In this document: positions 1-56,160 of the stretch, one piece after another | How the letters are laid out: every line of letters starts with the position of its first letter | Numbering within the stretch: the stretch's first letter is position 1 | Assembly (NCBI GenBank): GCA_028716525.1 | Contig: JAQUPQ010000027.1 | Span: 1-56,160, forward strand | Direction: 5' to 3' | Length of the DNA: 56,160 bases | Source: Terriglobia bacterium | GTDB taxonomy: Bacteria > Acidobacteriota > Terriglobia > JAIQFV01 | Program-made: the position numbers and the translations under genes | Notes under the pieces: generated by a model | Told to the model about the DNA's origin: nothing | What the model saw: only the letters and a program-made list of their open reading frames with translations | Database searches by the model: none

Positions 1-1317
1 GGGATTCGTGTGAAGCTGTACGCGCGCGGCAGCGGCAAGTGGGAAGAGTCGGGCGGGGAAATTGCCAAGTTTGGTTTGAACACGGTGGTGTTGGTGAAGG
101 CCCTCAACTATTTGCGCGAGGTGGGCCATCAACAGGATCTCAAGATGCTGCATTTCCATATCGGATCCCAGATCACCAACATCAAGCGCATCAAAGCGGC
201 CGTTAAAGAAGCGGCCCGGGTCTATTGCAAGGTCAACAAGATGGGTTTCAACGTGCAGTATTTGAATGTGGGCGGCGGCTTGGGTGTGGATTACGACGGA
301 AGCCGCACGGCTTCAGAGTGCAGCGTCAACTATAGCATTCAGGAATTCACCAACGACATCGTCTATACCGTCCGGGAAGTCTGCCTCAGTGAGAACGTTC
401 CGGAGCCGATTCTGGTCACCGAAAGCGGGCGGGCCATGGCAGCCTATCATGCCATGTTGATCACCGACGTGCGTCAGGCGATTGCGCCCGGAGCGGGCGC
501 CAACCCGGTGGTGGAAATGGTCAATGGGGCCAAATCGGAGCCCGTCCGCGAGTTGGTGGATTTGGCGCGCGATCTCAACGCCAAGAATTTTATGGAGTAT
601 TACCACGACGCCCTGGCGCACCGGGAAGAGTTCATTTCCTTGTTCGACCTGGGTTTTCTGGATCTCGAAGAAAAAGCCAAGGGCGAGCAGTTGTTTTGGG
701 ACATCTGCCGGAAGGCCGTGCGTTTTTCCAAAAGCATGAAGGAGCGGCCGGAAGAGTTTGAGGATTTGGAGAAGCTGCTGTCTTCTAAATACATTTGTAA
801 CTTTTCGTTGTTCCAGTCGGCCATAGACATCTGGGCTTTGGATCAACTCGTGCCCATCATGCCTATTCATCGATTGCTTGAAATTCCGACGGAGCGCGGA
901 ACCTTGTGCGATGTGACTTGTGACTCCGACGGCAACATCGACAAATTCGTGGATGTCCGGGACGTCAAGGAAGCCTTGGAGTTGCACGCGCTCAACGGTC
1001 AACCCTATTACATCAGCCTGCTTCTGGTGGGGGCTTACCAGGAGGCCATCGGCGATCTGCACAATTTGTTCGGGGCCGTCAATGAGGTGAACGTCGTTGT
1101 GGATGAGAGCGGCCGCTTCCATTTTCGGAAGATCGTCCGAGGGGAGGGTGTCCGCCAAGTCATCAGTTACATGGGATACGACGTGGAGGCCTTGCTGCAG
1201 TCTTTGGGAAATCGCGTATCGCGTCTGCGTCAGGAAGGTTTATTGAAGGATGAAGACGAGCACGAGTTGATGGCGAATTACTCGCGACTCCTCGACAGCT
1301 ATACGTACTTGGGTTGA
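1..1317 (+). CDS. speA: Biosynthetic arginine decarboxylase, 3' part (5' end outside window)
   Basis: This enzyme decarboxylates arginine to agmatine, the first step of one route to putrescine and spermidine; it is PLP-dependent and cytoplasmic. The reading frame is open from base 1, so the gene starts upstream. The 438 visible residues are roughly the last two thirds of a family that usually has 630-660. Visible marks are HFHIGSQ, the glycine-rich phosphate-binding stretch NVGGGLGVDYDG, ESGRAMAAYHA, and near the end CDVTCDSDGNIDKF, which carries the active-site cysteine of the fold-III decarboxylases. The lysine that binds PLP should lie in the missing N-terminal part. The GTG at base 10 is an internal valine codon, not a start. 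It converges with lptFG, with a 53-base spacer. Family assignment is firm. Confidence 0.95.
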   Translation, partial: GIRVKLYARGSGKWEESGGEIAKFGLNTVVLVKALNYLREVGHQQDLKMLHFHIGSQITNIKRIKAAVKEAARVYCKVNKMGFNVQYLNVGGGLGVDYDGSRTASECSVNYSIQEFTNDIVYTVREVCLSENVPEPILVTESGRAMAAYHAMLITDVRQAIAPGAGANPVVEMVNGAKSEPVRELVDLARDLNAKNFMEYYHDALAHREEFISLFDLGFLDLEEKAKGEQLFWDICRKAVRFSKSMKERPEEFEDLEKLLSSKYICNFSLFQSAIDIWALDQLVPIMPIHRLLEIPTERGTLCDVTCDSDGNIDKFVDVRDVKEALELHALNGQPYYISLLLVGAYQEAIGDLHNLFGAVNEVNVVVDESGRFHFRKIVRGEGVRQVISYMGYDVEALLQSLGNRVSRLRQEGLLKDEDEHELMANYSRLLDSYTYLG

Positions 1318-1340
1318 TGACGTTCTTGTCAGCTGTTTCT

Positions 1341-1368
1341 TGCCCCGCGGGGCCGCACTCACGGGGCA
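1341..1368. terminator. GC-rich hairpin between convergent speA and lptFG
   Basis: TGCCCCG at 1341-1347 pairs with CGGGGCA at 1362-1368. A competing 12-base palindrome, GCCCCGCGGGGC, sits at 1342-1353. It lies in the only spacer between two convergent genes, where a terminator is expected. No T-tract follows on either strand, so intrinsic termination is uncertain. Confidence 0.35.
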
Positions 1369-1370
1369 CG

Positions 1371-3677
1371 CTAGGTATCGATCGTCAGTAGCAGATAGAT
1401 TCCCCCCAAACCAAAAATGAGATTGGGTGACCAGGCGGCAAGCATGGGGTGAAGTTTGTTGAATCCCCCCATGGCTTCGAAAAGGCCGCCGACGGCCCAA
1501 TAGAGGATGGCGATACCGATGGACAGGCCGATTCCGTACAAGGCGCCGCGCCGGCCGGTCGAAAATGAAAAGGGAATCGCCAGCAGAACCATGATGAAGG
1601 CGATCATGGGATACGCAAATTTTCGGTAATATTGAACCATGAGCCGAACCACGTCGAATCCGCTTTGTTGCAAGGATTGAATGTAGCGCCACAATTCGCC
1701 CGCGTTCATCTGTTCGCTGAGCTTGACAATCTTCACGAAATAACCGGGTTCTTCGTTAACTTCCGCAAACGTGGTGACCGTAAAGGATCGGAACGAGCTG
1801 TGGTCGTCCAGACTGAAATCACGCACCCAGCCGTCGTCGAATACCCAGTGACGCAGGTAGGAATCCCAGTACACGTGTCGCGATGCAATCCGGCGGCTCA
1901 TGTGGTTGGTCGTGGGATCAATTTCATAGACCGAAAAATCGGCAAATGCCGCACGGTCGGGATCGTAGTATTTGTAGTTGTAAATGCGCAATTGCTTGGA
2001 GTCTTGTCCCACGATCCAATTCTGATTAGGCCGCAGGAATGTTTGCGGCGGACGGCCTTTGATGATATTGCGATAGGCGTCTTGGTGCTGGTTGGCGCCG
2101 GGGAGAACGAAGTCTTGAAGCAGAAACATACCGACGCTGATGAGAGCGGCGCTGAAGAGCAATGATACGGACAATCGATAGAGGCTCAATCCGCTGGCTT
2201 TCATGGCTGTGATCTGGTTGGTCTTGGTCAACAATCCAAAATTCACGAGCGTGGCCACCAGGACGGCAATGGGAGCCACCCAGTAAATGATCTGGGGAAT
2301 CAGGTAGACGAAATACAGGATCACCGTCATCGGCGAGACGTGGTTCCTGACGATGTCGGAGATGAGTTCAAACAGCGTAAAGATGATGAAAATCATGATG
2401 AAGGCAAGCAATGAGAGCAGGAGATATCCGAAGAAGCCGCGCAAAATATACTCGTCGATGATGTGCGGGGTCAGAAGCCGAAGGAAGGGCGATGCGTTCC
2501 TATGGGCGGAGTTATTGGTGTTTTTCAGGAGGCGCTTCAATCGGGCGAGCAGGGAATTGGACGTTTCAGCCAGGAAGGTGCGAAAACCCGCGAGCCAGTG
2601 GCGGTCACTGAGAAAGATTAAAATTATGGACAGAACAAAAAAGACCGCATTAGCGCCCCACAGACCCAGTACGACCGGGATGCGGCCATCGTCGGCGAAG
2701 CGCGTTCCCGTAACAAACATCAGGTAGTATGCGCTGATGACCAACAAGCTGAGAATAAATCCGTAAGATTTTCCGCCTCGTTGCGACGAGATGCCCAACG
2801 GCACGCCCAGCAGGGCCAATACCAAACAGGACGCGGGAAGCGCAAAGCGGCGGTGCAGCTCCACAAACATGGCGCGGGGGGCCCGGGGCCGGCGAACGTC
2901 ATGAAAAAGCTGGAGGGTGGGCAAATCCGGCAGGGTGGCGCGCAGCGACGTGTCGCGTTTCACTTGGATCGGAGGCAACGGAATCTCGCTGTGGTCGAAA
3001 TGAATGAGGGAGTAATCGCTGGGCTTGTTGGGACTGAGGAGATGGGAGCTCCCGCGTTCCAGATAGAGCTGTAATTTGTCCTGCGAACGGTTGACCAGTA
3101 ACTCTCCGTGTTGCGCCAGGGTGACGGGGGCGCTGTCCGGTTTTGTCATGTCGACCATGAAAATGTTCTTCCAGCGCTCGTCTACAATGTCTTCAACATA
3201 AAGGATGAGCTTGGGGAAGCGCTCCTCGAATACCCGAGGGGCCAATTCGGCTCCGATCTGAGAACTGGCCACCTGGTCGAGCACGGATTGTTTGATTTGG
3301 TTGATGTACGGAACGCCGCGGGTGGACAGAAAGAGGTTGATCCCCCCGGCGAGCAACCCAAGAGCCACCACCGGCCACACGAAGGTCGCAATGGAGCGCC
3401 CGCTGGCGCGAAGCGCCACCACTTCGCTGTCGGCCGACATCCGTCCCAAACCGACCAAAATTCCCAGAAGTATGCCCATCGGAATCGTGAACATGAAAAT
3501 GTTGGGGAGTAGCAAAAGGCATAACTTGCCGATGAGCGCCACCGAGGCCGTGCTGCTGACGATCATCTCCAGCAATTTTCCCAGGTCACGAATAAAAAGG
3601 ATGAAGGTGAACACCATCAACCCCAGGAAGGAAGGGAAGAGGGCTTCGCGGAAAATGGCACGTGATATAATTCGCAT
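1371..3677 (-). CDS. lptFG: LptF-LptG fused permease of the LPS export complex
   Basis: LptF and LptG are the two inner-membrane subunits of the LptB2FG ABC transporter, which extracts lipopolysaccharide from the inner membrane. They are normally separate proteins of about 360 residues. Here one uninterrupted 768-residue chain carries both. Residues 1-362 form an LptF-like half, with membrane segments near 12-32, 47-78, 100-118, 280-297, 305-325 and 335-356 and a periplasmic beta domain near 125-265. A polar linker covers about 363-400. The second half, from about 401, repeats the plan with membrane segments near 413-440 and at the C-terminus. The ATPase LptB is not in the window. No Shine-Dalgarno sequence precedes the start: the bases before ATG are CTCTCC. 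Divergent from the GH57 gene. Confidence 0.88.
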   Translation of the reverse strand: MRIISRAIFREALFPSFLGLMVFTFILFIRDLGKLLEMIVSSTASVALIGKLCLLLLPNIFMFTIPMGILLGILVGLGRMSADSEVVALRASGRSIATFVWPVVALGLLAGGINLFLSTRGVPYINQIKQSVLDQVASSQIGAELAPRVFEERFPKLILYVEDIVDERWKNIFMVDMTKPDSAPVTLAQHGELLVNRSQDKLQLYLERGSSHLLSPNKPSDYSLIHFDHSEIPLPPIQVKRDTSLRATLPDLPTLQLFHDVRRPRAPRAMFVELHRRFALPASCLVLALLGVPLGISSQRGGKSYGFILSLLVISAYYLMFVTGTRFADDGRIPVVLGLWGANAVFFVLSIILIFLSDRHWLAGFRTFLAETSNSLLARLKRLLKNTNNSAHRNASPFLRLLTPHIIDEYILRGFFGYLLLSLLAFIMIFIIFTLFELISDIVRNHVSPMTVILYFVYLIPQIIYWVAPIAVLVATLVNFGLLTKTNQITAMKASGLSLYRLSVSLLFSAALISVGMFLLQDFVLPGANQHQDAYRNIIKGRPPQTFLRPNQNWIVGQDSKQLRIYNYKYYDPDRAAFADFSVYEIDPTTNHMSRRIASRHVYWDSYLRHWVFDDGWVRDFSLDDHSSFRSFTVTTFAEVNEEPGYFVKIVKLSEQMNAGELWRYIQSLQQSGFDVVRLMVQYYRKFAYPMIAFIMVLLAIPFSFSTGRRGALYGIGLSIGIAILYWAVGGLFEAMGGFNKLHPMLAAWSPNLIFGLGGIYLLLTIDT

Positions 3678-3697
3678 GGAGAGAATTCAAACCATTA

Positions 3698-3717
3698 AAT
3701 CCAACACAATCTAACAC
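3698..3717. repeat. Tandem 10-bp direct repeat in the lptFG/GH57 divergent spacer
   Basis: AATCCAACAC (3698-3707) is followed at once by AATCTAACAC (3708-3717), a 9/10 match with one-helical-turn spacing. It fills much of the 48-base spacer between two divergent genes, so it could be a protein binding site. That role is inferred from position only. Confidence 0.4.
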
Positions 3718-3725
3718 AGTTTCGC

Positions 3726-5891
3726 ATGCCGGAAAAAATCAAATTAGCTTTCCTGTGGCATATGCATCAACCCTATTATCTCAATCCGTTGACGGGGTTT
3801 GTTGAAATGCCTTGGGTGCGGCTGCATGGCCTCAAGGACTATTGGGGCATGGTGCAAATGCTGGAGGAATTTCCTCGGGTCCACCTGACGGTCAATTGGG
3901 TGCCTTCACTCCTTCGGCAAATCGAGGATTTCCTGAATAATCCGGATATAGATCCGCTTTTCACGCTGGCATTCACGCCGGCGGAGAAATTGGCCCCTGA
4001 GGAAAAGAAAAGGATCGCCGGGAATTTCTTTCAGGCCAATTACGCCCGCCAGATCCAACGTTTTCCCCGATATGAGGAACTTCACCGTCGTTTTTATGAA
4101 GCGGGTGAGGGGGATGCGGAAGTGGCCTTGTCCTCATTTGGTAATCAGGACTTCATCGATTGGCAGGTTCTGTCCCAGCTTTGCTGGTTCGATGAAATCG
4201 TCTTGGAGAAAGACGCCCAGCTCGCCGCCTGGGTTGCAAAAGGCCGAAACTTCACGGAGGCCGACAAGGAACAACTTCGTGTAAAAGAACTCGAATTGAT
4301 AAAGCGTGTCGTTGCCACATCCCGAGAATTTGCAGAGCGAGGGCAGATTGAACTCTCGACTTCCCCCTTTTTCCATCCCATCCTTCCGTTGATTTGCGAC
4401 ACCTCGGTTGCCCGGGGCTGTCAGCCGGATGCGCCGCTTCCCACAAGCACCTACCGACATCCGGAAGATGCGATTCGCCAGCTGCAGCTCGCCATTGAAC
4501 AACACACTCGAATCTTCGGCCGGCGACCGGCCGGGTTGTGGCCTTCCGAGGGTTCGGTATCCAACGAGGTCCTGGAGATCGCTTCACAATGTGGTTTCCG
4601 CTGGGCTGCAACTGATGAGGGCATTCTGGGACACAGCTTGAATGTCTCATTTGAAAGAAATCCGGGGAACGGAATTTCCAATAGCGAACTGCTTCAACGA
4701 CCCCATCGCTTTCGAAGCTCGCCCCTGCATCTGTTTTTTCGCGACCGGGAGCTTTCCGATGCTTTGGGATTCGTGTATTCGCGAATGGAGACTGGGGAAG
4801 CCGTAAACGACTTGGTGGGGCGCTTGAAGTCGATCGCTTCAAATCAATTGGCGGAGCCCTGCATATCCATCATTCTGGATGGAGAAAATGCTTGGGAGTT
4901 CTTTCCGAATAACGGCAGGCCCTTCCTGAAAGAATTGTACAAGCGCTTGTCGGACGATCCGCAATTCGAGTGTGTAACCTTCTCGGAAGTACTCGAGAGC
5001 GGTCGACCAAACGCCGGCGCTTTGGAGTCGGTGTGGCCGGGATCCTGGATCAATTCGGATTTTCGCATCTGGATCGGAAGTGAGGAAGATAATCGCGCTT
5101 GGAATCTATTGGCGGAGGCGCGGGAGACCTTCGAATTGGCGAAAGGCTCGGCCCCGGATGCTGATTCAAATCCTAAGATGCAGGCCGCCATGGAATCTCT
5201 CTGGGCGGCCGAAGGGAGTGATTGGTGCTGGTGGTACGGCCCGGAACATTCTTCGGCCAACGATGCACGATTTGATGAATTGTTTCGCGCTCATCTGGTG
5301 AGTTGTTACCAGCAATTGGACCGGCCGGTGCCGGCGGCCCTGTCAGAGCCATTGAATCGCTCCGCGGCCAAATATTTGCAAGTGCGGCCCACCGGGAAAA
5401 TTCATCCCACTATCGATGGACGCGCTACAAGCTATTTCGAATGGTTGTGGTCCGGGAGAATAGAAGAGGCGGGAACCACCATGCATTTTGGCAAAAAGGC
5501 GGTCGAATGCCTCTACTACGGATGGGACGAAGAATGGTTATATGTGCGGCTGGATCTTTTGAAAGAGACGCCTAAGAATAACCAGCGTCACGATGTGAAG
5601 GTGTATCTGGATGACACGCGTTACTTACTGGCCCCCGATTTCACGAAAGGGGATGCCATGCCAGACTTGTCCTTGTGTTCGGAGCAAAGCGCCGACCGCA
5701 GGCCTTTGGGAAAGCAGCAGGCCGAGGCGGCCTTCGCGGATTTCCTGGAGCTGAAGGTCCGAAAGTCTTTGTGGAGAGATCTGGGCTTGGCGCGAGTATC
5801 TTTTTATGTGGTTCTCGACGTCAATGGGGTTCCCGGCGGACGCTTTCCCGCGGTGGGAGCCGTAGCGATTGACGAAACGCCTCTCGAATGA
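3726..5891 (+). CDS. Glycoside hydrolase family 57 (alpha-amylase / 4-alpha-glucanotransferase type)
   Basis: GH57 enzymes cut or transfer alpha-glucans such as glycogen by a retaining mechanism. The family's conserved regions are visible in order: HQP at residues 14-16, GQIELSTSPFFHPILPL (region 2), GLWPSEGSVS with the expected nucleophile Glu275, and WAATDEG with the expected acid/base Asp297. There is no signal peptide, so a cytoplasmic role in storage-glycan turnover is likely. The last 150 or so residues (about 570-721) form an extra domain after the barrel and helical parts. Its alternating hydrophobic pattern suggests a beta-sandwich like those on glucodextranase-type enzymes, but I cannot confirm that. 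Exact specificity (amylase, glucanotransferase or branching) is not decided by the sequence. The ATG lacks a good ribosome-binding site. Confidence 0.9.
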   Translation: MPEKIKLAFLWHMHQPYYLNPLTGFVEMPWVRLHGLKDYWGMVQMLEEFPRVHLTVNWVPSLLRQIEDFLNNPDIDPLFTLAFTPAEKLAPEEKKRIAGNFFQANYARQIQRFPRYEELHRRFYEAGEGDAEVALSSFGNQDFIDWQVLSQLCWFDEIVLEKDAQLAAWVAKGRNFTEADKEQLRVKELELIKRVVATSREFAERGQIELSTSPFFHPILPLICDTSVARGCQPDAPLPTSTYRHPEDAIRQLQLAIEQHTRIFGRRPAGLWPSEGSVSNEVLEIASQCGFRWAATDEGILGHSLNVSFERNPGNGISNSELLQRPHRFRSSPLHLFFRDRELSDALGFVYSRMETGEAVNDLVGRLKSIASNQLAEPCISIILDGENAWEFFPNNGRPFLKELYKRLSDDPQFECVTFSEVLESGRPNAGALESVWPGSWINSDFRIWIGSEEDNRAWNLLAEARETFELAKGSAPDADSNPKMQAAMESLWAAEGSDWCWWYGPEHSSANDARFDELFRAHLVSCYQQLDRPVPAALSEPLNRSAAKYLQVRPTGKIHPTIDGRATSYFEWLWSGRIEEAGTTMHFGKKAVECLYYGWDEEWLYVRLDLLKETPKNNQRHDVKVYLDDTRYLLAPDFTKGDAMPDLSLCSEQSADRRPLGKQQAEAAFADFLELKVRKSLWRDLGLARVSFYVVLDVNGVPGGRFPAVGAVAIDETPLE

Positions 5892-5951
5892 GCCAACCCC
5901 CATAAATTCCAAAGATCGTGTTTGTTATAAGTGCCGAAGCTCCGCGAGTCT

Positions 5952-7382
5952 TTATTGAGATGGCGTGTTGGCGGTCCTTGCCGGTCGAGTTGGAGGTGGC
6001 GGCTTGGGGATCACAACCATACTGGCGTTGCCCTCCTTGTCAACGGCTTGAATCCCGAATATCAGATTGTCCTTCGACAGTCCTTTCAAACTTACCTCGG
6101 TAACTTTTCCCAGAAGCAAGCTGTGCTGCCAGACCGGTGAAGTGGTTTCTCGCCACACTACATTGTATCCGGCCAGGCGGGCTTCCGGATTGGGCTCCCA
6201 CTGGATGACCGTGTCGTAGGCTTGGCGCGCTGTGCCGAAACGAACGTGCCCAGGATTGGATGGGGCCAAAGCCAGGGATGCCAGGGAGGCGGCATTGACG
6301 CGGGCCACGCTGGCAATGTAGTCGGGGTAGACAAATTGAGGAAGATCTCCATATTGAATTCCGCCTTCGACTCGGGGCGTTTGGTGTTGGTGATGGAAAT
6401 CCTCATGGTATTCGGAAAAACGAATGGCGGCATAACCGTCATCGTTGAACGAAGAGTGATCACCACCCCGGGCGTAACGGTCGCGGCGATAGATCATCTG
6501 GACCTGAAAGTCCGGGATGTATTTGATGGCAGTCTGAACGATGTAGCGGGCCAGCTCGCGCGATGAGGAATCGTTTTCCGCCCCGATGGATTCACGCACC
6601 CGCTTCTCCGCAGGGGTTTCATTGGTGGGAACCCCCTCGGAAAACACCCTCACGGTTTGATTGTTGAGTTGACCGTCGCCGCCTCGAATGTTGCCGACGA
6701 TGTCGTTGTTCAAAACGGCCGGAATAACCCATTGTTTTTCTTTGGCCATGTCGGCCCAGTGCTTCGAACCGACGAGACCTTGTTCTTCACCGGCAAAGCA
6801 CAAGAATACCAGTGTCGAATCAAATGAATAGTGGCTCATGACACGGGCTAATTCCATGGCCACGGCGGTCCCGCTGGCATCGTCATCGGCGCCTGGAGCA
6901 TTGCACTCCGTGTTGTTCATCTGAGTGCACATGGAATCGTAATGACCCGAGACAATGTAGATGCGTTGGGCAGAATCCGGATTGGATCCCGGCAGCGTGG
7001 CGACCACATTGTCCAATTCTGTGGGCTTCGGAAGTCGCGAGCGGTAATGCGGATCCATAGTCTGAGGATCGGAAGTAAAGGAATCGAACTCCACCTTCAG
7101 ACGCCCACCGCTCTCTTTGGAGTATTTCTCGAGTTCCTCTTTGATCCATCGCCGGGCGGCCCCAATGCCGCGGGTCGGACTCTGTGTGTCGGAAGCCGTG
7201 TGACGAGTGCCGAAGCCGGCCAAGGTGTCGACGATGTGTTTAATGTTGTCGGCAGAAATATCCCGGAGAATGTTTTCGATCCGGGGATCGCGGGCCGTCG
7301 GCCCTTGATTTTGGGACATACCCGCACTGCTTACGAGAAAGATAAAAATCAAAAGAGCTATGATGGTGCGTAACGGTTTCAT
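5952..7382 (-). CDS. Secreted M28-family zinc aminopeptidase with C-terminal Fn3-like domain
   Basis: This is an exported metallopeptidase expected to release N-terminal amino acids from peptides outside the inner membrane. Residues 1-23 are a signal peptide (hydrophobic core IIALLIFIFLVSSA). The catalytic domain covers about 40-370. The M28 di-zinc ligands are all present: His147 in SGHYDS, the bridging Asp in GADDDASG (166-167), Glu199/Glu200 in AGEEQG, Asp227 in NNDIVG and His309 in GGDHSSF. Residues from about 375 to 460 look like one fibronectin type III domain (VIQWEPNPEARLAGYNVVWR). The 476-residue length is normal for this architecture. AGGAGA precedes the start at good distance. Substrate is unknown. 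It fits the peptide-use theme of the window. Confidence 0.92.
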   Translation of the reverse strand: MKPLRTIIALLIFIFLVSSAGMSQNQGPTARDPRIENILRDISADNIKHIVDTLAGFGTRHTASDTQSPTRGIGAARRWIKEELEKYSKESGGRLKVEFDSFTSDPQTMDPHYRSRLPKPTELDNVVATLPGSNPDSAQRIYIVSGHYDSMCTQMNNTECNAPGADDDASGTAVAMELARVMSHYSFDSTLVFLCFAGEEQGLVGSKHWADMAKEKQWVIPAVLNNDIVGNIRGGDGQLNNQTVRVFSEGVPTNETPAEKRVRESIGAENDSSSRELARYIVQTAIKYIPDFQVQMIYRRDRYARGGDHSSFNDDGYAAIRFSEYHEDFHHQHQTPRVEGGIQYGDLPQFVYPDYIASVARVNAASLASLALAPSNPGHVRFGTARQAYDTVIQWEPNPEARLAGYNVVWRETTSPVWQHSLLLGKVTEVSLKGLSKDNLIFGIQAVDKEGNASMVVIPKPPPPTRPARTANTPSQ

Positions 7383-7429
7383 GGAATCTCCTGGCAGTAT
7401 GCGATTTGGAGCTGTGTTAAGATGAACTC

Positions 7430-7618
7430 ATGGGAAAAGGTCGGTTTGTGAATCAAAAGCTGGGCAAGCGCGTGCATCGCGGCATTGAGCAGCGTGTCCA
7501 GAAGGGAGGGACGCATGCGAAGATGCCGCCTCGAGTATCTCCTTCCAAATCCGGCCGTGTTCCGCCGTTAACCGTGTCAACTACAGAGTTGCCGTCCTGG
7601 ATTCACAAAAAGGATTAG
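7430..7618 (+). CDS. Possible small basic protein, unrecognised
   Basis: A 62-codon frame lies in the 260-base spacer between two minus-strand genes. The product is very basic, with many Lys and Arg in the first half, and has no membrane segment or recognisable motif. Codon choice resembles that of neighbouring genes, which slightly favours a real gene. Against it, the only purine-rich site upstream (GGAG near 7407) lies too far from the ATG, and the family is not known to me. It could equally be chance open frame opposite the promoter of the M28 gene. Confidence 0.25.
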   Translation: MGKGRFVNQKLGKRVHRGIEQRVQKGGTHAKMPPRVSPSKSGRVPPLTVSTTELPSWIHKKD

Positions 7619-7642
7619 TCTGGACGCGGCGCCAAGTGCCGC

Positions 7643-9397
7643 TCAGTGAAATTGTCCCACCTTGCCAAAAACCAGTTTCCCGCCTAGAAAAGTCTTTTCC
7701 ACTTCGGTCCGCAGAATTTGGGCGGGTTCAATCTTCATGATGTCCTGGCTCAGAACAACAAAATCCGCCAGTTTTCCGACCTCGATCGAGCCTTTGATCT
7801 TCTCCTCAAACGCCGCGTAAGCCGCATCCAGGGTGAAGGCGCGGAGCGCTTCGTCCCGAGTCATCTTTTCCTGCGGCATCCACCCGCCGGTCGGCCATCC
7901 GGAATGATCCTGCCGAGTGATAGCGGAGTAGATGCCCCACAGGGGGTTGGGGTCCTCGACGGGGAAATCTGATCCTCCGGCGATGCGCACGCCGGTTCTC
8001 AGAATGGATCGCCAGGCGTAGGCGCCTCGGACGCGTTGGGGTCCCAGCCGCTGTTCTGCCCAGCGCATGTCGCTGGTGCAGTGAGTCGGTTGCATCGATG
8101 CAATGATGTGCAGTTCGGCCAGGCGCGGAAGATCAGTCGGTGAAAGCACCTGGGCGTGCTCATCGCGCAGCCTCAGGTCTTTTACTTTGGGATTTTCCTT
8201 TTCTAGCTGCTCTACCACATCCAGCCACACACGATTGGCGCGGTCGCCAATGGCGTGAGTGTTGACCTGAAACCCTCCGTCGGTGGCCTTCTTGGCCCAT
8301 TCATAAATCAAATTCTTCGACATGACCATCCATCCGGAATTTCCCGGATCGTCACTGTAGGGTTGCAACATCGCCGCGCCCCGCGAGCCCATGGCGCCGT
8401 CCGACACGATTTTTAAGGACCGCACCGTCAGATGATTATTTCCATACCCTACCAAGGGGCCCGCTTTTAGATAGGCGTCCAAGGTGTGGGCTGCAGGCGA
8501 CTTCACGGGATCGCCGGAGGCCATGATCATGGCGTAGATTCGAAAATCAAATTTTCCGGCGTCGATCAAATCCTTGTAGACGTCAATGACTTCAGCGCTG
8601 GTTCCGGCGTCGTGGACTTCGGTCAGACCGTCTTGCAGGCATTTTTGGATTGCCAGCGTGGCGGCTCGCTTGATTTGGTCGCGAGTCAGGGGTGGAATAA
8701 CTTTTTCAACCAAACTTTTGGCGTTGTCGATAAACACGCCGGTCGGCTCTCCGGTCTTGGGATCTCGGACGATCTTCCCGCCATCGGGATCTTTGGTTGT
8801 TGCAGTAATACCGGCCAGTTTCATGGCAGCAGCGTTCGCCAGAGCAGCGTGACCATCAACCCGAGTGAGCCACACGGGATTGTTCGGAGAAACGCGGCTT
8901 AAGGCATGATGGTCCGGAAATTCTTTTGTGGCCCAGCGGGTTTGATCCCACCCGCGACCCTGTATCCATTCATTCACGGGTGTTGCCTCAACCTTCTTCC
9001 TGACCATGGAAACAATTTCTTCATAGCTGCGTGTATCGACAAACGATAAGCGTTGCAGACTCTCACCCAGATTAATGAAGTGCCCGTGGGCATCAATCAA
9101 CCCGGGAACCACAGTTTTTCCTTCCAAATCGACGACCTCTGTGGACGGGCCTTTGAACGCCTGAGCGCCGGCATTCGAGCCCACATAGGAAATGAGTCCG
9201 CCGCGAGCAGCGACTGCTTCGGCGTGGGGCATGTGGGAGTTTACCGTGTAGATATTGCCGTTCATTAGAATCAGGTCCGCCGGGGCTTGTGGGCTTGCGG
9301 ATTTTGAAACCGGATCCTTCGGAGAAGCTGACCACGACAACACGATAAAGACAAAGGACAGGGTGATTGCTAAAGATAGAAGTCTCGAAATGGTCAT
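7643..9397 (-). CDS. Exported amidohydrolase, YtcJ-like (amidohydrolase family 3)
   Basis: A metal-dependent hydrolase of the amidohydrolase superfamily acting on C-N bonds of an unknown small amide. An N-terminal hydrophobic stretch (about 5-24) followed by Ser/Ala-rich sequence indicates export or a membrane anchor. The N-terminal composite beta domain (ADLILMNGNIYTV) leads into the metal motif VPGLIDAHGHFINLG with His104 and His106. Further expected residues appear in EVHDAGTS, in NTHAIGDRANR and in GSDFPVEDPNPLWGIY near the C-terminus, with the closing ADFVVLSQD strand. The 584-residue length is usual. GAGGA precedes the ATG. Genomic context does not reveal the substrate; it sits next to another secreted hydrolase in the same orientation. 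Confidence 0.88.
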   Translation of the reverse strand: MTISRLLSLAITLSFVFIVLSWSASPKDPVSKSASPQAPADLILMNGNIYTVNSHMPHAEAVAARGGLISYVGSNAGAQAFKGPSTEVVDLEGKTVVPGLIDAHGHFINLGESLQRLSFVDTRSYEEIVSMVRKKVEATPVNEWIQGRGWDQTRWATKEFPDHHALSRVSPNNPVWLTRVDGHAALANAAAMKLAGITATTKDPDGGKIVRDPKTGEPTGVFIDNAKSLVEKVIPPLTRDQIKRAATLAIQKCLQDGLTEVHDAGTSAEVIDVYKDLIDAGKFDFRIYAMIMASGDPVKSPAAHTLDAYLKAGPLVGYGNNHLTVRSLKIVSDGAMGSRGAAMLQPYSDDPGNSGWMVMSKNLIYEWAKKATDGGFQVNTHAIGDRANRVWLDVVEQLEKENPKVKDLRLRDEHAQVLSPTDLPRLAELHIIASMQPTHCTSDMRWAEQRLGPQRVRGAYAWRSILRTGVRIAGGSDFPVEDPNPLWGIYSAITRQDHSGWPTGGWMPQEKMTRDEALRAFTLDAAYAAFEEKIKGSIEVGKLADFVVLSQDIMKIEPAQILRTEVEKTFLGGKLVFGKVGQFH

Positions 9398-9615
9398 TGT
9401 GATTCCTCAACTGATCGATATAGAATGGGCCGGCGCGAACGGATGATATTCTACAGAGATGAGATGAAATTCGCCAGCGGTAGCGCTGGAGAAGAACGGT
9501 CGCACCTGAAGTGTCACGTCTATGCGGCCGACTCTCGGCGTTTGAGACTGTGTTGAGGCGCGTTCAAGCATCTTGACGTGCGCTTTCGCAAACTTATGGG
9601 TAGGGAAATTGGGCC

Positions 9616-11916
9616 TTGTCCATGGCGAGCGGTGACGTGGTGCCACAAGAGGCTGAGGAGGCATTGCGGGAAAGTGAATCCCGCTACCGGACACTGGTGG
9701 AACTCTCACCGGATGCCATTCTCGTTCATGTGGACGGCAAGGTCGTTTTTGCGAATGCCGCGAGTGTGAGGCTCTTCGGGGCGAATGACTCTCGGGCTTT
9801 GCTTGGACGCTCCATCTTAGACCTGGTTCATCCCGACACACGCGCGTTGGTCGAGCAACGGATCCAGCTGTTGTTGGAAAAACGTCGCGCTGTTCCCACC
9901 GTCGAAGAAAAACTCCAAACGTTGCAGGGGAAACCTATCGAGGCAGAGGTTTCGGCTGTCCCCTTTGTCTACCAGGGAAAAGCCGCAGTGCAGGTTATCG
10001 CCCACGACATTTCGGCGAGAAAACGCTCCGAGCAACAACTCCATCTCCAGAGTACGGCGCTCAATTCGGCCGCCAATGCCATCGTGATTGCCGATCGATC
10101 GGGACGGGTGACCTGGGTCAACCCGGCCTTTACACGTTTGAGCGGATATTCGTTTGAGGAGGTGGCGGGCCAGCTGCTTTCGCTTCTGAAATCGGAACAT
10201 CAGGATCCGGTGTTTCATAGAAATCTTTGGGATACGATTCTGGCCGGTATGCCCTGGCGCGGTGAAATTGTGAATCGCCGCAAAGACGGAACCTCCTATG
10301 TGGAGGAGATGACCATCACTCCCGTGTACGATGGGGCGGGACGAGTTTCGCATTTCATTGCCATCGAGCAAGACGTCACTGAACGCAAGAGAGCACAAGA
10401 GGCGCTCGAAGTTTCCGAAGAGCGCTATCGTAAATTCTTTGAGGAAGATATCAGCGGCGATTATATTTCCACGCCCGACGGACGGCTGTTGGCCTGTAAT
10501 CCCACCTTTTTGAAAATCTTCGGTTTTTCGTCGTTGCAAGAAGCACTGAGTACGAACGTGCAGACCCTGTTCGCGCAACCTGAATCGCGTCGCGGCTATC
10601 TGGCCCTGCTGAGTGGAAAGAAGAAACTGGAACGCTTCGGCGTAGAGTTCAAGAAGAGAGACGGCACGAGGATTTATGCGATCGAGAGCTCGTTCGGCAC
10701 TTTTGACGAGAGCGGTAATTTGCTGGAGATCAAGGGCTACATTTTTGATGATACGGAGCGGAAACGTTTGGAGGAACAATTCCTCCAGGCCCAGAAAATG
10801 GAAGCCATAGGACGCTTGGCCGGAGGGGTGGCGCACGATTTCAATAATTTACTGACCGCCATTCTGGGGTATTCCGATTTGATTCAGAGACGTACGACCT
10901 CCGATCAGTGGCTGCAGCATCACATCGACGAAATTCGCAAAGCCGCAGAACGCGCCACCGCTCTGACTCGCCAGTTGCTCACCTTCAGCCGCAAGCAGGT
11001 AATTCAGCCCAAGGTCTTCAACTTGAACGTGGTGTTGACGGATATGGAAAAAATGCTGCGCCGTCTCATCAGTGAGGACGTGGATTTGAGAATGGACTTG
11101 GAACCGCGGTTGTCGACCATCAAATCGGATCCCAACCAGATCGAGCAAGTCCTTATGAATTTGGTGATCAACGCTCGTGATGCCATGCCGCATGGAGGCC
11201 GCGTGGTCATCCGCACTGAAAATGTGACCTTGGATAAGTCCGTGTATTTAGGAAGCGAGAATTTACAACCCGGCCAGTACGCGGCGATCACGGTTAGCGA
11301 CAACGGATCGGGTATTGATGCAGAAACTTTGGGACACGTCTTTGAACCCTTCTTTACAACTAAGGAAGTCGGAAAGGGCACCGGCTTGGGGCTCTCCACC
11401 GTCTACGGGATTGTGAAACAAAGCAACGGGGCCATCAGCGTTGAAAGTGCCCCGGGGCAGGGAACCACATTTAAAATTCTATTTCCGGCGGTGGGGGAAA
11501 GAGTGGAAGAGTCCATCCGGGACAGCACTGCGGGTCCCGCCGCGGGCGGCAGCGAGACCATCCTTTTGGTCGAAGATGAGGATGCCATTCGGGAACTTGG
11601 TAAGGAGATTTTGGAGATGCATGGATACCGGGTTCTGGTGGCCGGTAATGCCCAAAAGGCCGCGGAGATTATCCGAACGATCTCCGGCAGGATCGACCTG
11701 CTAATCACCGATGTCGTGATGCCGGGGATGGGCGGTCAGGACTTGGCACAGATGGTGCAGTCCGTCCAGCCGCTTATCAAGATCCTTTTTGTCTCCGGTT
11801 ACGCTGAGGATGTAATCCTCAAGCAGGGGAGCCTGCCTCCGGGTCGCGCATTCCTGCAGAAACCCTACGTCGTGAGCGCATTGACTCAGAAGGTCAGAGA
11901 AGTTTTGGCGAGATGA
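9616..11916 (+). CDS. Hybrid sensor histidine kinase with three PAS domains and a receiver
   Basis: A two-component sensor with its own receiver domain. It has no signal peptide or membrane segment, so sensing is probably cytoplasmic. Domain order is PAS (about 15-125), PAS (about 145-265, with an [14 protein letters not shown] core), PAS (about 270-390), HisKA with the phospho-acceptor His407 in GVAHDFNN, and HATPase with N-box [17 protein letters not shown]1 DNGSGID and G2 [16 protein letters not shown] receiver ends the chain, with acidic pocket VEDEDA and phospho-acceptor Asp699 in LITDVVMPG. The kinase core is of the NtrB-like PAS kinase class. Start may be TTG 9616 or ATG 9622; neither has a strong ribosome site. 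No response-regulator gene adjoins it, so the output partner is unknown. Confidence 0.93.
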
Positions 11917-12007
11917 ATATCTGCCATACCACCCCGTACGACGGTTCCCGCGCTATTCCGGGCACAATCCGGGATCGGGCTGAATGCTGATTGGCTGACG
12001 GCTCGAG

Positions 12008-12036
12008 TTGTCTCCGAGGTCCCCTCGTTATAGAAT
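12008..12036 (+). promoter_or_regulatory. Predicted sigma70-type promoter for the flavin reductase gene
   Basis: TTGTCT at 12008-12013 and TAGAAT at 12031-12036 are separated by exactly 17 bases and match the -35/-10 consensus at 4/6 and 5/6. This would start a transcript near 12043, about 60 bases before the ATG at 12103. No experiment supports it. Confidence 0.45.
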
Positions 12037-12102
12037 CCCGTTGGCATATTAAACCACTCCATATCTGAATGTATGGAGATTTCCTGGAGGGGAGGAGTGT
12101 TC

Positions 12103-12579
12103 ATGGATGCAGAGGCCAAGAAGAAGGTGCTACGAATGATCAATTATGGACTGTACGTGCTGTCGGCAAAACAGGATGCCCAAGTGGCGGCTGCGACCGT
12201 CAATTGGCTTTCCCAGGCTTCCTTCAACCCTCCGCTGGTGATGGTGGGTTTGAAGAAGGACAGCCAAACATATCAGGTGGTTCTAAAATCGATGCACTTC
12301 ACTGTCAATGTCTTGGGAAAGGAACAGAAGAACATCGCCCAGGATTTTTTCAAGCCCAGTACGGTCGAAGGGTCAAAGATTAACGGCCACGCTTTTGCTC
12401 CCAGCGGAAGTGGAGGTGCCGTTCTTGATGAAGCACCGTCATGGTTTGAATGTAAAGTCACCGATATTATTGACCGGGGTGATCACGCGGTGGTGGTGGC
12501 CGAAGTTATTGAAGCTAAAGTGATTCGCGATGAACCCCCCATGTTCATGCGCGATACCGGGTGGTTTTACGGCGGCTGA
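12103..12579 (+). CDS. Flavin reductase-like FMN-binding domain protein
   Basis: A 158-residue protein of the flavin-reductase-like (split-barrel FMN-binding) family. These reduce flavin with NAD(P)H or act as flavin-carrying partners of oxygenases and flavodiiron proteins. Typical features are the opening INYGLYVLSAK, the T.NW.SQASF.PPLVMVGLKK stretch that contacts flavin, and HFTVNVLGKEQ. It ends with a short aromatic MFMRDTGWFYGG. I start it at ATG 12103 because GGAGGGGAGGAG lies 5 to 16 bases upstream. The in-frame ATG at 12073 lacks a site and would add ten unneeded residues. The DUF72 gene follows after 10 bases, so the two are probably co-transcribed. The specific partner is unknown. 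Confidence 0.85.
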   Translation: MDAEAKKKVLRMINYGLYVLSAKQDAQVAAATVNWLSQASFNPPLVMVGLKKDSQTYQVVLKSMHFTVNVLGKEQKNIAQDFFKPSTVEGSKINGHAFAPSGSGGAVLDEAPSWFECKVTDIIDRGDHAVVVAEVIEAKVIRDEPPMFMRDTGWFYGG

Positions 12580-12589
12580 GGAATATTGA

Positions 12590-13522
12590 ATGCGGCGCTC
12601 ATCCCAGGTGCGGGTTGGTATTGCCGGGTGGAGTTATCCCGACTGGGCCGGCATTGTTTATCCCGCCCGGAGTAGTTTTCAAAAGTTAAAGTTCCTCGCC
12701 AAATTGTTCAACACCATCGAAATCAATACGACGTTTTATCGAATTCCGGAAGCGGACCAGGGGCGACGATGGTGCGACAGCGTGGCAGACCGGGAGGAAT
12801 TCGAGTTCACCGTCAAGCTCCTTCAGGACTTCACTCACGGAAGAGAAGGAGAGACGCTCAGGGAGCAGGATTTTGCGGCCTTGAGCCGGAAGTTCAAAGA
12901 GCTGCTGCAAGTGATGCAGGCGCAGAAAAGATTGGGAGCTTTGTTGATTCAATTTCCCTACGGTTTTCATTGGACTCCCCAAAACCGGGAACGCCTGACC
13001 CGACTGCTGCGAGAGTTTAATGAATTTCCCCTGGTCGTGGAAGTGCGACACCGCTCCTTTCAGGACGGTGCGTTTTTCGATTTCTTGAGGAAGGAGAAAA
13101 TCGGTTTTGTGAATCTCGATCAGCCCCGGGTTTCACAGTCTCTTGAGCCCACCACCGAAGTCACGGCGCCGGTGGCCTATGTGCGATTTCACGGCCGCAA
13201 TGCGCGTTCCTGGTTTGACCCGGGGGCCGGTCGGGATCAACGCTACGATTATTTGTATTCACACGAGGAACTGGAAGAATGGCGAGGTCGTATCGACAGC
13301 ATTTCAAAAGCGTCGGATATCGTCTACGTGATTTTTAATAATCACTTCCGGGGCCAGGAAGTTGTAAACGCTTTGGAATTCTCCAGTATTTGGCAGGATA
13401 AAGCGGTCGCCATTCCGGCCGCATTGAAGAAAGTTTATCCTCGGCTTGAGAGCATTGCCGCGCCGCAGGATGTGTCGTTGGAAGATGCCCAACTCCCTCT
13501 CCTTGATTTTCCGAAAACCTAA
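12590..13522 (+). CDS. DUF72 (YecE-like) family protein
   Basis: Member of the widespread DUF72 family, a TIM-barrel fold whose reaction is not established. Recognition rests on the opening RVGIAGWSYPDWAGIVYP, the core LFNTIEINTTFYRIP, FEFTVKLLQDFTH, LLIQFPYGFHW, VEVRHRSF and the late IVYVIFNNHFRGQEVVNAL. The 310-residue length is slightly above the usual 240-300. There is no signal peptide, so it is cytoplasmic. It follows the flavin reductase gene by 10 bases, likely in one transcript. Nothing in the sequence points to a substrate. Confidence 0.88.
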   Translation: MRRSSQVRVGIAGWSYPDWAGIVYPARSSFQKLKFLAKLFNTIEINTTFYRIPEADQGRRWCDSVADREEFEFTVKLLQDFTHGREGETLREQDFAALSRKFKELLQVMQAQKRLGALLIQFPYGFHWTPQNRERLTRLLREFNEFPLVVEVRHRSFQDGAFFDFLRKEKIGFVNLDQPRVSQSLEPTTEVTAPVAYVRFHGRNARSWFDPGAGRDQRYDYLYSHEELEEWRGRIDSISKASDIVYVIFNNHFRGQEVVNALEFSSIWQDKAVAIPAALKKVYPRLESIAAPQDVSLEDAQLPLLDFPKT

Positions 13523-13653
13523 TTCGTAATCGACAACTCGATTCCCTTGGCGGGGCTGAGAGCGTCTTGTATAATCGCGCACGCTTGCGATGAGATATAC
13601 CGCGAGTGAAGTGGGATGCGTTTTATTATCGAAGGGAAGGTGCACGTTCCAGA

Positions 13654-14502
13654 ATGACTTCGGGGAAATTTGAGGAGCTTGTCGCCATCATGGCTCGCCT
13701 TCGCGGGGAAGGGGGATGTCCCTGGGATCGAGAACAGACTTACGAGACCATCAAGAACTACCTCATTGAAGAGACTTACGAAGTCGTGGAGTCCATTGAG
13801 GAAAAGGATTTCAACCACCTCGCCGAGGAATTGGGCGATGTGCTGCTTCAAATCGTCTTCCTTTCCCAGATCGCCGAAGAGAAGGGCCATTTCGACATCG
13901 ACAAGGTCATCGACTCCATCAGTTCCAAGATGATCCGTCGCCACCCGCATGTTTTTGGCGATAAGAAGGTCAGCAGTTCGGATGAGGTTCTTCAGAATTG
14001 GGAAGGAATGAAGCAAACTGAGAGATTGGAGAAACCCCACTCGGGCGATTCAACAGAGCGACAACGCCCCTCAATTTTAGACGGGGTCACAACGCGCGCT
14101 CCCGCCGTGATCGAGGCCAGCCAGCTTTCCCAGAGGGCGGCGAGAGTCGGCTTTGATTGGTCGAGTCCGGAAGATATCCTTGCCAAGCTGCAAGAAGAGA
14201 TCGAGGAGCTCCGCAGGGCCGCCGGGAGTTCAAAGGAGACTGAGACGCCAAGGTTGGACGAGGAAATCAACCAAGGGAACATTGCGGACGAAATTGGCGA
14301 CATCATCTTTGTTGCCGTTAATTTAGCGCGGCACTTTAAGATTGACCCGGAATCAGCTCTAAAGAGGACAAATAATAAATTTAGGAACCGCTTTCGATAT
14401 ATCGAATCTATGTTGGCTCGCTCGAACAAAACGTTTCAAGAGGTGGGATTGGAGGAGTTGGAGCGTTACTGGCAGGAAGCTAAGTCGCAGGAGGCGCACT
14501 AG
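13654..14502 (+). CDS. mazG: Nucleoside triphosphate pyrophosphohydrolase MazG
   Basis: MazG hydrolyses (d)NTPs to the monophosphate and pyrophosphate, cleaning the nucleotide pool and in some bacteria lowering ppGpp. Both tandem MazG domains are visible. The first has GGCPWDREQTYETIKNYLIEE and the metal-binding helices EETYEVVE and EELGDVLLQIVF. The second has LQEEIEELRRA and DEIGDIIFVAVNLAR. I prefer ATG 13654 (282 residues) because family members begin a few residues before the LMARLR-type helix. An in-frame GTG at 13606 would add 16 residues. The next gene begins within a few bases of the stop, so the two are probably co-transcribed. Confidence 0.93.
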   Translation: MTSGKFEELVAIMARLRGEGGCPWDREQTYETIKNYLIEETYEVVESIEEKDFNHLAEELGDVLLQIVFLSQIAEEKGHFDIDKVIDSISSKMIRRHPHVFGDKKVSSSDEVLQNWEGMKQTERLEKPHSGDSTERQRPSILDGVTTRAPAVIEASQLSQRAARVGFDWSSPEDILAKLQEEIEELRRAAGSSKETETPRLDEEINQGNIADEIGDIIFVAVNLARHFKIDPESALKRTNNKFRNRFRYIESMLARSNKTFQEVGLEELERYWQEAKSQEAH

Positions 14503-14525
14503 GTTTGAGTCGCGATCGAAAAGAC

Positions 14526-15287
14526 ATGACGATGGAGATCACAATCCGCTCTTTACGTGATGTGCAGGAATTTCAGGGTTGTGTGGATCTTCAAAAGACA
14601 GTCTGGGGTTTTGACGAGGTCGACGTCATGCCGTTGAGGTTCTTTATTGTGGCTTCCCGGACGGGCGGCCAAGTTTTCGGGGCCTTCAACGCACAGGGAG
14701 GAATGATCGGGTTTCTGTGCGCTATTGCCGGTGTCAAAGATAATATGCCGTACATTCATTCGCACATGTTGGCGGTCCTTCCCGAATACCGGAACCAAGG
14801 GATTGCTCGACGATTGAAACTGGCCCAACGGACCGATGCCGTTGAACGGGCGTTTCAGCTGGTGGAGTGGACGTTCGACCCGTTGGAACTCAAGAACGCC
14901 TATTTCAACATTGAAAAGTTGGGTGTGATTGTTCGCCATTACTCCGTGAATCATTACGGTCTCACGACCAGCAAACTCCAGGCCGGGCTTCCCACCGACC
15001 GGCTGTTTGCCGAATGGTGGATTCAAAGCCCTCGAGTGCAGCGTGTTCTCAGTGAATCGCAGGACAAGCAGGGTGGGGAAATCGAAAGTGCCTTTGAAAA
15101 ACTGGATGTTCCCTCAGACGTCATGGGTTGGAAAGCACAGGATCTTGAAAAAGCTGGCCGGATGCAACGGCAGGTGCGCGAGAGATTTTTGGATCTATTT
15201 CAACGAGGCTTCTATGTAAATGGCTTTGAGCGCGGCGAAGAGACATCTTCCTATATCTTCAGCAGGAATTTTAAAGCTCCGGTTTAA
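14526..15287 (+). CDS. GNAT-superfamily acyltransferase (COG3375-like)
   Basis: A GNAT-fold acyl-CoA transferase of about 253 residues. The acyl-CoA binding region is HSHMLAVLPEYRNQGIARRLKLAQR, which fits the GNAT A motif (R/Q-x-x-G-x-A/G). Flanking features such as VWGFDEVDVMP and VEWTFDPLELKNAYFNIEKLG are characteristic of the subgroup often found beside o-succinylbenzoate synthase/N-succinylamino-acid racemase genes. In Geobacillus a member of that arrangement succinylates D-amino acids. Here the racemase-like gene starts 34 bases downstream, which supports the same role, though activity is inferred. ATG 14526 or 14532 is the likely start; TTG 14505 is also in frame. Confidence 0.82.
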   Translation: MTMEITIRSLRDVQEFQGCVDLQKTVWGFDEVDVMPLRFFIVASRTGGQVFGAFNAQGGMIGFLCAIAGVKDNMPYIHSHMLAVLPEYRNQGIARRLKLAQRTDAVERAFQLVEWTFDPLELKNAYFNIEKLGVIVRHYSVNHYGLTTSKLQAGLPTDRLFAEWWIQSPRVQRVLSESQDKQGGEIESAFEKLDVPSDVMGWKAQDLEKAGRMQRQVRERFLDLFQRGFYVNGFERGEETSSYIFSRNFKAPV

Positions 15288-15321
15288 ATACTTACCGGGG
15301 CATCGGAAGGCATGTTTTGAA

Positions 15322-16428
15322 ATGAGAATTGATCGCATTGAGCTGACACAGATTCACATGCCGTTGGTTCATTTTTTCGAGACCTCCTTCGGACGAACCT
15401 ATGAACGGACCATCGTTCTCGTGCGGGTTTATTCGGGCGAAGAGGTCGGATGGGGGGAGGTCACGGCCGGTGAGACTCCCTTCTACAGCCATGAAACCTA
15501 CGACACCGCCTGGATCGTGATCAAAAAGTTTATAGCTCCGAGGATTCTCAATAGAGAGTTTGAAAACCTGGATGATGTATCCGACATCTGGCGACCCATC
15601 CGCGGACATAACATGGCGAAAGCGGCTGTGGAAACGGCCCTGTGGGAATTGGAAGCACGGCGCCGGGGCCTCTCTTTGAGTCGGCTCCTCGGAGGAACCC
15701 GCCCGGAGATCGAATGTGGGGTGTCCATCGGAATCCAGGAAAACGTTTTCACCCTGCTCAAGAAAATTGAAACCGAAGTGCACAGTGGATATCGGCGGAT
15801 CAAGATCAAGATCAAGCCGGGCTGGGACGTGTCCGTCGTGGCCGAGGTTCGAAAACATTTTCCGCGGATTCTCTTGATGGGGGATGCCAATTCCGCCTAC
15901 ACCCTGGCGGATGTAGAGGTTTTTAAGCGCCTGGATGAATTCCATTTGATGATGATCGAGCAGCCCCTGCACTGGAACGACCTGTTGGACCACGCCGAAC
16001 TACAACGTCAGATCAAGACGCCCATTTGTCTCGATGAATCGATCCACGACGTCGAGGATGCGCGCAAGGCCATCGAGATTGGGGCCTGCCAAATCATCAA
16101 CATGAAGTTGGGAAGAGTCGGGGGATATTCCGAAGCGCGAAAGATCCACGACCTGGCGCAGTCCAAAGGAATTCCCGTTTGGTGCGGCGGCATGTTGGAA
16201 TCGGGAATCGGGCGGGTGCATAACATCGCCCTCTCTTCGCTGGCGAACTTCAAGCTGCCCGGGGATGTTTCAGCCAGCCTCCGCTATTGGAAACAAGACA
16301 TCATCGATCCCGAAGTGGAAGTCAGTCCTCGGGGAACCATTACTGTTCCCACAGGGCCTGGTCTGGGATATCGCCCTTCGATCGAACGAATAGAAAAGGT
16401 AACCGAGCGTCACGAAGTTCTTCAATAG
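15322..16428 (+). CDS. menC: Enolase-superfamily o-succinylbenzoate synthase / N-succinylamino acid racemase
   Basis: This muconate-lactonizing subgroup enzyme makes o-succinylbenzoate for menaquinone and/or racemises N-succinyl amino acids. The catalytic set is complete: Lys163 within KIKIKP (161-166), metal ligands Asp188 (GDANSAY), Glu213 (IEQPL) and Asp238 (CLDES), and Lys262 (NMKLGRVGGY). These positions agree within one residue with the known N-succinylamino acid racemase numbering. The 368-residue length is typical. I start at ATG 15322, preceded by GGAAGG; the frame is open upstream to 15220 but overlaps the GNAT gene. No other men gene is in the window and the GNAT partner is adjacent, so the racemase role is at least as likely as menaquinone synthesis. 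Confidence 0.85.
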   Translation: MRIDRIELTQIHMPLVHFFETSFGRTYERTIVLVRVYSGEEVGWGEVTAGETPFYSHETYDTAWIVIKKFIAPRILNREFENLDDVSDIWRPIRGHNMAKAAVETALWELEARRRGLSLSRLLGGTRPEIECGVSIGIQENVFTLLKKIETEVHSGYRRIKIKIKPGWDVSVVAEVRKHFPRILLMGDANSAYTLADVEVFKRLDEFHLMMIEQPLHWNDLLDHAELQRQIKTPICLDESIHDVEDARKAIEIGACQIINMKLGRVGGYSEARKIHDLAQSKGIPVWCGGMLESGIGRVHNIALSSLANFKLPGDVSASLRYWKQDIIDPEVEVSPRGTITVPTGPGLGYRPSIERIEKVTERHEVLQ

Positions 16429-16495
16429 GCGCGATCCATTTTTGAAGTTCACACAGCATATCAGGGTTCAAGCAAAACTTTAAGAAGGAGGGCCA

Positions 16496-17551
16496 ATGAA
16501 ACGGATTGCAGTCATTCCGGGTGATGGCATCGGAATTGACGTGACACGGGAGGCGGTCAAGGTCATGGAGGCCAGTCAGAAGCAGTTTGACCTGCAACTT
16601 CGCATCCAGCAATTTGACTGGGGGGCCGAGCGCTACCTGCGCGACGGAGTCTCCATGCCGGCAGGCGGGCTGGACATGCTGAAGAACGAATTCGATGCCA
16701 TCTTCGTCGGAGCCTTGGGCGATCCTCGTATCCCCGACATGCGGCATGCTGCCGAAATCTTGTTGGGAATGCGCTTTGGTCTCGACCTCTACGCCAATGT
16801 CCGGCCGGTTCGGCTGATCCACAAGAAGCTCACGCCGCTCAAAGATCGCGAAGAAAAAGATATCCAGTTTGTGGTCTTCCGCGAGAACACGGAAGGCGCC
16901 TATGTGGGCATGGGGGGCTTTTTCAAGAAGGGAACCCCGGATGAATTGGCCATTCAGGAAGAAGTCCACACCCGCAAAGGAGTGGAACGAATCATCGTCT
17001 ACGCCTTCGAATACGCCCGGCAGAACAGCTTGAAGAAGGTCTGCATGAGCGACAAATCCAATGTCATGCGTTACGGTCACGATCTTTGGCAGCGCGTGTT
17101 CAAGGAAGTAGGGGCGCGCTATCCGGAAATCGAATCCTCGCACCTCTATGTGGATGCCCTGACCATGCAGATGATCAAGAACCCGGCACAATTCCAGGTG
17201 ATCGTCACCAACAACATGTTCGGCGACATCGTGACGGACCTGGGCGCCGCCCTGCAGGGGGGGCTGGGAATAGCCGCCTCGGGAAACATCAATCCCGAAG
17301 TGACCAGCATGTTTGAACCGGTTCACGGATCGGCTCCCAAGTACGCCGGGAAGAATGTGGCCAACCCGCTGGGCGCAATTCTCACAACTGCCATGATGTT
17401 CGAGCACCTTGGCCTGAGCCAGGCCTCGCGAAGGATCGAGGAGGCCGTGAAACGCTCTATTGAAGAAAACTTCACCACCCCCGACATCGGCGGCAAGGAA
17501 GGCACTCGCCAAGTGGGGGACTGGGTGGCGGGACACTTGCACGCCGCCTAG
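16496..17551 (+). CDS. Isocitrate/isopropylmalate dehydrogenase family oxidoreductase (LeuB-like)
   Basis: A metal-dependent NAD(P) decarboxylating dehydrogenase of 351 residues. Marks are [18 protein letters not shown], the substrate-binding [18 protein letters not shown], the [10 protein letters not shown] helix, [21 protein letters not shown] and [22 protein letters not shown]. These place it with 3-isopropylmalate and tartrate dehydrogenases. [10 protein letters not shown] resembles both groups, so I do not give a symbol. If it is LeuB, it would act after a LeuA-like synthase, and one lies at 52000-53223. A strong AAGGAGGG site lies before the ATG. It follows the racemase-like gene by 67 bases. 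Confidence 0.85.
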
Positions 17552-17931
17552 GGAATTTTCATCTTGAAGGGAAGACCGGATCCACCCGGCTTCACAGACC
17601 TGTTCAGCAATGAAAACCTTAAAGTAAGAATTTAAGCTGGCATCGACCCTTCTCCTTTTCGAAAAGAATCGGAAGGTGGGGGATGACTCCCTATGGCCCC
17701 GACAAGAAGAGTTTGATGGAAATGAAGGTCTGATAACTTATCGCAGGGTGGCGTTGCAGTTGACATAATTCTTGGGGTTTGCGCGGTGGTTTTAAAGCGC
17801 ATTGGGGAAGCGGTAAGAATCTTCACTTGGAATGCCGATTTGGTGGATTGCGGCTTTCTTTCATGAAAGGGCTGTGTTATTTTCGGAAACTGTAAGGTCG
17901 GCCGTGCAAGTCGGCATGCCGACCATCGAAT
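17552..17931. other. 380-bp spacer before recO
   Basis: No convincing gene or RNA is seen here. The spacer holds a partial inverted repeat around CTTTTCGAAAAG near 17655 and an isolated TTGACA at 17760-17765 without a well-placed -10. A perfect 14-base palindrome lies just before recO and is listed separately. Confidence 0.5.
17910..17923. repeat. 14-bp perfect palindrome at the recO start
   Basis: GTCGGCATGCCGAC reads the same on both strands and ends 8 bases before the recO ATG, where a ribosome-binding site would be expected. The same 14 bases recur at 21901-21914 inside ppdK. It may be an operator, a translational hairpin or a scattered genomic palindrome; the sequence does not decide. 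Confidence 0.4.
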
Positions 17932-18702
17932 ATGCCTCTGGTTAATGCTGAGGGTTTAATTCTGAGAACGCTTCCGCTGTCGGAATCCGACCTGATTGCG
18001 GTCCTGTTCACGCGGGAACATGGAAAGATCCGGGTGGTGGCTAAAGGGGCGCGCCGTTTGAAATCCCGGTTTGGCGGATCGTTGGGACCCATGAACCGGG
18101 TTCGGGTCAGTTACTACGAGAAAGAGAATCGGGAGTTGCTTTACTTGAACTCCTGCGAACTGCTGGAAAGTGCTTTTGCTTTGCAGTCCGACTATGAGCT
18201 CCAAACGGTATGCGCGTATTTTACCGAGGTCGTGGATGTGTTTTTTTTGGAACGTGAAGCCAATGCCCCTTTGTTCCGTCTGGTTGCGGTTATTTTGAAA
18301 TCCGCGGCGCTAAATCCCGGGGTCATGCGGCTGCTGGCGTATTTTAATTTCTGGGTTCTACGGCTTTCGGGCTTATTGCCGGGCCTGGCAGTATGTGCGG
18401 TGTGTGGAAAGGGCCTGTTGCCGACAGGGGGATGTGCCACAGGAGCCTCTTTTGCGGTGTGGTGCCCGGGGTGTCGCCCTCAAGAAGGGCTGCTCCTGGG
18501 ACCCGGGGCAATTCGGCTGGCCGCCGCCTGTGCGAATAAAAGCATTGAAAATCTAGATTCCGAAGGACCGTTTCAGGAAGGTGATTTTTCACAATTGAAT
18601 GCCGTCTTGGAGAAGTGGGTGGCCAAGGGAGCGGACCGTAAGCTCCAATCCCTGGAGGCCCTGCGGGCGCTCCGCCGCACATCGGAACTGACGGCTTCTT
18701 GA
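17932..18702 (+). CDS. recO: DNA repair protein RecO
   Basis: RecO anneals single strands and, with RecR, loads RecA during RecF-pathway recombinational repair. The N-terminal OB fold is recognisable from AEGLILRTLPLSESDLIAVLFTREHGKIRVVAKGARR. The middle is helical, and a four-cysteine zinc site (C-x2-C, then C-P-G-C after about 20 residues) lies near 155-185, as in many RecO proteins. The 256-residue length is normal. No clear Shine-Dalgarno site precedes ATG 17932; a palindrome occupies that place. glyQ follows after 15 bases, so recO leads a recO-glyQ-glyS unit. Confidence 0.93.
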   Translation: MPLVNAEGLILRTLPLSESDLIAVLFTREHGKIRVVAKGARRLKSRFGGSLGPMNRVRVSYYEKENRELLYLNSCELLESAFALQSDYELQTVCAYFTEVVDVFFLEREANAPLFRLVAVILKSAALNPGVMRLLAYFNFWVLRLSGLLPGLAVCAVCGKGLLPTGGCATGASFAVWCPGCRPQEGLLLGPGAIRLAAACANKSIENLDSEGPFQEGDFSQLNAVLEKWVAKGADRKLQSLEALRALRRTSELTAS

Positions 18703-18717
18703 GGATGATCGATAACC

Positions 18718-19599
18718 ATGGCGCCTTTGAATTTTCAGGATGTCATTTTGAAGCTCAGCCACTTCTGGGCAGAGCAGCACTGCGTCATTCAACAACCCTA
18801 CGATATTGAAGTCGGGGCCGGCACGATGCATCCCGAGACCTTCTTTCGGGTTCTGGGCCCCCAGCCGTATCGTGTGGCCTATGTGCAGCCCAGCCGGCGT
18901 CCCGCTGATGGCCGGTACGGGATCAATCCCAATCGCCTGGAGAAGCATACCCAATTTCAAGTGATACTTAAACCTCCGCCGGAGGATGTTCAAACGGTTT
19001 ATCTGCGCAGTCTTGAGAAACTGGGAATCCGGCTGCGGGAACACGATATCAAGTTTGAAGAAGACAACTGGGAAGCTCCCACCTTGGGCGCTTGGGGCAT
19101 GGGTTGGCAGGTCATGCTGGATGGATTGGAGATCACGCAGTTCACTTACTTCCAACAATGCGGAGGGGTGGACTTGAATCCCCCCTCGGTGGAAATTACG
19201 TACGGGTTGGAACGCATAGCGGCCTTCCTGGCGAATGTCGATAGTGTGTTTGAGTTGGAATGGGGCGGTGGAAAGAGCTACGGCGATATTCGTCGGGAAG
19301 CCGAAAAGCAGTTCTCCATTTATAACTTCGAGTTGGCAGACGTGAAAGCGCTCTTTGAGCTGTTTCGGATCTATGAAAGCGAAGTTTCGCGGCTTTTGAA
19401 AAGGCCCGCCGAGGGGTCAGCGGAAACCTCCATCCCAGTTTTACAACTATATGATTTTTGTTTGAAATGCTCGCACTTATTTAATGTTTTGGATGCACGT
19501 GGGGCCTTCAGCGTCTCAGAGCGGGTTTCGCTCATTGGGCGGATCCGCGATTTGACCTGCCAGGTCGCCCAACACTATCTTGAGGAGCACACGGTTTGA
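18718..19599 (+). CDS. glyQ: Glycyl-tRNA synthetase alpha subunit
   Basis: Catalytic subunit of the bacterial alpha2-beta2 glycyl-tRNA synthetase, which charges tRNA-Gly. The opening [44 protein letters not shown] is diagnostic. It is followed by [48 protein letters not shown] and the motif-3 region [11 protein letters not shown]. The 293-residue length matches the family. It overlaps glyS by four bases, a sign of translational coupling for a complex needing equal subunits. Confidence 0.97.
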
Positions 19600-21713
19600 A
19601 TCCTTTGTCCTTTCTCCTGGAAGTCGGATGTGAAGAGATCCCGGCGCGCTATCTGCAGGATCTTTCGTGGCGCTTGAAAGACAGCCTGGGATCATTTTTG
19701 ATGGAAAATCGAATCGGGTTTGAGAGCCTCGAGGCTTTGAACAGTCCCCGTCGTCTGATTGTTGTTGGGAAAGGGATCGCCGAGAGACAGGAGGACATCC
19801 GTGAAGAGAAGATCGGTCCCCCCAAGAAGGTGGCCTTCGATCCGCAAGGTGGGCCCACGGCTGCAGCACTCAGTTTTGCGGAGCGAAGCGGATGTAGACC
19901 CGCGGATCTGAAGGTCGTTACGACTCCCAAGGGTGAATACGTAGCGGCCCAAACCGTTCAGAAAGGGGATTTGACTCGCCGCGTATTGGAGGCTTCGTTG
20001 GGCAGCTTGATTCTCACTTTGCCTTTGCCGCGATCCATGTATTGGCGGGACCAGACCGGAGCCCGCTTCATCCGCCCGATCCGATGGATCTGCGCCCTCT
20101 TGAACGGAAAGGTTCTGCGCTTCAAAGTCGACGCCCTGGCTACCGGCAATGTAACATTCGGGCACCGTATTTTGGCTCCGCGGAAAATACCGGTTTCCGG
20201 TGTGGATTCGTACCTCAAGGCGGCACGTCGGGGTGGCGTCATTCTCGATCCGGAAGCTCGACGCAGGAGAATTGTGGAAGCCCTGGCCGAGCACGGCAAG
20301 GCGCTTCGTGCCGCGGTGGTCGAAGATCAGGACCTGCTGGACACCCATGTGAGCTTGAGCGAGTTTCCTACCCCTGTGGTCGGGAAATTCAATCCTTCCT
20401 TCCTCCGTCTGCCGAAAGAGATTCTGATCACCGTCATGCGGGACCATCAAAAGTATTTTGCCTTGGAGGACGGCAAGGGAAATTTAGCGGCACACTTCAT
20501 CGCGGTCATGGATAACGATTCCGACCGCAAAGGACTTATACGCCGAAGCCATGAGAGAGTGCTCAGGGCGCGATTTTCAGATGCCGAATTCTTTTGGGAA
20601 ACAGATGTTAAAGTAAAACTTGAAGATCGGAGTGGGCAGCTTTCGAAGATCGTGTTCCAAGAAAAGCTGGGTACTTATGCTGAGAAAACGCAGCGCATTG
20701 GGGATCTTGCCAATTGGCTCAACGATCACTTCAAGCTGGGCGTTCCCGCCGGGTCTCTGGAGCGTGTTTGCCGATTATGCAAGTGCGATCTCAGTACGCA
20801 AATGGTCAGAGAATTTCCGGAGCTTCAAGGCATTGTGGGGGGACTATATGCCCGGGCTCAAGGAGAAGCGCCGGAGGTGACCGATGCGATTTACGACCAC
20901 TACCGCCCTTTGACCCTAGAGGACGAGGTCCCCAGGAGCGCCTTAGGCGCCTTGGTATCCTTGGCGGACAAACTGGACACGATCGTCGGGGCTTTTTCGG
21001 CCGGTTATCGACCGACCGGAAGCAAAGACCCCCTGGGATTGCGTCGCTTGGCTCATGGGATTCTTAAAGTAATCCTGGAAAAGTCCTTCTCGATGGATCT
21101 CGAGGAGATGTTGAGTAAGTGGAGCGTTGAGATTTATGACAGAAAGGGCGGGGTTGAGCTTTTGAAAGACGCTGTGGACCTCCCTGCTTTCTTCCGCGAA
21201 CACACTGAATTTGTGCTCACTCAAAAGATGGGAATCCCTCGCGAAGAGGTCCGTGCGGCTCTGGCGACGAATGACCGGGATGTGTGCAACGTCCGGCGCA
21301 AGGCTCAAGCCTTGCATGCCGTGCGGCAGCGTGAGAGTTTTGACTCCCTGGCGGCGAGTTTCAAGCGCATCAAGAATATCATCCGCAAGAGCGGGGTGGA
21401 TTTTGAGGCCGCGACAGCCGAGGTCGAAGTGGAGTCTCTGGTTCAGGACGAGGAACGTGCCCTTTACGAAGCCTTGGATCATTTGAAGAGGGAAGCCGCG
21501 CCGTTCAAGAAATCCGGAAAATACGAAGCCATCTTGGAACGAATCGCCGGCATGCGCGGGCAGATTGATTCCTTTTTCGAGAAAGTAATGGTCAACGCCG
21601 AAGACGAGTCGTTGCGCCGGAATCGATTCAACTTGTTGTTGAACTTATACCGCGAATTTATTCAAATTGCTGACTTTGCTGAATTACAAGCTGTTTCAAA
21701 CACGCCCTCATAG
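19596..21713 (+). CDS. glyS: Glycyl-tRNA synthetase beta subunit
   Basis: The beta subunit of glycyl-tRNA synthetase provides tRNA recognition through its C-terminal anticodon-binding region. Residues 1-20 ([18 protein letters not shown]) are the family signature. Further marks are [40 protein letters not shown] and the HD-like segment [26 protein letters not shown]. The C-terminal DALR-like helices run over about 590-700. It starts with TTG 19596, inside the glyQ stop, and its 705 residues are normal. Confidence 0.97.
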
Positions 21714-21757
21714 CTGAGAGTTGTTAAATAATGTTGCCGTAAGGAGTCCAGACAGAC

Positions 21758-24529
21758 ATGGAGAAATTTGTTTATTTCTTTGGCCAAGGCCGGGCCGATG
21801 GAAACGGCCAAATGAAAGATCTTCTCGGGGGCAAGGGTGCCGGACTGGCGGAGATGACCCTGGCCGGATTGCCGGTGCCTCCGGGTTTCACCATTTCAAC
21901 GTCGGCATGCCGACTATTTTATGAGAACAAAGGAAAGCTGCCTGCCTCCATTCAAAAAGAAGTGGAACAGGCCGTCTCCAGGCTTCAGGAAATGACCGCC
22001 AAGGATTTTGGCTCGGAACAACATCCTTTGTTGGTCTCGGTGCGTTCCGGCGCCAAGTTTTCGATGCCGGGAATGATGGATACGGTCCTCAACTTGGGAT
22101 TGAATGAGAAAACCACGGCGGCCATAGCGCGCTTGACCTCGAACGAGCGCTTCGCCTTTGACGCCTACCGCCGTTTTATTCAGATGTTCGGGAAGATCGT
22201 TCTGGGCATAGATCCCGGGCTCTTCGACGAGGCTTTTGAAAAGACCAAGAAAAGAGCCGGGGCTCATCTGGATACCGATCTGGAAGATTCCGACCTCAGA
22301 GAAGTGTGCCGCCATTTCAAGGAGATCGTCAAGAAAGCCACCGGCGAGGCGTTTCCAAACGATCCACGCCAGCAATTGGAGCGCTCCATCCAGGCAGTTT
22401 TTCAATCGTGGAACGGTAAGCGCGCCTTGGATTACCGACGGCTTAACAAGATTCCCGATGATTTGGGGACCGCTGTCAATGTGGTGGCCATGGTGTTCGG
22501 CAATATGGGCTCCAACTCCGGAACGGGCGTCGCCTTTACCCGCAATCCCTCGACGGGGGAGAACGCTTTGTATGGTGAGTATCTGGCCAATGCCCAGGGA
22601 GAGGATGTGGTGGCCGGGATCCGTACTCCCAAACAGATTGCTGATCTTCGAGAAGAGATGCCGGAAGTGTATAAGCAGTTTGCAGGGGTCGCTCAGCGGC
22701 TGGAGCGCCATTATCGCGATGTGCAGGATTTGGAATTCACCATCGAGCGGGGCCAGCTGTGGATGCTGCAGACCCGCAATGCCAAACGCACGGGAGCGGC
22801 GGCCGTCAAAATTGCCGTGGATATGGTGGCGGAAGGAATCATTGATAAGCCCACCGCCGTGATGCGTGTGGAGCCGGCGCAACTGGATCAATTGCTGCAC
22901 CCCATGGTCGATCCCAAAGATACCGCGGAAGTACTGGCCAAGGGCCTTCCGGCCAGCCCCGGTGCGGCGGGCGGAAAAGTGGTTTTCGATCCCGATACGG
23001 CCGAAAAAGAAGCCGCCCAGGGAGAGAAAGTCATCCTGGTTCGAATTGAGACTTCGCCCGAGGATTTTCACGGCATGGTGGCGGCCCAGGCCATTCTCAC
23101 TGCGCGCGGGGGCATGACTTCACACGCCGCCGTGGTGGCACGCGGCATGGGGAAATGCTGCGTCGCGGGATGCTCGGAACTGGAAATTGATTACCGAAGC
23201 AAGTCCATGACAGCGGGGAAGACTAAGATCAAACAGGGAGATTGGATTACGCTGGATGGGACCACGGGGCGGGTGCTGCGAGGCCAGGCCCGCCTGATCG
23301 ACCCGGAGCTGGGTGGGGATTTCCTGAAGTTGATGAGTTGGGCGGATGAAATTCGGGATATGAAGGTTCGCACCAATGCCGATACACCCCGGGATGCGGC
23401 CGTCGCACGGAAGTTTGGAGCCGAGGGGATCGGTTTGTGCCGCACCGAGCATATGTTTTTCGAGGGGGATCGCATTGACGCCGTGCGCCAGATGATCGTG
23501 GGGGCCGCGGACTACAAGAAGCTCCAAGCCGAGTTGAACCGCCTGTCGGCGGAACTCCCCAAGGCCGCTGCCGCGCAGAGGAGAAAGGATATCAAGAGGG
23601 AACTGGAAGGCCTTAAGAAAGAGATTCGCCGACCGCAACAGCTCTATTTCGGGGCCTTGAAAAGGCTGCTTCCGATGCAACGGAAGGATTTCATAGGAAT
23701 TTTCAGAGCCATGGACGGATTGCCGGTGACGATTCGAACACTCGACCCGCCCCTTCATGAATTCCTGCCTCATACGGAATCCGACATCCGGCACTTGGCA
23801 CGACGGTTGAAATATCCGGCAGGGGAGTTGTTTGCCAAATTCTCGGCTCTCAAAGAGGCTAATCCGATGCTGGGTCATCGCGGATGCCGCTTGGGAATAG
23901 TCTATCCGGAGCTGACAGAAATGCAAGCTCGGGCTATCTTTGAGGCTGCAGCGCATGTCCAAAAAGAAAAACGAAAGGTTCTGCCGGAAATCATGATTCC
24001 ACTGGTCGCTGACGTCAATGAACTAAGACTTCAGAAATCGGTCATAAGAAAAGTAGCTGCGGAGGTTAGTTCAAAACATAAAGTACCACTTGAATATATG
24101 GTAGGGACCATGATTGAACTTCCCAGAGCCGCCCTTACCGCTGCTGAGATTGCCCCGGTTGCGGAGTTCTTCTCGTTTGGGACAAATGACCTGACCCAAA
24201 TGACTTTTGGCTTGAGCCGCGATGACGCCGGAAAGTTTCTGCCGTTTTACGTGGAGCATGGTATTTTGAAGGATGATCCGTTCCAAACACTCGATCAAAC
24301 CGGTGTCGGGCAGTTGATTACCTGGGCGGTTGAAAAGGGCCGGGCGGCCCGACCCGGGCTGAAGATCGGGATATGCGGGGAGCACGGGGGTGACCCGCGC
24401 TCCATTGAATTCTGCTATCGCAACCACTTCAACTACGTCAGTTGTTCGCCTTATCGTGTTCCGATCGCCCGACTGGCTGCCGCACAAGCCATGATCCTCG
24501 ATAAGAGCGAGGCAGGCAGAACCACCTGA
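21758..24529 (+). CDS. ppdK: Pyruvate, phosphate dikinase
   Basis: PPDK reversibly converts pyruvate, ATP and phosphate to PEP, AMP and pyrophosphate. The N-terminal ATP-grasp domain begins GGKGAGLAEMTLAGLPVPPGFTIS and contains VRSGAKFSMPGMMDTVLNLG. The swivelling phosphohistidine domain has GGMTSHAAVVARGMGKCCVAG with His456, the residue phosphorylated in the family. The C-terminal PEP/pyruvate barrel shows GAEGIGLCRTEHMFF, NPMLGHRGCRLGI, and FGTNDLTQMTFG followed by GICGEHGGDP with the late catalytic cysteine. The 923-residue length is on the long side; an insertion of charged helix lies near 590-630. AAGGAG precedes the ATG. It follows glyS by 44 bases. Confidence 0.97.
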   Translation: MEKFVYFFGQGRADGNGQMKDLLGGKGAGLAEMTLAGLPVPPGFTISTSACRLFYENKGKLPASIQKEVEQAVSRLQEMTAKDFGSEQHPLLVSVRSGAKFSMPGMMDTVLNLGLNEKTTAAIARLTSNERFAFDAYRRFIQMFGKIVLGIDPGLFDEAFEKTKKRAGAHLDTDLEDSDLREVCRHFKEIVKKATGEAFPNDPRQQLERSIQAVFQSWNGKRALDYRRLNKIPDDLGTAVNVVAMVFGNMGSNSGTGVAFTRNPSTGENALYGEYLANAQGEDVVAGIRTPKQIADLREEMPEVYKQFAGVAQRLERHYRDVQDLEFTIERGQLWMLQTRNAKRTGAAAVKIAVDMVAEGIIDKPTAVMRVEPAQLDQLLHPMVDPKDTAEVLAKGLPASPGAAGGKVVFDPDTAEKEAAQGEKVILVRIETSPEDFHGMVAAQAILTARGGMTSHAAVVARGMGKCCVAGCSELEIDYRSKSMTAGKTKIKQGDWITLDGTTGRVLRGQARLIDPELGGDFLKLMSWADEIRDMKVRTNADTPRDAAVARKFGAEGIGLCRTEHMFFEGDRIDAVRQMIVGAADYKKLQAELNRLSAELPKAAAAQRRKDIKRELEGLKKEIRRPQQLYFGALKRLLPMQRKDFIGIFRAMDGLPVTIRTLDPPLHEFLPHTESDIRHLARRLKYPAGELFAKFSALKEANPMLGHRGCRLGIVYPELTEMQARAIFEAAAHVQKEKRKVLPEIMIPLVADVNELRLQKSVIRKVAAEVSSKHKVPLEYMVGTMIELPRAALTAAEIAPVAEFFSFGTNDLTQMTFGLSRDDAGKFLPFYVEHGILKDDPFQTLDQTGVGQLITWAVEKGRAARPGLKIGICGEHGGDPRSIEFCYRNHFNYVSCSPYRVPIARLAAAQAMILDKSEAGRTT

Positions 24530-24856
24530 TTGAGCTCCTTTGCCAGGTTCGAGCGGGCTCCGGGAATTGATCCCTGGGGTCATCCCAGGAGGCAACATCT
24601 TGGAGTCCCTTCAGAACAATATGCTCGCGGTCAAGATTCTCTTGGGGGCCTCAAAACTCACGGGTGTTTGATGATAAGCGCCTGTTGAGCAGCATCAAAT
24701 AGCTGTCCGGGGCCTGTTGTGTCCAGGGATCATGTCGGAGCAGTGCACACTGAAATTCAACCCCCGGAACTTCCCGAAGATTGAGAAATTATTGAAACAA
24801 TCGAGAAGTACACTTCGGGTGTACGATCGAGCGATTGGATACTTTCCAGGTGAACT
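24530..24856. other. 327-bp spacer between ppdK and the Crp/Fnr gene
   Basis: No gene is supported. A small hairpin with no T-tract lies at 24573-24589 (CCTGGG, five-base loop, CCCAGG) and may help end ppdK transcripts. An inverted repeat at 24801-24830, listed separately, lies close to the regulator start. I see no promoter with both boxes in good places. Confidence 0.5.
24801..24830. promoter_or_regulatory. Inverted repeat upstream of the Crp/Fnr regulator
   Basis: TCGA, three bases, GTACAC (24808-24813), TTCGG, GTGTAC (24819-24824), two bases, TCGA. The two-step dyad ends 26 bases before the regulator start. It could be an autoregulatory operator or a leader hairpin; it does not match the usual Crp or Fnr consensus. 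Confidence 0.35.
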
Positions 24857-25564
24857 ATGATTTCCGACCTGACATTTCTGCGGAAGACGATATTGTTTGC
24901 AGACCTGCCGCCGCGTGAGTTGGAGCGCGTGGGCATGCTTATGCAAGAACGCAAGTACTCCAAGAACCAGATTGTCTTCCTGGAAGAGGAAGCGGGCCAG
25001 TACATGTACCTTGTCAAGAGGGGCCAGGTTAAGGTCACCAAGATGGCCGACAATGGCAAGGAAAGGATCCTCACGATTCACAAAGAAGGAGATTCCTTCG
25101 GCGAGCTTTCCTTGCTGGATAACTCGGCCGTGCCGGCCACGGTCACAGCCATGTCGCCTGCCATTATCTGGTGCATGAGCAAGCCCGACTTCCTGAGCGT
25201 GGTGCTGAATAACCATCGCGTCATGCTCAAAGTGGTTCAAGTATTGAGCAAAGAGCTCCGCAAGGCTTGGTCTCAAATTCAACTTCTAACGATCCTGGAT
25301 GCCGAAAGCCGCATCCGGACCACCCTCATAAAACTCTCGCAGGAAAGTGGAATACCAACCACGTCTGGCGTTCAAATTCGCTTCCGTCTGACGCACCAGG
25401 AGATTGGTGATATGGCCGCAACATCGCGGGAAACTGTCACGCGCTTTTTAACCGTCTGCCAAAAGCACAAAGTCTTGAGTTTTGACGGCAACAACTCCAT
25501 TGTCTTGCATCCCGGATTCTTCCATTCCCGGAGCGCCTCTCCGACGAGCAGTACACGCCAATAA
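24857..25564 (+). CDS. Crp/Fnr-family transcriptional regulator
   Basis: A dimeric DNA-binding regulator with an effector-binding beta-roll. Residues 15-125 form the cyclic-nucleotide-binding fold (LFADLPPRELERVGMLMQER, GDSFGELSLLDNSAVPATVTA). A long dimer helix runs about 125-165. The C-terminal winged helix has LTHQEIGDMAATSRETVTRFL as its helix-turn-helix. GESFGELSLL and the RPATV-like arginine/threonine region of cAMP binders are only partly kept (VPATV), so the ligand may not be cAMP. There is no N-terminal cysteine cluster, which speaks against an Fnr oxygen sensor. The 235-residue length is normal. The gene seems to be on its own. Confidence 0.92.
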   Translation: MISDLTFLRKTILFADLPPRELERVGMLMQERKYSKNQIVFLEEEAGQYMYLVKRGQVKVTKMADNGKERILTIHKEGDSFGELSLLDNSAVPATVTAMSPAIIWCMSKPDFLSVVLNNHRVMLKVVQVLSKELRKAWSQIQLLTILDAESRIRTTLIKLSQESGIPTTSGVQIRFRLTHQEIGDMAATSRETVTRFLTVCQKHKVLSFDGNNSIVLHPGFFHSRSASPTSSTRQ

Positions 25565-25766
25565 ATACATAGGTTAAGCGTTGAGAAGGCCGACTCGGAC
25601 ATTTCTTAGATTTGACATAATATACATTATCGGAAGTAACAAAGGCATTGAATGCACAATGAAGCGCCGCCGAAAAGGGGTCTCCCTCCTGCGGTGCCCC
25701 CTGTCCTCAAGGGGCTATTCTCTGCGATAATGAACTGCGAAGTCAGGACATCGGGAGGATGAGTTT

Positions 25767-26162
25767 ATGGGTTTTGGCGGGCGGGGCGGATGGAAACGTA
25801 TTTGCTTATGCGCCGGCGGGTTGTTTTGGTGCTTGGGGTTTTCGGTTGTGATGAATAGGGGGGCAGAAGCGCGTCCCGGAAGCCAAAGTCGCGCTGACGG
25901 GCAAGAGTCTTCTCAGATAGAGGGTGGAAGGCCATCTCAGCAAGAGCTGGACATGAAGAGCAAACAACAACAGGAGTACCGGAAGAGGCAATTTGAAGAG
26001 ACCAGGAAATTGGCGGAGGAGTTGGTGGTTACTTCCGGGCAGTTGAAGGACATGATTGAGAAGGCTGGGCAGGATACCCTGCCGCTTCAAGCGATCCGGA
26101 AAGCGGAGGAGATCGAAGCTCTGTCGAAGAAAATCAAATCCCGTCTAAAAGGCGGGGGATAA
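25767..26162 (+). CDS. Small exported coiled-coil protein, function unknown
   Basis: A 131-residue protein I do not recognise. Residues 1-36 look like a long signal sequence (Lys/Arg, then LCAGGLFWCLGFSVVM, ending AEA). A Ser/Gly/Gln-rich linker follows, then a charged region from about 58 to the C-terminus with heptad-like spacing (QQQEYRKRQFEETRKLAEELV and KAEEIEALSKKIKSRLK), likely alpha-helical or coiled coil. GGGAGGATG lies 6 or more bases before the ATG. It sits downstream of the Crp/Fnr gene and converges with ddl. Periplasmic location is likely; any function would be a guess. Confidence 0.7.
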   Translation: MGFGGRGGWKRICLCAGGLFWCLGFSVVMNRGAEARPGSQSRADGQESSQIEGGRPSQQELDMKSKQQQEYRKRQFEETRKLAEELVVTSGQLKDMIEKAGQDTLPLQAIRKAEEIEALSKKIKSRLKGGG

Positions 26163-26170
26163 GAAAATAA

Positions 26171-26197
26171 GGGAGGTTCACGCGGACCTCTTCCCTA
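26171..26197. terminator. Hairpin between convergent small exported gene and ddl
   Basis: GAGGT (26173-26177) pairs with ACCTC (26186-26190) and the flanking GG/CC extends it across a bulge. It lies in the 32-base convergent spacer and could work both ways. There is no strong T-tract, so it is a modest prediction. Confidence 0.4.
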
Positions 26198-27343
26198 CTC
26201 ATCGTATCGCGTTTTCAGTTGGGAACGTTTGGCATGCCGGTCCATTGCCAATTGAATGAGTCGGTCAATCAGCTCGGAGTAACTGATCCCGCTGGCTTCC
26301 CATAACTTCGGATACATGCTGATCTTGGTAAACCCGGGAATAGTGTTCAGCTCATTCAAAATTACGCGGCCACTTTTTCTCTCCAGAAAGAAGTCGGCGC
26401 GCGCCATCCCCGAGCCGTCAATGGCCTTGAAGGCCTCGATCGCTAGATGCTGGACGCGTTTTCGCTGCGAGGCCGTCAATGGGGCGGGGATAATCAGACG
26501 CGAACCTTCATCGACGTACTTGGATTCATAGTCATAAAATTCACGCGCCGGAATGACTTCGCCGGGGACGGAGGCTATGGGATGCTCGTTTCCCAAGACA
26601 GAGCATTCAATTTCGCGTGCCTCAATTCCCTGCTCCACTAAAATCTTCTCATCGAACTCAAAGGCCTCCTGAATGGCCTCGTCGAGTTCGCCGGTCCCAT
26701 GGATTTTCCGTATCCCCACAGAGGAACCGGAGTTGGCCGGCTTCACAAAGCACGGGAAGCCGATGCTCCTGGCAACCTTCTTTCGAATTGCCGCGGGGCT
26801 GTGAAGATCTTGCCTTCGATACACCACAAATTTCACAACGGGAAGACCCGCCTCCCGAAACAGACGCTTCATGACATCCTTGTCCATCCCGACCGCAGAG
26901 GCCAGGACTCCGCCACTGACGTAAGGAATGTCTGCTAGCTCCAGTAATCCCTGGATCGTTCCATCTTCACCAAATCGGCCATGAAGTACCGGAAAGACAA
27001 CATCGAGACCGGCCAGCGAGTGCCCGGACTCCGCTGAGGGCTTCCCGCGCAAAGCCATAGGCGAAGCGCCGACGCTCGGATTGAAAGGCAACAACGCTTT
27101 GATTTCGGGGTCGGGTGGAATCAAGATCCGTTTTCCGGTTTTCATAACCTCCTGAGGGATCAATTTCCGCGCGCCTTCTCCCAAAAGCCAACGACCGGTC
27201 GGGGTAATTCCGATGGGCACCACCTCATATTTTTCTCGGTCGATGGCGGAGATGATGGAAGCAGCCGAGGCCAGAGAAACTTCATGCTCGGCGGATTTTC
27301 CGCCAAAGATTATTCCGACGCGTATTTTTTTTGTGCTCTTCAA
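26195..27343 (-). CDS. ddl: D-alanine--D-alanine ligase
   Basis: Joins two D-alanines with ATP for peptidoglycan synthesis in the cytoplasm. Seen in order: VGIIFGGKSAEHEVSLASA (N-terminal domain), VFPVLHGRFGEDGTIQGLLELADIPYVSGG, GFPCFVKPANSGSSVGIRK (ATP-grasp), EARBE-type EAREIECSVLGN, and ARADFFLERKSGRVILNELNTIPGFTKISMYPKLWEASG with metal ligands near the end. The 382-residue length is typical. Only 6 bases separate it from the asnS stop upstream on the same strand, so asnS-ddl is probably one transcript. Confidence 0.97.
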   Translation of the reverse strand: MKSTKKIRVGIIFGGKSAEHEVSLASAASIISAIDREKYEVVPIGITPTGRWLLGEGARKLIPQEVMKTGKRILIPPDPEIKALLPFNPSVGASPMALRGKPSAESGHSLAGLDVVFPVLHGRFGEDGTIQGLLELADIPYVSGGVLASAVGMDKDVMKRLFREAGLPVVKFVVYRRQDLHSPAAIRKKVARSIGFPCFVKPANSGSSVGIRKIHGTGELDEAIQEAFEFDEKILVEQGIEAREIECSVLGNEHPIASVPGEVIPAREFYDYESKYVDEGSRLIIPAPLTASQRKRVQHLAIEAFKAIDGSGMARADFFLERKSGRVILNELNTIPGFTKISMYPKLWEASGISYSELIDRLIQLAMDRHAKRSQLKTRYDE

Positions 27344-27349
27344 AATGAC

Positions 27350-28699
27350 CTAGGGGTAGTTGCGATTAATGGTTCGGGGGAACGGGATGGATTCCCGTAA
27401 ATGTTCAATTCCGCAGATCCACGTGACACAGCGCTCGATGCCCATCCCGAATCCGCCGTGGGGCACGCTGCCATACTTGCGCAGATCCAGATACCAGGTA
27501 AAGGCCTCGGGCGGCAAATGATGTTCTTGAATGCGCCGAACCAGGCCCTCATAACTCGACATGCGCTCTCCCCCACCGATGATTTCGCCATATCCCTCTG
27601 AAGCCAGCACGTCGACGCAGCAGGCGAGTTCCGGGCGTTCCGGATCCGGTTCCATATAGAAGGCCTTAACTTGGCTGGGGTAATGATGCACCATCACAGG
27701 CCGGTCAAAGGATTCAGAAATGGCTGTTTCATCGGGAGCTCCGAAATCGCCGCCCCACTGAAAATCAATTCCCTTCTCGCCCAGCAGCTTCACGGCAGCA
27801 TCATAGTGAAGGCGCGGAAAAGGTTTCCGGACCTTTTCGAGGGGGGCTGTGGAACGTTCTAGGACGGTCAACTCCGCACGTCGGTCGTTCAGTACACGCT
27901 CCACAATAAAGCAGATAAAATCTTCGGCCAGATTCATGACATCTTCCAAGTGCGCAAAGCTCATTTCCGGCTCGACCATCCAGAATTCCGTGAGATGGCG
28001 ACGGGTCTTGGATTTCTCCGCTCGAAATGTGGGGCCGAAACAATAGGTCTTGCCAAAAGCCGCCGCGGTGGCTTCGTTGTACAGTTGCCCCGATTGCGTC
28101 AGGTAGGCCTTCTGATCGAAATATTCGACCTCAAACAAAGTGGTGGTTCCTTCGCAAGCCGCGGGAGTAAAGATGGGCGTATCGACGAGAACAAAACCGT
28201 GCGAATCGAAATAGTCGCGCACCGCGCGAATGACGTCATGACGAATTTTTAGAATGGCGTGTTGCCGCGAAGACCGCAGCCAGAGGTGCCGGCGATCCAA
28301 TAAAAACTCAATGCCGTGCTCCTTGGGAGAAATCGGATAGGGGTCTTTCTCCGAGACCACTTGCAGCGGGCGGACGTCCTCGACTCCCAACTCCACACCG
28401 CCCGGGGCGCGATCCTCTTTTCGCACCGACCCTCGCACGATCACCGAAGATTCCTGGGTCAAGCACCGGGTGGCCTCAAACACTTCCGGGCTTACTTCTT
28501 TCTTGGATACCACTCCTTGCACCAAGCCGGTGCCGTCTCGAAAGATGGGAAACAAGAGTTTGCCGCTCTCCCGCAGGTTATAAAGCCAACCCCGAATTTC
28601 AACGGTCTGGCCGACATGCTCGCCCAACTTGTCAACTGAAACCCAATCCAAAGGCGTCCTCCGTGTGGGCGCCTGCTCCTCGAGCGGCAAGCGCTTCAA
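27350..28699 (-). CDS. asnS: Asparagine--tRNA ligase
   Basis: Class IIb synthetase charging tRNA-Asn. The N-terminal OB anticodon domain covers about 25-125 ([32 protein letters not shown]). The catalytic part shows motif 2 in [22 protein letters not shown] and motif 3 in [16 protein letters not shown]. The Asn-type rather than Asp-type assignment rests on [31 protein letters not shown]. The 449 residues fit the family. Presence of AsnS means direct charging of asparagine is possible, though GatCAB may also exist elsewhere. Confidence 0.95.
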
Positions 28700-28777
28700 G
28701 CGAATCGCAATAATTTAACAAATCCGAAGCTTTTTGCCTAGAAACCTCAAAGAGGTGACAAGGCCTCAAACCCATCC

Positions 28778-30511
28778 TCAGTAGCCTAGGGCAACTCCAT
28801 GGCGGCGAGGGTCTGCCGCACCGAGGCGCACCCCCGTCTTCGGGTCAATCAGGATGGCCTGCACATCGCCAAGGAATTCATTTCCTCCTGAAGAAGAGTG
28901 CATTAGCTTTAATGTGTATCCTTCGCTTTCGAGAATGTGCAGTGTGTCTGGAGAGAAGCCGATGGGTTCAACATCCAGCCGATCCGGCATCCATTGGTGA
29001 TGGATCCGGGGTGCGTCCACGGCTTCCTGAATGTTCATCCCAAAATCGATCACGTTGACGAGGGTTTCAAGCACGGTGTTGATGATGGTGGGACCACCCG
29101 GACTCCCCAGAACCAAAAAGAGATCTCCGTTTTTTAAAATAATCGTGGGGGTCATGGCCGAAAGAGGCCGCTTTCCCGACTGGATGGAATTGTTTTGGGA
29201 CTGGATGAGCCCGAACATGTTCGGGGCGCCGGGCTTGGATGTGAAATCGTCCATCTCGTCATTCAATAAGAAACCCGCTCCGGCAACGGTGACGCCGCTT
29301 CCATATCCGGCATTGAGCGTGTATGTGTTGGCAACGGCGTTTCCCTGGGCATCAACGACGGAATAGTGGGTTGTTTCCGTCTCTTCGGCCTTTGTAAGAT
29401 CCGGGTTGTGAACCGCGGCGCTGGGTGTGGCTTTGTGGGGATCGATGGATTCTTTCAAGGAATCGGCATACTTCTTAGAGACTAACTGTGCAACCGGCAC
29501 ATGAACGAAGTCGGCATCCCCCAGGTACTTGGCCCGGTCTGCAAAAGCACGCCTCATGGCTTCGGCTTCCAGGTGCAGTTCTTGGGCCGATAAGGCGCCC
29601 ATGGATTTCAAATCATACGGCTCCAATATGTTGAGCATTTCGATGAGGGCAATGCCTCCCGAACTGGGCGGAGGCGCCGAGATGATTTCGTACCCGCGGT
29701 AGCTGCCTTCGATGGGCTTACGAATCTTTGCCTCGTAATTCTTTAGATCCTCCAAGGTGATCAGTCCACCATGAGCCGACATATCATTGGCCAGGTCGCG
29801 GGCCGTTTTTCCCTCATAGAATTCCTGGGGACCGTATTTGGCAATGCGCTCGAGCGTAGCGGCCAGTTCGGGCTGCTTGAAGACCTCACCCGGCTCATAA
29901 ATCTTTCCCTGGCGCAAAAAGATGCGATTGGATTCAGGGAACTTGGAGAGCAACGGCGCTGCATTTCTTAGCGACTGGCTCAACGGATAACTCACTACAA
30001 ATCCACCACGGGCAAGCCGGATAGCCGGCTCGATCACCTCCGCCCAGGACAAGGTTCCGTAGTGCGTGAGCGCCAAATACATCCCCGCTACAGTTCCGGG
30101 CACTCCCACCGCCCGATACCCCACCGTGCTGGCGTCTTTGACCAGTTGTCCGCTGCTGTCGACATACATGTCTCGGCTGGCTTTGGCGGGAGCCTTCTCT
30201 CGATAATCAATGAACGAGGTTTCCCCGTTTTTCAATCGCACGAGCATGAAACCGCCTCCGCCAATGTTCCCCGCGAACGGATGCGTCACCGCCAGGGCGA
30301 ATCCTACGGCGACCGCGGCATCAACGGCATTGCCCCCTTTGCGAAGAATGTCGACGCCGACTTGGCTGGCATAGGAATCGGAAGTGGACACCATCCCGTG
30401 TTCTCCGCGGACAGGAGCCGGGGACGCTGCAGTCAATAGGCCCGGAGTAAGTAAGGCAAGTGAAAGGCTGACGACAAAACACGCCACGGAGCTCCTGGCA
30501 TGAATTTTCAT
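28778..30511 (-). CDS. ggt: Gamma-glutamyltransferase
   Basis: Exported enzyme that cleaves or transfers the gamma-glutamyl group of glutathione and related compounds and matures by self-cleavage. The 577 residues start with a signal peptide (SSVACFVVSLSLALLTPGLLTAA). The body has GEHGMVSTSDSYAS, GGNAVDAAVAVGFALAVTHPFAGNIGGGGFML and a late TTHYSVVDAQGNAV with the nucleophile Thr at the autoprocessing site, then NDEMDDFTSKPG and SAMTPTIILKNG. I start at 30511 because GGAGGAA lies five bases upstream; the frame is open for seven more codons. It is one of several peptide-related secreted enzymes here. Confidence 0.95.
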   Translation of the reverse strand: MKIHARSSVACFVVSLSLALLTPGLLTAASPAPVRGEHGMVSTSDSYASQVGVDILRKGGNAVDAAVAVGFALAVTHPFAGNIGGGGFMLVRLKNGETSFIDYREKAPAKASRDMYVDSSGQLVKDASTVGYRAVGVPGTVAGMYLALTHYGTLSWAEVIEPAIRLARGGFVVSYPLSQSLRNAAPLLSKFPESNRIFLRQGKIYEPGEVFKQPELAATLERIAKYGPQEFYEGKTARDLANDMSAHGGLITLEDLKNYEAKIRKPIEGSYRGYEIISAPPPSSGGIALIEMLNILEPYDLKSMGALSAQELHLEAEAMRRAFADRAKYLGDADFVHVPVAQLVSKKYADSLKESIDPHKATPSAAVHNPDLTKAEETETTHYSVVDAQGNAVANTYTLNAGYGSGVTVAGAGFLLNDEMDDFTSKPGAPNMFGLIQSQNNSIQSGKRPLSAMTPTIILKNGDLFLVLGSPGGPTIINTVLETLVNVIDFGMNIQEAVDAPRIHHQWMPDRLDVEPIGFSPDTLHILESEGYTLKLMHSSSGGNEFLGDVQAILIDPKTGVRLGAADPRRHGVALGY

Positions 30512-30601
30512 TTGTTCCTCCGCACACTTCAATTGGGATTCAGAGGGTCGGGCGACAAAAAGAGGAGCGCCGGTCCTCGGGTCGATATGGGCCGGGAGAT
30601 C

Positions 30602-31342
30602 CTACGATTTCTCGCTGACGATAATCATGCGAGGGCTGGAAATGGAGAAGGGCAAGCGATCCCGCCCGCCGAATGTGGAAACAATCCGCATTCCGGCTCT
30701 CTCGATCATGTCCTCGATTTCGGCGAGTGAATACAGACGGTAGTCGAATTCCAGCTCCCGCCGCTCGGCGCCATCAATAATAATTCGCCGCGTATGAATT
30801 CGTCCGGTGCGGGCGTTGAAACTGGCGTCTTCCAAGTACAAATATCCCGGAGTAATTTCTTCCCAGCGACGGGGTTGCGCCTCGACGCGGTGAAGGTGCC
30901 AGTCTCGATTGGCGGTCTCCAGAAGAAAGCGTCCGCCTTTTCTTAGCGCTTTGGATACGTTATTCAGCGCGGTCACATTCTCGCGGTGAGGGAAGTATCC
31001 GAAGCTGGTGAAATAGCAATAGGCGCCGTCGAATTCATTTTTGAATTTTAATCGCCGCATATCGCCCACTTCAAAACGAGCGTTGCTCTTGAGTCGCTTG
31101 GCTGCTTCTTGCGCCATGGCGATAAAGCGCTCGCTCAAATCAACGCCGGTCATTTTAAAATCGGCCCCCAGCAGCAGAGCATGGCGGCCATGGCCGCAGG
31201 CGATATCCAGGACTTTGGAACCTTTGGCCAGGTTTAATCCGCTTTTGATGAACTGGGCTTCGCCCGTGTTACGCTCCGGTGTGAAGGTGTGCATGTAGAT
31301 GCGATCGTAATCCTCGTTGAAGGCGTGCTCGAACCATTCCAT
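30602..31342 (-). CDS. Class I SAM-dependent methyltransferase
   Basis: A Rossmann-fold methyltransferase of 246 residues. SAM-binding motif I is KVLDIACGHGRHALLLGA (about 42-60), followed by MTGVDLSERFIAMA, FEVGDMRRLKF and FDGAYCYFTSFGYF. The C-terminal half forms the usual substrate-binding beta sheet. The product of methylation cannot be told. GGGGAG sits four bases before the ATG. It is divergent from the SSS transporter. Confidence 0.88.
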   Translation of the reverse strand: MEWFEHAFNEDYDRIYMHTFTPERNTGEAQFIKSGLNLAKGSKVLDIACGHGRHALLLGADFKMTGVDLSERFIAMAQEAAKRLKSNARFEVGDMRRLKFKNEFDGAYCYFTSFGYFPHRENVTALNNVSKALRKGGRFLLETANRDWHLHRVEAQPRRWEEITPGYLYLEDASFNARTGRIHTRRIIIDGAERRELEFDYRLYSLAEIEDMIERAGMRIVSTFGGRDRLPFSISSPRMIIVSEKS

Positions 31343-31379
31343 AAGCTCCCCTGCCTTGTGTCTTCAAAATCCGCAAATG

Positions 31380-31385
31380 ATTATA
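31380..31385 (-). promoter_or_regulatory. Possible -10 box of the methyltransferase gene
   Basis: The minus strand reads a perfect TATAAT here, about 38 bases before the methyltransferase ATG. No good -35 box lies 16-18 bases upstream, so this is a partial promoter at best. Confidence 0.35.
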
Positions 31386-31451
31386 TTCAAATTTTTGAGG
31401 AGTGGGAGACATTTGTATCTTTCGTGCGGCTCCCGGTTCGCAGTGACTTGC

Positions 31452-31480
31452 TTGACTCCCTATTTCTTTCCTACTAGACT
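31452..31480 (+). promoter_or_regulatory. Predicted sigma70-type promoter for the SSS transporter
   Basis: TTGACT at 31452-31457 and TAGACT at 31475-31480 are 17 bases apart. A transcript from about 31487 would begin after the early in-frame ATGs of this frame, which supports the later TTG start at 31563. Confidence 0.5.
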
Positions 31481-31562
31481 CACGCAAATTTGTCCACGAG
31501 AGCTTGGAAAGGCGCGGAGTTCATCAGGTCCATCCAAGGCTTTCGAGTCGGGAGTCAAGGGT

Positions 31563-33089
31563 TTGGGGCTGAAACCTCTGGATTTCGCCATCATCATCGT
31601 GTATCTCGTGGGCATCACGCTATTTGGTGTCCACTTTCGTACCAAGCAAAAGTCCATCAAAGATTACTTTCTGGGCGGAAAGACCGTTCCCTGGTGGGCC
31701 ATTTGCCTGTCCATTGTGGCGACGGAAACCTCCACGCTTACGGTCATCGGGACTCCCGGAATCGCCTACGGCGGAAATCTCGCATTCATCCAAATTGTGT
31801 TCGGTTATGTGGTGGCCCGTTTCATTATCGCCTTCTTGTTTATCCCGCATTATTACAAAGGCGAGTTGTATACCGCCTATGAATTGATGCGACGGCGATT
31901 CGGACCGCGCATTAAGAATTACACGGCCTCCATTTTTTTGGTCATGCGGGGGCTGGCTGAAGGGGTGCGCGTTTTCGCCATTTCCATTGTCGTGAACATC
32001 GCACTTTCAGCCCTGTTCCGGGATCTCGGAATACGGCATGGAGATGTGTGGTCGATCGTGATCATTACGTTGCTCACGCTTCTTTACACTTTTGAGGGCG
32101 GCATGACAGCCGTCATTTGGACCGACGTTATTCAGTTGTGCATCTATGTGGCCGGAACATTGGTGGCTTTCGTTATGATTTGGCAACGCATTCCCGGCGG
32201 AATGCCGCAAATTCTCAGCGCGGCGGCAAACAAACTCACTTTTCTGGATTTCACTTTTTCGTTAACCAAGACCTATACCTTTTGGGCCGGTGTCTTCGGC
32301 GGGACTTTTCTGACCATGGCAAGTCACGGAACCGATCAGTTGATTGTTCAGCGTCTCCTGACGGCGCGCAATGAACACGACAGCAAGAAGGCGCTCATGA
32401 CCAGCGGTTTCGTGGTTCTTTTCCAGTTTTCGCTGTTCCTCTTCATCGGGGTCATGCTGTGGGTTTACTATCAGAGATTTCCCACCTCCATACCTTTTCC
32501 GACCAATGATTACATCTATCCGACCTTTGTGATCACACAGCTCCCTTCGGGAATATCGGGGTTGATCATCGCAGCCATTCTGGCGGCGGCCATGGCCAAC
32601 CTGTCGAGTTCGTTCAATTCGTTAGCCTCGACAACCCTCATGGATTTCTATAAACCTCTCTTCCGGCCCGAAGGAAGCGATGCGCATTACTTGCGGCTGT
32701 CGCGCTGGCTAACGGTTGCGTGGGGGCTGGTACTGATTGGAATTGCGATCTTGGCTCGCCACTGGGGATCTGTCCTGGAGGCCGGCCTGACAATTGCTTC
32801 GGTGACCTATGGTGCTCTTCTAGGAGTTTTTCTTCTCGGCGTATTGACCCGTCGAGCCACCGAGCGAGGGTGTATGGTGGGAATGACCCTGAGTTTGCTC
32901 GTTATGGTGGCGATTCAATTTTATCCTTCCTGGGCGCCGCGATGGAATGAAATCGTGCCGGCCGGCTGGATGACCATTGCCCCGCAACACATTGCCCGGA
33001 TTGGTTGGCCTTGGTACACGTTAATCGGGACGCTGGTGACCTATTCGATCGGCATGCTGTTCAGCCGGCCCCAATTGAAAGCAGACTGA
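31563..33089 (+). CDS. Sodium:solute symporter (SSS family)
   Basis: An inner-membrane carrier that couples sodium entry to uptake of a small solute. The 508 residues form about 13 membrane segments. The family core is LDFAIIIVYLVGITLFGV, followed by DYFLGGKTVPWWAICLSIVATETSTLTVIGTPGIAYGGN and then the sodium-site region HGTDQLIVQRLLTARN. I choose TTG 31563: GGAG lies eight bases upstream, a promoter lies just before it, and the added N-terminal stretch from 31317 would be polar and would overlap the methyltransferase gene. Substrate is unknown. An APC permease follows 29 bases downstream. Confidence 0.9.
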   Translation: MGLKPLDFAIIIVYLVGITLFGVHFRTKQKSIKDYFLGGKTVPWWAICLSIVATETSTLTVIGTPGIAYGGNLAFIQIVFGYVVARFIIAFLFIPHYYKGELYTAYELMRRRFGPRIKNYTASIFLVMRGLAEGVRVFAISIVVNIALSALFRDLGIRHGDVWSIVIITLLTLLYTFEGGMTAVIWTDVIQLCIYVAGTLVAFVMIWQRIPGGMPQILSAAANKLTFLDFTFSLTKTYTFWAGVFGGTFLTMASHGTDQLIVQRLLTARNEHDSKKALMTSGFVVLFQFSLFLFIGVMLWVYYQRFPTSIPFPTNDYIYPTFVITQLPSGISGLIIAAILAAAMANLSSSFNSLASTTLMDFYKPLFRPEGSDAHYLRLSRWLTVAWGLVLIGIAILARHWGSVLEAGLTIASVTYGALLGVFLLGVLTRRATERGCMVGMTLSLLVMVAIQFYPSWAPRWNEIVPAGWMTIAPQHIARIGWPWYTLIGTLVTYSIGMLFSRPQLKAD

Positions 33090-33118
33090 TACGCACGGAT
33101 ACTCCCAAAGGGTCCAGG

Positions 33119-34516
33119 ATGTCGAGACCTTCTGAAAAATTAATCCGAGGACTAACGCTTGTCGATGCTTCCTCGATTGTTATTGGAACCGTCATCGGGA
33201 CAGGTATTTTCATTGTGCCGGCGTATATGGCGCAGGCGGTCCGCACTCCCCTGCTGGTGTTTGCCGTATGGATAGTGGCGGGGTTGCTGTCATTGGCGGG
33301 AGCGCTGACCTATGCGGAATTGGGCGCCGCCTTTCCCGCGGCCGGCGGCGAGTACGTTTACATTCGTGAGGCTTATGGCTCGCTTTTCGGATTTATGTAC
33401 GGATGGACCTATTTTCTCGTCGGCAAGACGGGCTCGCTGGCGACCCTCGCTACCGGTTTCGCACTGTATTTTGCCGATCTCCATCCCCTGTCGAGAGTGT
33501 ATTTTCGTTACCAGTACAGCTTCTTCGGCCACCCCGCAGCCTTGACCCTGAGCGACCAAGTGCTCATGGCTATTGGAGTGATTGCCTTTCTTTCGCTGGT
33601 GAACGTTTTCGGTGTGGTGACCGGAGGCCGGCTTCAAAGTTTCCTTACGGCCCTCAAGGTGGGGACCCTGTTGTTGATTGTGGCGCTGGCATTGATTCTG
33701 GGACACGGGACGATTTCAAATTTCTCCACGCATCTCACCCCGGTCGCTCAGGCGGGGTTGATCAGCCTGTTCGGTGTTGCCATGATCAAAGCCCTGTGGG
33801 CGTACGACGGCTGGAACAATTGCAACATGGTCGCCGGTGAGGTTCGAAATCCGCAACGCAATATTCCCCTTTCCCTTATTTATGGGACCGGTGGCGTGAT
33901 GCTGCTTTATCTGCTCGTTAATTTCGCTTATTTCTATGTTCTTCCCATCGATCGCGTGGCTGCTTCTCCTCGCGTTGCGGCCGATGTGGCCAAGACTTTC
34001 TTGGGCTCGATGGGCGGAAAATTCGTCGTGGTGGCGGTGCTCATTTCGACGTTTGCGGCCATCAATGGATCCATCCTGTCGGGCGCTCGAATATACTTTG
34101 CCATGGCGGAAGACCGGCTGTTTTTTGCCAAGGTGGCATCCGTTCATCCCCGATTCAGAACCCCGGTGTTTTCGATCCTCTTGCAGGCCATCTGGGCGTC
34201 CTTACTGACCTTGACCGGGACTTACGACCAGTTGCTCACGTACGTTATTTTTGCGGAGTGGATTCTGTACGGGTTGGGCACCGCCAGTGTTTTTGTGTTA
34301 CGCAAGAAATATCCCCATATCGAGCGGCCCTATCGAACCTGGGGGTATCCCGTGGTGCCCTTGCTATTCGTTTTTGCGGCTGTCCTGCTTCTCGGCAATG
34401 TGTTGGTCACGGACACCAAAGATTCGCTGATGGGATTGTTCCTCATCGTCTTAGGTCTACCCGCCTACGGGTTATGGAGGCGGAAAGCCCTGGCGACTGG
34501 GAATGCTGGAGACTGA
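33119..34516 (+). CDS. APC-superfamily amino acid permease
   Basis: A 465-residue inner-membrane amino-acid transporter or exchanger with about 12 membrane segments. Segment 1 shows GTVIGTGIFIVPAYMAQAV, the glycine-rich substrate-binding break. Others include LAGALTYAELGAAFPAAGGEYVYIREAYG, the consensus amphipathic motif of the superfamily, then WAYDGWNNCNMVAGEVRNPQRNIP. The wide resemblance is to LAT/SteT-type exchangers. I start it at ATG 33119 (MSRPSEKL); the frame runs back into the SSS gene. Co-transcription with the SSS gene is likely. Confidence 0.9.
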   Translation: MSRPSEKLIRGLTLVDASSIVIGTVIGTGIFIVPAYMAQAVRTPLLVFAVWIVAGLLSLAGALTYAELGAAFPAAGGEYVYIREAYGSLFGFMYGWTYFLVGKTGSLATLATGFALYFADLHPLSRVYFRYQYSFFGHPAALTLSDQVLMAIGVIAFLSLVNVFGVVTGGRLQSFLTALKVGTLLLIVALALILGHGTISNFSTHLTPVAQAGLISLFGVAMIKALWAYDGWNNCNMVAGEVRNPQRNIPLSLIYGTGGVMLLYLLVNFAYFYVLPIDRVAASPRVAADVAKTFLGSMGGKFVVVAVLISTFAAINGSILSGARIYFAMAEDRLFFAKVASVHPRFRTPVFSILLQAIWASLLTLTGTYDQLLTYVIFAEWILYGLGTASVFVLRKKYPHIERPYRTWGYPVVPLLFVFAAVLLLGNVLVTDTKDSLMGLFLIVLGLPAYGLWRRKALATGNAGD

Positions 34517-34610
34517 CGCACGATATCCCTAATCACACAACTGCTTCTTCTGCATTTTGAAGTGCGGGGAATGCTCAATTAAGTTTTACAAAATTATACG
34601 ATTGAAAACT

Positions 34611-34640
34611 TGACGTTGAAGCAAGCCTATTGCTATTGTC
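34611..34640 (+). promoter_or_regulatory. Predicted promoter of the small secreted protein gene
   Basis: TTGACG (34611-34616) and TATTGT (34635-34640) are 18 bases apart. The surrounding 34570-34630 stretch is AT-rich. Transcription would start near 34647, giving a leader of about 37 bases that carries a GAGGGAGGG ribosome site. Confidence 0.45.
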
Positions 34641-34683
34641 CCAAGTGTCCAACTAAACATCTCAACAAGAGGGAGGGTTTCCC

Positions 34684-35025
34684 ATGAGTCGAAAACTGAG
34701 CTCCATCTTATTGATGCTTGCTCTCGTGCTGAGCTCGACTTTGGTTTTTGCCGCTGATAGCAGCTGGTCCGGCGTAATTAGCGATTCGCATTGCGGCGCC
34801 ATGCACAACAAGGCGAGTCAAAAAGCTTCGGATTGCGTCGAGAAATGCGTGAAGGGCGGAAATCAATACGTACTTGTAAATAGCCAGGACGGAAAGGTTT
34901 ACAAGCTCGATCCTCAAGACCAGGCCAAGGGTCACGGTGGACACGAAGTGACCGTATCCGGCAGTCTCGATGGCGATACCATTCACGTGACGTCAATTAC
35001 CATGGCGGCCAAGTCCGGCCAGTAG
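34684..35025 (+). CDS. Small secreted cysteine-containing protein (DUF5818-like)
   Basis: A 113-residue exported protein. Residues 1-23 are a signal peptide (SSILLMLALVLSSTLVFA). The mature part begins with WSGVISDSHCGAMH and has three cysteines, Cys37, Cys51 and Cys55, then a beta-rich end (QYVLVNSQDGKVYKL, HEVTVSGSLDGDTIHVTSI). I recognise this as the kind of small secreted protein common in acidobacterial genomes (DUF5818-like), from memory, without a search. Function is unknown. It has its own promoter, a strong GAGGGAGGG ribosome site and a strong terminator, so it is a single-gene unit and may be well expressed. Confidence 0.8.
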   Translation: MSRKLSSILLMLALVLSSTLVFAADSSWSGVISDSHCGAMHNKASQKASDCVEKCVKGGNQYVLVNSQDGKVYKLDPQDQAKGHGGHEVTVSGSLDGDTIHVTSITMAAKSGQ

Positions 35026-35047
35026 ATTTTGGCGGCATCAGCATTCA

Positions 35048-35080
35048 GGCATTCTCTTTCAGAGAATGCCTTTTTGTTTT
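35048..35080 (+). terminator. Strong intrinsic terminator
   Basis: GGCATTCTCT (35048-35057) pairs perfectly with AGAGAATGCC (35061-35070) around a three-base loop, followed by TTTTTGTTTT. It ends the small secreted protein transcript, converging with truB. Confidence 0.9.
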
Positions 35081-36033
35081 TATCCTGAAGGTGGACCCGT
35101 GGGAGATGGAAAAACAATCTTAGGTTTGATCCAGCAAACTTCCTCTTGAACCGTGCTCACTTGCAATTCCCCGATCGCGATCAAACGACCTGCAGAATCC
35201 AGCAAACGCAGCCATCGATTAGAATCTCGGCGTTGGCTCGTGGGTTCAACAGAGTCCTCTGCTTTCAACTGAAACGGGAAAGAGGTTCCGTGCAAAATCT
35301 TTTCACGGTCGTTCTCCGAAACGGACAGCGACTGCATCCAGGCGACCAGTTTGTTCAAGGGAATAATGCGGTCTTTCCATTGGCCCGTCTTTTGGTCGAT
35401 CTGTGTGAGCGGAATGGCCTGCTGCAAAGTGAACTCCCCGCTTTGGGTGCGCCGCAGCGCTTTCAAATGCGCGCCGCATCCCAAGGCCTGACCGAGATCA
35501 TGCGCCAGAGAGCGCACATAGGTTCCCGCTGAACATTCCACTTCAAAGCGAGCTTCATCTCCGAGCCGCTTGGATATTTCAAACCGAAAAACATGGACTG
35601 CTGCGGGACTCAGGTGGACCGGCAGATTCTTTCGCGCCATGCGGTGCGCTGAAATGCCCGAGATCTTCTTGGACGAAAACACGGGCGGGGTTTGCTGAAT
35701 GGCTCCAAGAAACAAGGATTTCTTGGCGGTCAACGTTTCTTCAGAAAACGCAGGGATAACCGCGGGTGAGCCGGGCTGTCCTTCGGAATCGTAAGTGGAG
35801 GTCGAAAAACCATACCGGATGACGCCTTCATAAGCTTTCCGGGATGAGAGATAGAACTGCTGCAGCCGTGTCGCCTGCCCCAGCGCCACGGGCAGGACTC
35901 CGGTGGCAAGCGGGTCCAGGGTTCCTAGGTGACCAACCCGGCGTTGTCCGGCAGCCTTTCGGATGACATCGACCACGTCGTGAGATGTTATTCCTTGGGG
36001 CTTATCGATGACGATGATTCCATCCATGGGCAT
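35080..36033 (-). CDS. truB: tRNA pseudouridine(55) synthase
   Basis: TruB makes pseudouridine 55 in the T-loop of tRNAs. MDGIIVIDKPQGITSHDVV opens the protein, and VGHLGTLDPLATGVLPVALGQATR contains the catalytic Asp40. Later marks are YEGVIRYG, QTPPVFSSKKISGISAHRMAR and CSAGTYVRSLAHDLGQALGCGAHLKALRRTQSG. A PUA-like end follows. The 317-residue length is normal. It closes the nusA-infB-rbfA operon, in the usual bacterial order. Confidence 0.96.
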   Translation of the reverse strand: MPMDGIIVIDKPQGITSHDVVDVIRKAAGQRRVGHLGTLDPLATGVLPVALGQATRLQQFYLSSRKAYEGVIRYGFSTSTYDSEGQPGSPAVIPAFSEETLTAKKSLFLGAIQQTPPVFSSKKISGISAHRMARKNLPVHLSPAAVHVFRFEISKRLGDEARFEVECSAGTYVRSLAHDLGQALGCGAHLKALRRTQSGEFTLQQAIPLTQIDQKTGQWKDRIIPLNKLVAWMQSLSVSENDREKILHGTSFPFQLKAEDSVEPTSQRRDSNRWLRLLDSAGRLIAIGELQVSTVQEEVCWIKPKIVFPSPTGPPSG

Positions 36034-36098
36034 TTCCGAGTTGTGAGAGCGACGGTGCTCAGACAGAGTTCAAGGCGGTGAGAACGGCGGCGGAGGCG

Positions 36099-36476
36099 TT
36101 ACTTTTGCTTTTCCTTGTCCTTCTCTTCAGGATGGTGAATTTTCTGGATTACCTCTTCAATGTGGGCGCCGTATTCCACCGAAGGGTCGTATTGAAAATG
36201 AAGTTCAGGGGTGATCCTCAGTCTCAATTCGCGCCCCAATTCGTGGCGTATAAAACCGCGGGCGGCCTGAAGGGCTTCAAGGGTCTGCTGCCGCACCTGG
36301 ACGTCGCCTAACACGCTCACATAAATCCGGGCGACGTGCAAATCCGGCGACATTTTCACGCCCGTAATGGTGGTAAATCCGATGCGCGGATCTTTCAGAT
36401 CGCGAACCAGCATCTGCCCCACCATCATCCGTACGAGATCGGCCACTTGCTCGGGCCGGCGGCCGGAAGGTTTCAT
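36099..36476 (-). CDS. rbfA: Ribosome-binding factor A
   Basis: RbfA binds the 30S subunit and helps mature the 5' end of 16S rRNA. The KH-like fold is visible from RRPEQVADLVRMMVGQML, through VRDLKDPRIGFTTITGVKMSPDLHVARIYVSV, to LELRITPELHFQYDPSVEYGAHIEEVIQKI-type sequence. I start at 36476 because GGAG lies four bases upstream. The frame is open to 36512, but that would overlap the DUF503 gene further. The two genes are 10 bases apart in the open configuration. Confidence 0.94.
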   Translation of the reverse strand: MKPSGRRPEQVADLVRMMVGQMLVRDLKDPRIGFTTITGVKMSPDLHVARIYVSVLGDVQVRQQTLEALQAARGFIRHELGRELRLRITPELHFQYDPSVEYGAHIEEVIQKIHHPEEKDKEKQK

Positions 36477-36486
36477 AACGCTCCGC

Positions 36487-36777
36487 TCAGATAAAATCGA
36501 GATGCGATTCAAACGGTTGACCGCGCAAAATGTCTTCGGCTTCCCGGTCCACCGCGGTCATCATCTTTTCGAGGAAGGTGTGATCGGCGTTTACGCTGAC
36601 GACCGCCACTTGGGCCCGTTGCCACAGGCTCGTCTCCCCCACTTCAGCCACGGCCACATTAAACTTGGCCCGCAGCCGGTCTTTCAATGATCGGACGACC
36701 TCCCGTCGGTCTTTGAGGGATTGAGCGGCAGGCAAGTGAATGTCCAGGGTCAAAAGCGCGATGTCCATAGTATTCAC
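36487..36777 (-). CDS. ylxP: DUF503 family protein (YlxP-like)
   Basis: A 96-residue protein of the DUF503 family, usually found between infB and rbfA as here. The pattern LLTLDIHLPAAQSLKDRREVVRSLKDRLRAKFNVAVAEV is diagnostic, as is the later DREAEDI. Its job is not firmly known; the constant position suggests a link to ribosome maturation or translation. It follows infB by 84 bases. Confidence 0.9.
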   Translation of the reverse strand: MNTMDIALLTLDIHLPAAQSLKDRREVVRSLKDRLRAKFNVAVAEVGETSLWQRAQVAVVSVNADHTFLEKMMTAVDREAEDILRGQPFESHLDFI

Positions 36778-36861
36778 AAGGTGATTGGGGATTCGAGACC
36801 GGCGGCGGAAGAATTCGCATGGATCAGGACCGGGGCGCGCGGCGGATCGCCGGGGGGGCCT

Positions 36862-39702
36862 TCAAACGGCTTCCGCGGCGACGCGCTCGTTGATGAATGC
36901 TTCAATGACGTCGCCTTGCTTGATGTCGTTGAAATTCTGCAGCGCGATGCCGCATTCAAAGCCCGATTTAACTTCGCTGACATCATCTTTAAACCGCCGC
37001 AGGGAAGCCACATGTCCTTCGTAGATCACTACGTTGTCCCGCGTCAACCGCACTTCGCTGTTTCGTGAAATCTTGCCGTCCTGGATGTAGGAACCGGCCA
37101 CGGTTCCCACCTTGGGAATGCGGAAAGTGTCCCGCACTTCGGCCCGGCCCAGATAAACTTCCCGATACTGTGCTTCCAACAGACCCGACATGGCGCGTTT
37201 GATTTCATCCGTAATTTCGTAAATGATGGTGTGCAGTCGAATGTCGACCTTTTCCTGGTCCGCCAAGTCGGAAGCTTTTCGTTCCGGACGAACACTAAAT
37301 CCAATGATGATAGCGTTGGATGCCGAGGCCAAAAGCACGTCGGTTTCAGTAATGGCCCCGACGCCACTGTGCAATACTTTGACTTTGACCCGATCGTTGG
37401 ACAGACGTTGCACCATGTCGGACAGCACTTCCACGGAACCTTGCACATCCGCTTTCAAAATGAGAGGAAGTTCTTTCATGGTTCCTGCCGCCAGCTGTTC
37501 ATGCAACTGGTCCAGAGTGAGGCGTGACGATTTGGCCAGCGCCTGCTCCCGCAGTTTGGATTGGCGGTAAAGTCCGATCTGCTTGGCTTTCAACGTGTCG
37601 GCCAGAACTTGGAACTTGTCACCCGCCTGCGGAACTCCCTCCAGCCCCAAGACCTCAACGGGGGTTGCCGGCGGCGCAGAAGCGGTGGGATTGCCCTTGT
37701 AATCAAACAGGGCGCGCACTTTCCCGTATTGCGCTCCCACGATGAAAGAATCGCCATTTTGTAAGGTTCCGTTTTGGACGAGCACCGTGGCTACGGCACC
37801 GCGCCCGCGGTCCAATTTGGCTTCCAACACCGTTCCCATGGCGGGACTATCCGGATCGGCCTTCAATTCCGCCATATCGGCGACGAGCAAAATCATCTCC
37901 AGCAATAGATCGATATTCGTATGCTGCTTGGCGGACACTTCAACAGTAACCGTTTTTCCGCCCCATTCTTCAGGCATCAAATCCATTTCTGTTAATTGTT
38001 TTTTGACCCGCTCGGGCAGTGCATTGGTTTTATCGATCTTATTGATGGCGACGATGATGGGAACCTTGGCGGCCCGGGCATGATCGATGGCCTCGCGAGT
38101 TTGCTGCATGATGCCGTCATCGGCCGCCACCACCAATATGACAATGTCGGTAACGCTGGCGCCACGAGCCCGCATCAGGGTGAAGGCCTCATGGCCGGGC
38201 GTGTCCAGGAAAGTAATGCGCCGCCCCTTGGTCTCCACTTGGTAGGCGCCGATGTGCTGAGTGATGCCGCCCGCCTCGCCCTCGGTCACATTGGTTTTGC
38301 GAATGGCATCCAACAACGAAGTCTTGCCGTGATCGACATGACCCATCACCGTCACGACCGGCGGTCGCGGGAGCAGTTTCTCAGGCGAAGGCATCGCCAC
38401 CACATCCATTTGGGCGGCCTCTTCGAAACTGACGACTTTGGCCTCGGCGTTGAATTCCATGGCCAGATCGATGGCGGATTGAGCGTCGAGTGTCTGATTG
38501 ATGGTAACGAATATTCCTTTTTCGAGAAGTTTTTTGATGAGGTCGCGGCCTTTAACGTCGAGTTTTTCGCTCAGTTCCTTGATGGTCACCCCTTCGGTGA
38601 TGGTAATCGTGCGGAATTCCCGGGGAACCGCCGCAACCGGGGCTTTGGGTTGAGGTCGCAGCAGACCCTTTAAATTTTCAAGGTTGGCTTGTCCGCGGCC
38701 ACTGCGTCGTTCTCCCGGGCGTGCCGGCAGTCCCCGTCCTCGCCGTTGCGTTGACGGAGCTGGAGCCGCAATCGTTTGACCCCCGGGCCCGCGCATGGGA
38801 GGTCGATGAATCGGCTGCTGCATTCGCGCTTGGGCCATATCCTGGGGTGAAAGGCGCTTGGTGGGATGCAAGGCCTTCTTGAAATCCATAGAACGAGTTG
38901 ATGGACCTCGTCCTGCAGGATGGGGTTGTGGTCCGCGGGCTGATTCGCGGGGCTTCATGGCGGCACGTTCCGCAGGAGTCGCCGAACGTCCCATCGCTAC
39001 TTTTCGGAGATCGGCCAGAGAGGCCGCTGTTGCCGGTTTTGGTTTTGCGGTTTGAACCGCGGCCGTTGCGGGCACCGGGGCTCGAGGGGGCTGAACAGGG
39101 ATCTTGGCAGCCGGTGGGGCCTGCTCCACAGTACTGGGTGGGGCAGCAGTCTCCACGGGAGAAGGTTTTGAAGGTTCGGGCGGCGGCGTGGCTTCAGGAA
39201 CAGCTTTGACTACCTCGGGGGTGACGGCAGCGCTGATTTCGGGCGGGGCCTCTTCGACCTGGGCCTTCTTCTTCCCTTTCGCCGCCTTCGCAGCGCTAGC
39301 GGCTTCGGCTTCTTCCTGAGCGCGTTTTTTGGCGGCGATTTTTTCTTCTTCTTTAGCTTTCTTCTCGGCTTCTCTTTGAGCCTTTTCTTCTTCTTTCTTG
39401 AGACGGGCTTTCTCGACGCGCTCGCGTTTGCGGGCTTCAGCGCGTTCAGCCTTAGACGCTTCCGCTTTAGTCTCTTGCTCCTGCTCCTTCGCTTCGCGTT
39501 CCTTGCGGTTGGAGTAATAGGATTCTTTGGCGTCCGGCTTCAACTTGAAGTATCGGTCTAGGAACGCCTTGACCTCGGCCTCTTCAAGGTGGCTCGATGA
39601 GGTTTTCCCTTTGATTCCGAGCGCATTTAAACGAGTCACAATCTCAGCGGCTCGCTTGATGCCCAGATCTTGCGCCAGGTCATAGATTCGATATTGCGCC
39701 AT
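36862..39702 (-). CDS. infB: Translation initiation factor IF-2
   Basis: GTPase that brings initiator tRNA to the ribosome. The N-terminal IF2_N subdomain ([26 protein letters not shown]) is followed by a long low-complexity region from about 60 to 340. That region is a Lys/Glu/Ala-rich helix, then a Pro/Ala stretch. The GTPase domain starts near 445 with GHVDHGKT, and continues with DTPGHE, NKIDK and SAK. Domains II-IV fill the rest ([49 protein letters not shown]). The 946 residues are within the usual range. Confidence 0.97.
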
Positions 39703-39806
39703 TCAGTAAGCCCTCGATATTTTAAGGCGAATCATTATAATGCGGTGAACCGACGGCGTCGAAAAGAAAATTCGTGAATACCTTCGCCGCCTGTGGACGG
39801 CCCTTC

Positions 39807-41330
39807 CTACAACACCTCTTCTTCCTTTGGCTTTTGAGGGGAGCCCTCTTCAGAATCGCTGTCCGAGTTATTCCCTATTCCCACGGTTTCGGCAGGCGCT
39901 TCATCCGTCTGCTCGACAGTTGGCCCTTCCTCTGCGACCGTTCCGCCTGCTTCCTCATCAGACGCCTTGGACTCTTCAGCTTCCGCCTCTTCCTCCGAGG
40001 TGTCGGGCCCCAACAAATCCAGGGTGGGTTCCGGTTCCTGCGCCGCAGCTTCCTCCGACTCCACCTGCTTCAAAGCATCGTAGAACTCGTCAACCGCAAC
40101 TTGAATCTTCTCCACCATTTTTTCGCCAATTCCGGGGATTTGCATGAGCTGCTCGGGCGTTTGATTCCCCAAGTCTTCCACGGTGTTGATACTGGACTCC
40201 CGAAGTTTGGCGACCAACTTGGGAGTGAGGCCCTTCAAATCGGCAATGGAGGTTTGGGCATAGGCCATCTCCGCCATTTGGGATTCGACCTCATGACGTT
40301 TCTCTTCTTCGCTCTTGACATCAATGTGCCAACCCACGAGTTTAGATGCCAGCCGAACATTCTGACCCTTCTTCCCGATGGCCAGGGAAAGCTGGGTATC
40401 TTCCACGATCACTTCCAGTTGCCTGTCTTCAGTGTCCAGAATGCCGACGCGGCTGACCCTTGCCGGGCTCAAGCCATGGGTCGCGAAAGTGACGATCTCA
40501 TCGGAATACTCGATGATGTCGATTTTCTCTCCCCGTAATTCCCGGATGACCGCTTGAACGCGCAGTCCTTTCATTCCGACGCATGCGCCTACAGCGTCGA
40601 CATCGCGATCCTTCGAAAGGACGGCGATCTTGGTGCGTTCACCGGCCTCCCGGACGCAGCCCTTCACCACCACGGTGTTGTCGTAGATCTCCGGGACCTC
40701 CATTTCAAACAACCGCACGACCAGCTGGGGGTCGGCGCGTGAGAGCACCACTTGGGGCAATTTGGAGCTTTTGTCAACGCGGACGATGACAGCGCGAATA
40801 CGTTCGCCGAACGCGAATTTCTCCAACCTGGACTGCTCTCGCTTCGGGATGACACCTTCCGTTTTTCCCAGATCGACGATCACGTCTCCGTTTTCAAATC
40901 GCTTGACCGTGCAGTTGAGGAGTTCACCGACGCGATTGCTGTATTCATTGAACACGTTATCGCGTTCCGCCTCACGGACCTTTTGAAAGATCACCTGCTT
41001 GGCGGTTTGGGCGGCGATTCGCCCCAGAACGTCGATGGGCTTTTGAAATTGGATCTCCTCATCCAACTGGGCATCGCGTTTGAGCTTGCGGGCCTCGCCA
41101 ACGGAGATCTCCTTGATGGGGTTGGCCACCTCCTCCACCACTTTTTTGACGGAATAAACACTCATGCGTCCCGATTGTTCGTCAAATTTTGCGACCAAAT
41201 CTTCATTGGTCTTGTAGTACTTCCGGGCGGCCACCACAAGGGCGTCTTCCACTGCCGTCACGATAATCTTGGGATCGATCCCTTTCTCTTTAGCCAGCTG
41301 TTCAATACTCTCATACAACAAATTCAACAT
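39807..41330 (-). CDS. nusA: Transcription termination/antitermination factor NusA
   Basis: NusA binds RNA polymerase and affects pausing, termination and antitermination. The chain has the N-terminal polymerase-binding domain (1-125), an S1 domain (about 135-200, GELLNCTVKRFENGDVIVDLGKTEGVIPKREQ) and two KH domains (about 205-345, with GACVGMKGLRVQAVIRELRGEKIDIIEYS and LAIGKKGQNVRLASKLVGW). A helix-hairpin-helix segment (about 360-420, LVAKLRESSINTVEDLGNQTPEQLMQIPGIGEKMV) follows. The last 80 or so residues are a strongly acidic, probably disordered tail. It lies between rimP and infB, as usual. Confidence 0.96.
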   Translation of the reverse strand: MLNLLYESIEQLAKEKGIDPKIIVTAVEDALVVAARKYYKTNEDLVAKFDEQSGRMSVYSVKKVVEEVANPIKEISVGEARKLKRDAQLDEEIQFQKPIDVLGRIAAQTAKQVIFQKVREAERDNVFNEYSNRVGELLNCTVKRFENGDVIVDLGKTEGVIPKREQSRLEKFAFGERIRAVIVRVDKSSKLPQVVLSRADPQLVVRLFEMEVPEIYDNTVVVKGCVREAGERTKIAVLSKDRDVDAVGACVGMKGLRVQAVIRELRGEKIDIIEYSDEIVTFATHGLSPARVSRVGILDTEDRQLEVIVEDTQLSLAIGKKGQNVRLASKLVGWHIDVKSEEEKRHEVESQMAEMAYAQTSIADLKGLTPKLVAKLRESSINTVEDLGNQTPEQLMQIPGIGEKMVEKIQVAVDEFYDALKQVESEEAAAQEPEPTLDLLGPDTSEEEAEAEESKASDEEAGGTVAEEGPTVEQTDEAPAETVGIGNNSDSDSEEGSPQKPKEEEVL

Positions 41331-41389
41331 AGTCGTGCACCTCTAACCAATCGGACTGAATTATGATCGCAACAGGGCCCGTCTCCCAT

Positions 41390-41421
41390 GAATTCCAGGC
41401 ACCGAGTCCTGGAAGGAATTC
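41390..41421. repeat. Imperfect inverted repeat between rimP and nusA
   Basis: GAATTCCAGG (41390-41399) faces CCTGG (41408-41412) and AATTC (41417-41421) across a four-base bulge. It lies in the 124-base rimP-nusA spacer. It may be an mRNA processing or stability structure; there is no T-tract. Confidence 0.35.
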
Positions 41422-41454
41422 CGCGTAGCCCCTTTGGCCCGCTCCCGTGAATTG

Positions 41455-41913
41455 CTACCACTCCACCATTAAATTGGCTTTTTCGACCTGATCTACGGGA
41501 ATTTCAATATGGTGGGTTCGAGAAAGCGCCAAAGTAATAACTCCATCGCTGAACTTCACCAATCGTCCCTGATAATGGCAGCCTTTCTCGATGGGTATTC
41601 GCGTCTGAATCTTGGCCATCCGGCCGAGGAACCTCTGGTAATCTTCGGCGCACAGCAGCTTGCGATCCAACCCCGGAGATGAAACTTCCAGGTGGTAGCT
41701 GCTGGGAATAAGGTCCTCCACATCCAACAAGACACTGAGACGCTTGCTGATCCGTTCACAGTCTTCCAAAGTCACCCCTTCGGGAATACGGTCAATATAA
41801 ATCCGCAAGACCTGATTGCGGGAAGCGCCGGTCCATTGAACTTCTAACAAGCGCAGACCCTCCTCCGTGACGACACGGTCGACTAAGGCTTGAACGGGCT
41901 CTATACTTTGCAT
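41455..41913 (-). CDS. rimP: Ribosome maturation factor RimP
   Basis: RimP helps assemble the 30S ribosomal subunit. Marks are VQALVDRVVTEEGLRLLEVQW, LRIYIDRIPEGVTLEDCERISKRLSVLLDVEDLIPSSYHLEVSSPGLDRKLL and the SH3-like C-terminal part (YQGRLVKFSDGVITLAL). I start at ATG 41913, giving 152 residues, the normal length. The frame runs upstream to 42039 but crosses a promoter and stem-loop, so the extension is not coding. It heads the rimP-nusA-infB-ylxP-rbfA-truB operon. Confidence 0.93.
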   Translation of the reverse strand: MQSIEPVQALVDRVVTEEGLRLLEVQWTGASRNQVLRIYIDRIPEGVTLEDCERISKRLSVLLDVEDLIPSSYHLEVSSPGLDRKLLCAEDYQRFLGRMAKIQTRIPIEKGCHYQGRLVKFSDGVITLALSRTHHIEIPVDQVEKANLMVEW

Positions 41914-41929
41914 GCTTTTGACTGACAAC

Positions 41930-41955
41930 AAAAAAGTGGGCTTTCGCCCACTTTT
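41930..41955 (-). terminator. Terminator-like 5' leader hairpin before rimP
   Basis: Read on the minus strand, AAAAGTGGGC (41955-41946) and GCCCACTTTT (41941-41932) form a perfect 10-bp stem closed by GAAA, a stable tetraloop, and end in a run of T. It lies about 15 bases after the -10 box and 17 bases before the rimP ATG. It may be an attenuator or a 5' stabilising hairpin. Confidence 0.65.
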
Positions 41956-41964
41956 CAGCCAGAA

Positions 41965-41993
41965 AGTATACTGTCGACGGGTGTTGAAATCAA
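41965..41993 (-). promoter_or_regulatory. Promoter of the rimP-nusA-infB operon
   Basis: On the minus strand TTGATT (41993-41988), 17 bases, TATACT (41970-41965). Both boxes and spacing fit sigma70 well. Transcription would start near 41958, so the leader is about 45 bases and opens directly with the hairpin. Confidence 0.65.
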
Positions 41994-42136
41994 GAGATAT
42001 TCGCGACCCAGCGATTACGGGTTTCCTTGACTCCCCCAAAATAGTCGTGCTAGAAAGGTCATGTTGTCTGTTTTTTCACTATCATAAAAGTTGGGGCGAG
42101 AGCCTGTCGGACGGGTTTTGAGGGTTGGACGCACTG

Positions 42137-42595
42137 ATGATTAAGAAATATACCGGCTATGTGGATTTCGGACGCTGGCAACGCCGTTTGAATCAGTTGC
42201 TCGATGAAATGTCGCGTCTTGGGCCGGACTTGACACTCTGGCCCGAAGGGACGTGGCATCCGCCCGTCGATATCTTTGAAAATCGAAATGAAGTGGTTGT
42301 GGTCGTCGAAGTTCCGGGCGTAAAGCGATCCGATATTTCGCTGAGCCTGAGCCATAATGCCCTGGTCATTGCAGGTCGCAAGGAAGAAGAGCGTCCCGCC
42401 GAATCACAGGCGCGTTTTCTTTGTTTGGAACGCAGCTACGGTGAATTTCGGCGCGTCGTTACCTTGGCAACGGCGGTCGATCCTGCCCACGGCGAAGCTC
42501 GTTTGGAAAATGGAATTCTGACCGTTCATCTTAAGAAGATTTCCGATGCTCGAAAGGCCGAACACCCTATTCAGATTCACGATCCTTCACAGTGA
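42137..42595 (+). CDS. Small heat shock protein, Hsp20/alpha-crystallin family
   Basis: ATP-independent holdase chaperone of 152 residues. The alpha-crystallin domain covers about 45-140: WHPPVDIFENRNEVVVVVEVPGVKRSDISLSLSHNALVIAGRK, a middle loop, ERSYGEFRRVVTLATAVD and ARLENGILTVHLKK with the conserved GILTV/L motif. I choose ATG 42137; the TTG at 42125 touches its only upstream GAGGG. No HrcA-type CIRCE repeat is seen upstream. lon, another stress gene, follows. Confidence 0.93.
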   Translation: MIKKYTGYVDFGRWQRRLNQLLDEMSRLGPDLTLWPEGTWHPPVDIFENRNEVVVVVEVPGVKRSDISLSLSHNALVIAGRKEEERPAESQARFLCLERSYGEFRRVVTLATAVDPAHGEARLENGILTVHLKKISDARKAEHPIQIHDPSQ

Positions 42596-42699
42596 ACGAA
42601 CCCTGGTCTTGAAATTGTTGCCCTTCGTGATGGAAGTTACTTTGAAAGGCGCCTCAGCTGGAAGAAGTCTAATCGCAGCACCCGAAGGTGAGAGAGCCC

Positions 42700-45144
42700 A
42701 TGGCCGAAACGGAAAAAAACAACAGCGCTGCCGACGAACAAGTCAAAATACCGGAGTCTCTGCCGGTTTTGCCCATTCGCGACGTAGTGATCTTCCCTTT
42801 CATGATCGTCCCGCTTTCGGTGGCCCGGGACCGCTCCATCAAAGCCGTTGACCAGGCACTGACGGAACAGCGCCTCATTCTTCTGGCAGCCCAAAAATCG
42901 GTGGACCTCGATGAGCCGAAAGCCGCCGATTTGTTTACGCTGGGTACGGCCGCGACGATTATGCGGCTGCTGAAACTTCCCGACGGCCGTGTCAAGATCC
43001 TGGTGCAAGGGCTGGCGCGGGCCAAAGTCCTGGCCTACGACGAGTCCGGGCCCTACACCAAGGCCAAGATTGAAATTCAGAATGAGCCCAAGGTGGATTC
43101 CAAAGCTTTGGAAACCGAGGCGCTCATTCGCAATGTCAAAGCAGATGTCGATAAGGCCGTCAATCTGGGAAAGGGTATTTCTCCGGAAATTCTGGTGATT
43201 GTGGCGAACCTGGAGGAACCGGGACGCCTGGCGGACCTGGTGGCCTCGAACTTGGACTTAAAGGTTGATGTCGCCCAACAGGTTCTGGAGCTGGTCGATC
43301 CCATTCCGCGTCTCCGAAAGATCAATGAGCTGTTAACAAAAGAAATCGAGTTGCTGACGGTGCAACAACAAATCGATACGGCCGCCAAGGCGGATATTGA
43401 TAAATCACAGCGTGAATATTATTTGAGACAGCAGCTCAAGGCCATTCAGCAGGAACTGGGCGACGTCAACGAATTGCAGGAGGAAATCAATCAATACCGG
43501 GAAAAAATTGAAAAGGCGGCTATGACGCCAGAGGTTCGCGAGGAGGTCGACAGGCAACTCAAGAAACTGGAACGTATGCACCCGGATGCCGCAGAGACCG
43601 CGACCCTGAGAAATTATCTCGATTGGATTACCGAACTTCCCTGGTCCGTTCAAACCAAAGACAATTTGGATCTTCAAAAGGCCCAGAAGATTCTGGACGA
43701 AGACCACTACGGGCTGGAGAAAATCAAGGAACGCATTCTCGACTATCTGGCCGTTCGGAAACTCAAAGAAAAGATGAAAGGGCCGATCCTGTGTTTTGTG
43801 GGACCGCCCGGCGTCGGCAAGACTTCTTTAGGCAAGTCCATTGCGCGCGCTTTGGACCGGAAGTTCATTCGATTGTCTCTCGGCGGAGTCCACGACGAAG
43901 CCGAGATTCGAGGCCATCGTCGAACTTACGTCGGGGCAATGCCGGGCCGTATTGTTCAAGGAATTCGTCAGGCCGGGACGAATAATCCGGTCTTCATGCT
44001 GGATGAAGTTGATAAAATCGGGGCCGATTATCGCGGCGACCCCTCCTCCGCGCTCCTGGAAGTCCTGGATCCGGAGCAGAATTTTTCCTTTCGAGACCAT
44101 TACCTCGGCGTTCCCTTCGATCTGTCCAACGTGTTATTTATTACGACGGCGAATATCATCGACACCATCCAACCGGCGTTTCGGGACCGCATGGAAATTA
44201 TCACTCTTTCGGGGTATACCGAGGAGGAAAAGCTGCAGATCGCCCTTCGTCACCTCATCCCCAAACAACTGGATGAAAACGGGCTGAAGAGCAGTCAGAT
44301 TGAGTTTCCCATTCCCACGATCAAGAAGCTGATCAGCCAATACACCCGCGAGGCCGGACTCCGCAATTTGGAGCGTGAGATTGGGTCCCTCTGCCGGAAA
44401 GTCGCTCGACAAATCGCTGATGGCAGAACTGAAAAATTCAAAGTCCTGGACACGAAGTTGGACGATTTGTTGGGTCCGCCCAAAATTCTGCCTGAAGAGA
44501 TTCTAAAAAAAGATCAGGTGGGAGTTGCCACGGGGATGGTGTGGACGCCCGTGGGTGGCGAAATCATTTTCGTCGAGGCCACCACCATGCGCGGCAAGGG
44601 CGGCTTGCTCCTGACCGGCCACCTCGGCGATGTCATGAAGGAGTCGGCTCAAGCAGCGCTCAGTTACGCCCGCGCTCATGCCAGAGAATATGGCATCGAC
44701 GAGGAGTTCTTCGGAATTCACGACATTCATCTGCACGTTCCCGAGGGCGCCATCCCCAAGGATGGTCCATCGGCAGGCATTACGATGGCTTCCGCCATGA
44801 TTTCTGCATTCTGCGGTCGGCCCGTCAAAAAATCCATCGCCATGACGGGTGAAATTACTCTCCGCGGAAATGTGCTTCCAATCGGCGGCCTGAAGGAAAA
44901 AGTGCTGGCGGCACATCGCGCCAAGATTCGTACCGTAATCATTCCAGAGTTGAATCGCAAAGACCTGCGCGACGTTTCGGAGGATATCCAAAAGGAACTG
45001 CGTTTTATCTTTGTGGAAGACGTGAAAACAGTTTTACAGGAAGCCCTGATAGGCGACCATCCCGACAAGGGCAGCAAGAAGACGCCTCCAAAACGCCTGT
45101 CTGCCAAGAACCAGCGAAAAGCTTCAGCCGGCGCACACGCCTGA
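42700..45144 (+). CDS. lon: ATP-dependent protease Lon
   Basis: AAA+ protease degrading damaged and regulatory proteins in the cytoplasm. The N-terminal substrate domain ([21 protein letters not shown]) is followed by coiled-coil helices and the ATPase with Walker [12 protein letters not shown], Walker [12 protein letters not shown] and sensor region. The proteolytic domain has Ser691 in PKDGPSAG and Lys734 in [12 protein letters not shown], 43 residues apart as in E. coli Lon. The 814-residue length is typical; a basic tail ends it. GTG 42688 is in frame, but ATG 42700 has the better site (GAGAG). Confidence 0.97.
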
Positions 45145-45169
45145 CCCGCCTTCACTTCGGTGACGCGGG
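45145..45169 (+). terminator. Hairpin with UUCG loop after lon
   Basis: Directly after the lon stop codon, TCAC-TTCG-GTGA with flanking CCCG/CGGG forms a stable hairpin. No T-tract follows, so termination may be weak or the structure may protect the mRNA end. Confidence 0.45.
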
Positions 45170-45214
45170 AAAACGGCGAATATCCTGCCGGCTCACGATC
45201 CATCACCCCGGAGA

Positions 45215-46198
45215 ATGAAATTCAAAAGTGAGAGGGATTTCATCGCTAGCCTTCGCCGTCGCGTTCATCGAAGGCCCCGGCGACTGATTGCAGGCATAGG
45301 CGACGATGCCGCAGTGTTAAACATGCGTTCCGGAGAGGAATGGTGTATCACCACCGACCTCCTGGTTGAGGGAATTCACTTTGACCTGCACTACGATTCA
45401 GCTCATTCGGTCGGGCATAAGTCATTGACTGCGGGACTGAGCGATATCGCCGCCATGGGTGCACGAGCCCGCTTTGCATTGGTTTCTATCGCTGTACCCT
45501 CTTCAAAGGCCGAACCTTTCCTTTCAGGGTTTTATCGCGGCTTCTTGCCTTTGGCGCGAAAATGCGGCGTCACCTTGATCGGCGGAGATACTTCTCGCAG
45601 CGAACGAGACTGTTTCGTAGATGTCATCGTCATGGGTCAGAGCCTGCAGCCGTCGATCCGACGGAGCGGGGCCCGCGTGGGCGACCTTATCTTTGTCACC
45701 GGGACACTTGGACAGGCGGCTTGGGGTCTTCATCTTCTGCGGAATTCTCCGCTCGCGAAAACCCGAGCTGAAAAATCGGCGATCCAAGCTCATTTGCACC
45801 CCACGGCCCAAACCGAGGCGGGATTGTGGCTTGGAAAGAATCGACTAGCCTCTGCCATGATCGATGTGAGTGATGGATTGTCGACTGACCTTCACCACCT
45901 GTGTCGAGAGAGTGGTGTGGGCGCCCGGGTCGAGGAACGGAAGATCCCTGTGGCTCCGATGCCATCGCGCAAACAGGCTCTCAGATATGCCCTGACAGGC
46001 GGTGAGGACTACCAGCTCTTGTTCACGGTTCATCCGGCGAATCTTCACCGGGTCCGTGGCCGGATTTCAAAACTGGGCCTGTCGGAAATTGGTAGGATTG
46101 TTTCTCGAGAGGCCGGCGTTTTGCTGATTTCCCCCGGAGGAAGATCGAAAAAGCTGCCCATTTCCGGTTGGGACCACTTTCGAGAAGGAATACGATGA
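45215..46198 (+). CDS. thiL: Thiamine-monophosphate kinase
   Basis: Phosphorylates thiamine monophosphate to the active cofactor thiamine diphosphate. The AIR-synthase-related fold shows GIGDDAAVL at the N-terminus, [56 protein letters not shown] and [10 protein letters not shown]. The 327-residue length is normal. The end overlaps the DUF2062 gene by four bases, so the two are translationally coupled. No other thi gene is in the window. Confidence 0.95.
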
Positions 46199-46680
46199 TC
46201 TTGAATCGACTCAAAAATCCGCTGGAACACTTGTTGCACCTTCATGACACCGAGGAGCGCACTTCCTTCAGCTTTGCCCTGGGCGTTTTTTTTGGCTTTT
46301 CTCCCTTCATCGGATTTCACACCATTCTGGCTTTGCTTTTTGCGTTTCTCTTTCGGTTGAATCGAGTTGCAACCTTGGTGGGGGTTTATCTGAACACTCC
46401 CTGGACGCTGATTCCTGTCGCGATTGCCTCCACCTCGCTGGGATATCGTGTCTTGCGATTGCTCGGACATCCTTACAGACGAAGAAGATTCAACTGGGCA
46501 GAGCTGGGATCGTTTCACTTTTGGGCGAATCTGCCGACGGAGATTCAACTGCACTATCACACGCTCTATCCGTTCTTTGTCGGTTCCATGATTTGTGCCA
46601 TTGTCTTCTCACTACTCAGCTATCCTCTTTGCCTGTGGTTTGTGCGCACCTATCGTCACAGAGTTCTTCATCGTCCCTGA
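46195..46680 (+). CDS. DUF2062 family membrane protein
   Basis: A 161-residue inner-membrane protein. DUF2062 is recognised from ALGVFFGFSPFIGFHTILALLFAFLFRLNRVATLVGVYLNTPWTLIPV, a helix pair rich in phenylalanine and glycine, and a C-terminal membrane helix. I start at 46195, the ATGA overlap with thiL, because AAGGA lies just upstream; the frame runs back to 46168. Its function is unknown. Confidence 0.85.
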   Translation: MILNRLKNPLEHLLHLHDTEERTSFSFALGVFFGFSPFIGFHTILALLFAFLFRLNRVATLVGVYLNTPWTLIPVAIASTSLGYRVLRLLGHPYRRRRFNWAELGSFHFWANLPTEIQLHYHTLYPFFVGSMICAIVFSLLSYPLCLWFVRTYRHRVLHRP

Positions 46681-46717
46681 GAACCGCGTCATAAATCGAC
46701 CGCTGTTTTTGCAAACT

Positions 46718-47479
46718 TCATTCCTGCATTTTGACTGCAAGTACGATTAGGGTGTTGCCCCCGAGTAAGATCTCATTGGATTGCAGTTCATCAGTCCATC
46801 GCTCACTTCTTTTCTGGTGCGGGAAGAATTTGACCAGAAGGCAAATGAAGAACGCCAGGGGCCAGTAAAGCCATATGCGTCCCTTGCGTTTATCGCGGAA
46901 TATCCCGATGAGCCGGAACTTGTTGTTCTCGAGCGTGTAACGCAGCTCGGAGTACCCGATGGGGTGAATATGAAGGAACATCTCTTTTCGATTAAACCGA
47001 TCGCCTTCGATTCGATCTAGATATTCGGACGAAATGGGTTTGAAGTGAGAGGTATAACCAAAAAACAGCCATTTCAGACGCTCTTCGATGTTTTGGATGT
47101 TGGGTATGCTGACAATTAGATATCCGTTCGGTTTTAACAATCGTCTCAGTTCACGAACCGCCTGGTGTAGATTCTCAATGTGTTCCAATCCTTCAATGCA
47201 GGTGACGTAATCAAATTCTTGAGGCTCATAAGGTAGCCTGGCTGACAAGTCGCCTCGTCGGACTTCAATGTCTTTAACAGAAAACACTTCCGGGTAGAGG
47301 TCGCAGCATTGCAGGGCGAATCCCGCAGCAGCCAATCGTTTAGCCAAAGCACCTTCACCTGCCGGAACATCGAGCACCTTTCCGCGAGGCAATTTGGAAA
47401 GTATTTTCACAACCGTGTCGTGGACCGCAACATGAGCGAGCGGCCTGGGCTCCGTGTGGTGTTCGGAAGAGAGGATCAT
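46718..47479 (-). CDS. Class I SAM-dependent methyltransferase
   Basis: A 253-residue methyltransferase. SAM-binding motif I is GKVLDVPAGEGALAKRLAAAG (starting near residue 34), with DLYPEVF next and YVTCIEGLEHIENLHQAVRELRRLLKPNGYLIVSIPN as motifs II-III. The tail has a hydrophobic stretch (IWLYWPLAFFICLLVKFF), which may anchor it to the membrane. It resembles methyltransferases of glycan or lipid modification, but the substrate is not visible. Unrelated to the methyltransferase at 30602. Confidence 0.82.
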   Translation of the reverse strand: MILSSEHHTEPRPLAHVAVHDTVVKILSKLPRGKVLDVPAGEGALAKRLAAAGFALQCCDLYPEVFSVKDIEVRRGDLSARLPYEPQEFDYVTCIEGLEHIENLHQAVRELRRLLKPNGYLIVSIPNIQNIEERLKWLFFGYTSHFKPISSEYLDRIEGDRFNRKEMFLHIHPIGYSELRYTLENNKFRLIGIFRDKRKGRIWLYWPLAFFICLLVKFFPHQKRSERWTDELQSNEILLGGNTLIVLAVKMQE

Positions 47480-47657
47480 TTCAAATCCTTTCCGACAGAT
47501 TATTGCATAATGAATCTTGGTTCAAGGCGTATCACGCCCTGGCGTCACCCTGGGCTCCGCGGGGTTGCATGGACAGACCGAGGATTTGATTGCAGTCCTT
47601 CCTTCAAACTCGATATCATGCAGCCGGTTTTCTGCATAGATCGGATTGGACTGATTC

Positions 47658-48947
47658 ATGACCGACATTGTCATTCACCCCGCCCAAAAAATCCATGGGG
47701 AAGTGTCTGTTCCCGGCGACAAGTCGATCAGCCATCGTCTTGCCCTGCTGGCAGCTTTGGCTGATGGTGTAAGCACGTTCAGGAATTTTTCGACCAGCCG
47801 GGATTGCCAATCGACGTTGAAATGTTTGCGCGCCTTGGGTGTGCAGTGTCGTCGGATCGATTCTGAAACGCTGCAACTGAAAGGCCGGGGCCTTGGGGGC
47901 TTACATTCACCTCGTCAAACCCTCGATGCCGGAAACTCCGGGTCAACTATTCGGATGCTTTCAGGAATCCTCGCCGGCCATGAGTTTGTATCTAAGATTA
48001 CAGGCGATGAATCCCTGCGTCGACGGCCCATGCTTAGAATCATGGAACCCTTGTCCCGAATGGGTGCCCGCCTTGAGGGCCGTGAGAAGCAATTTCCTCC
48101 CCTGAAAATACATGGAGCAAAGCTGCATGGCATTTCCTATTGCCCACCGGTCGCCAGCGCTCAAGTAAAAACGGCTGTCCTTTTGGCCGGTACACTGGCT
48201 GAGGGGGTGACCGAGGTGCTGGAAACTATTCCCACGCGTAATCACACAGAGGTTGCCCTTCGGGAATTTGGGGCTGAGATCGAGATCGCCGGAAGTTCCA
48301 TAAGAATTAGTGGCGGACGCCGCCTTCACGCAGGCTCCTTCACTGTGCCTGGGGATCCCTCAGGCGCGGCTTTCTGGGTGGCTGCGGCAATTCTGGCGCC
48401 GCATGCGGCTTTGAGTATTCACTCCGTGGGATTGAATTCAACACGCACCCAGTTTTTTGATTTATTGAAATCGATGGGCGCAGACCTGGTTTGCACCCGG
48501 ACGAGTGAGTCCGGCGGCGAACCGGTGGGCAATATTTTTGTCCGGTCCAGTGAGTTGAAAGGCGGCTCGCTGGACCCCCATTTGATTCCTTCGCTGATCG
48601 ACGAAATTCCAATTCTTGCGATTCTGGGGGCTCGAAGTCGTTTGGGCCTGGTCGTTCGAGGAGCACAAGAATTGCGATTCAAGGAAAGTGACCGAATCTT
48701 GGCAGTGGCATCTAATCTAAAAGCGTTGGGAGTGGATGTCGAAGAGTCTCCGGATGGGTTCACGGTGAAAGGAAGACAGAAATTTTCCGGCGGGGCCGTT
48801 GATTCGTTTGGCGACCATCGAATTGCCATGGCCTTCGCCATCGCCGGGTTGGTTGCAGAAGGTCCCATCAAGGTACGCAACGCGGGGTGCGTCCGCATTT
48901 CCTATCCCAACTTTTTCCCAACTCTCAAGGGGCTCGCTGGGAAGTAG
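47658..48947 (+). CDS. aroA: 3-phosphoshikimate 1-carboxyvinyltransferase (EPSP synthase)
   Basis: Sixth step of the shikimate pathway, joining PEP to shikimate-3-phosphate. The fold's marks are VPGDKSISHRLALLAALADG, LDAGNSGSTIRMLSGILAG, RRPMLRIMEPLSRMGARL, SAQVKTAVLLAG, the catalytic LIDEIPILAILGA, LRFKESDRI and GDHRIAMAFAIAGL. The 429-residue length is typical. It is monocistronic here; no other aro gene adjoins. No clear Shine-Dalgarno site precedes ATG 47658, though the start is fixed by homology of the first strand. Confidence 0.96.
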   Translation: MTDIVIHPAQKIHGEVSVPGDKSISHRLALLAALADGVSTFRNFSTSRDCQSTLKCLRALGVQCRRIDSETLQLKGRGLGGLHSPRQTLDAGNSGSTIRMLSGILAGHEFVSKITGDESLRRRPMLRIMEPLSRMGARLEGREKQFPPLKIHGAKLHGISYCPPVASAQVKTAVLLAGTLAEGVTEVLETIPTRNHTEVALREFGAEIEIAGSSIRISGGRRLHAGSFTVPGDPSGAAFWVAAAILAPHAALSIHSVGLNSTRTQFFDLLKSMGADLVCTRTSESGGEPVGNIFVRSSELKGGSLDPHLIPSLIDEIPILAILGARSRLGLVVRGAQELRFKESDRILAVASNLKALGVDVEESPDGFTVKGRQKFSGGAVDSFGDHRIAMAFAIAGLVAEGPIKVRNAGCVRISYPNFFPTLKGLAGK

Positions 48948-49045
48948 ATGTATTGGTTTTGGAATGTTGAGGCGCCGGTTCCGTATCTTATAAGGAAGAG
49001 CGGGCTTAGACCCTCATTTAAGTCGAAATATTTCTACCGACTACA

Positions 49046-49074
49046 TTGACAAAACCTTACGCCGACGTTACCAT
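49046..49074 (+). promoter_or_regulatory. Predicted promoter of erpA
   Basis: TTGACA at 49046-49051, 17 bases, TACCAT at 49069-49074. The -35 is perfect and the -10 moderate. A start near 49081 leaves a leader of about 65 bases ending in GAGGAG. No IscR-type site is obvious. Confidence 0.5.
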
Positions 49075-49145
49075 CTAATTGGATGTGGTCGCATGGGTTT
49101 TCATGGCATATTTGAAAGCCCAGTCAGAGCCACCGAGGAGAACAA

Positions 49146-49493
49146 ATGGAAACTACGACCGCCGTGCAAGGAATCCAGCTCACGCCGTCAGCTGTGACGA
49201 AAGTTAAAGACATTCTCGCAAAGCAACCCGAGACTTTTCAAGGTCTCCGCATCGCCGTTGTCGGCGGTGGATGCTCGGGATTCCAATACCACATGGGATT
49301 TGAAAAAGCCTCCGGCTTGAATGACCAAGTCTTGAATTTCGACGGCCTGAATGTAATCGTTGACAACAACAGCCTCCAGTACCTCAAGGGCTGTGAGGTG
49401 GATTATGTCGAAGGCCTCCATGGGACAGGTTTCAAGTTTAACAACCCCAATGCCGTCTCTACCTGTGGCTGTGGCGAATCATTCAAGGCCTGA
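49146..49493 (+). CDS. erpA: Iron-sulfur cluster insertion protein (ErpA/IscA family)
   Basis: A-type carrier that receives Fe-S clusters from the assembly machinery and delivers them to target proteins. The three ligand cysteines are present: Cys43 in GGGCSGFQY, and Cys107 and Cys109 in STCGCGESF. ITLT-type opening (IQLTPSAVTKVKDIL) and VIVDNNSLQYLKGCEVDYVE complete the family pattern. The 115-residue length is normal. GAGGAG lies six bases before the ATG. It stands alone between aroA and the convergent xdhC; ErpA and IscA are hard to tell apart by sequence. Confidence 0.93.
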   Translation: METTTAVQGIQLTPSAVTKVKDILAKQPETFQGLRIAVVGGGCSGFQYHMGFEKASGLNDQVLNFDGLNVIVDNNSLQYLKGCEVDYVEGLHGTGFKFNNPNAVSTCGCGESFKA

Positions 49494-49513
49494 TTTCGAC
49501 TGAGAGCATTGAG

Positions 49514-49541
49514 ACTGGGACTCCGCGCTGGGAGTCCCAGT
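49514..49541. terminator. Hairpin after erpA
   Basis: ACTGGGACTCC (49514-49524) pairs perfectly with GGAGTCCCAGT (49531-49541) around six bases. It follows the erpA stop by 20 bases and lies in a convergent spacer. No T-tract follows on the plus strand, so it is a probable but weak terminator. Confidence 0.55.
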
Positions 49542-49646
49542 GCCTCGACACGGCTTCCCTTCCTTGCTATCCCCCGCCGCAGCTTTCCTTTTGAACACAT
49601 GTTTGTTCTCAGGCTTTCATTTTTGCAGACAGCCTTCGAAATACGG

Positions 49647-50492
49647 CTATTTTTTTATGGGGATCGGCTGCAGAGAGCTTCTTGATTTTACCTGATCGGA
49701 CAGCTGCAGCCCCTCCGGCAGGTTGGCTCGTCGCCGTACCGCGATGATTTCAGCCACGAAGGCCACAGCGATTTCTTCAGCCGTGATGGCGCCGATATTC
49801 AGTCCGATTGGCGCGGTGACACGTTGGAATAATTGCGGATCGAAGCCTTCCTGTTCCAAACGCTCGAACAGCGTTCGAATCTTTCTCCGACTGCCAATCA
49901 AGCCGATGTACCGGGCCGGGGTTTGAATAGCCCACCGAAGAACAGAGAAATCTTCTTTGTGTCCACGGGTCACGATCACCAGGTACGAAAATTCCGAGGG
50001 CTTAATCTTCCGGAATGCATTTTCGAAGAAATCGGCAACGATTTCAATGGCCTCCGGGAAGCGCTTGCGGCTGGCGTAATCCGGGCGATCGTCGATGACG
50101 ACAGTTTGAAATCCCGCCAGTGTGGCCACTTTAGAGATCGCTCGCGAAACGTGACCGGCCCCAAAAATATAAAGGGTGGGAGGAGCAAGAATCGGTTCTA
50201 CAAACACCTCCAGGGTTCCCCCGCAGATTAATCCGCTTTGATCAACGTCGTCATCTGTTAAGTCAAAAGTCAGGAGCCGAGACTTTTCCTCGGCCATGGC
50301 CTTCTGGGCCGCCAGAACGACTTCGGCTTCCACACATCCCCCGCCAATCGAGCCCGTGGTGCTTCCATCTGAGCGCACCAAAATCTTGGCGGCCTCGTAG
50401 CTGGGGATGGAACCGCGGACCCGTACGATGGTAGCCAAGGCAGCGCGCTGGCCGCTCCGGCGGATGTGGGCTATCTCTTCGAAAATATCCAT
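49647..50492 (-). CDS. XdhC/CoxI-family molybdenum hydroxylase maturation protein
   Basis: XdhC proteins bind molybdenum cofactor and help its sulfuration and insertion into xanthine-dehydrogenase-type hydroxylases. The N-terminal XdhC_CoxI part (residues about 8-75) has RAALATIVRVRGSIPSYEAAKILVRSDGSTTGSIGGGCVEAEV. The C-terminal Rossmann part has LYIFGAGHVSRAISKVATLAGFQTVVIDDRPDYA and later YLVIVTRGHKEDFSVLRWA, YIGLIGSRRKI and PIGLNIGAITAEEIAVAFVAEI. It is the last gene of a mocA-yqeB-xdhC run on the minus strand, 10 bases after yqeB. No hydroxylase structural gene is in the window. Confidence 0.92.
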   Translation of the reverse strand: MDIFEEIAHIRRSGQRAALATIVRVRGSIPSYEAAKILVRSDGSTTGSIGGGCVEAEVVLAAQKAMAEEKSRLLTFDLTDDDVDQSGLICGGTLEVFVEPILAPPTLYIFGAGHVSRAISKVATLAGFQTVVIDDRPDYASRKRFPEAIEIVADFFENAFRKIKPSEFSYLVIVTRGHKEDFSVLRWAIQTPARYIGLIGSRRKIRTLFERLEQEGFDPQLFQRVTAPIGLNIGAITAEEIAVAFVAEIIAVRRRANLPEGLQLSDQVKSRSSLQPIPIKK

Positions 50493-50502
50493 GACCGTTA
50501 TT

Positions 50503-51330
50503 CTACAGCGAATTCACGATCCGCAAAACCGCTTCAAGCGCTCCCCCGGCAATAGCTCGGGCTTTGTCGGATATGCGAAAGCACAGCTCAGGTCTACCCC
50601 GGGGATCGACGTCGGCTACTTTGGTTCGATCTGAAACCGGCACGCCATCATGCAAGAGCCCTCTTACAACTCCTTTCAAATTTGATACCACATGACGGGA
50701 GTTGATTTGGCCCAGGGATTCACCCGGGGCGACGGTATCGCCGATGTTCCGGAGCGGGTGAAAAACGCCGAAAAGGGGCGCATAGAGCACTCGATCTGAG
50801 GCATAACCTTCAACCTCGGCCGGAAGGCTTGTGTCGGTTTGCGCTTCGCCCAGCTCTATCACGCGGCCCAGGTCATGCCCGCGGTTTGTCTCAATGACAA
50901 AGCGCGCGTCCCGGGGCGCTAGAAAGCCGGGACCGAGAGCAATCACAGAAGCGCCGGGAAATTTATGATCCCCGGTTTCCCCTTTCAACATGCGCGCGTC
51001 AATGAGGATCGTCCCGGGCTGGCGCAGTAGGGATTGTGTCTTTTCAAGGTCCGGATCGACCATCACCGGGACACGCTTGGCGCGCATACCGTCCCTTGCT
51101 TCATCAACCGAACTCACACGGATTCCTTCGATGGACTCGATAACCTGTCTGCCGGCATAGACGCACTCGGCATAGGCTACCGTCCGGCGAATTGCCAATG
51201 GCTTCTCGATTTCCGTCAGAAGGACTTGAAACCCGCATTGCACGAGTTTGTGCGCCACTCCGCTAGCCATTTCACCGGCGCCCCGGATGAGGATCATGCC
51301 GCCATCAAATTGTTTAACGCCTTTCGACAT
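50503..51330 (-). CDS. yqeB: YqeB/EF2563-type protein of selenium-dependent molybdenum hydroxylase maturation
   Basis: This family marks genomes with the labile-selenium molybdenum hydroxylase trait. I recognise it from ILIRGAGEMASGVAHKLVQCGFQVLLTEIEKPLAIRRTVAYAECVYAG, VDPDLEKT, ILIDARMLKG, VIALGPGFLAPRDARFVIETNRGHDLGRVIE and the C-terminal PGESLGQI, VVSNLKGVVRGLLHDGVPVSDRTKVADVDPRG. The first part looks like a nucleotide-binding Rossmann fold; the biochemical role is not settled. 275 residues. It abuts the mocA-like gene with no spacer and lies 10 bases before xdhC, so the three are one operon. Confidence 0.85.
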   Translation of the reverse strand: MSKGVKQFDGGMILIRGAGEMASGVAHKLVQCGFQVLLTEIEKPLAIRRTVAYAECVYAGRQVIESIEGIRVSSVDEARDGMRAKRVPVMVDPDLEKTQSLLRQPGTILIDARMLKGETGDHKFPGASVIALGPGFLAPRDARFVIETNRGHDLGRVIELGEAQTDTSLPAEVEGYASDRVLYAPLFGVFHPLRNIGDTVAPGESLGQINSRHVVSNLKGVVRGLLHDGVPVSDRTKVADVDPRGRPELCFRISDKARAIAGGALEAVLRIVNSL

Positions 51331-51918
51331 TCAAGTCCGCCTGATAAATTCTCGATAATCGTCCTCGGTGTCGATGTCGAATAGGATTTCATCGGATTTC
51401 ACATCCAACCAATGAATTTGATCCGCGCGATTTCCTAAAATCGATTTGCAGCCGACGTCGCCTCGAAGTTCGTATATCTCATTCCAAAAGACCCGGGGGA
51501 TGAGAACGGGATTCCCCTGCTGTCCTTGGAACCGGGGTGCAATGATCTTTCCTTTATGACGTATGAATTCGCCAATCATGCTGTTCATCAGTTCCGTGCT
51601 CACCAAAGGCATGTCCGCATGAACGATCAAGACGCCCTGGGAGTGCTTGTGACATTTTTCCAATCCACATTGGATGGAGCCGGCCATTCCGGAGGAGGTC
51701 TTCGCATTCACAACAATGCGCACCCGGGGAGGGGTGCTTTCTTCTTCCAGAGTTTTGCGATTCCCTGCATGACACACCACAACTATTTCGTCCGCGCAGG
51801 TGTTAACGAGTCGTTGCAAGGAACAACAAAGAATCGCTTCTCCACGAAATTCGATCTGTGACTTGTCACGGCCGAATCGCTTCGATAAACCGGCCGCCAA
51901 TAATATCCCGGATATCAC
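51331..51918 (-). CDS. MocA-like nucleotidyltransferase
   Basis: A 195-residue transferase of the MobA/MocA type, which joins CTP (or GTP) to molybdopterin. GILLAAGLSKRFGRDKSQIEFRGEAILCC is the nucleotide-binding signature, and GVLIVHADMPLVSTELMNSMI carries the metal-binding Asp. QGNPVLIPRVFWNEIYELRGDVGCKSIL is the usual second half. A GTG start at 51918 is used. Operon context with yqeB and xdhC favours molybdenum cofactor cytidylyltransferase over MobA. First gene of the run, 81 bases after the LeuA-like gene on the same strand. Confidence 0.85.
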   Translation of the reverse strand: MISGILLAAGLSKRFGRDKSQIEFRGEAILCCSLQRLVNTCADEIVVVCHAGNRKTLEEESTPPRVRIVVNAKTSSGMAGSIQCGLEKCHKHSQGVLIVHADMPLVSTELMNSMIGEFIRHKGKIIAPRFQGQQGNPVLIPRVFWNEIYELRGDVGCKSILGNRADQIHWLDVKSDEILFDIDTEDDYREFIRRT

Positions 51919-51999
51919 TTCGGCAATATAAGGAATGGGCTATCGGGCGTCAAGCCGGAGAGTCCTGCATTCATGAGTTGGGTGCTCGAGCGGTCTGAA

Positions 52000-53223
52000 T
52001 CAGGAGTGATGGATTACGGCGTGGATTTCAGACTCCGTCAGAACGTGATTGGATTGTTTGGCGAAGGCGTAAATGGCGTCGACGAGCGTTTCGTCAGGAT
52101 TCATCCCATTCTTCTCCAGCCAATGAATGATGTTCGACTTGCCGCTCATAGGTCCGATCTCTATAGTTTGCTCCAACCCGAATAGATGCGCCGGTACGCC
52201 GGAATACACGCTATTGGCCAGGTTGACATCTTTTTTGCGCAGGGCTTTGATTACAGCGGCCGCGTGCACGCCCGTGGCGGTGCGAAAGGCGTCGGCCCCA
52301 AAGACCGGATAATTGACAGGAATCGGAACGTGGGTCGCTTTGGATACCGCATGGCAATAATCTTTCAACTTTGTCAGATCCTGATGAATGACGCCCATAA
52401 GTCGAAGATTTACGAGCAACTGATCCATGGCGGCATTGCCGACCCGTTCCCCAATCCCGAGCGCACAAGCATGAATTTGGTCAGCCCCGGCTTCAATGGC
52501 CGCCATGCAATTGGGAATAGCAAGACCCCGGTCGCTGTGCCCATGCCAATCCAGGCGGATGGCCGAGTGGCTGGGTTTAATGACCTCTTCAATGACAAAC
52601 CGGATGAGGGCTTTCACGCCTTCAGGTGTGGCGTGGCCCACGGTGTCGCATACCACAATGGCCCGTGCCCCACAATTGATGGCCGTGGAGTACAACAATT
52701 TAACGGTTTCAGGATCCGCACGAGTCGTATCTTCGGTGACATACATAACCGGCAGGCCCAACCGCGTGGCGTAGCCGACCGCTCTCTCAGTTGTCTTGAC
52801 CAGATGGTCGACGCTCCACTCTTCCGTGTACCGGCGAATGGGGCTCGAACCCAGAAACGTTGCCGCTTCTATTTCTAATCCGGTTCGTTGCACCACCTCG
52901 GCGATGGGCGTGATATCGGCTTCAATCGTCCGAGCGGCGCAATTGGCCTTCAGCTTAAGTTTTGAATTGATAATCTCGCGGGCCAAGCGCTCCACATCCG
53001 ACTTGGCGCGGGGCCCGGCTCCGGGGAGCCCCAAATCCAATGAATGGATCCCCACTTCATCCATGAGGTGCAGGATTTCAATCTTCTCGGAAATGGTGGG
53101 ATCGTGCACGGAGGGAGACTGCAATCCGTCCCTCAAGGTCTCGTCATTCAGGAGAACAGGTTTGTCCGTGAGCGGCTTGGAGTTGCCGCTCACATTCCAG
53201 TCAAAGATGAGAGTTTCATCCAT
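52000..53223 (-). CDS. LeuA-like aldolase (2-isopropylmalate/citramalate/homocitrate synthase family)
   Basis: A DRE-TIM metallolyase of 407 residues. Asp27, Arg31 and the DETLRDGLQSPS segment form the metal and substrate site, and HGH (His227, His229) in LDWHGHSDRGLAIPNCMAAIEAGADQIHA is the metal pair, with GIGERVGNAAMDQLLVNL closing the barrel. The loop reads DGLQ, as in HMG-CoA lyase, where LeuA has DGEQ, so the reaction may differ from standard isopropylmalate synthase. It lacks the 100-residue allosteric LeuA dimer domain. No leu genes adjoin; an isopropylmalate-dehydrogenase-like gene lies at 16496. Confidence 0.82.
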   Translation of the reverse strand: MDETLIFDWNVSGNSKPLTDKPVLLNDETLRDGLQSPSVHDPTISEKIEILHLMDEVGIHSLDLGLPGAGPRAKSDVERLAREIINSKLKLKANCAARTIEADITPIAEVVQRTGLEIEAATFLGSSPIRRYTEEWSVDHLVKTTERAVGYATRLGLPVMYVTEDTTRADPETVKLLYSTAINCGARAIVVCDTVGHATPEGVKALIRFVIEEVIKPSHSAIRLDWHGHSDRGLAIPNCMAAIEAGADQIHACALGIGERVGNAAMDQLLVNLRLMGVIHQDLTKLKDYCHAVSKATHVPIPVNYPVFGADAFRTATGVHAAAVIKALRKKDVNLANSVYSGVPAHLFGLEQTIEIGPMSGKSNIIHWLEKNGMNPDETLVDAIYAFAKQSNHVLTESEIHAVIHHS

Positions 53224-53348
53224 CGTCTTTAAAAATCCCTCGAAAATCCGGGGCGCTGAATCCAGCCGATCAATGTTCTCCTACGACCCGCACAGTTGAT
53301 GATTTCATTGAAGATTGGACAATCCGGAGCGATTGTTCTTTGCGCCGA

Positions 53349-53702
53349 TCAGACTTCCGACCAACGAGCCGCGGGATCGTGTCCGGGATTTTCGGGTCGA
53401 TAGAGGGAATGGCATTCCATGCATCGATACAGCTCTGCATTGGACCCCGCCTGGCGAACAACGTCTTCCCCGGTAGCATAATATCGCTTCAACTTCCCTT
53501 CGCAGTTCTTGCCCTTCTCATCTTTCACCAAACACGTCCACTGCCCCGGCTTTTTCACAAGGATTCCTTCCGCCTTCTTTTTCTTGGGCGGAGCCGGAGG
53601 AGCCGGGTGGGCATCGTGGGCAGCGGCGGGGGGAGTTGCCGGCTTCGGCGGCGCTGCTACGGGCGCTGTTGCAGCGGGCGGCTGAGGTTTCTCATCGGGC
53701 AC
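53349..53702 (-). CDS. Pro/Ala-rich protein with zinc-ribbon-like C-terminus, unknown
   Basis: A 117-residue protein I do not recognise. Residues 1-45 are almost all Pro, Ala, Lys and His, probably disordered, with no signal peptide. From about 50 there is a folded part with four cysteines at 57, 67, 94 and 97 (C-x9-C and C-x2-C), the spacing of a small zinc ribbon, followed by a HSLYRPENPGHDP tail. The pattern suggests a nucleic-acid or protein binding role but does not prove one. It lies between the LeuA-like and OPT genes, all on the minus strand. Confidence 0.65.
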   Translation of the reverse strand: MPDEKPQPPAATAPVAAPPKPATPPAAAHDAHPAPPAPPKKKKAEGILVKKPGQWTCLVKDEKGKNCEGKLKRYYATGEDVVRQAGSNAELYRCMECHSLYRPENPGHDPAARWSEV

Positions 53703-53771
53703 GAGGGTTCTCCTCTTCGAAATATTCGGCCAATTGGAACTCTACGATTCTATCACAACTGTCCGGCGGTC

Positions 53772-55844
53772 TTATTCGTCCTTGGCCTTTCGGCAAGAAT
53801 CCCAATACAGGTAAAGGCAGAGACCGGCATATAAAACCAGGCTGAATATTTGGCCGTAACTGATGAACCACCCATGAGGTGTGGACGGCATCCATTGATA
53901 CGTCTTGGTGTTCGGATCGAACATGCGAATATACGGAATACCGGCGCTGATGAATCGTTCCCAATGAAAGTTCCTCAAAACCACTCCCAACACTCCCAGC
54001 AAGGCTCCTCCGGCAATAAAACCCGAGGCAATCAACGTGCCCCTCTCCCAGCGTTGCTTGGTCACTCTCTCCTGTTTTGAAGAGTGCAGAACCGCGTAGG
54101 AAATAAATCCTCCCAGGAGCGCGGGAGCATTCAATTCCAGCGGCAGGTACATCCCCAGCGCAAAGATCATCGAGGGAACCGAGAGCATTTCACAGATCAG
54201 AACGATCACGGCACCGATACCGTAGAGCAACCACGTTATGGGCTCATTGGCCATCATGGAGGATGCGATGGCTTTCATGATGTTGGCCTGGGGGGCATCG
54301 ATGAGCGTCCGTCCCGCCGCCACGTCATCCGGACTGAAGGCATACACGCCGCTCATGAAATGAATGGTGTAAACCACGGCAATGGAAGAAATGGCAACGC
54401 CGAGGAACTTCCAAATCTCCTGGCGGCGCGGAGTAGTGCCCAGCCAATAACCGATTTTCAGATCGGTTACAAATCCGCCGGCAAGGGCCAGGGCTGTGCA
54501 GACCATGCACCCGATCATCAGCACCACAACCATACCAAAGGAACCCGAGATTCCCACGCGCAGAAAGATAAAGCTGGAAATGATGATGGTCAGCATGGTC
54601 ATCCCGGAAATCGGATTGCGGGCCACGATGGCAATGGCGTTTGCAGCCACCGTGGTGAACATGAAAGACATCAAAAGGACAATGGCGACGGCGATCCACA
54701 CGGCGCCCCACCATCCGATCAAAGTCCTCAGATAAATTGCGGAGAAGAGTCCCGTCAGAACGATCCCGGCGAAAACCAGGACCATCGAAACATCCCGGTC
54801 TGTCCGTGGTGAATCCGAGGAATGGCCCTGCCGGGCCGACAAGATTCCTTTAAAGCCCAACGCAAAGGACCCCACGATAATCTTCAGTGACTTGAGGATG
54901 GCCACAATGCCGGCAAAAGCAATGCAGCCCACGGCGATGCGACGCTGAACGTACAGCCGGAAGATCTCTTCAGCATCCATTTGACCGATCAGTTTGCTCC
55001 CCGGGGCCAGCGCTTGGGGTAGATGCTGGCCGACAAAATAGATGGTAGGAACAAGGATCAGGACCGATAAAAAACTTCCCGATATCAAAATAAGAGAATT
55101 GCGGAGACCGATGACGTAGCCCAGTCCCAAAATGGAAGGAATGGCATCGAGCTTGATCACCATGCGGGCCTTGTCCGCAAGCACTTGGCCGGCTCGGGTG
55201 AACAGAAAGTCGATGTGTTCCTGCCACAGAGCGCAAGTCGTGGTGATGAATTCATAGATCCCACCCAGTCCCATGGAGTACAAGAGCAGCTTGGCCTGCT
55301 CTCCCCCGCTTTCTCCTGTTACCAGAATTTCGGTGGTCGCCGTAGCCTCCGGATAGGGGAGCTTCCCGTGCATCTCGACGCAAAAATAACGGCGCAGTGG
55401 GATCAAAAACAAGATACCGAGGCAGGCACCCAAGAAGCATGCCAGGATCATGGACCAAAGTGGGGGTTGCAATTTCAAGACGTAGAGTGCCGGCAATGTG
55501 AAGATGGCGCCTGAAACCACCACGGCCGAGGTGCTTCCGATGGATTGAATAATGACATTTTCCGAGACCGTGGACTTTCGGGGGAATGCATGTTTGAGTC
55601 CCACCGCCAAAACGGCGATGGGGATGGCAGCCTCGAAGACCTGGCCCACTTTCATGCCCAGGTAGGCGGCCGAAAGCGTGAAAATCACCGCCATGCCCAG
55701 TCCGATAAAAACCGCCCGCAGAGTGACTTCCGGGATAATCGATTCCGCTGGAACGTAGGGTTCATAACTCTCCCCCACTCGTAGTTCAGTATAAGCGTTG
55801 TCGGGCAGACGCTTGGAACTTGGGACTCGGGTGGCAACCGGCAT
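53772..55844 (-). CDS. OPT-family oligopeptide/siderophore transporter
   Basis: Proton-driven inner-membrane carrier of 690 residues with about 15 membrane segments. Family marks are the opening ELTLRAV-like PEVTLRAVFIGLGMAVIFTLSAAYLGMKVGQVFEAAIPIAVLAVG, then ENVIIQSIGSTSAVVVSGAIFTLPALYVL, the PEATATTEILV motif and a later GGFVTDLKIGYWLGTTPRRQEIWKFLG. OPT members move oligopeptides, glutathione or metal chelates. GAGGAG precedes the ATG by about nine bases. Together with ggt, M28 and amino-acid carriers it suggests growth on peptides. Confidence 0.92.
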   Translation of the reverse strand: MPVATRVPSSKRLPDNAYTELRVGESYEPYVPAESIIPEVTLRAVFIGLGMAVIFTLSAAYLGMKVGQVFEAAIPIAVLAVGLKHAFPRKSTVSENVIIQSIGSTSAVVVSGAIFTLPALYVLKLQPPLWSMILACFLGACLGILFLIPLRRYFCVEMHGKLPYPEATATTEILVTGESGGEQAKLLLYSMGLGGIYEFITTTCALWQEHIDFLFTRAGQVLADKARMVIKLDAIPSILGLGYVIGLRNSLILISGSFLSVLILVPTIYFVGQHLPQALAPGSKLIGQMDAEEIFRLYVQRRIAVGCIAFAGIVAILKSLKIIVGSFALGFKGILSARQGHSSDSPRTDRDVSMVLVFAGIVLTGLFSAIYLRTLIGWWGAVWIAVAIVLLMSFMFTTVAANAIAIVARNPISGMTMLTIIISSFIFLRVGISGSFGMVVVLMIGCMVCTALALAGGFVTDLKIGYWLGTTPRRQEIWKFLGVAISSIAVVYTIHFMSGVYAFSPDDVAAGRTLIDAPQANIMKAIASSMMANEPITWLLYGIGAVIVLICEMLSVPSMIFALGMYLPLELNAPALLGGFISYAVLHSSKQERVTKQRWERGTLIASGFIAGGALLGVLGVVLRNFHWERFISAGIPYIRMFDPNTKTYQWMPSTPHGWFISYGQIFSLVLYAGLCLYLYWDSCRKAKDE

Positions 55845-55950
55845 GAAAAGCCTCCTCAGTATCGATCCTGCATTTGAAGCAACCCATCAGTTCGAGGTGC
55901 TAAGAAGCTGCAATCAGCATTTGAGGCCGACAAGCCTCGGCGAGCGGAGA

Positions 55951-56160
55951 TCAGTATTTCACCCATTCCAGACAGAGTCCGTGGGCGGGAGCGGTCCACG
56001 GAGCGGCAGAGCGGTCCCTGGCCAGCAGCAATTTAGGAATGGAGTCGACAACAACATGTTTTTTGCCGACTTCAATCAAGGTTCCCACGATGGCCCGCAC
56101 CATGCGATGCAAAAATCCGGTCGCCTCAATGCGGTAAACCAGCATCCGACCGTCTTTTTC
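55951..56160 (-). CDS. truA: tRNA pseudouridine(38-40) synthase TruA, C-terminal part
   Basis: The frame is open to the end of the window, so the gene begins outside it; 69 residues are visible. GFLHRMVRAIVGTLIEVGK is the C-terminal TruA signature, next to KDGRMLVYRIEA. The rest (LLLARDRSAAPWTAPAHGLCLEWVKY) fits the ending of the family. The catalytic aspartate lies in the missing part. Confidence 0.88.
   Translation of the reverse strand, partial: EKDGRMLVYRIEATGFLHRMVRAIVGTLIEVGKKHVVVDSIPKLLLARDRSAAPWTAPAHGLCLEWVKY

Follow-up and report, generated by a model that had tools for sequence, protein, structure and literature searches.

The MocA family is known for joining CTP to the molybdenum cofactor, and the XdhC family for binding this cofactor and handing it over to the hydroxylase. 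In E. coli, proteins of both types are encoded in a cluster with YqeB—namely in the arrangement yqeB–yqeC–mocA plus ygfK–ssnA–ygfM–xdhD. Herein, the XdhC and YqeB parts are fused into a single protein; a yqeC exists as well, with the hydroxylases directly alongside. The selenium-dependent xanthine dehydrogenase locus of E. faecalis (xdh–mocA–sclA–selD–yedF–yqeC–yqeB) contains selD, yqeC, and the hydroxylase inside the locus itself. In C. difficile, genetic work reportedly points to SelD and YqeB being needed, and, to our knowledge, the chemistry by which the YqeB-linked Mo=Se ligand is formed is known in no organism. The placement of selenium on molybdenum hydroxylases is the general unsolved question that gives such loci their importance. 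SelD, YqeB, and YqeC in combination are regarded in the literature as the reliable signature of the selenium-cofactor trait (PMC5029168, PMC9312934).

The locus described here is a trio in the order mocA–yqeB–xdhC from a Terriglobia bacterium. It lies in a stretch of 56,160 nucleotides that was analyzed as a whole (the window), corresponding to contig C27 in an assembly of 4.2 Mb. The trio resembles the E. coli system in the clustering of MocA, YqeB, and an XdhC-type protein, and its genome likewise contains a purine-type hydroxylase (the enzyme of contig C57, sister to XdhD), SsnA, and a YgfK-like protein. In contrast to E. coli, XdhC is a separate protein, no yqeC was found, and the hydroxylases are located on other contigs. 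With the E. faecalis locus, it shares MocA, a YqeB of the same clade, and a SelD in the genome; however, the trio stands alone here, and SelB also explains the presence of selD. The same three genes occur in L064 from the same phylum (genome G100) and in L131 from Marinimicrobia, also in stretches without detected yqeC or hydroxylase, but in the order mocA–xdhC–yqeB. The trait is already known, and the locus is probably a yqeC-less instance of it that is unlinked to hydroxylase genes.

Architecture of the mocA–yqeB–xdhC trio

All three genes lie on the minus strand. The mocA-like gene of an NTP transferase (51331–51918, 195 aa, GTG start) comes first and is followed by yqeB (50503–51330, 275 aa, ATG start) with a gap of 0 bases, meaning that the yqeB ATG stands directly after the mocA stop TGA. 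After a further gap of 10 bases, the xdhC-like gene (49647–50492, 281 aa, ATG start) encodes a Mo-hydroxylase maturation chaperone. The original prediction had described three minus-strand genes with exactly these positions and gaps, which the ORFs reproduce. Its YqeB-type assignment is borne out by the profile search, in which YqeB matches TIGR03309 with 293.7 bits (cut-off 220). The names given to the two other genes stood at the level of the family: the MocA-like protein scores 120.6 bits against NTP_transf_3, above the cut-off, and the XdhC-type protein scores 143.3 bits against XdhC_C and 78.4 bits against XdhC_CoxI, each above the Pfam cut-off. The best family of the MocA-like protein is TIGR03310, for which its 163.6 bits miss the equivalog cut-off of 186.45; by these scores, the label "MocA-like" is correct and the equivalog name unsecured. 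In the same kind of search, the XdhC-type protein falls below the cut-off of both named NCBIfam XdhC/CoxI equivalogs. None of the profile matches of the trio is within the range of chance. Going by its family, the mocA-like product is probably a molybdenum-cofactor cytidylyltransferase.

The trio forms a self-standing unit, since the upstream neighbor on the same strand (52000–53223, isopropylmalate/homocitrate-synthase-like) is 82 bases away and has no counterpart among the matches listed in the survey of YqeB loci, and since the gene past xdhC (49146–49493, ErpA-like) is convergent with the trio. A recent transfer was rejected because GC content (54.4% for the trio compared with 54.1% for the window) and GC3 are ordinary. 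A promoter-like TTGACG-17-TATATT (51925–51953, minus strand) ends 6 bases ahead of the mocA GTG and, if real, suggests a nearly leaderless transcript. Five sites of this type were found in the region compared with 2.4 expected, and this one may be a chance occurrence.

The trio is very probably an operon that matures molybdenum hydroxylases. Our main reading, with a probability of roughly 0.6, is that it serves hydroxylases of the xanthine-oxidase family and is equipped for their selenium version. Herein, MocA would join CTP to the molybdenum cofactor, and XdhC would bind the finished cofactor and pass it to the apo-hydroxylase. YqeB would help to give some hydroxylases a labile Mo=Se ligand, with selenophosphate coming from the SelD of the genome. 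The clients would be the C57 enzyme, together with FAD and Fe–S subunits encoded on C31, and the C47 enzyme, both from clusters of anaerobic purine/uric-acid breakdown. The original prediction had noted that the hydroxylase is missing locally and must be encoded elsewhere; indeed, contig C27 encodes 0 large subunits, and the genome contains six, all on other contigs (C57, C47, C11, C6, C40, and C3). The XdhC of the trio is the only XdhC_C-domain protein detected in this genome. Because one XdhC is available for six hydroxylases, the operon would not be exclusive to selenium enzymes if the others need XdhC, and it probably serves sulfur-type hydroxylases too.

Selenium genes and the phylogeny of YqeB

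The genome contains a selD on contig C101 (372.6 bits, above the cut-off). It carries one in-frame TGA within the motif AGUAAKIGP, at what we take, from E. coli SelD, to be the catalytic Cys position. A selB is located on C3 (391.4 bits). Judged from these genes, SelB plus a selD with an in-frame TGA, the genome has the selenocysteine trait. Hence, selD is not an orphan here, as selenocysteine requires it in any case. The further partner yqeC, for which the original prediction suggested a search, did not turn up: TIGR03172 has no match at E 0.001 across the genome, and the same search recovers the E. coli copy. Since the genome is 96.5% complete and in 104 contigs, a gap at yqeC is possible; if the gene is truly missing, yqeC would be dispensable for the trait.

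A first tree of YqeB comprised 112 copies and a second one 119, the latter rooted with homologs from Methylocella, Methylovirgula, Thermomicrobium, and Paraburkholderia plasmids. In the rooted tree, the window YqeB falls inside a clade of 111 rows (SH-aLRT 100) that holds all SelD/YqeC-linked YqeBs, including those of E. faecalis, H. marismortui, P. acidaminophilum, and E. coli, and within which a group of 102 rows is nested (support 92). This placement agrees with the selenium link that was originally proposed. Of the two outcomes that the original prediction had named as refuting it, a genome without selD and any molybdenum hydroxylase or a YqeB outside the selenium-linked clade, neither occurred. 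The window YqeB sits on a long branch, and its exact place and sister group within the clade are unsure. It keeps 20 of the 24 clade-specific residues, the exceptions being positions 115, 118, 121, and 171. The first three of these (A115, N118, and T121), at which it departs from the family, all lie in one conserved loop, which is the low-confidence part of the structure model. Homologs of the outgroup type occur in genomes without SelD and in some with SelD, for example, in Burkholderia vietnamiensis (PMC2432076).

Within the phylum, 396 genomes were sampled, and YqeB was counted from a TIGR03309 score of about 200 bits upward. By this measure, 30 genomes contain YqeB; selD is present in 259 and yqeC in 24. 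selD is present in 29 of the 30 YqeB genomes compared with 230 of the 366 others (Fisher 3.0e-5), or in 26 of 27 once three genomes are left out whose sole copy is of the outgroup type according to the rooted tree (1.1e-4), both values ignoring relatedness among the genomes. The selD-less exception, G100, has SelB, and its selD probably fell into an assembly gap. The association could be indirect, as SelB is likewise present in almost all of these genomes. Such a reading is countered by five genomes of the same phylum (family f25; L060, L063, L075, L081, and L084) whose clusters combine selD, yqeB, yqeC, and xdhC with hydroxylases (fewer of the latter within the stretch read for L063) and which have no SelB above the cut-off (best matches 187–199 bits compared with 242). 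On sequence grounds, these genomes are in the orphan-selD state. Their clusters are similar to the genome studied here in combining XdhC and YqeB with SelD and in containing two kinds of hydroxylases that are homologs of those on C57 and C47; they differ by the presence of yqeC, by hydroxylases within the cluster, and by the SelB scores.

Outside the phylum, selD is found in 45 of the 50 genomes with the closest YqeB relatives. The five exceptions include Paradesulfitobacterium ferrireducens (L133), in which yqeB, xdhC, SelB, and a hydroxylase are present and selD gives no match at E 1e-40, which probably also reflects an assembly gap. Back in the phylum, yqeC is missing from 7 of the 19 main-clade YqeB genomes, and in three yqeC-less ones (G064, G095, and G207), YqeB lies near a hydroxylase. 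Together with the orphan-selD clusters, yqeC-less genomes such as the source of the window are natural cases for what YqeB does alone.

The trio could also be explained without selenium, as a general maturation unit that supplies cytidylylated, sulfurated cofactor to the six hydroxylases, with YqeB only binding or transferring the cofactor. YqeB-like proteins outside the selenium clade, which in Burkholderia and Thermomicrobium adjoin genes of molybdate/tungstate transport, may do likewise, and the single XdhC, the missing yqeC, and the divergent loop of the window YqeB fit this role as well. However, we consider it rather unlikely: the window copy belongs to the selenium-linked clade and keeps most of its specific residues, YqeB tracks selD within the phylum, and no genome of the phylum sample has a full-length YqeB while missing both selD and SelB.

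A decayed trait would also account for the missing yqeC and for the long branch. Herein, an ancestral full system would have lost yqeC, YqeB would be drifting, and only the functions of MocA and XdhC would still be used; the fact that no other YqeB above 25 bits turns up in the sampled genomes of the same class points in this direction. Yet of the 38 columns with a conservation of 95% or more within the clade, the window YqeB keeps 36, and its reading frame is intact and directly abuts mocA. Moreover, yqeC-less systems recur in the phylum in the proportion given above, some with YqeB adjoining a hydroxylase. Decay appears very improbable in light of this. For the preferred reading, a maturation operon equipped for selenium, the part that concerns the organism deserves its own grade: selenium use, as the original prediction had proposed, is likely, with selD, the hydroxylases, and the clade on its side, and the missing yqeC and a selD already explained by the selenocysteine trait against it.

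Candidate client hydroxylases

The large subunit on C47 is xanthine-dehydrogenase-like, and its closest solved relatives are xanthine oxidases. Its cluster also encodes a fused Fe–S/FAD subunit, an aminotransferase, carbamoyltransferases, and carbamate kinase. The SsnA of this cluster scores 451.6 bits against PRK07203 (cut-off 444) and 450.2 bits against TIGR03314, missing the cut-off of 455.5; the YgfK-like protein matches TIGR03315 over the first 400 positions only. As a whole, the C47 cluster resembles the reductive uric-acid pathway of PMC12507026. Contig C57 starts with its hydroxylase large subunit gene, and the end of C31 carries an 8-oxoguanine deaminase (598 bits, cut-off 532), an FAD subunit, and an Fe–S subunit. 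The two contigs probably join, uniting the hydroxylase subunits; their ends have only 9 bases in common (CACGCAGAG). The C6 enzyme matches best to 4-hydroxybenzoyl-CoA reductase (826 bits, under the cut-off of 994.55), and its neighbors are presumably box-type benzoyl-CoA genes.

In a tree of the hydroxylases, E. coli XdhD is the sister of the C57 enzyme (99), and one hydroxylase from the f25 clusters is that of the C47 enzyme (96). The YqeB-linked enzymes of L072, L058, and L105 form a group with the C6 enzyme (96), and the enzymes of C40 and C3 fall outside. By design, the rows are the enzymes of the genome itself and YqeB-linked ones, with selenium-free controls absent. Since all other rows are YqeB-linked, the tree displays kinship and not selenium use, and naming a client by it alone was rejected. 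In an earlier study, the hydroxylases showed no selenium-specific branch (PMC2432076). The selenium ligand leaves no recognized signature in a hydroxylase sequence.

Tentatively, and at slightly less than even odds, the purine-type hydroxylases of C57 (with the C31 subunits) and C47 may be the clients. SsnA is present in 45 of the 396 phylum genomes, and YqeB is enriched among them (12/45 compared with 18/351, Fisher 2.1e-5). Because most SsnA-bearing genomes of the phylum (33 of 45) are without YqeB, meaning that clusters of this kind operate without it, we infer the clients rather than read them from this association. The nearest relatives of the SsnA of this genome come from G074 and G132, both of which bear YqeB. 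In an extended form of the proposal, MocA, YqeB, and one XdhC common to sulfur- and selenium-type hydroxylases would constitute a minimal yqeC-independent module of selenium insertion that acts in trans on reductive purine/uric-acid enzymes, one cluster of which includes a microcompartment shell protein; we regard this form as unlikely.

The C47 cluster contains further genes. A PduT-like protein that contains two domains of the BMC (microcompartment shell) type (L097:13717–14268) adjoins an RnfC/PduS-like electron carrier (L097:14300–15622) in the cluster of SsnA, carbamate kinase, and the hydroxylase. A xanthine-utilization microcompartment has been predicted in Firmicutes (PMC6620236). A protein of 436 aa in the purine cluster (L021:981–2291) has no Pfam or NCBIfam match, and a homolog in another genome (G144, L069; 61% identity) is encoded about 3 kb away from a yqeB gene. 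A radical SAM protein (L097:3127–5139) scores 311.7 bits against the tetraether lipid synthase Tes (cut-off 450) and 211 bits against the radical SAM selenoprotein family TrsS, and is related to both.

Predicted fold of YqeB

The structure model of YqeB, built from 56 sequences (mean pLDDT 90.3, pTM 0.89), consists of an N-terminal Rossmann-type domain and a C-terminal biotinyl-like barrel. The predicted barrel aligns with biotinyl domains at a Z of about 10 and an rmsd of 1–2 Å. A likeness of C. difficile YqeB to biotin carrier protein has been remarked on (PMC11448449); the model extends this remark in that YqeB shares the predicted fold but lacks the attachment site. A role as carrier of the biotin or lipoyl type was rejected, as the acceptor hairpin is shortened and the family has no lysine column. 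This suggests that YqeB may bind its cargo rather than carry it covalently via that hairpin. The N-terminal domain aligns with solved XdhC structures at a Z of about 9 over 130 residues, as many Rossmann proteins do, and a profile comparison of YqeB with the XdhC Rossmann domain gives a probability of just 14% over 31 columns. A sequence search found no relatives of YqeB in the PDB.

The fold model draws attention to the conserved C250 of the window YqeB, which is kept in 89 of 98 other main-clade copies. An obligatory role of this residue as selenium carrier was rejected because E. coli YqeB has Phe at that position. In E. faecalis, a 30 kDa protein with labile selenium has been described, for which the YqeB and YqeC homologs are candidates by size (PMC2432076). 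A perselenide on C250 would be a guess.

A separate YqeB clade is formed by families f47 and f78 (SH-aLRT 97–99; L061, L069, L073, L076, L079, L080, L083, L085, and L086). In the stretches read, its yqeB genes have no hydroxylase, XdhC, MocA, or YqeC neighbors and are often close to the gene of a patatin-like protein; all these genomes contain selD. The proteins of this clade have Leu where the conserved Cys stands in others.
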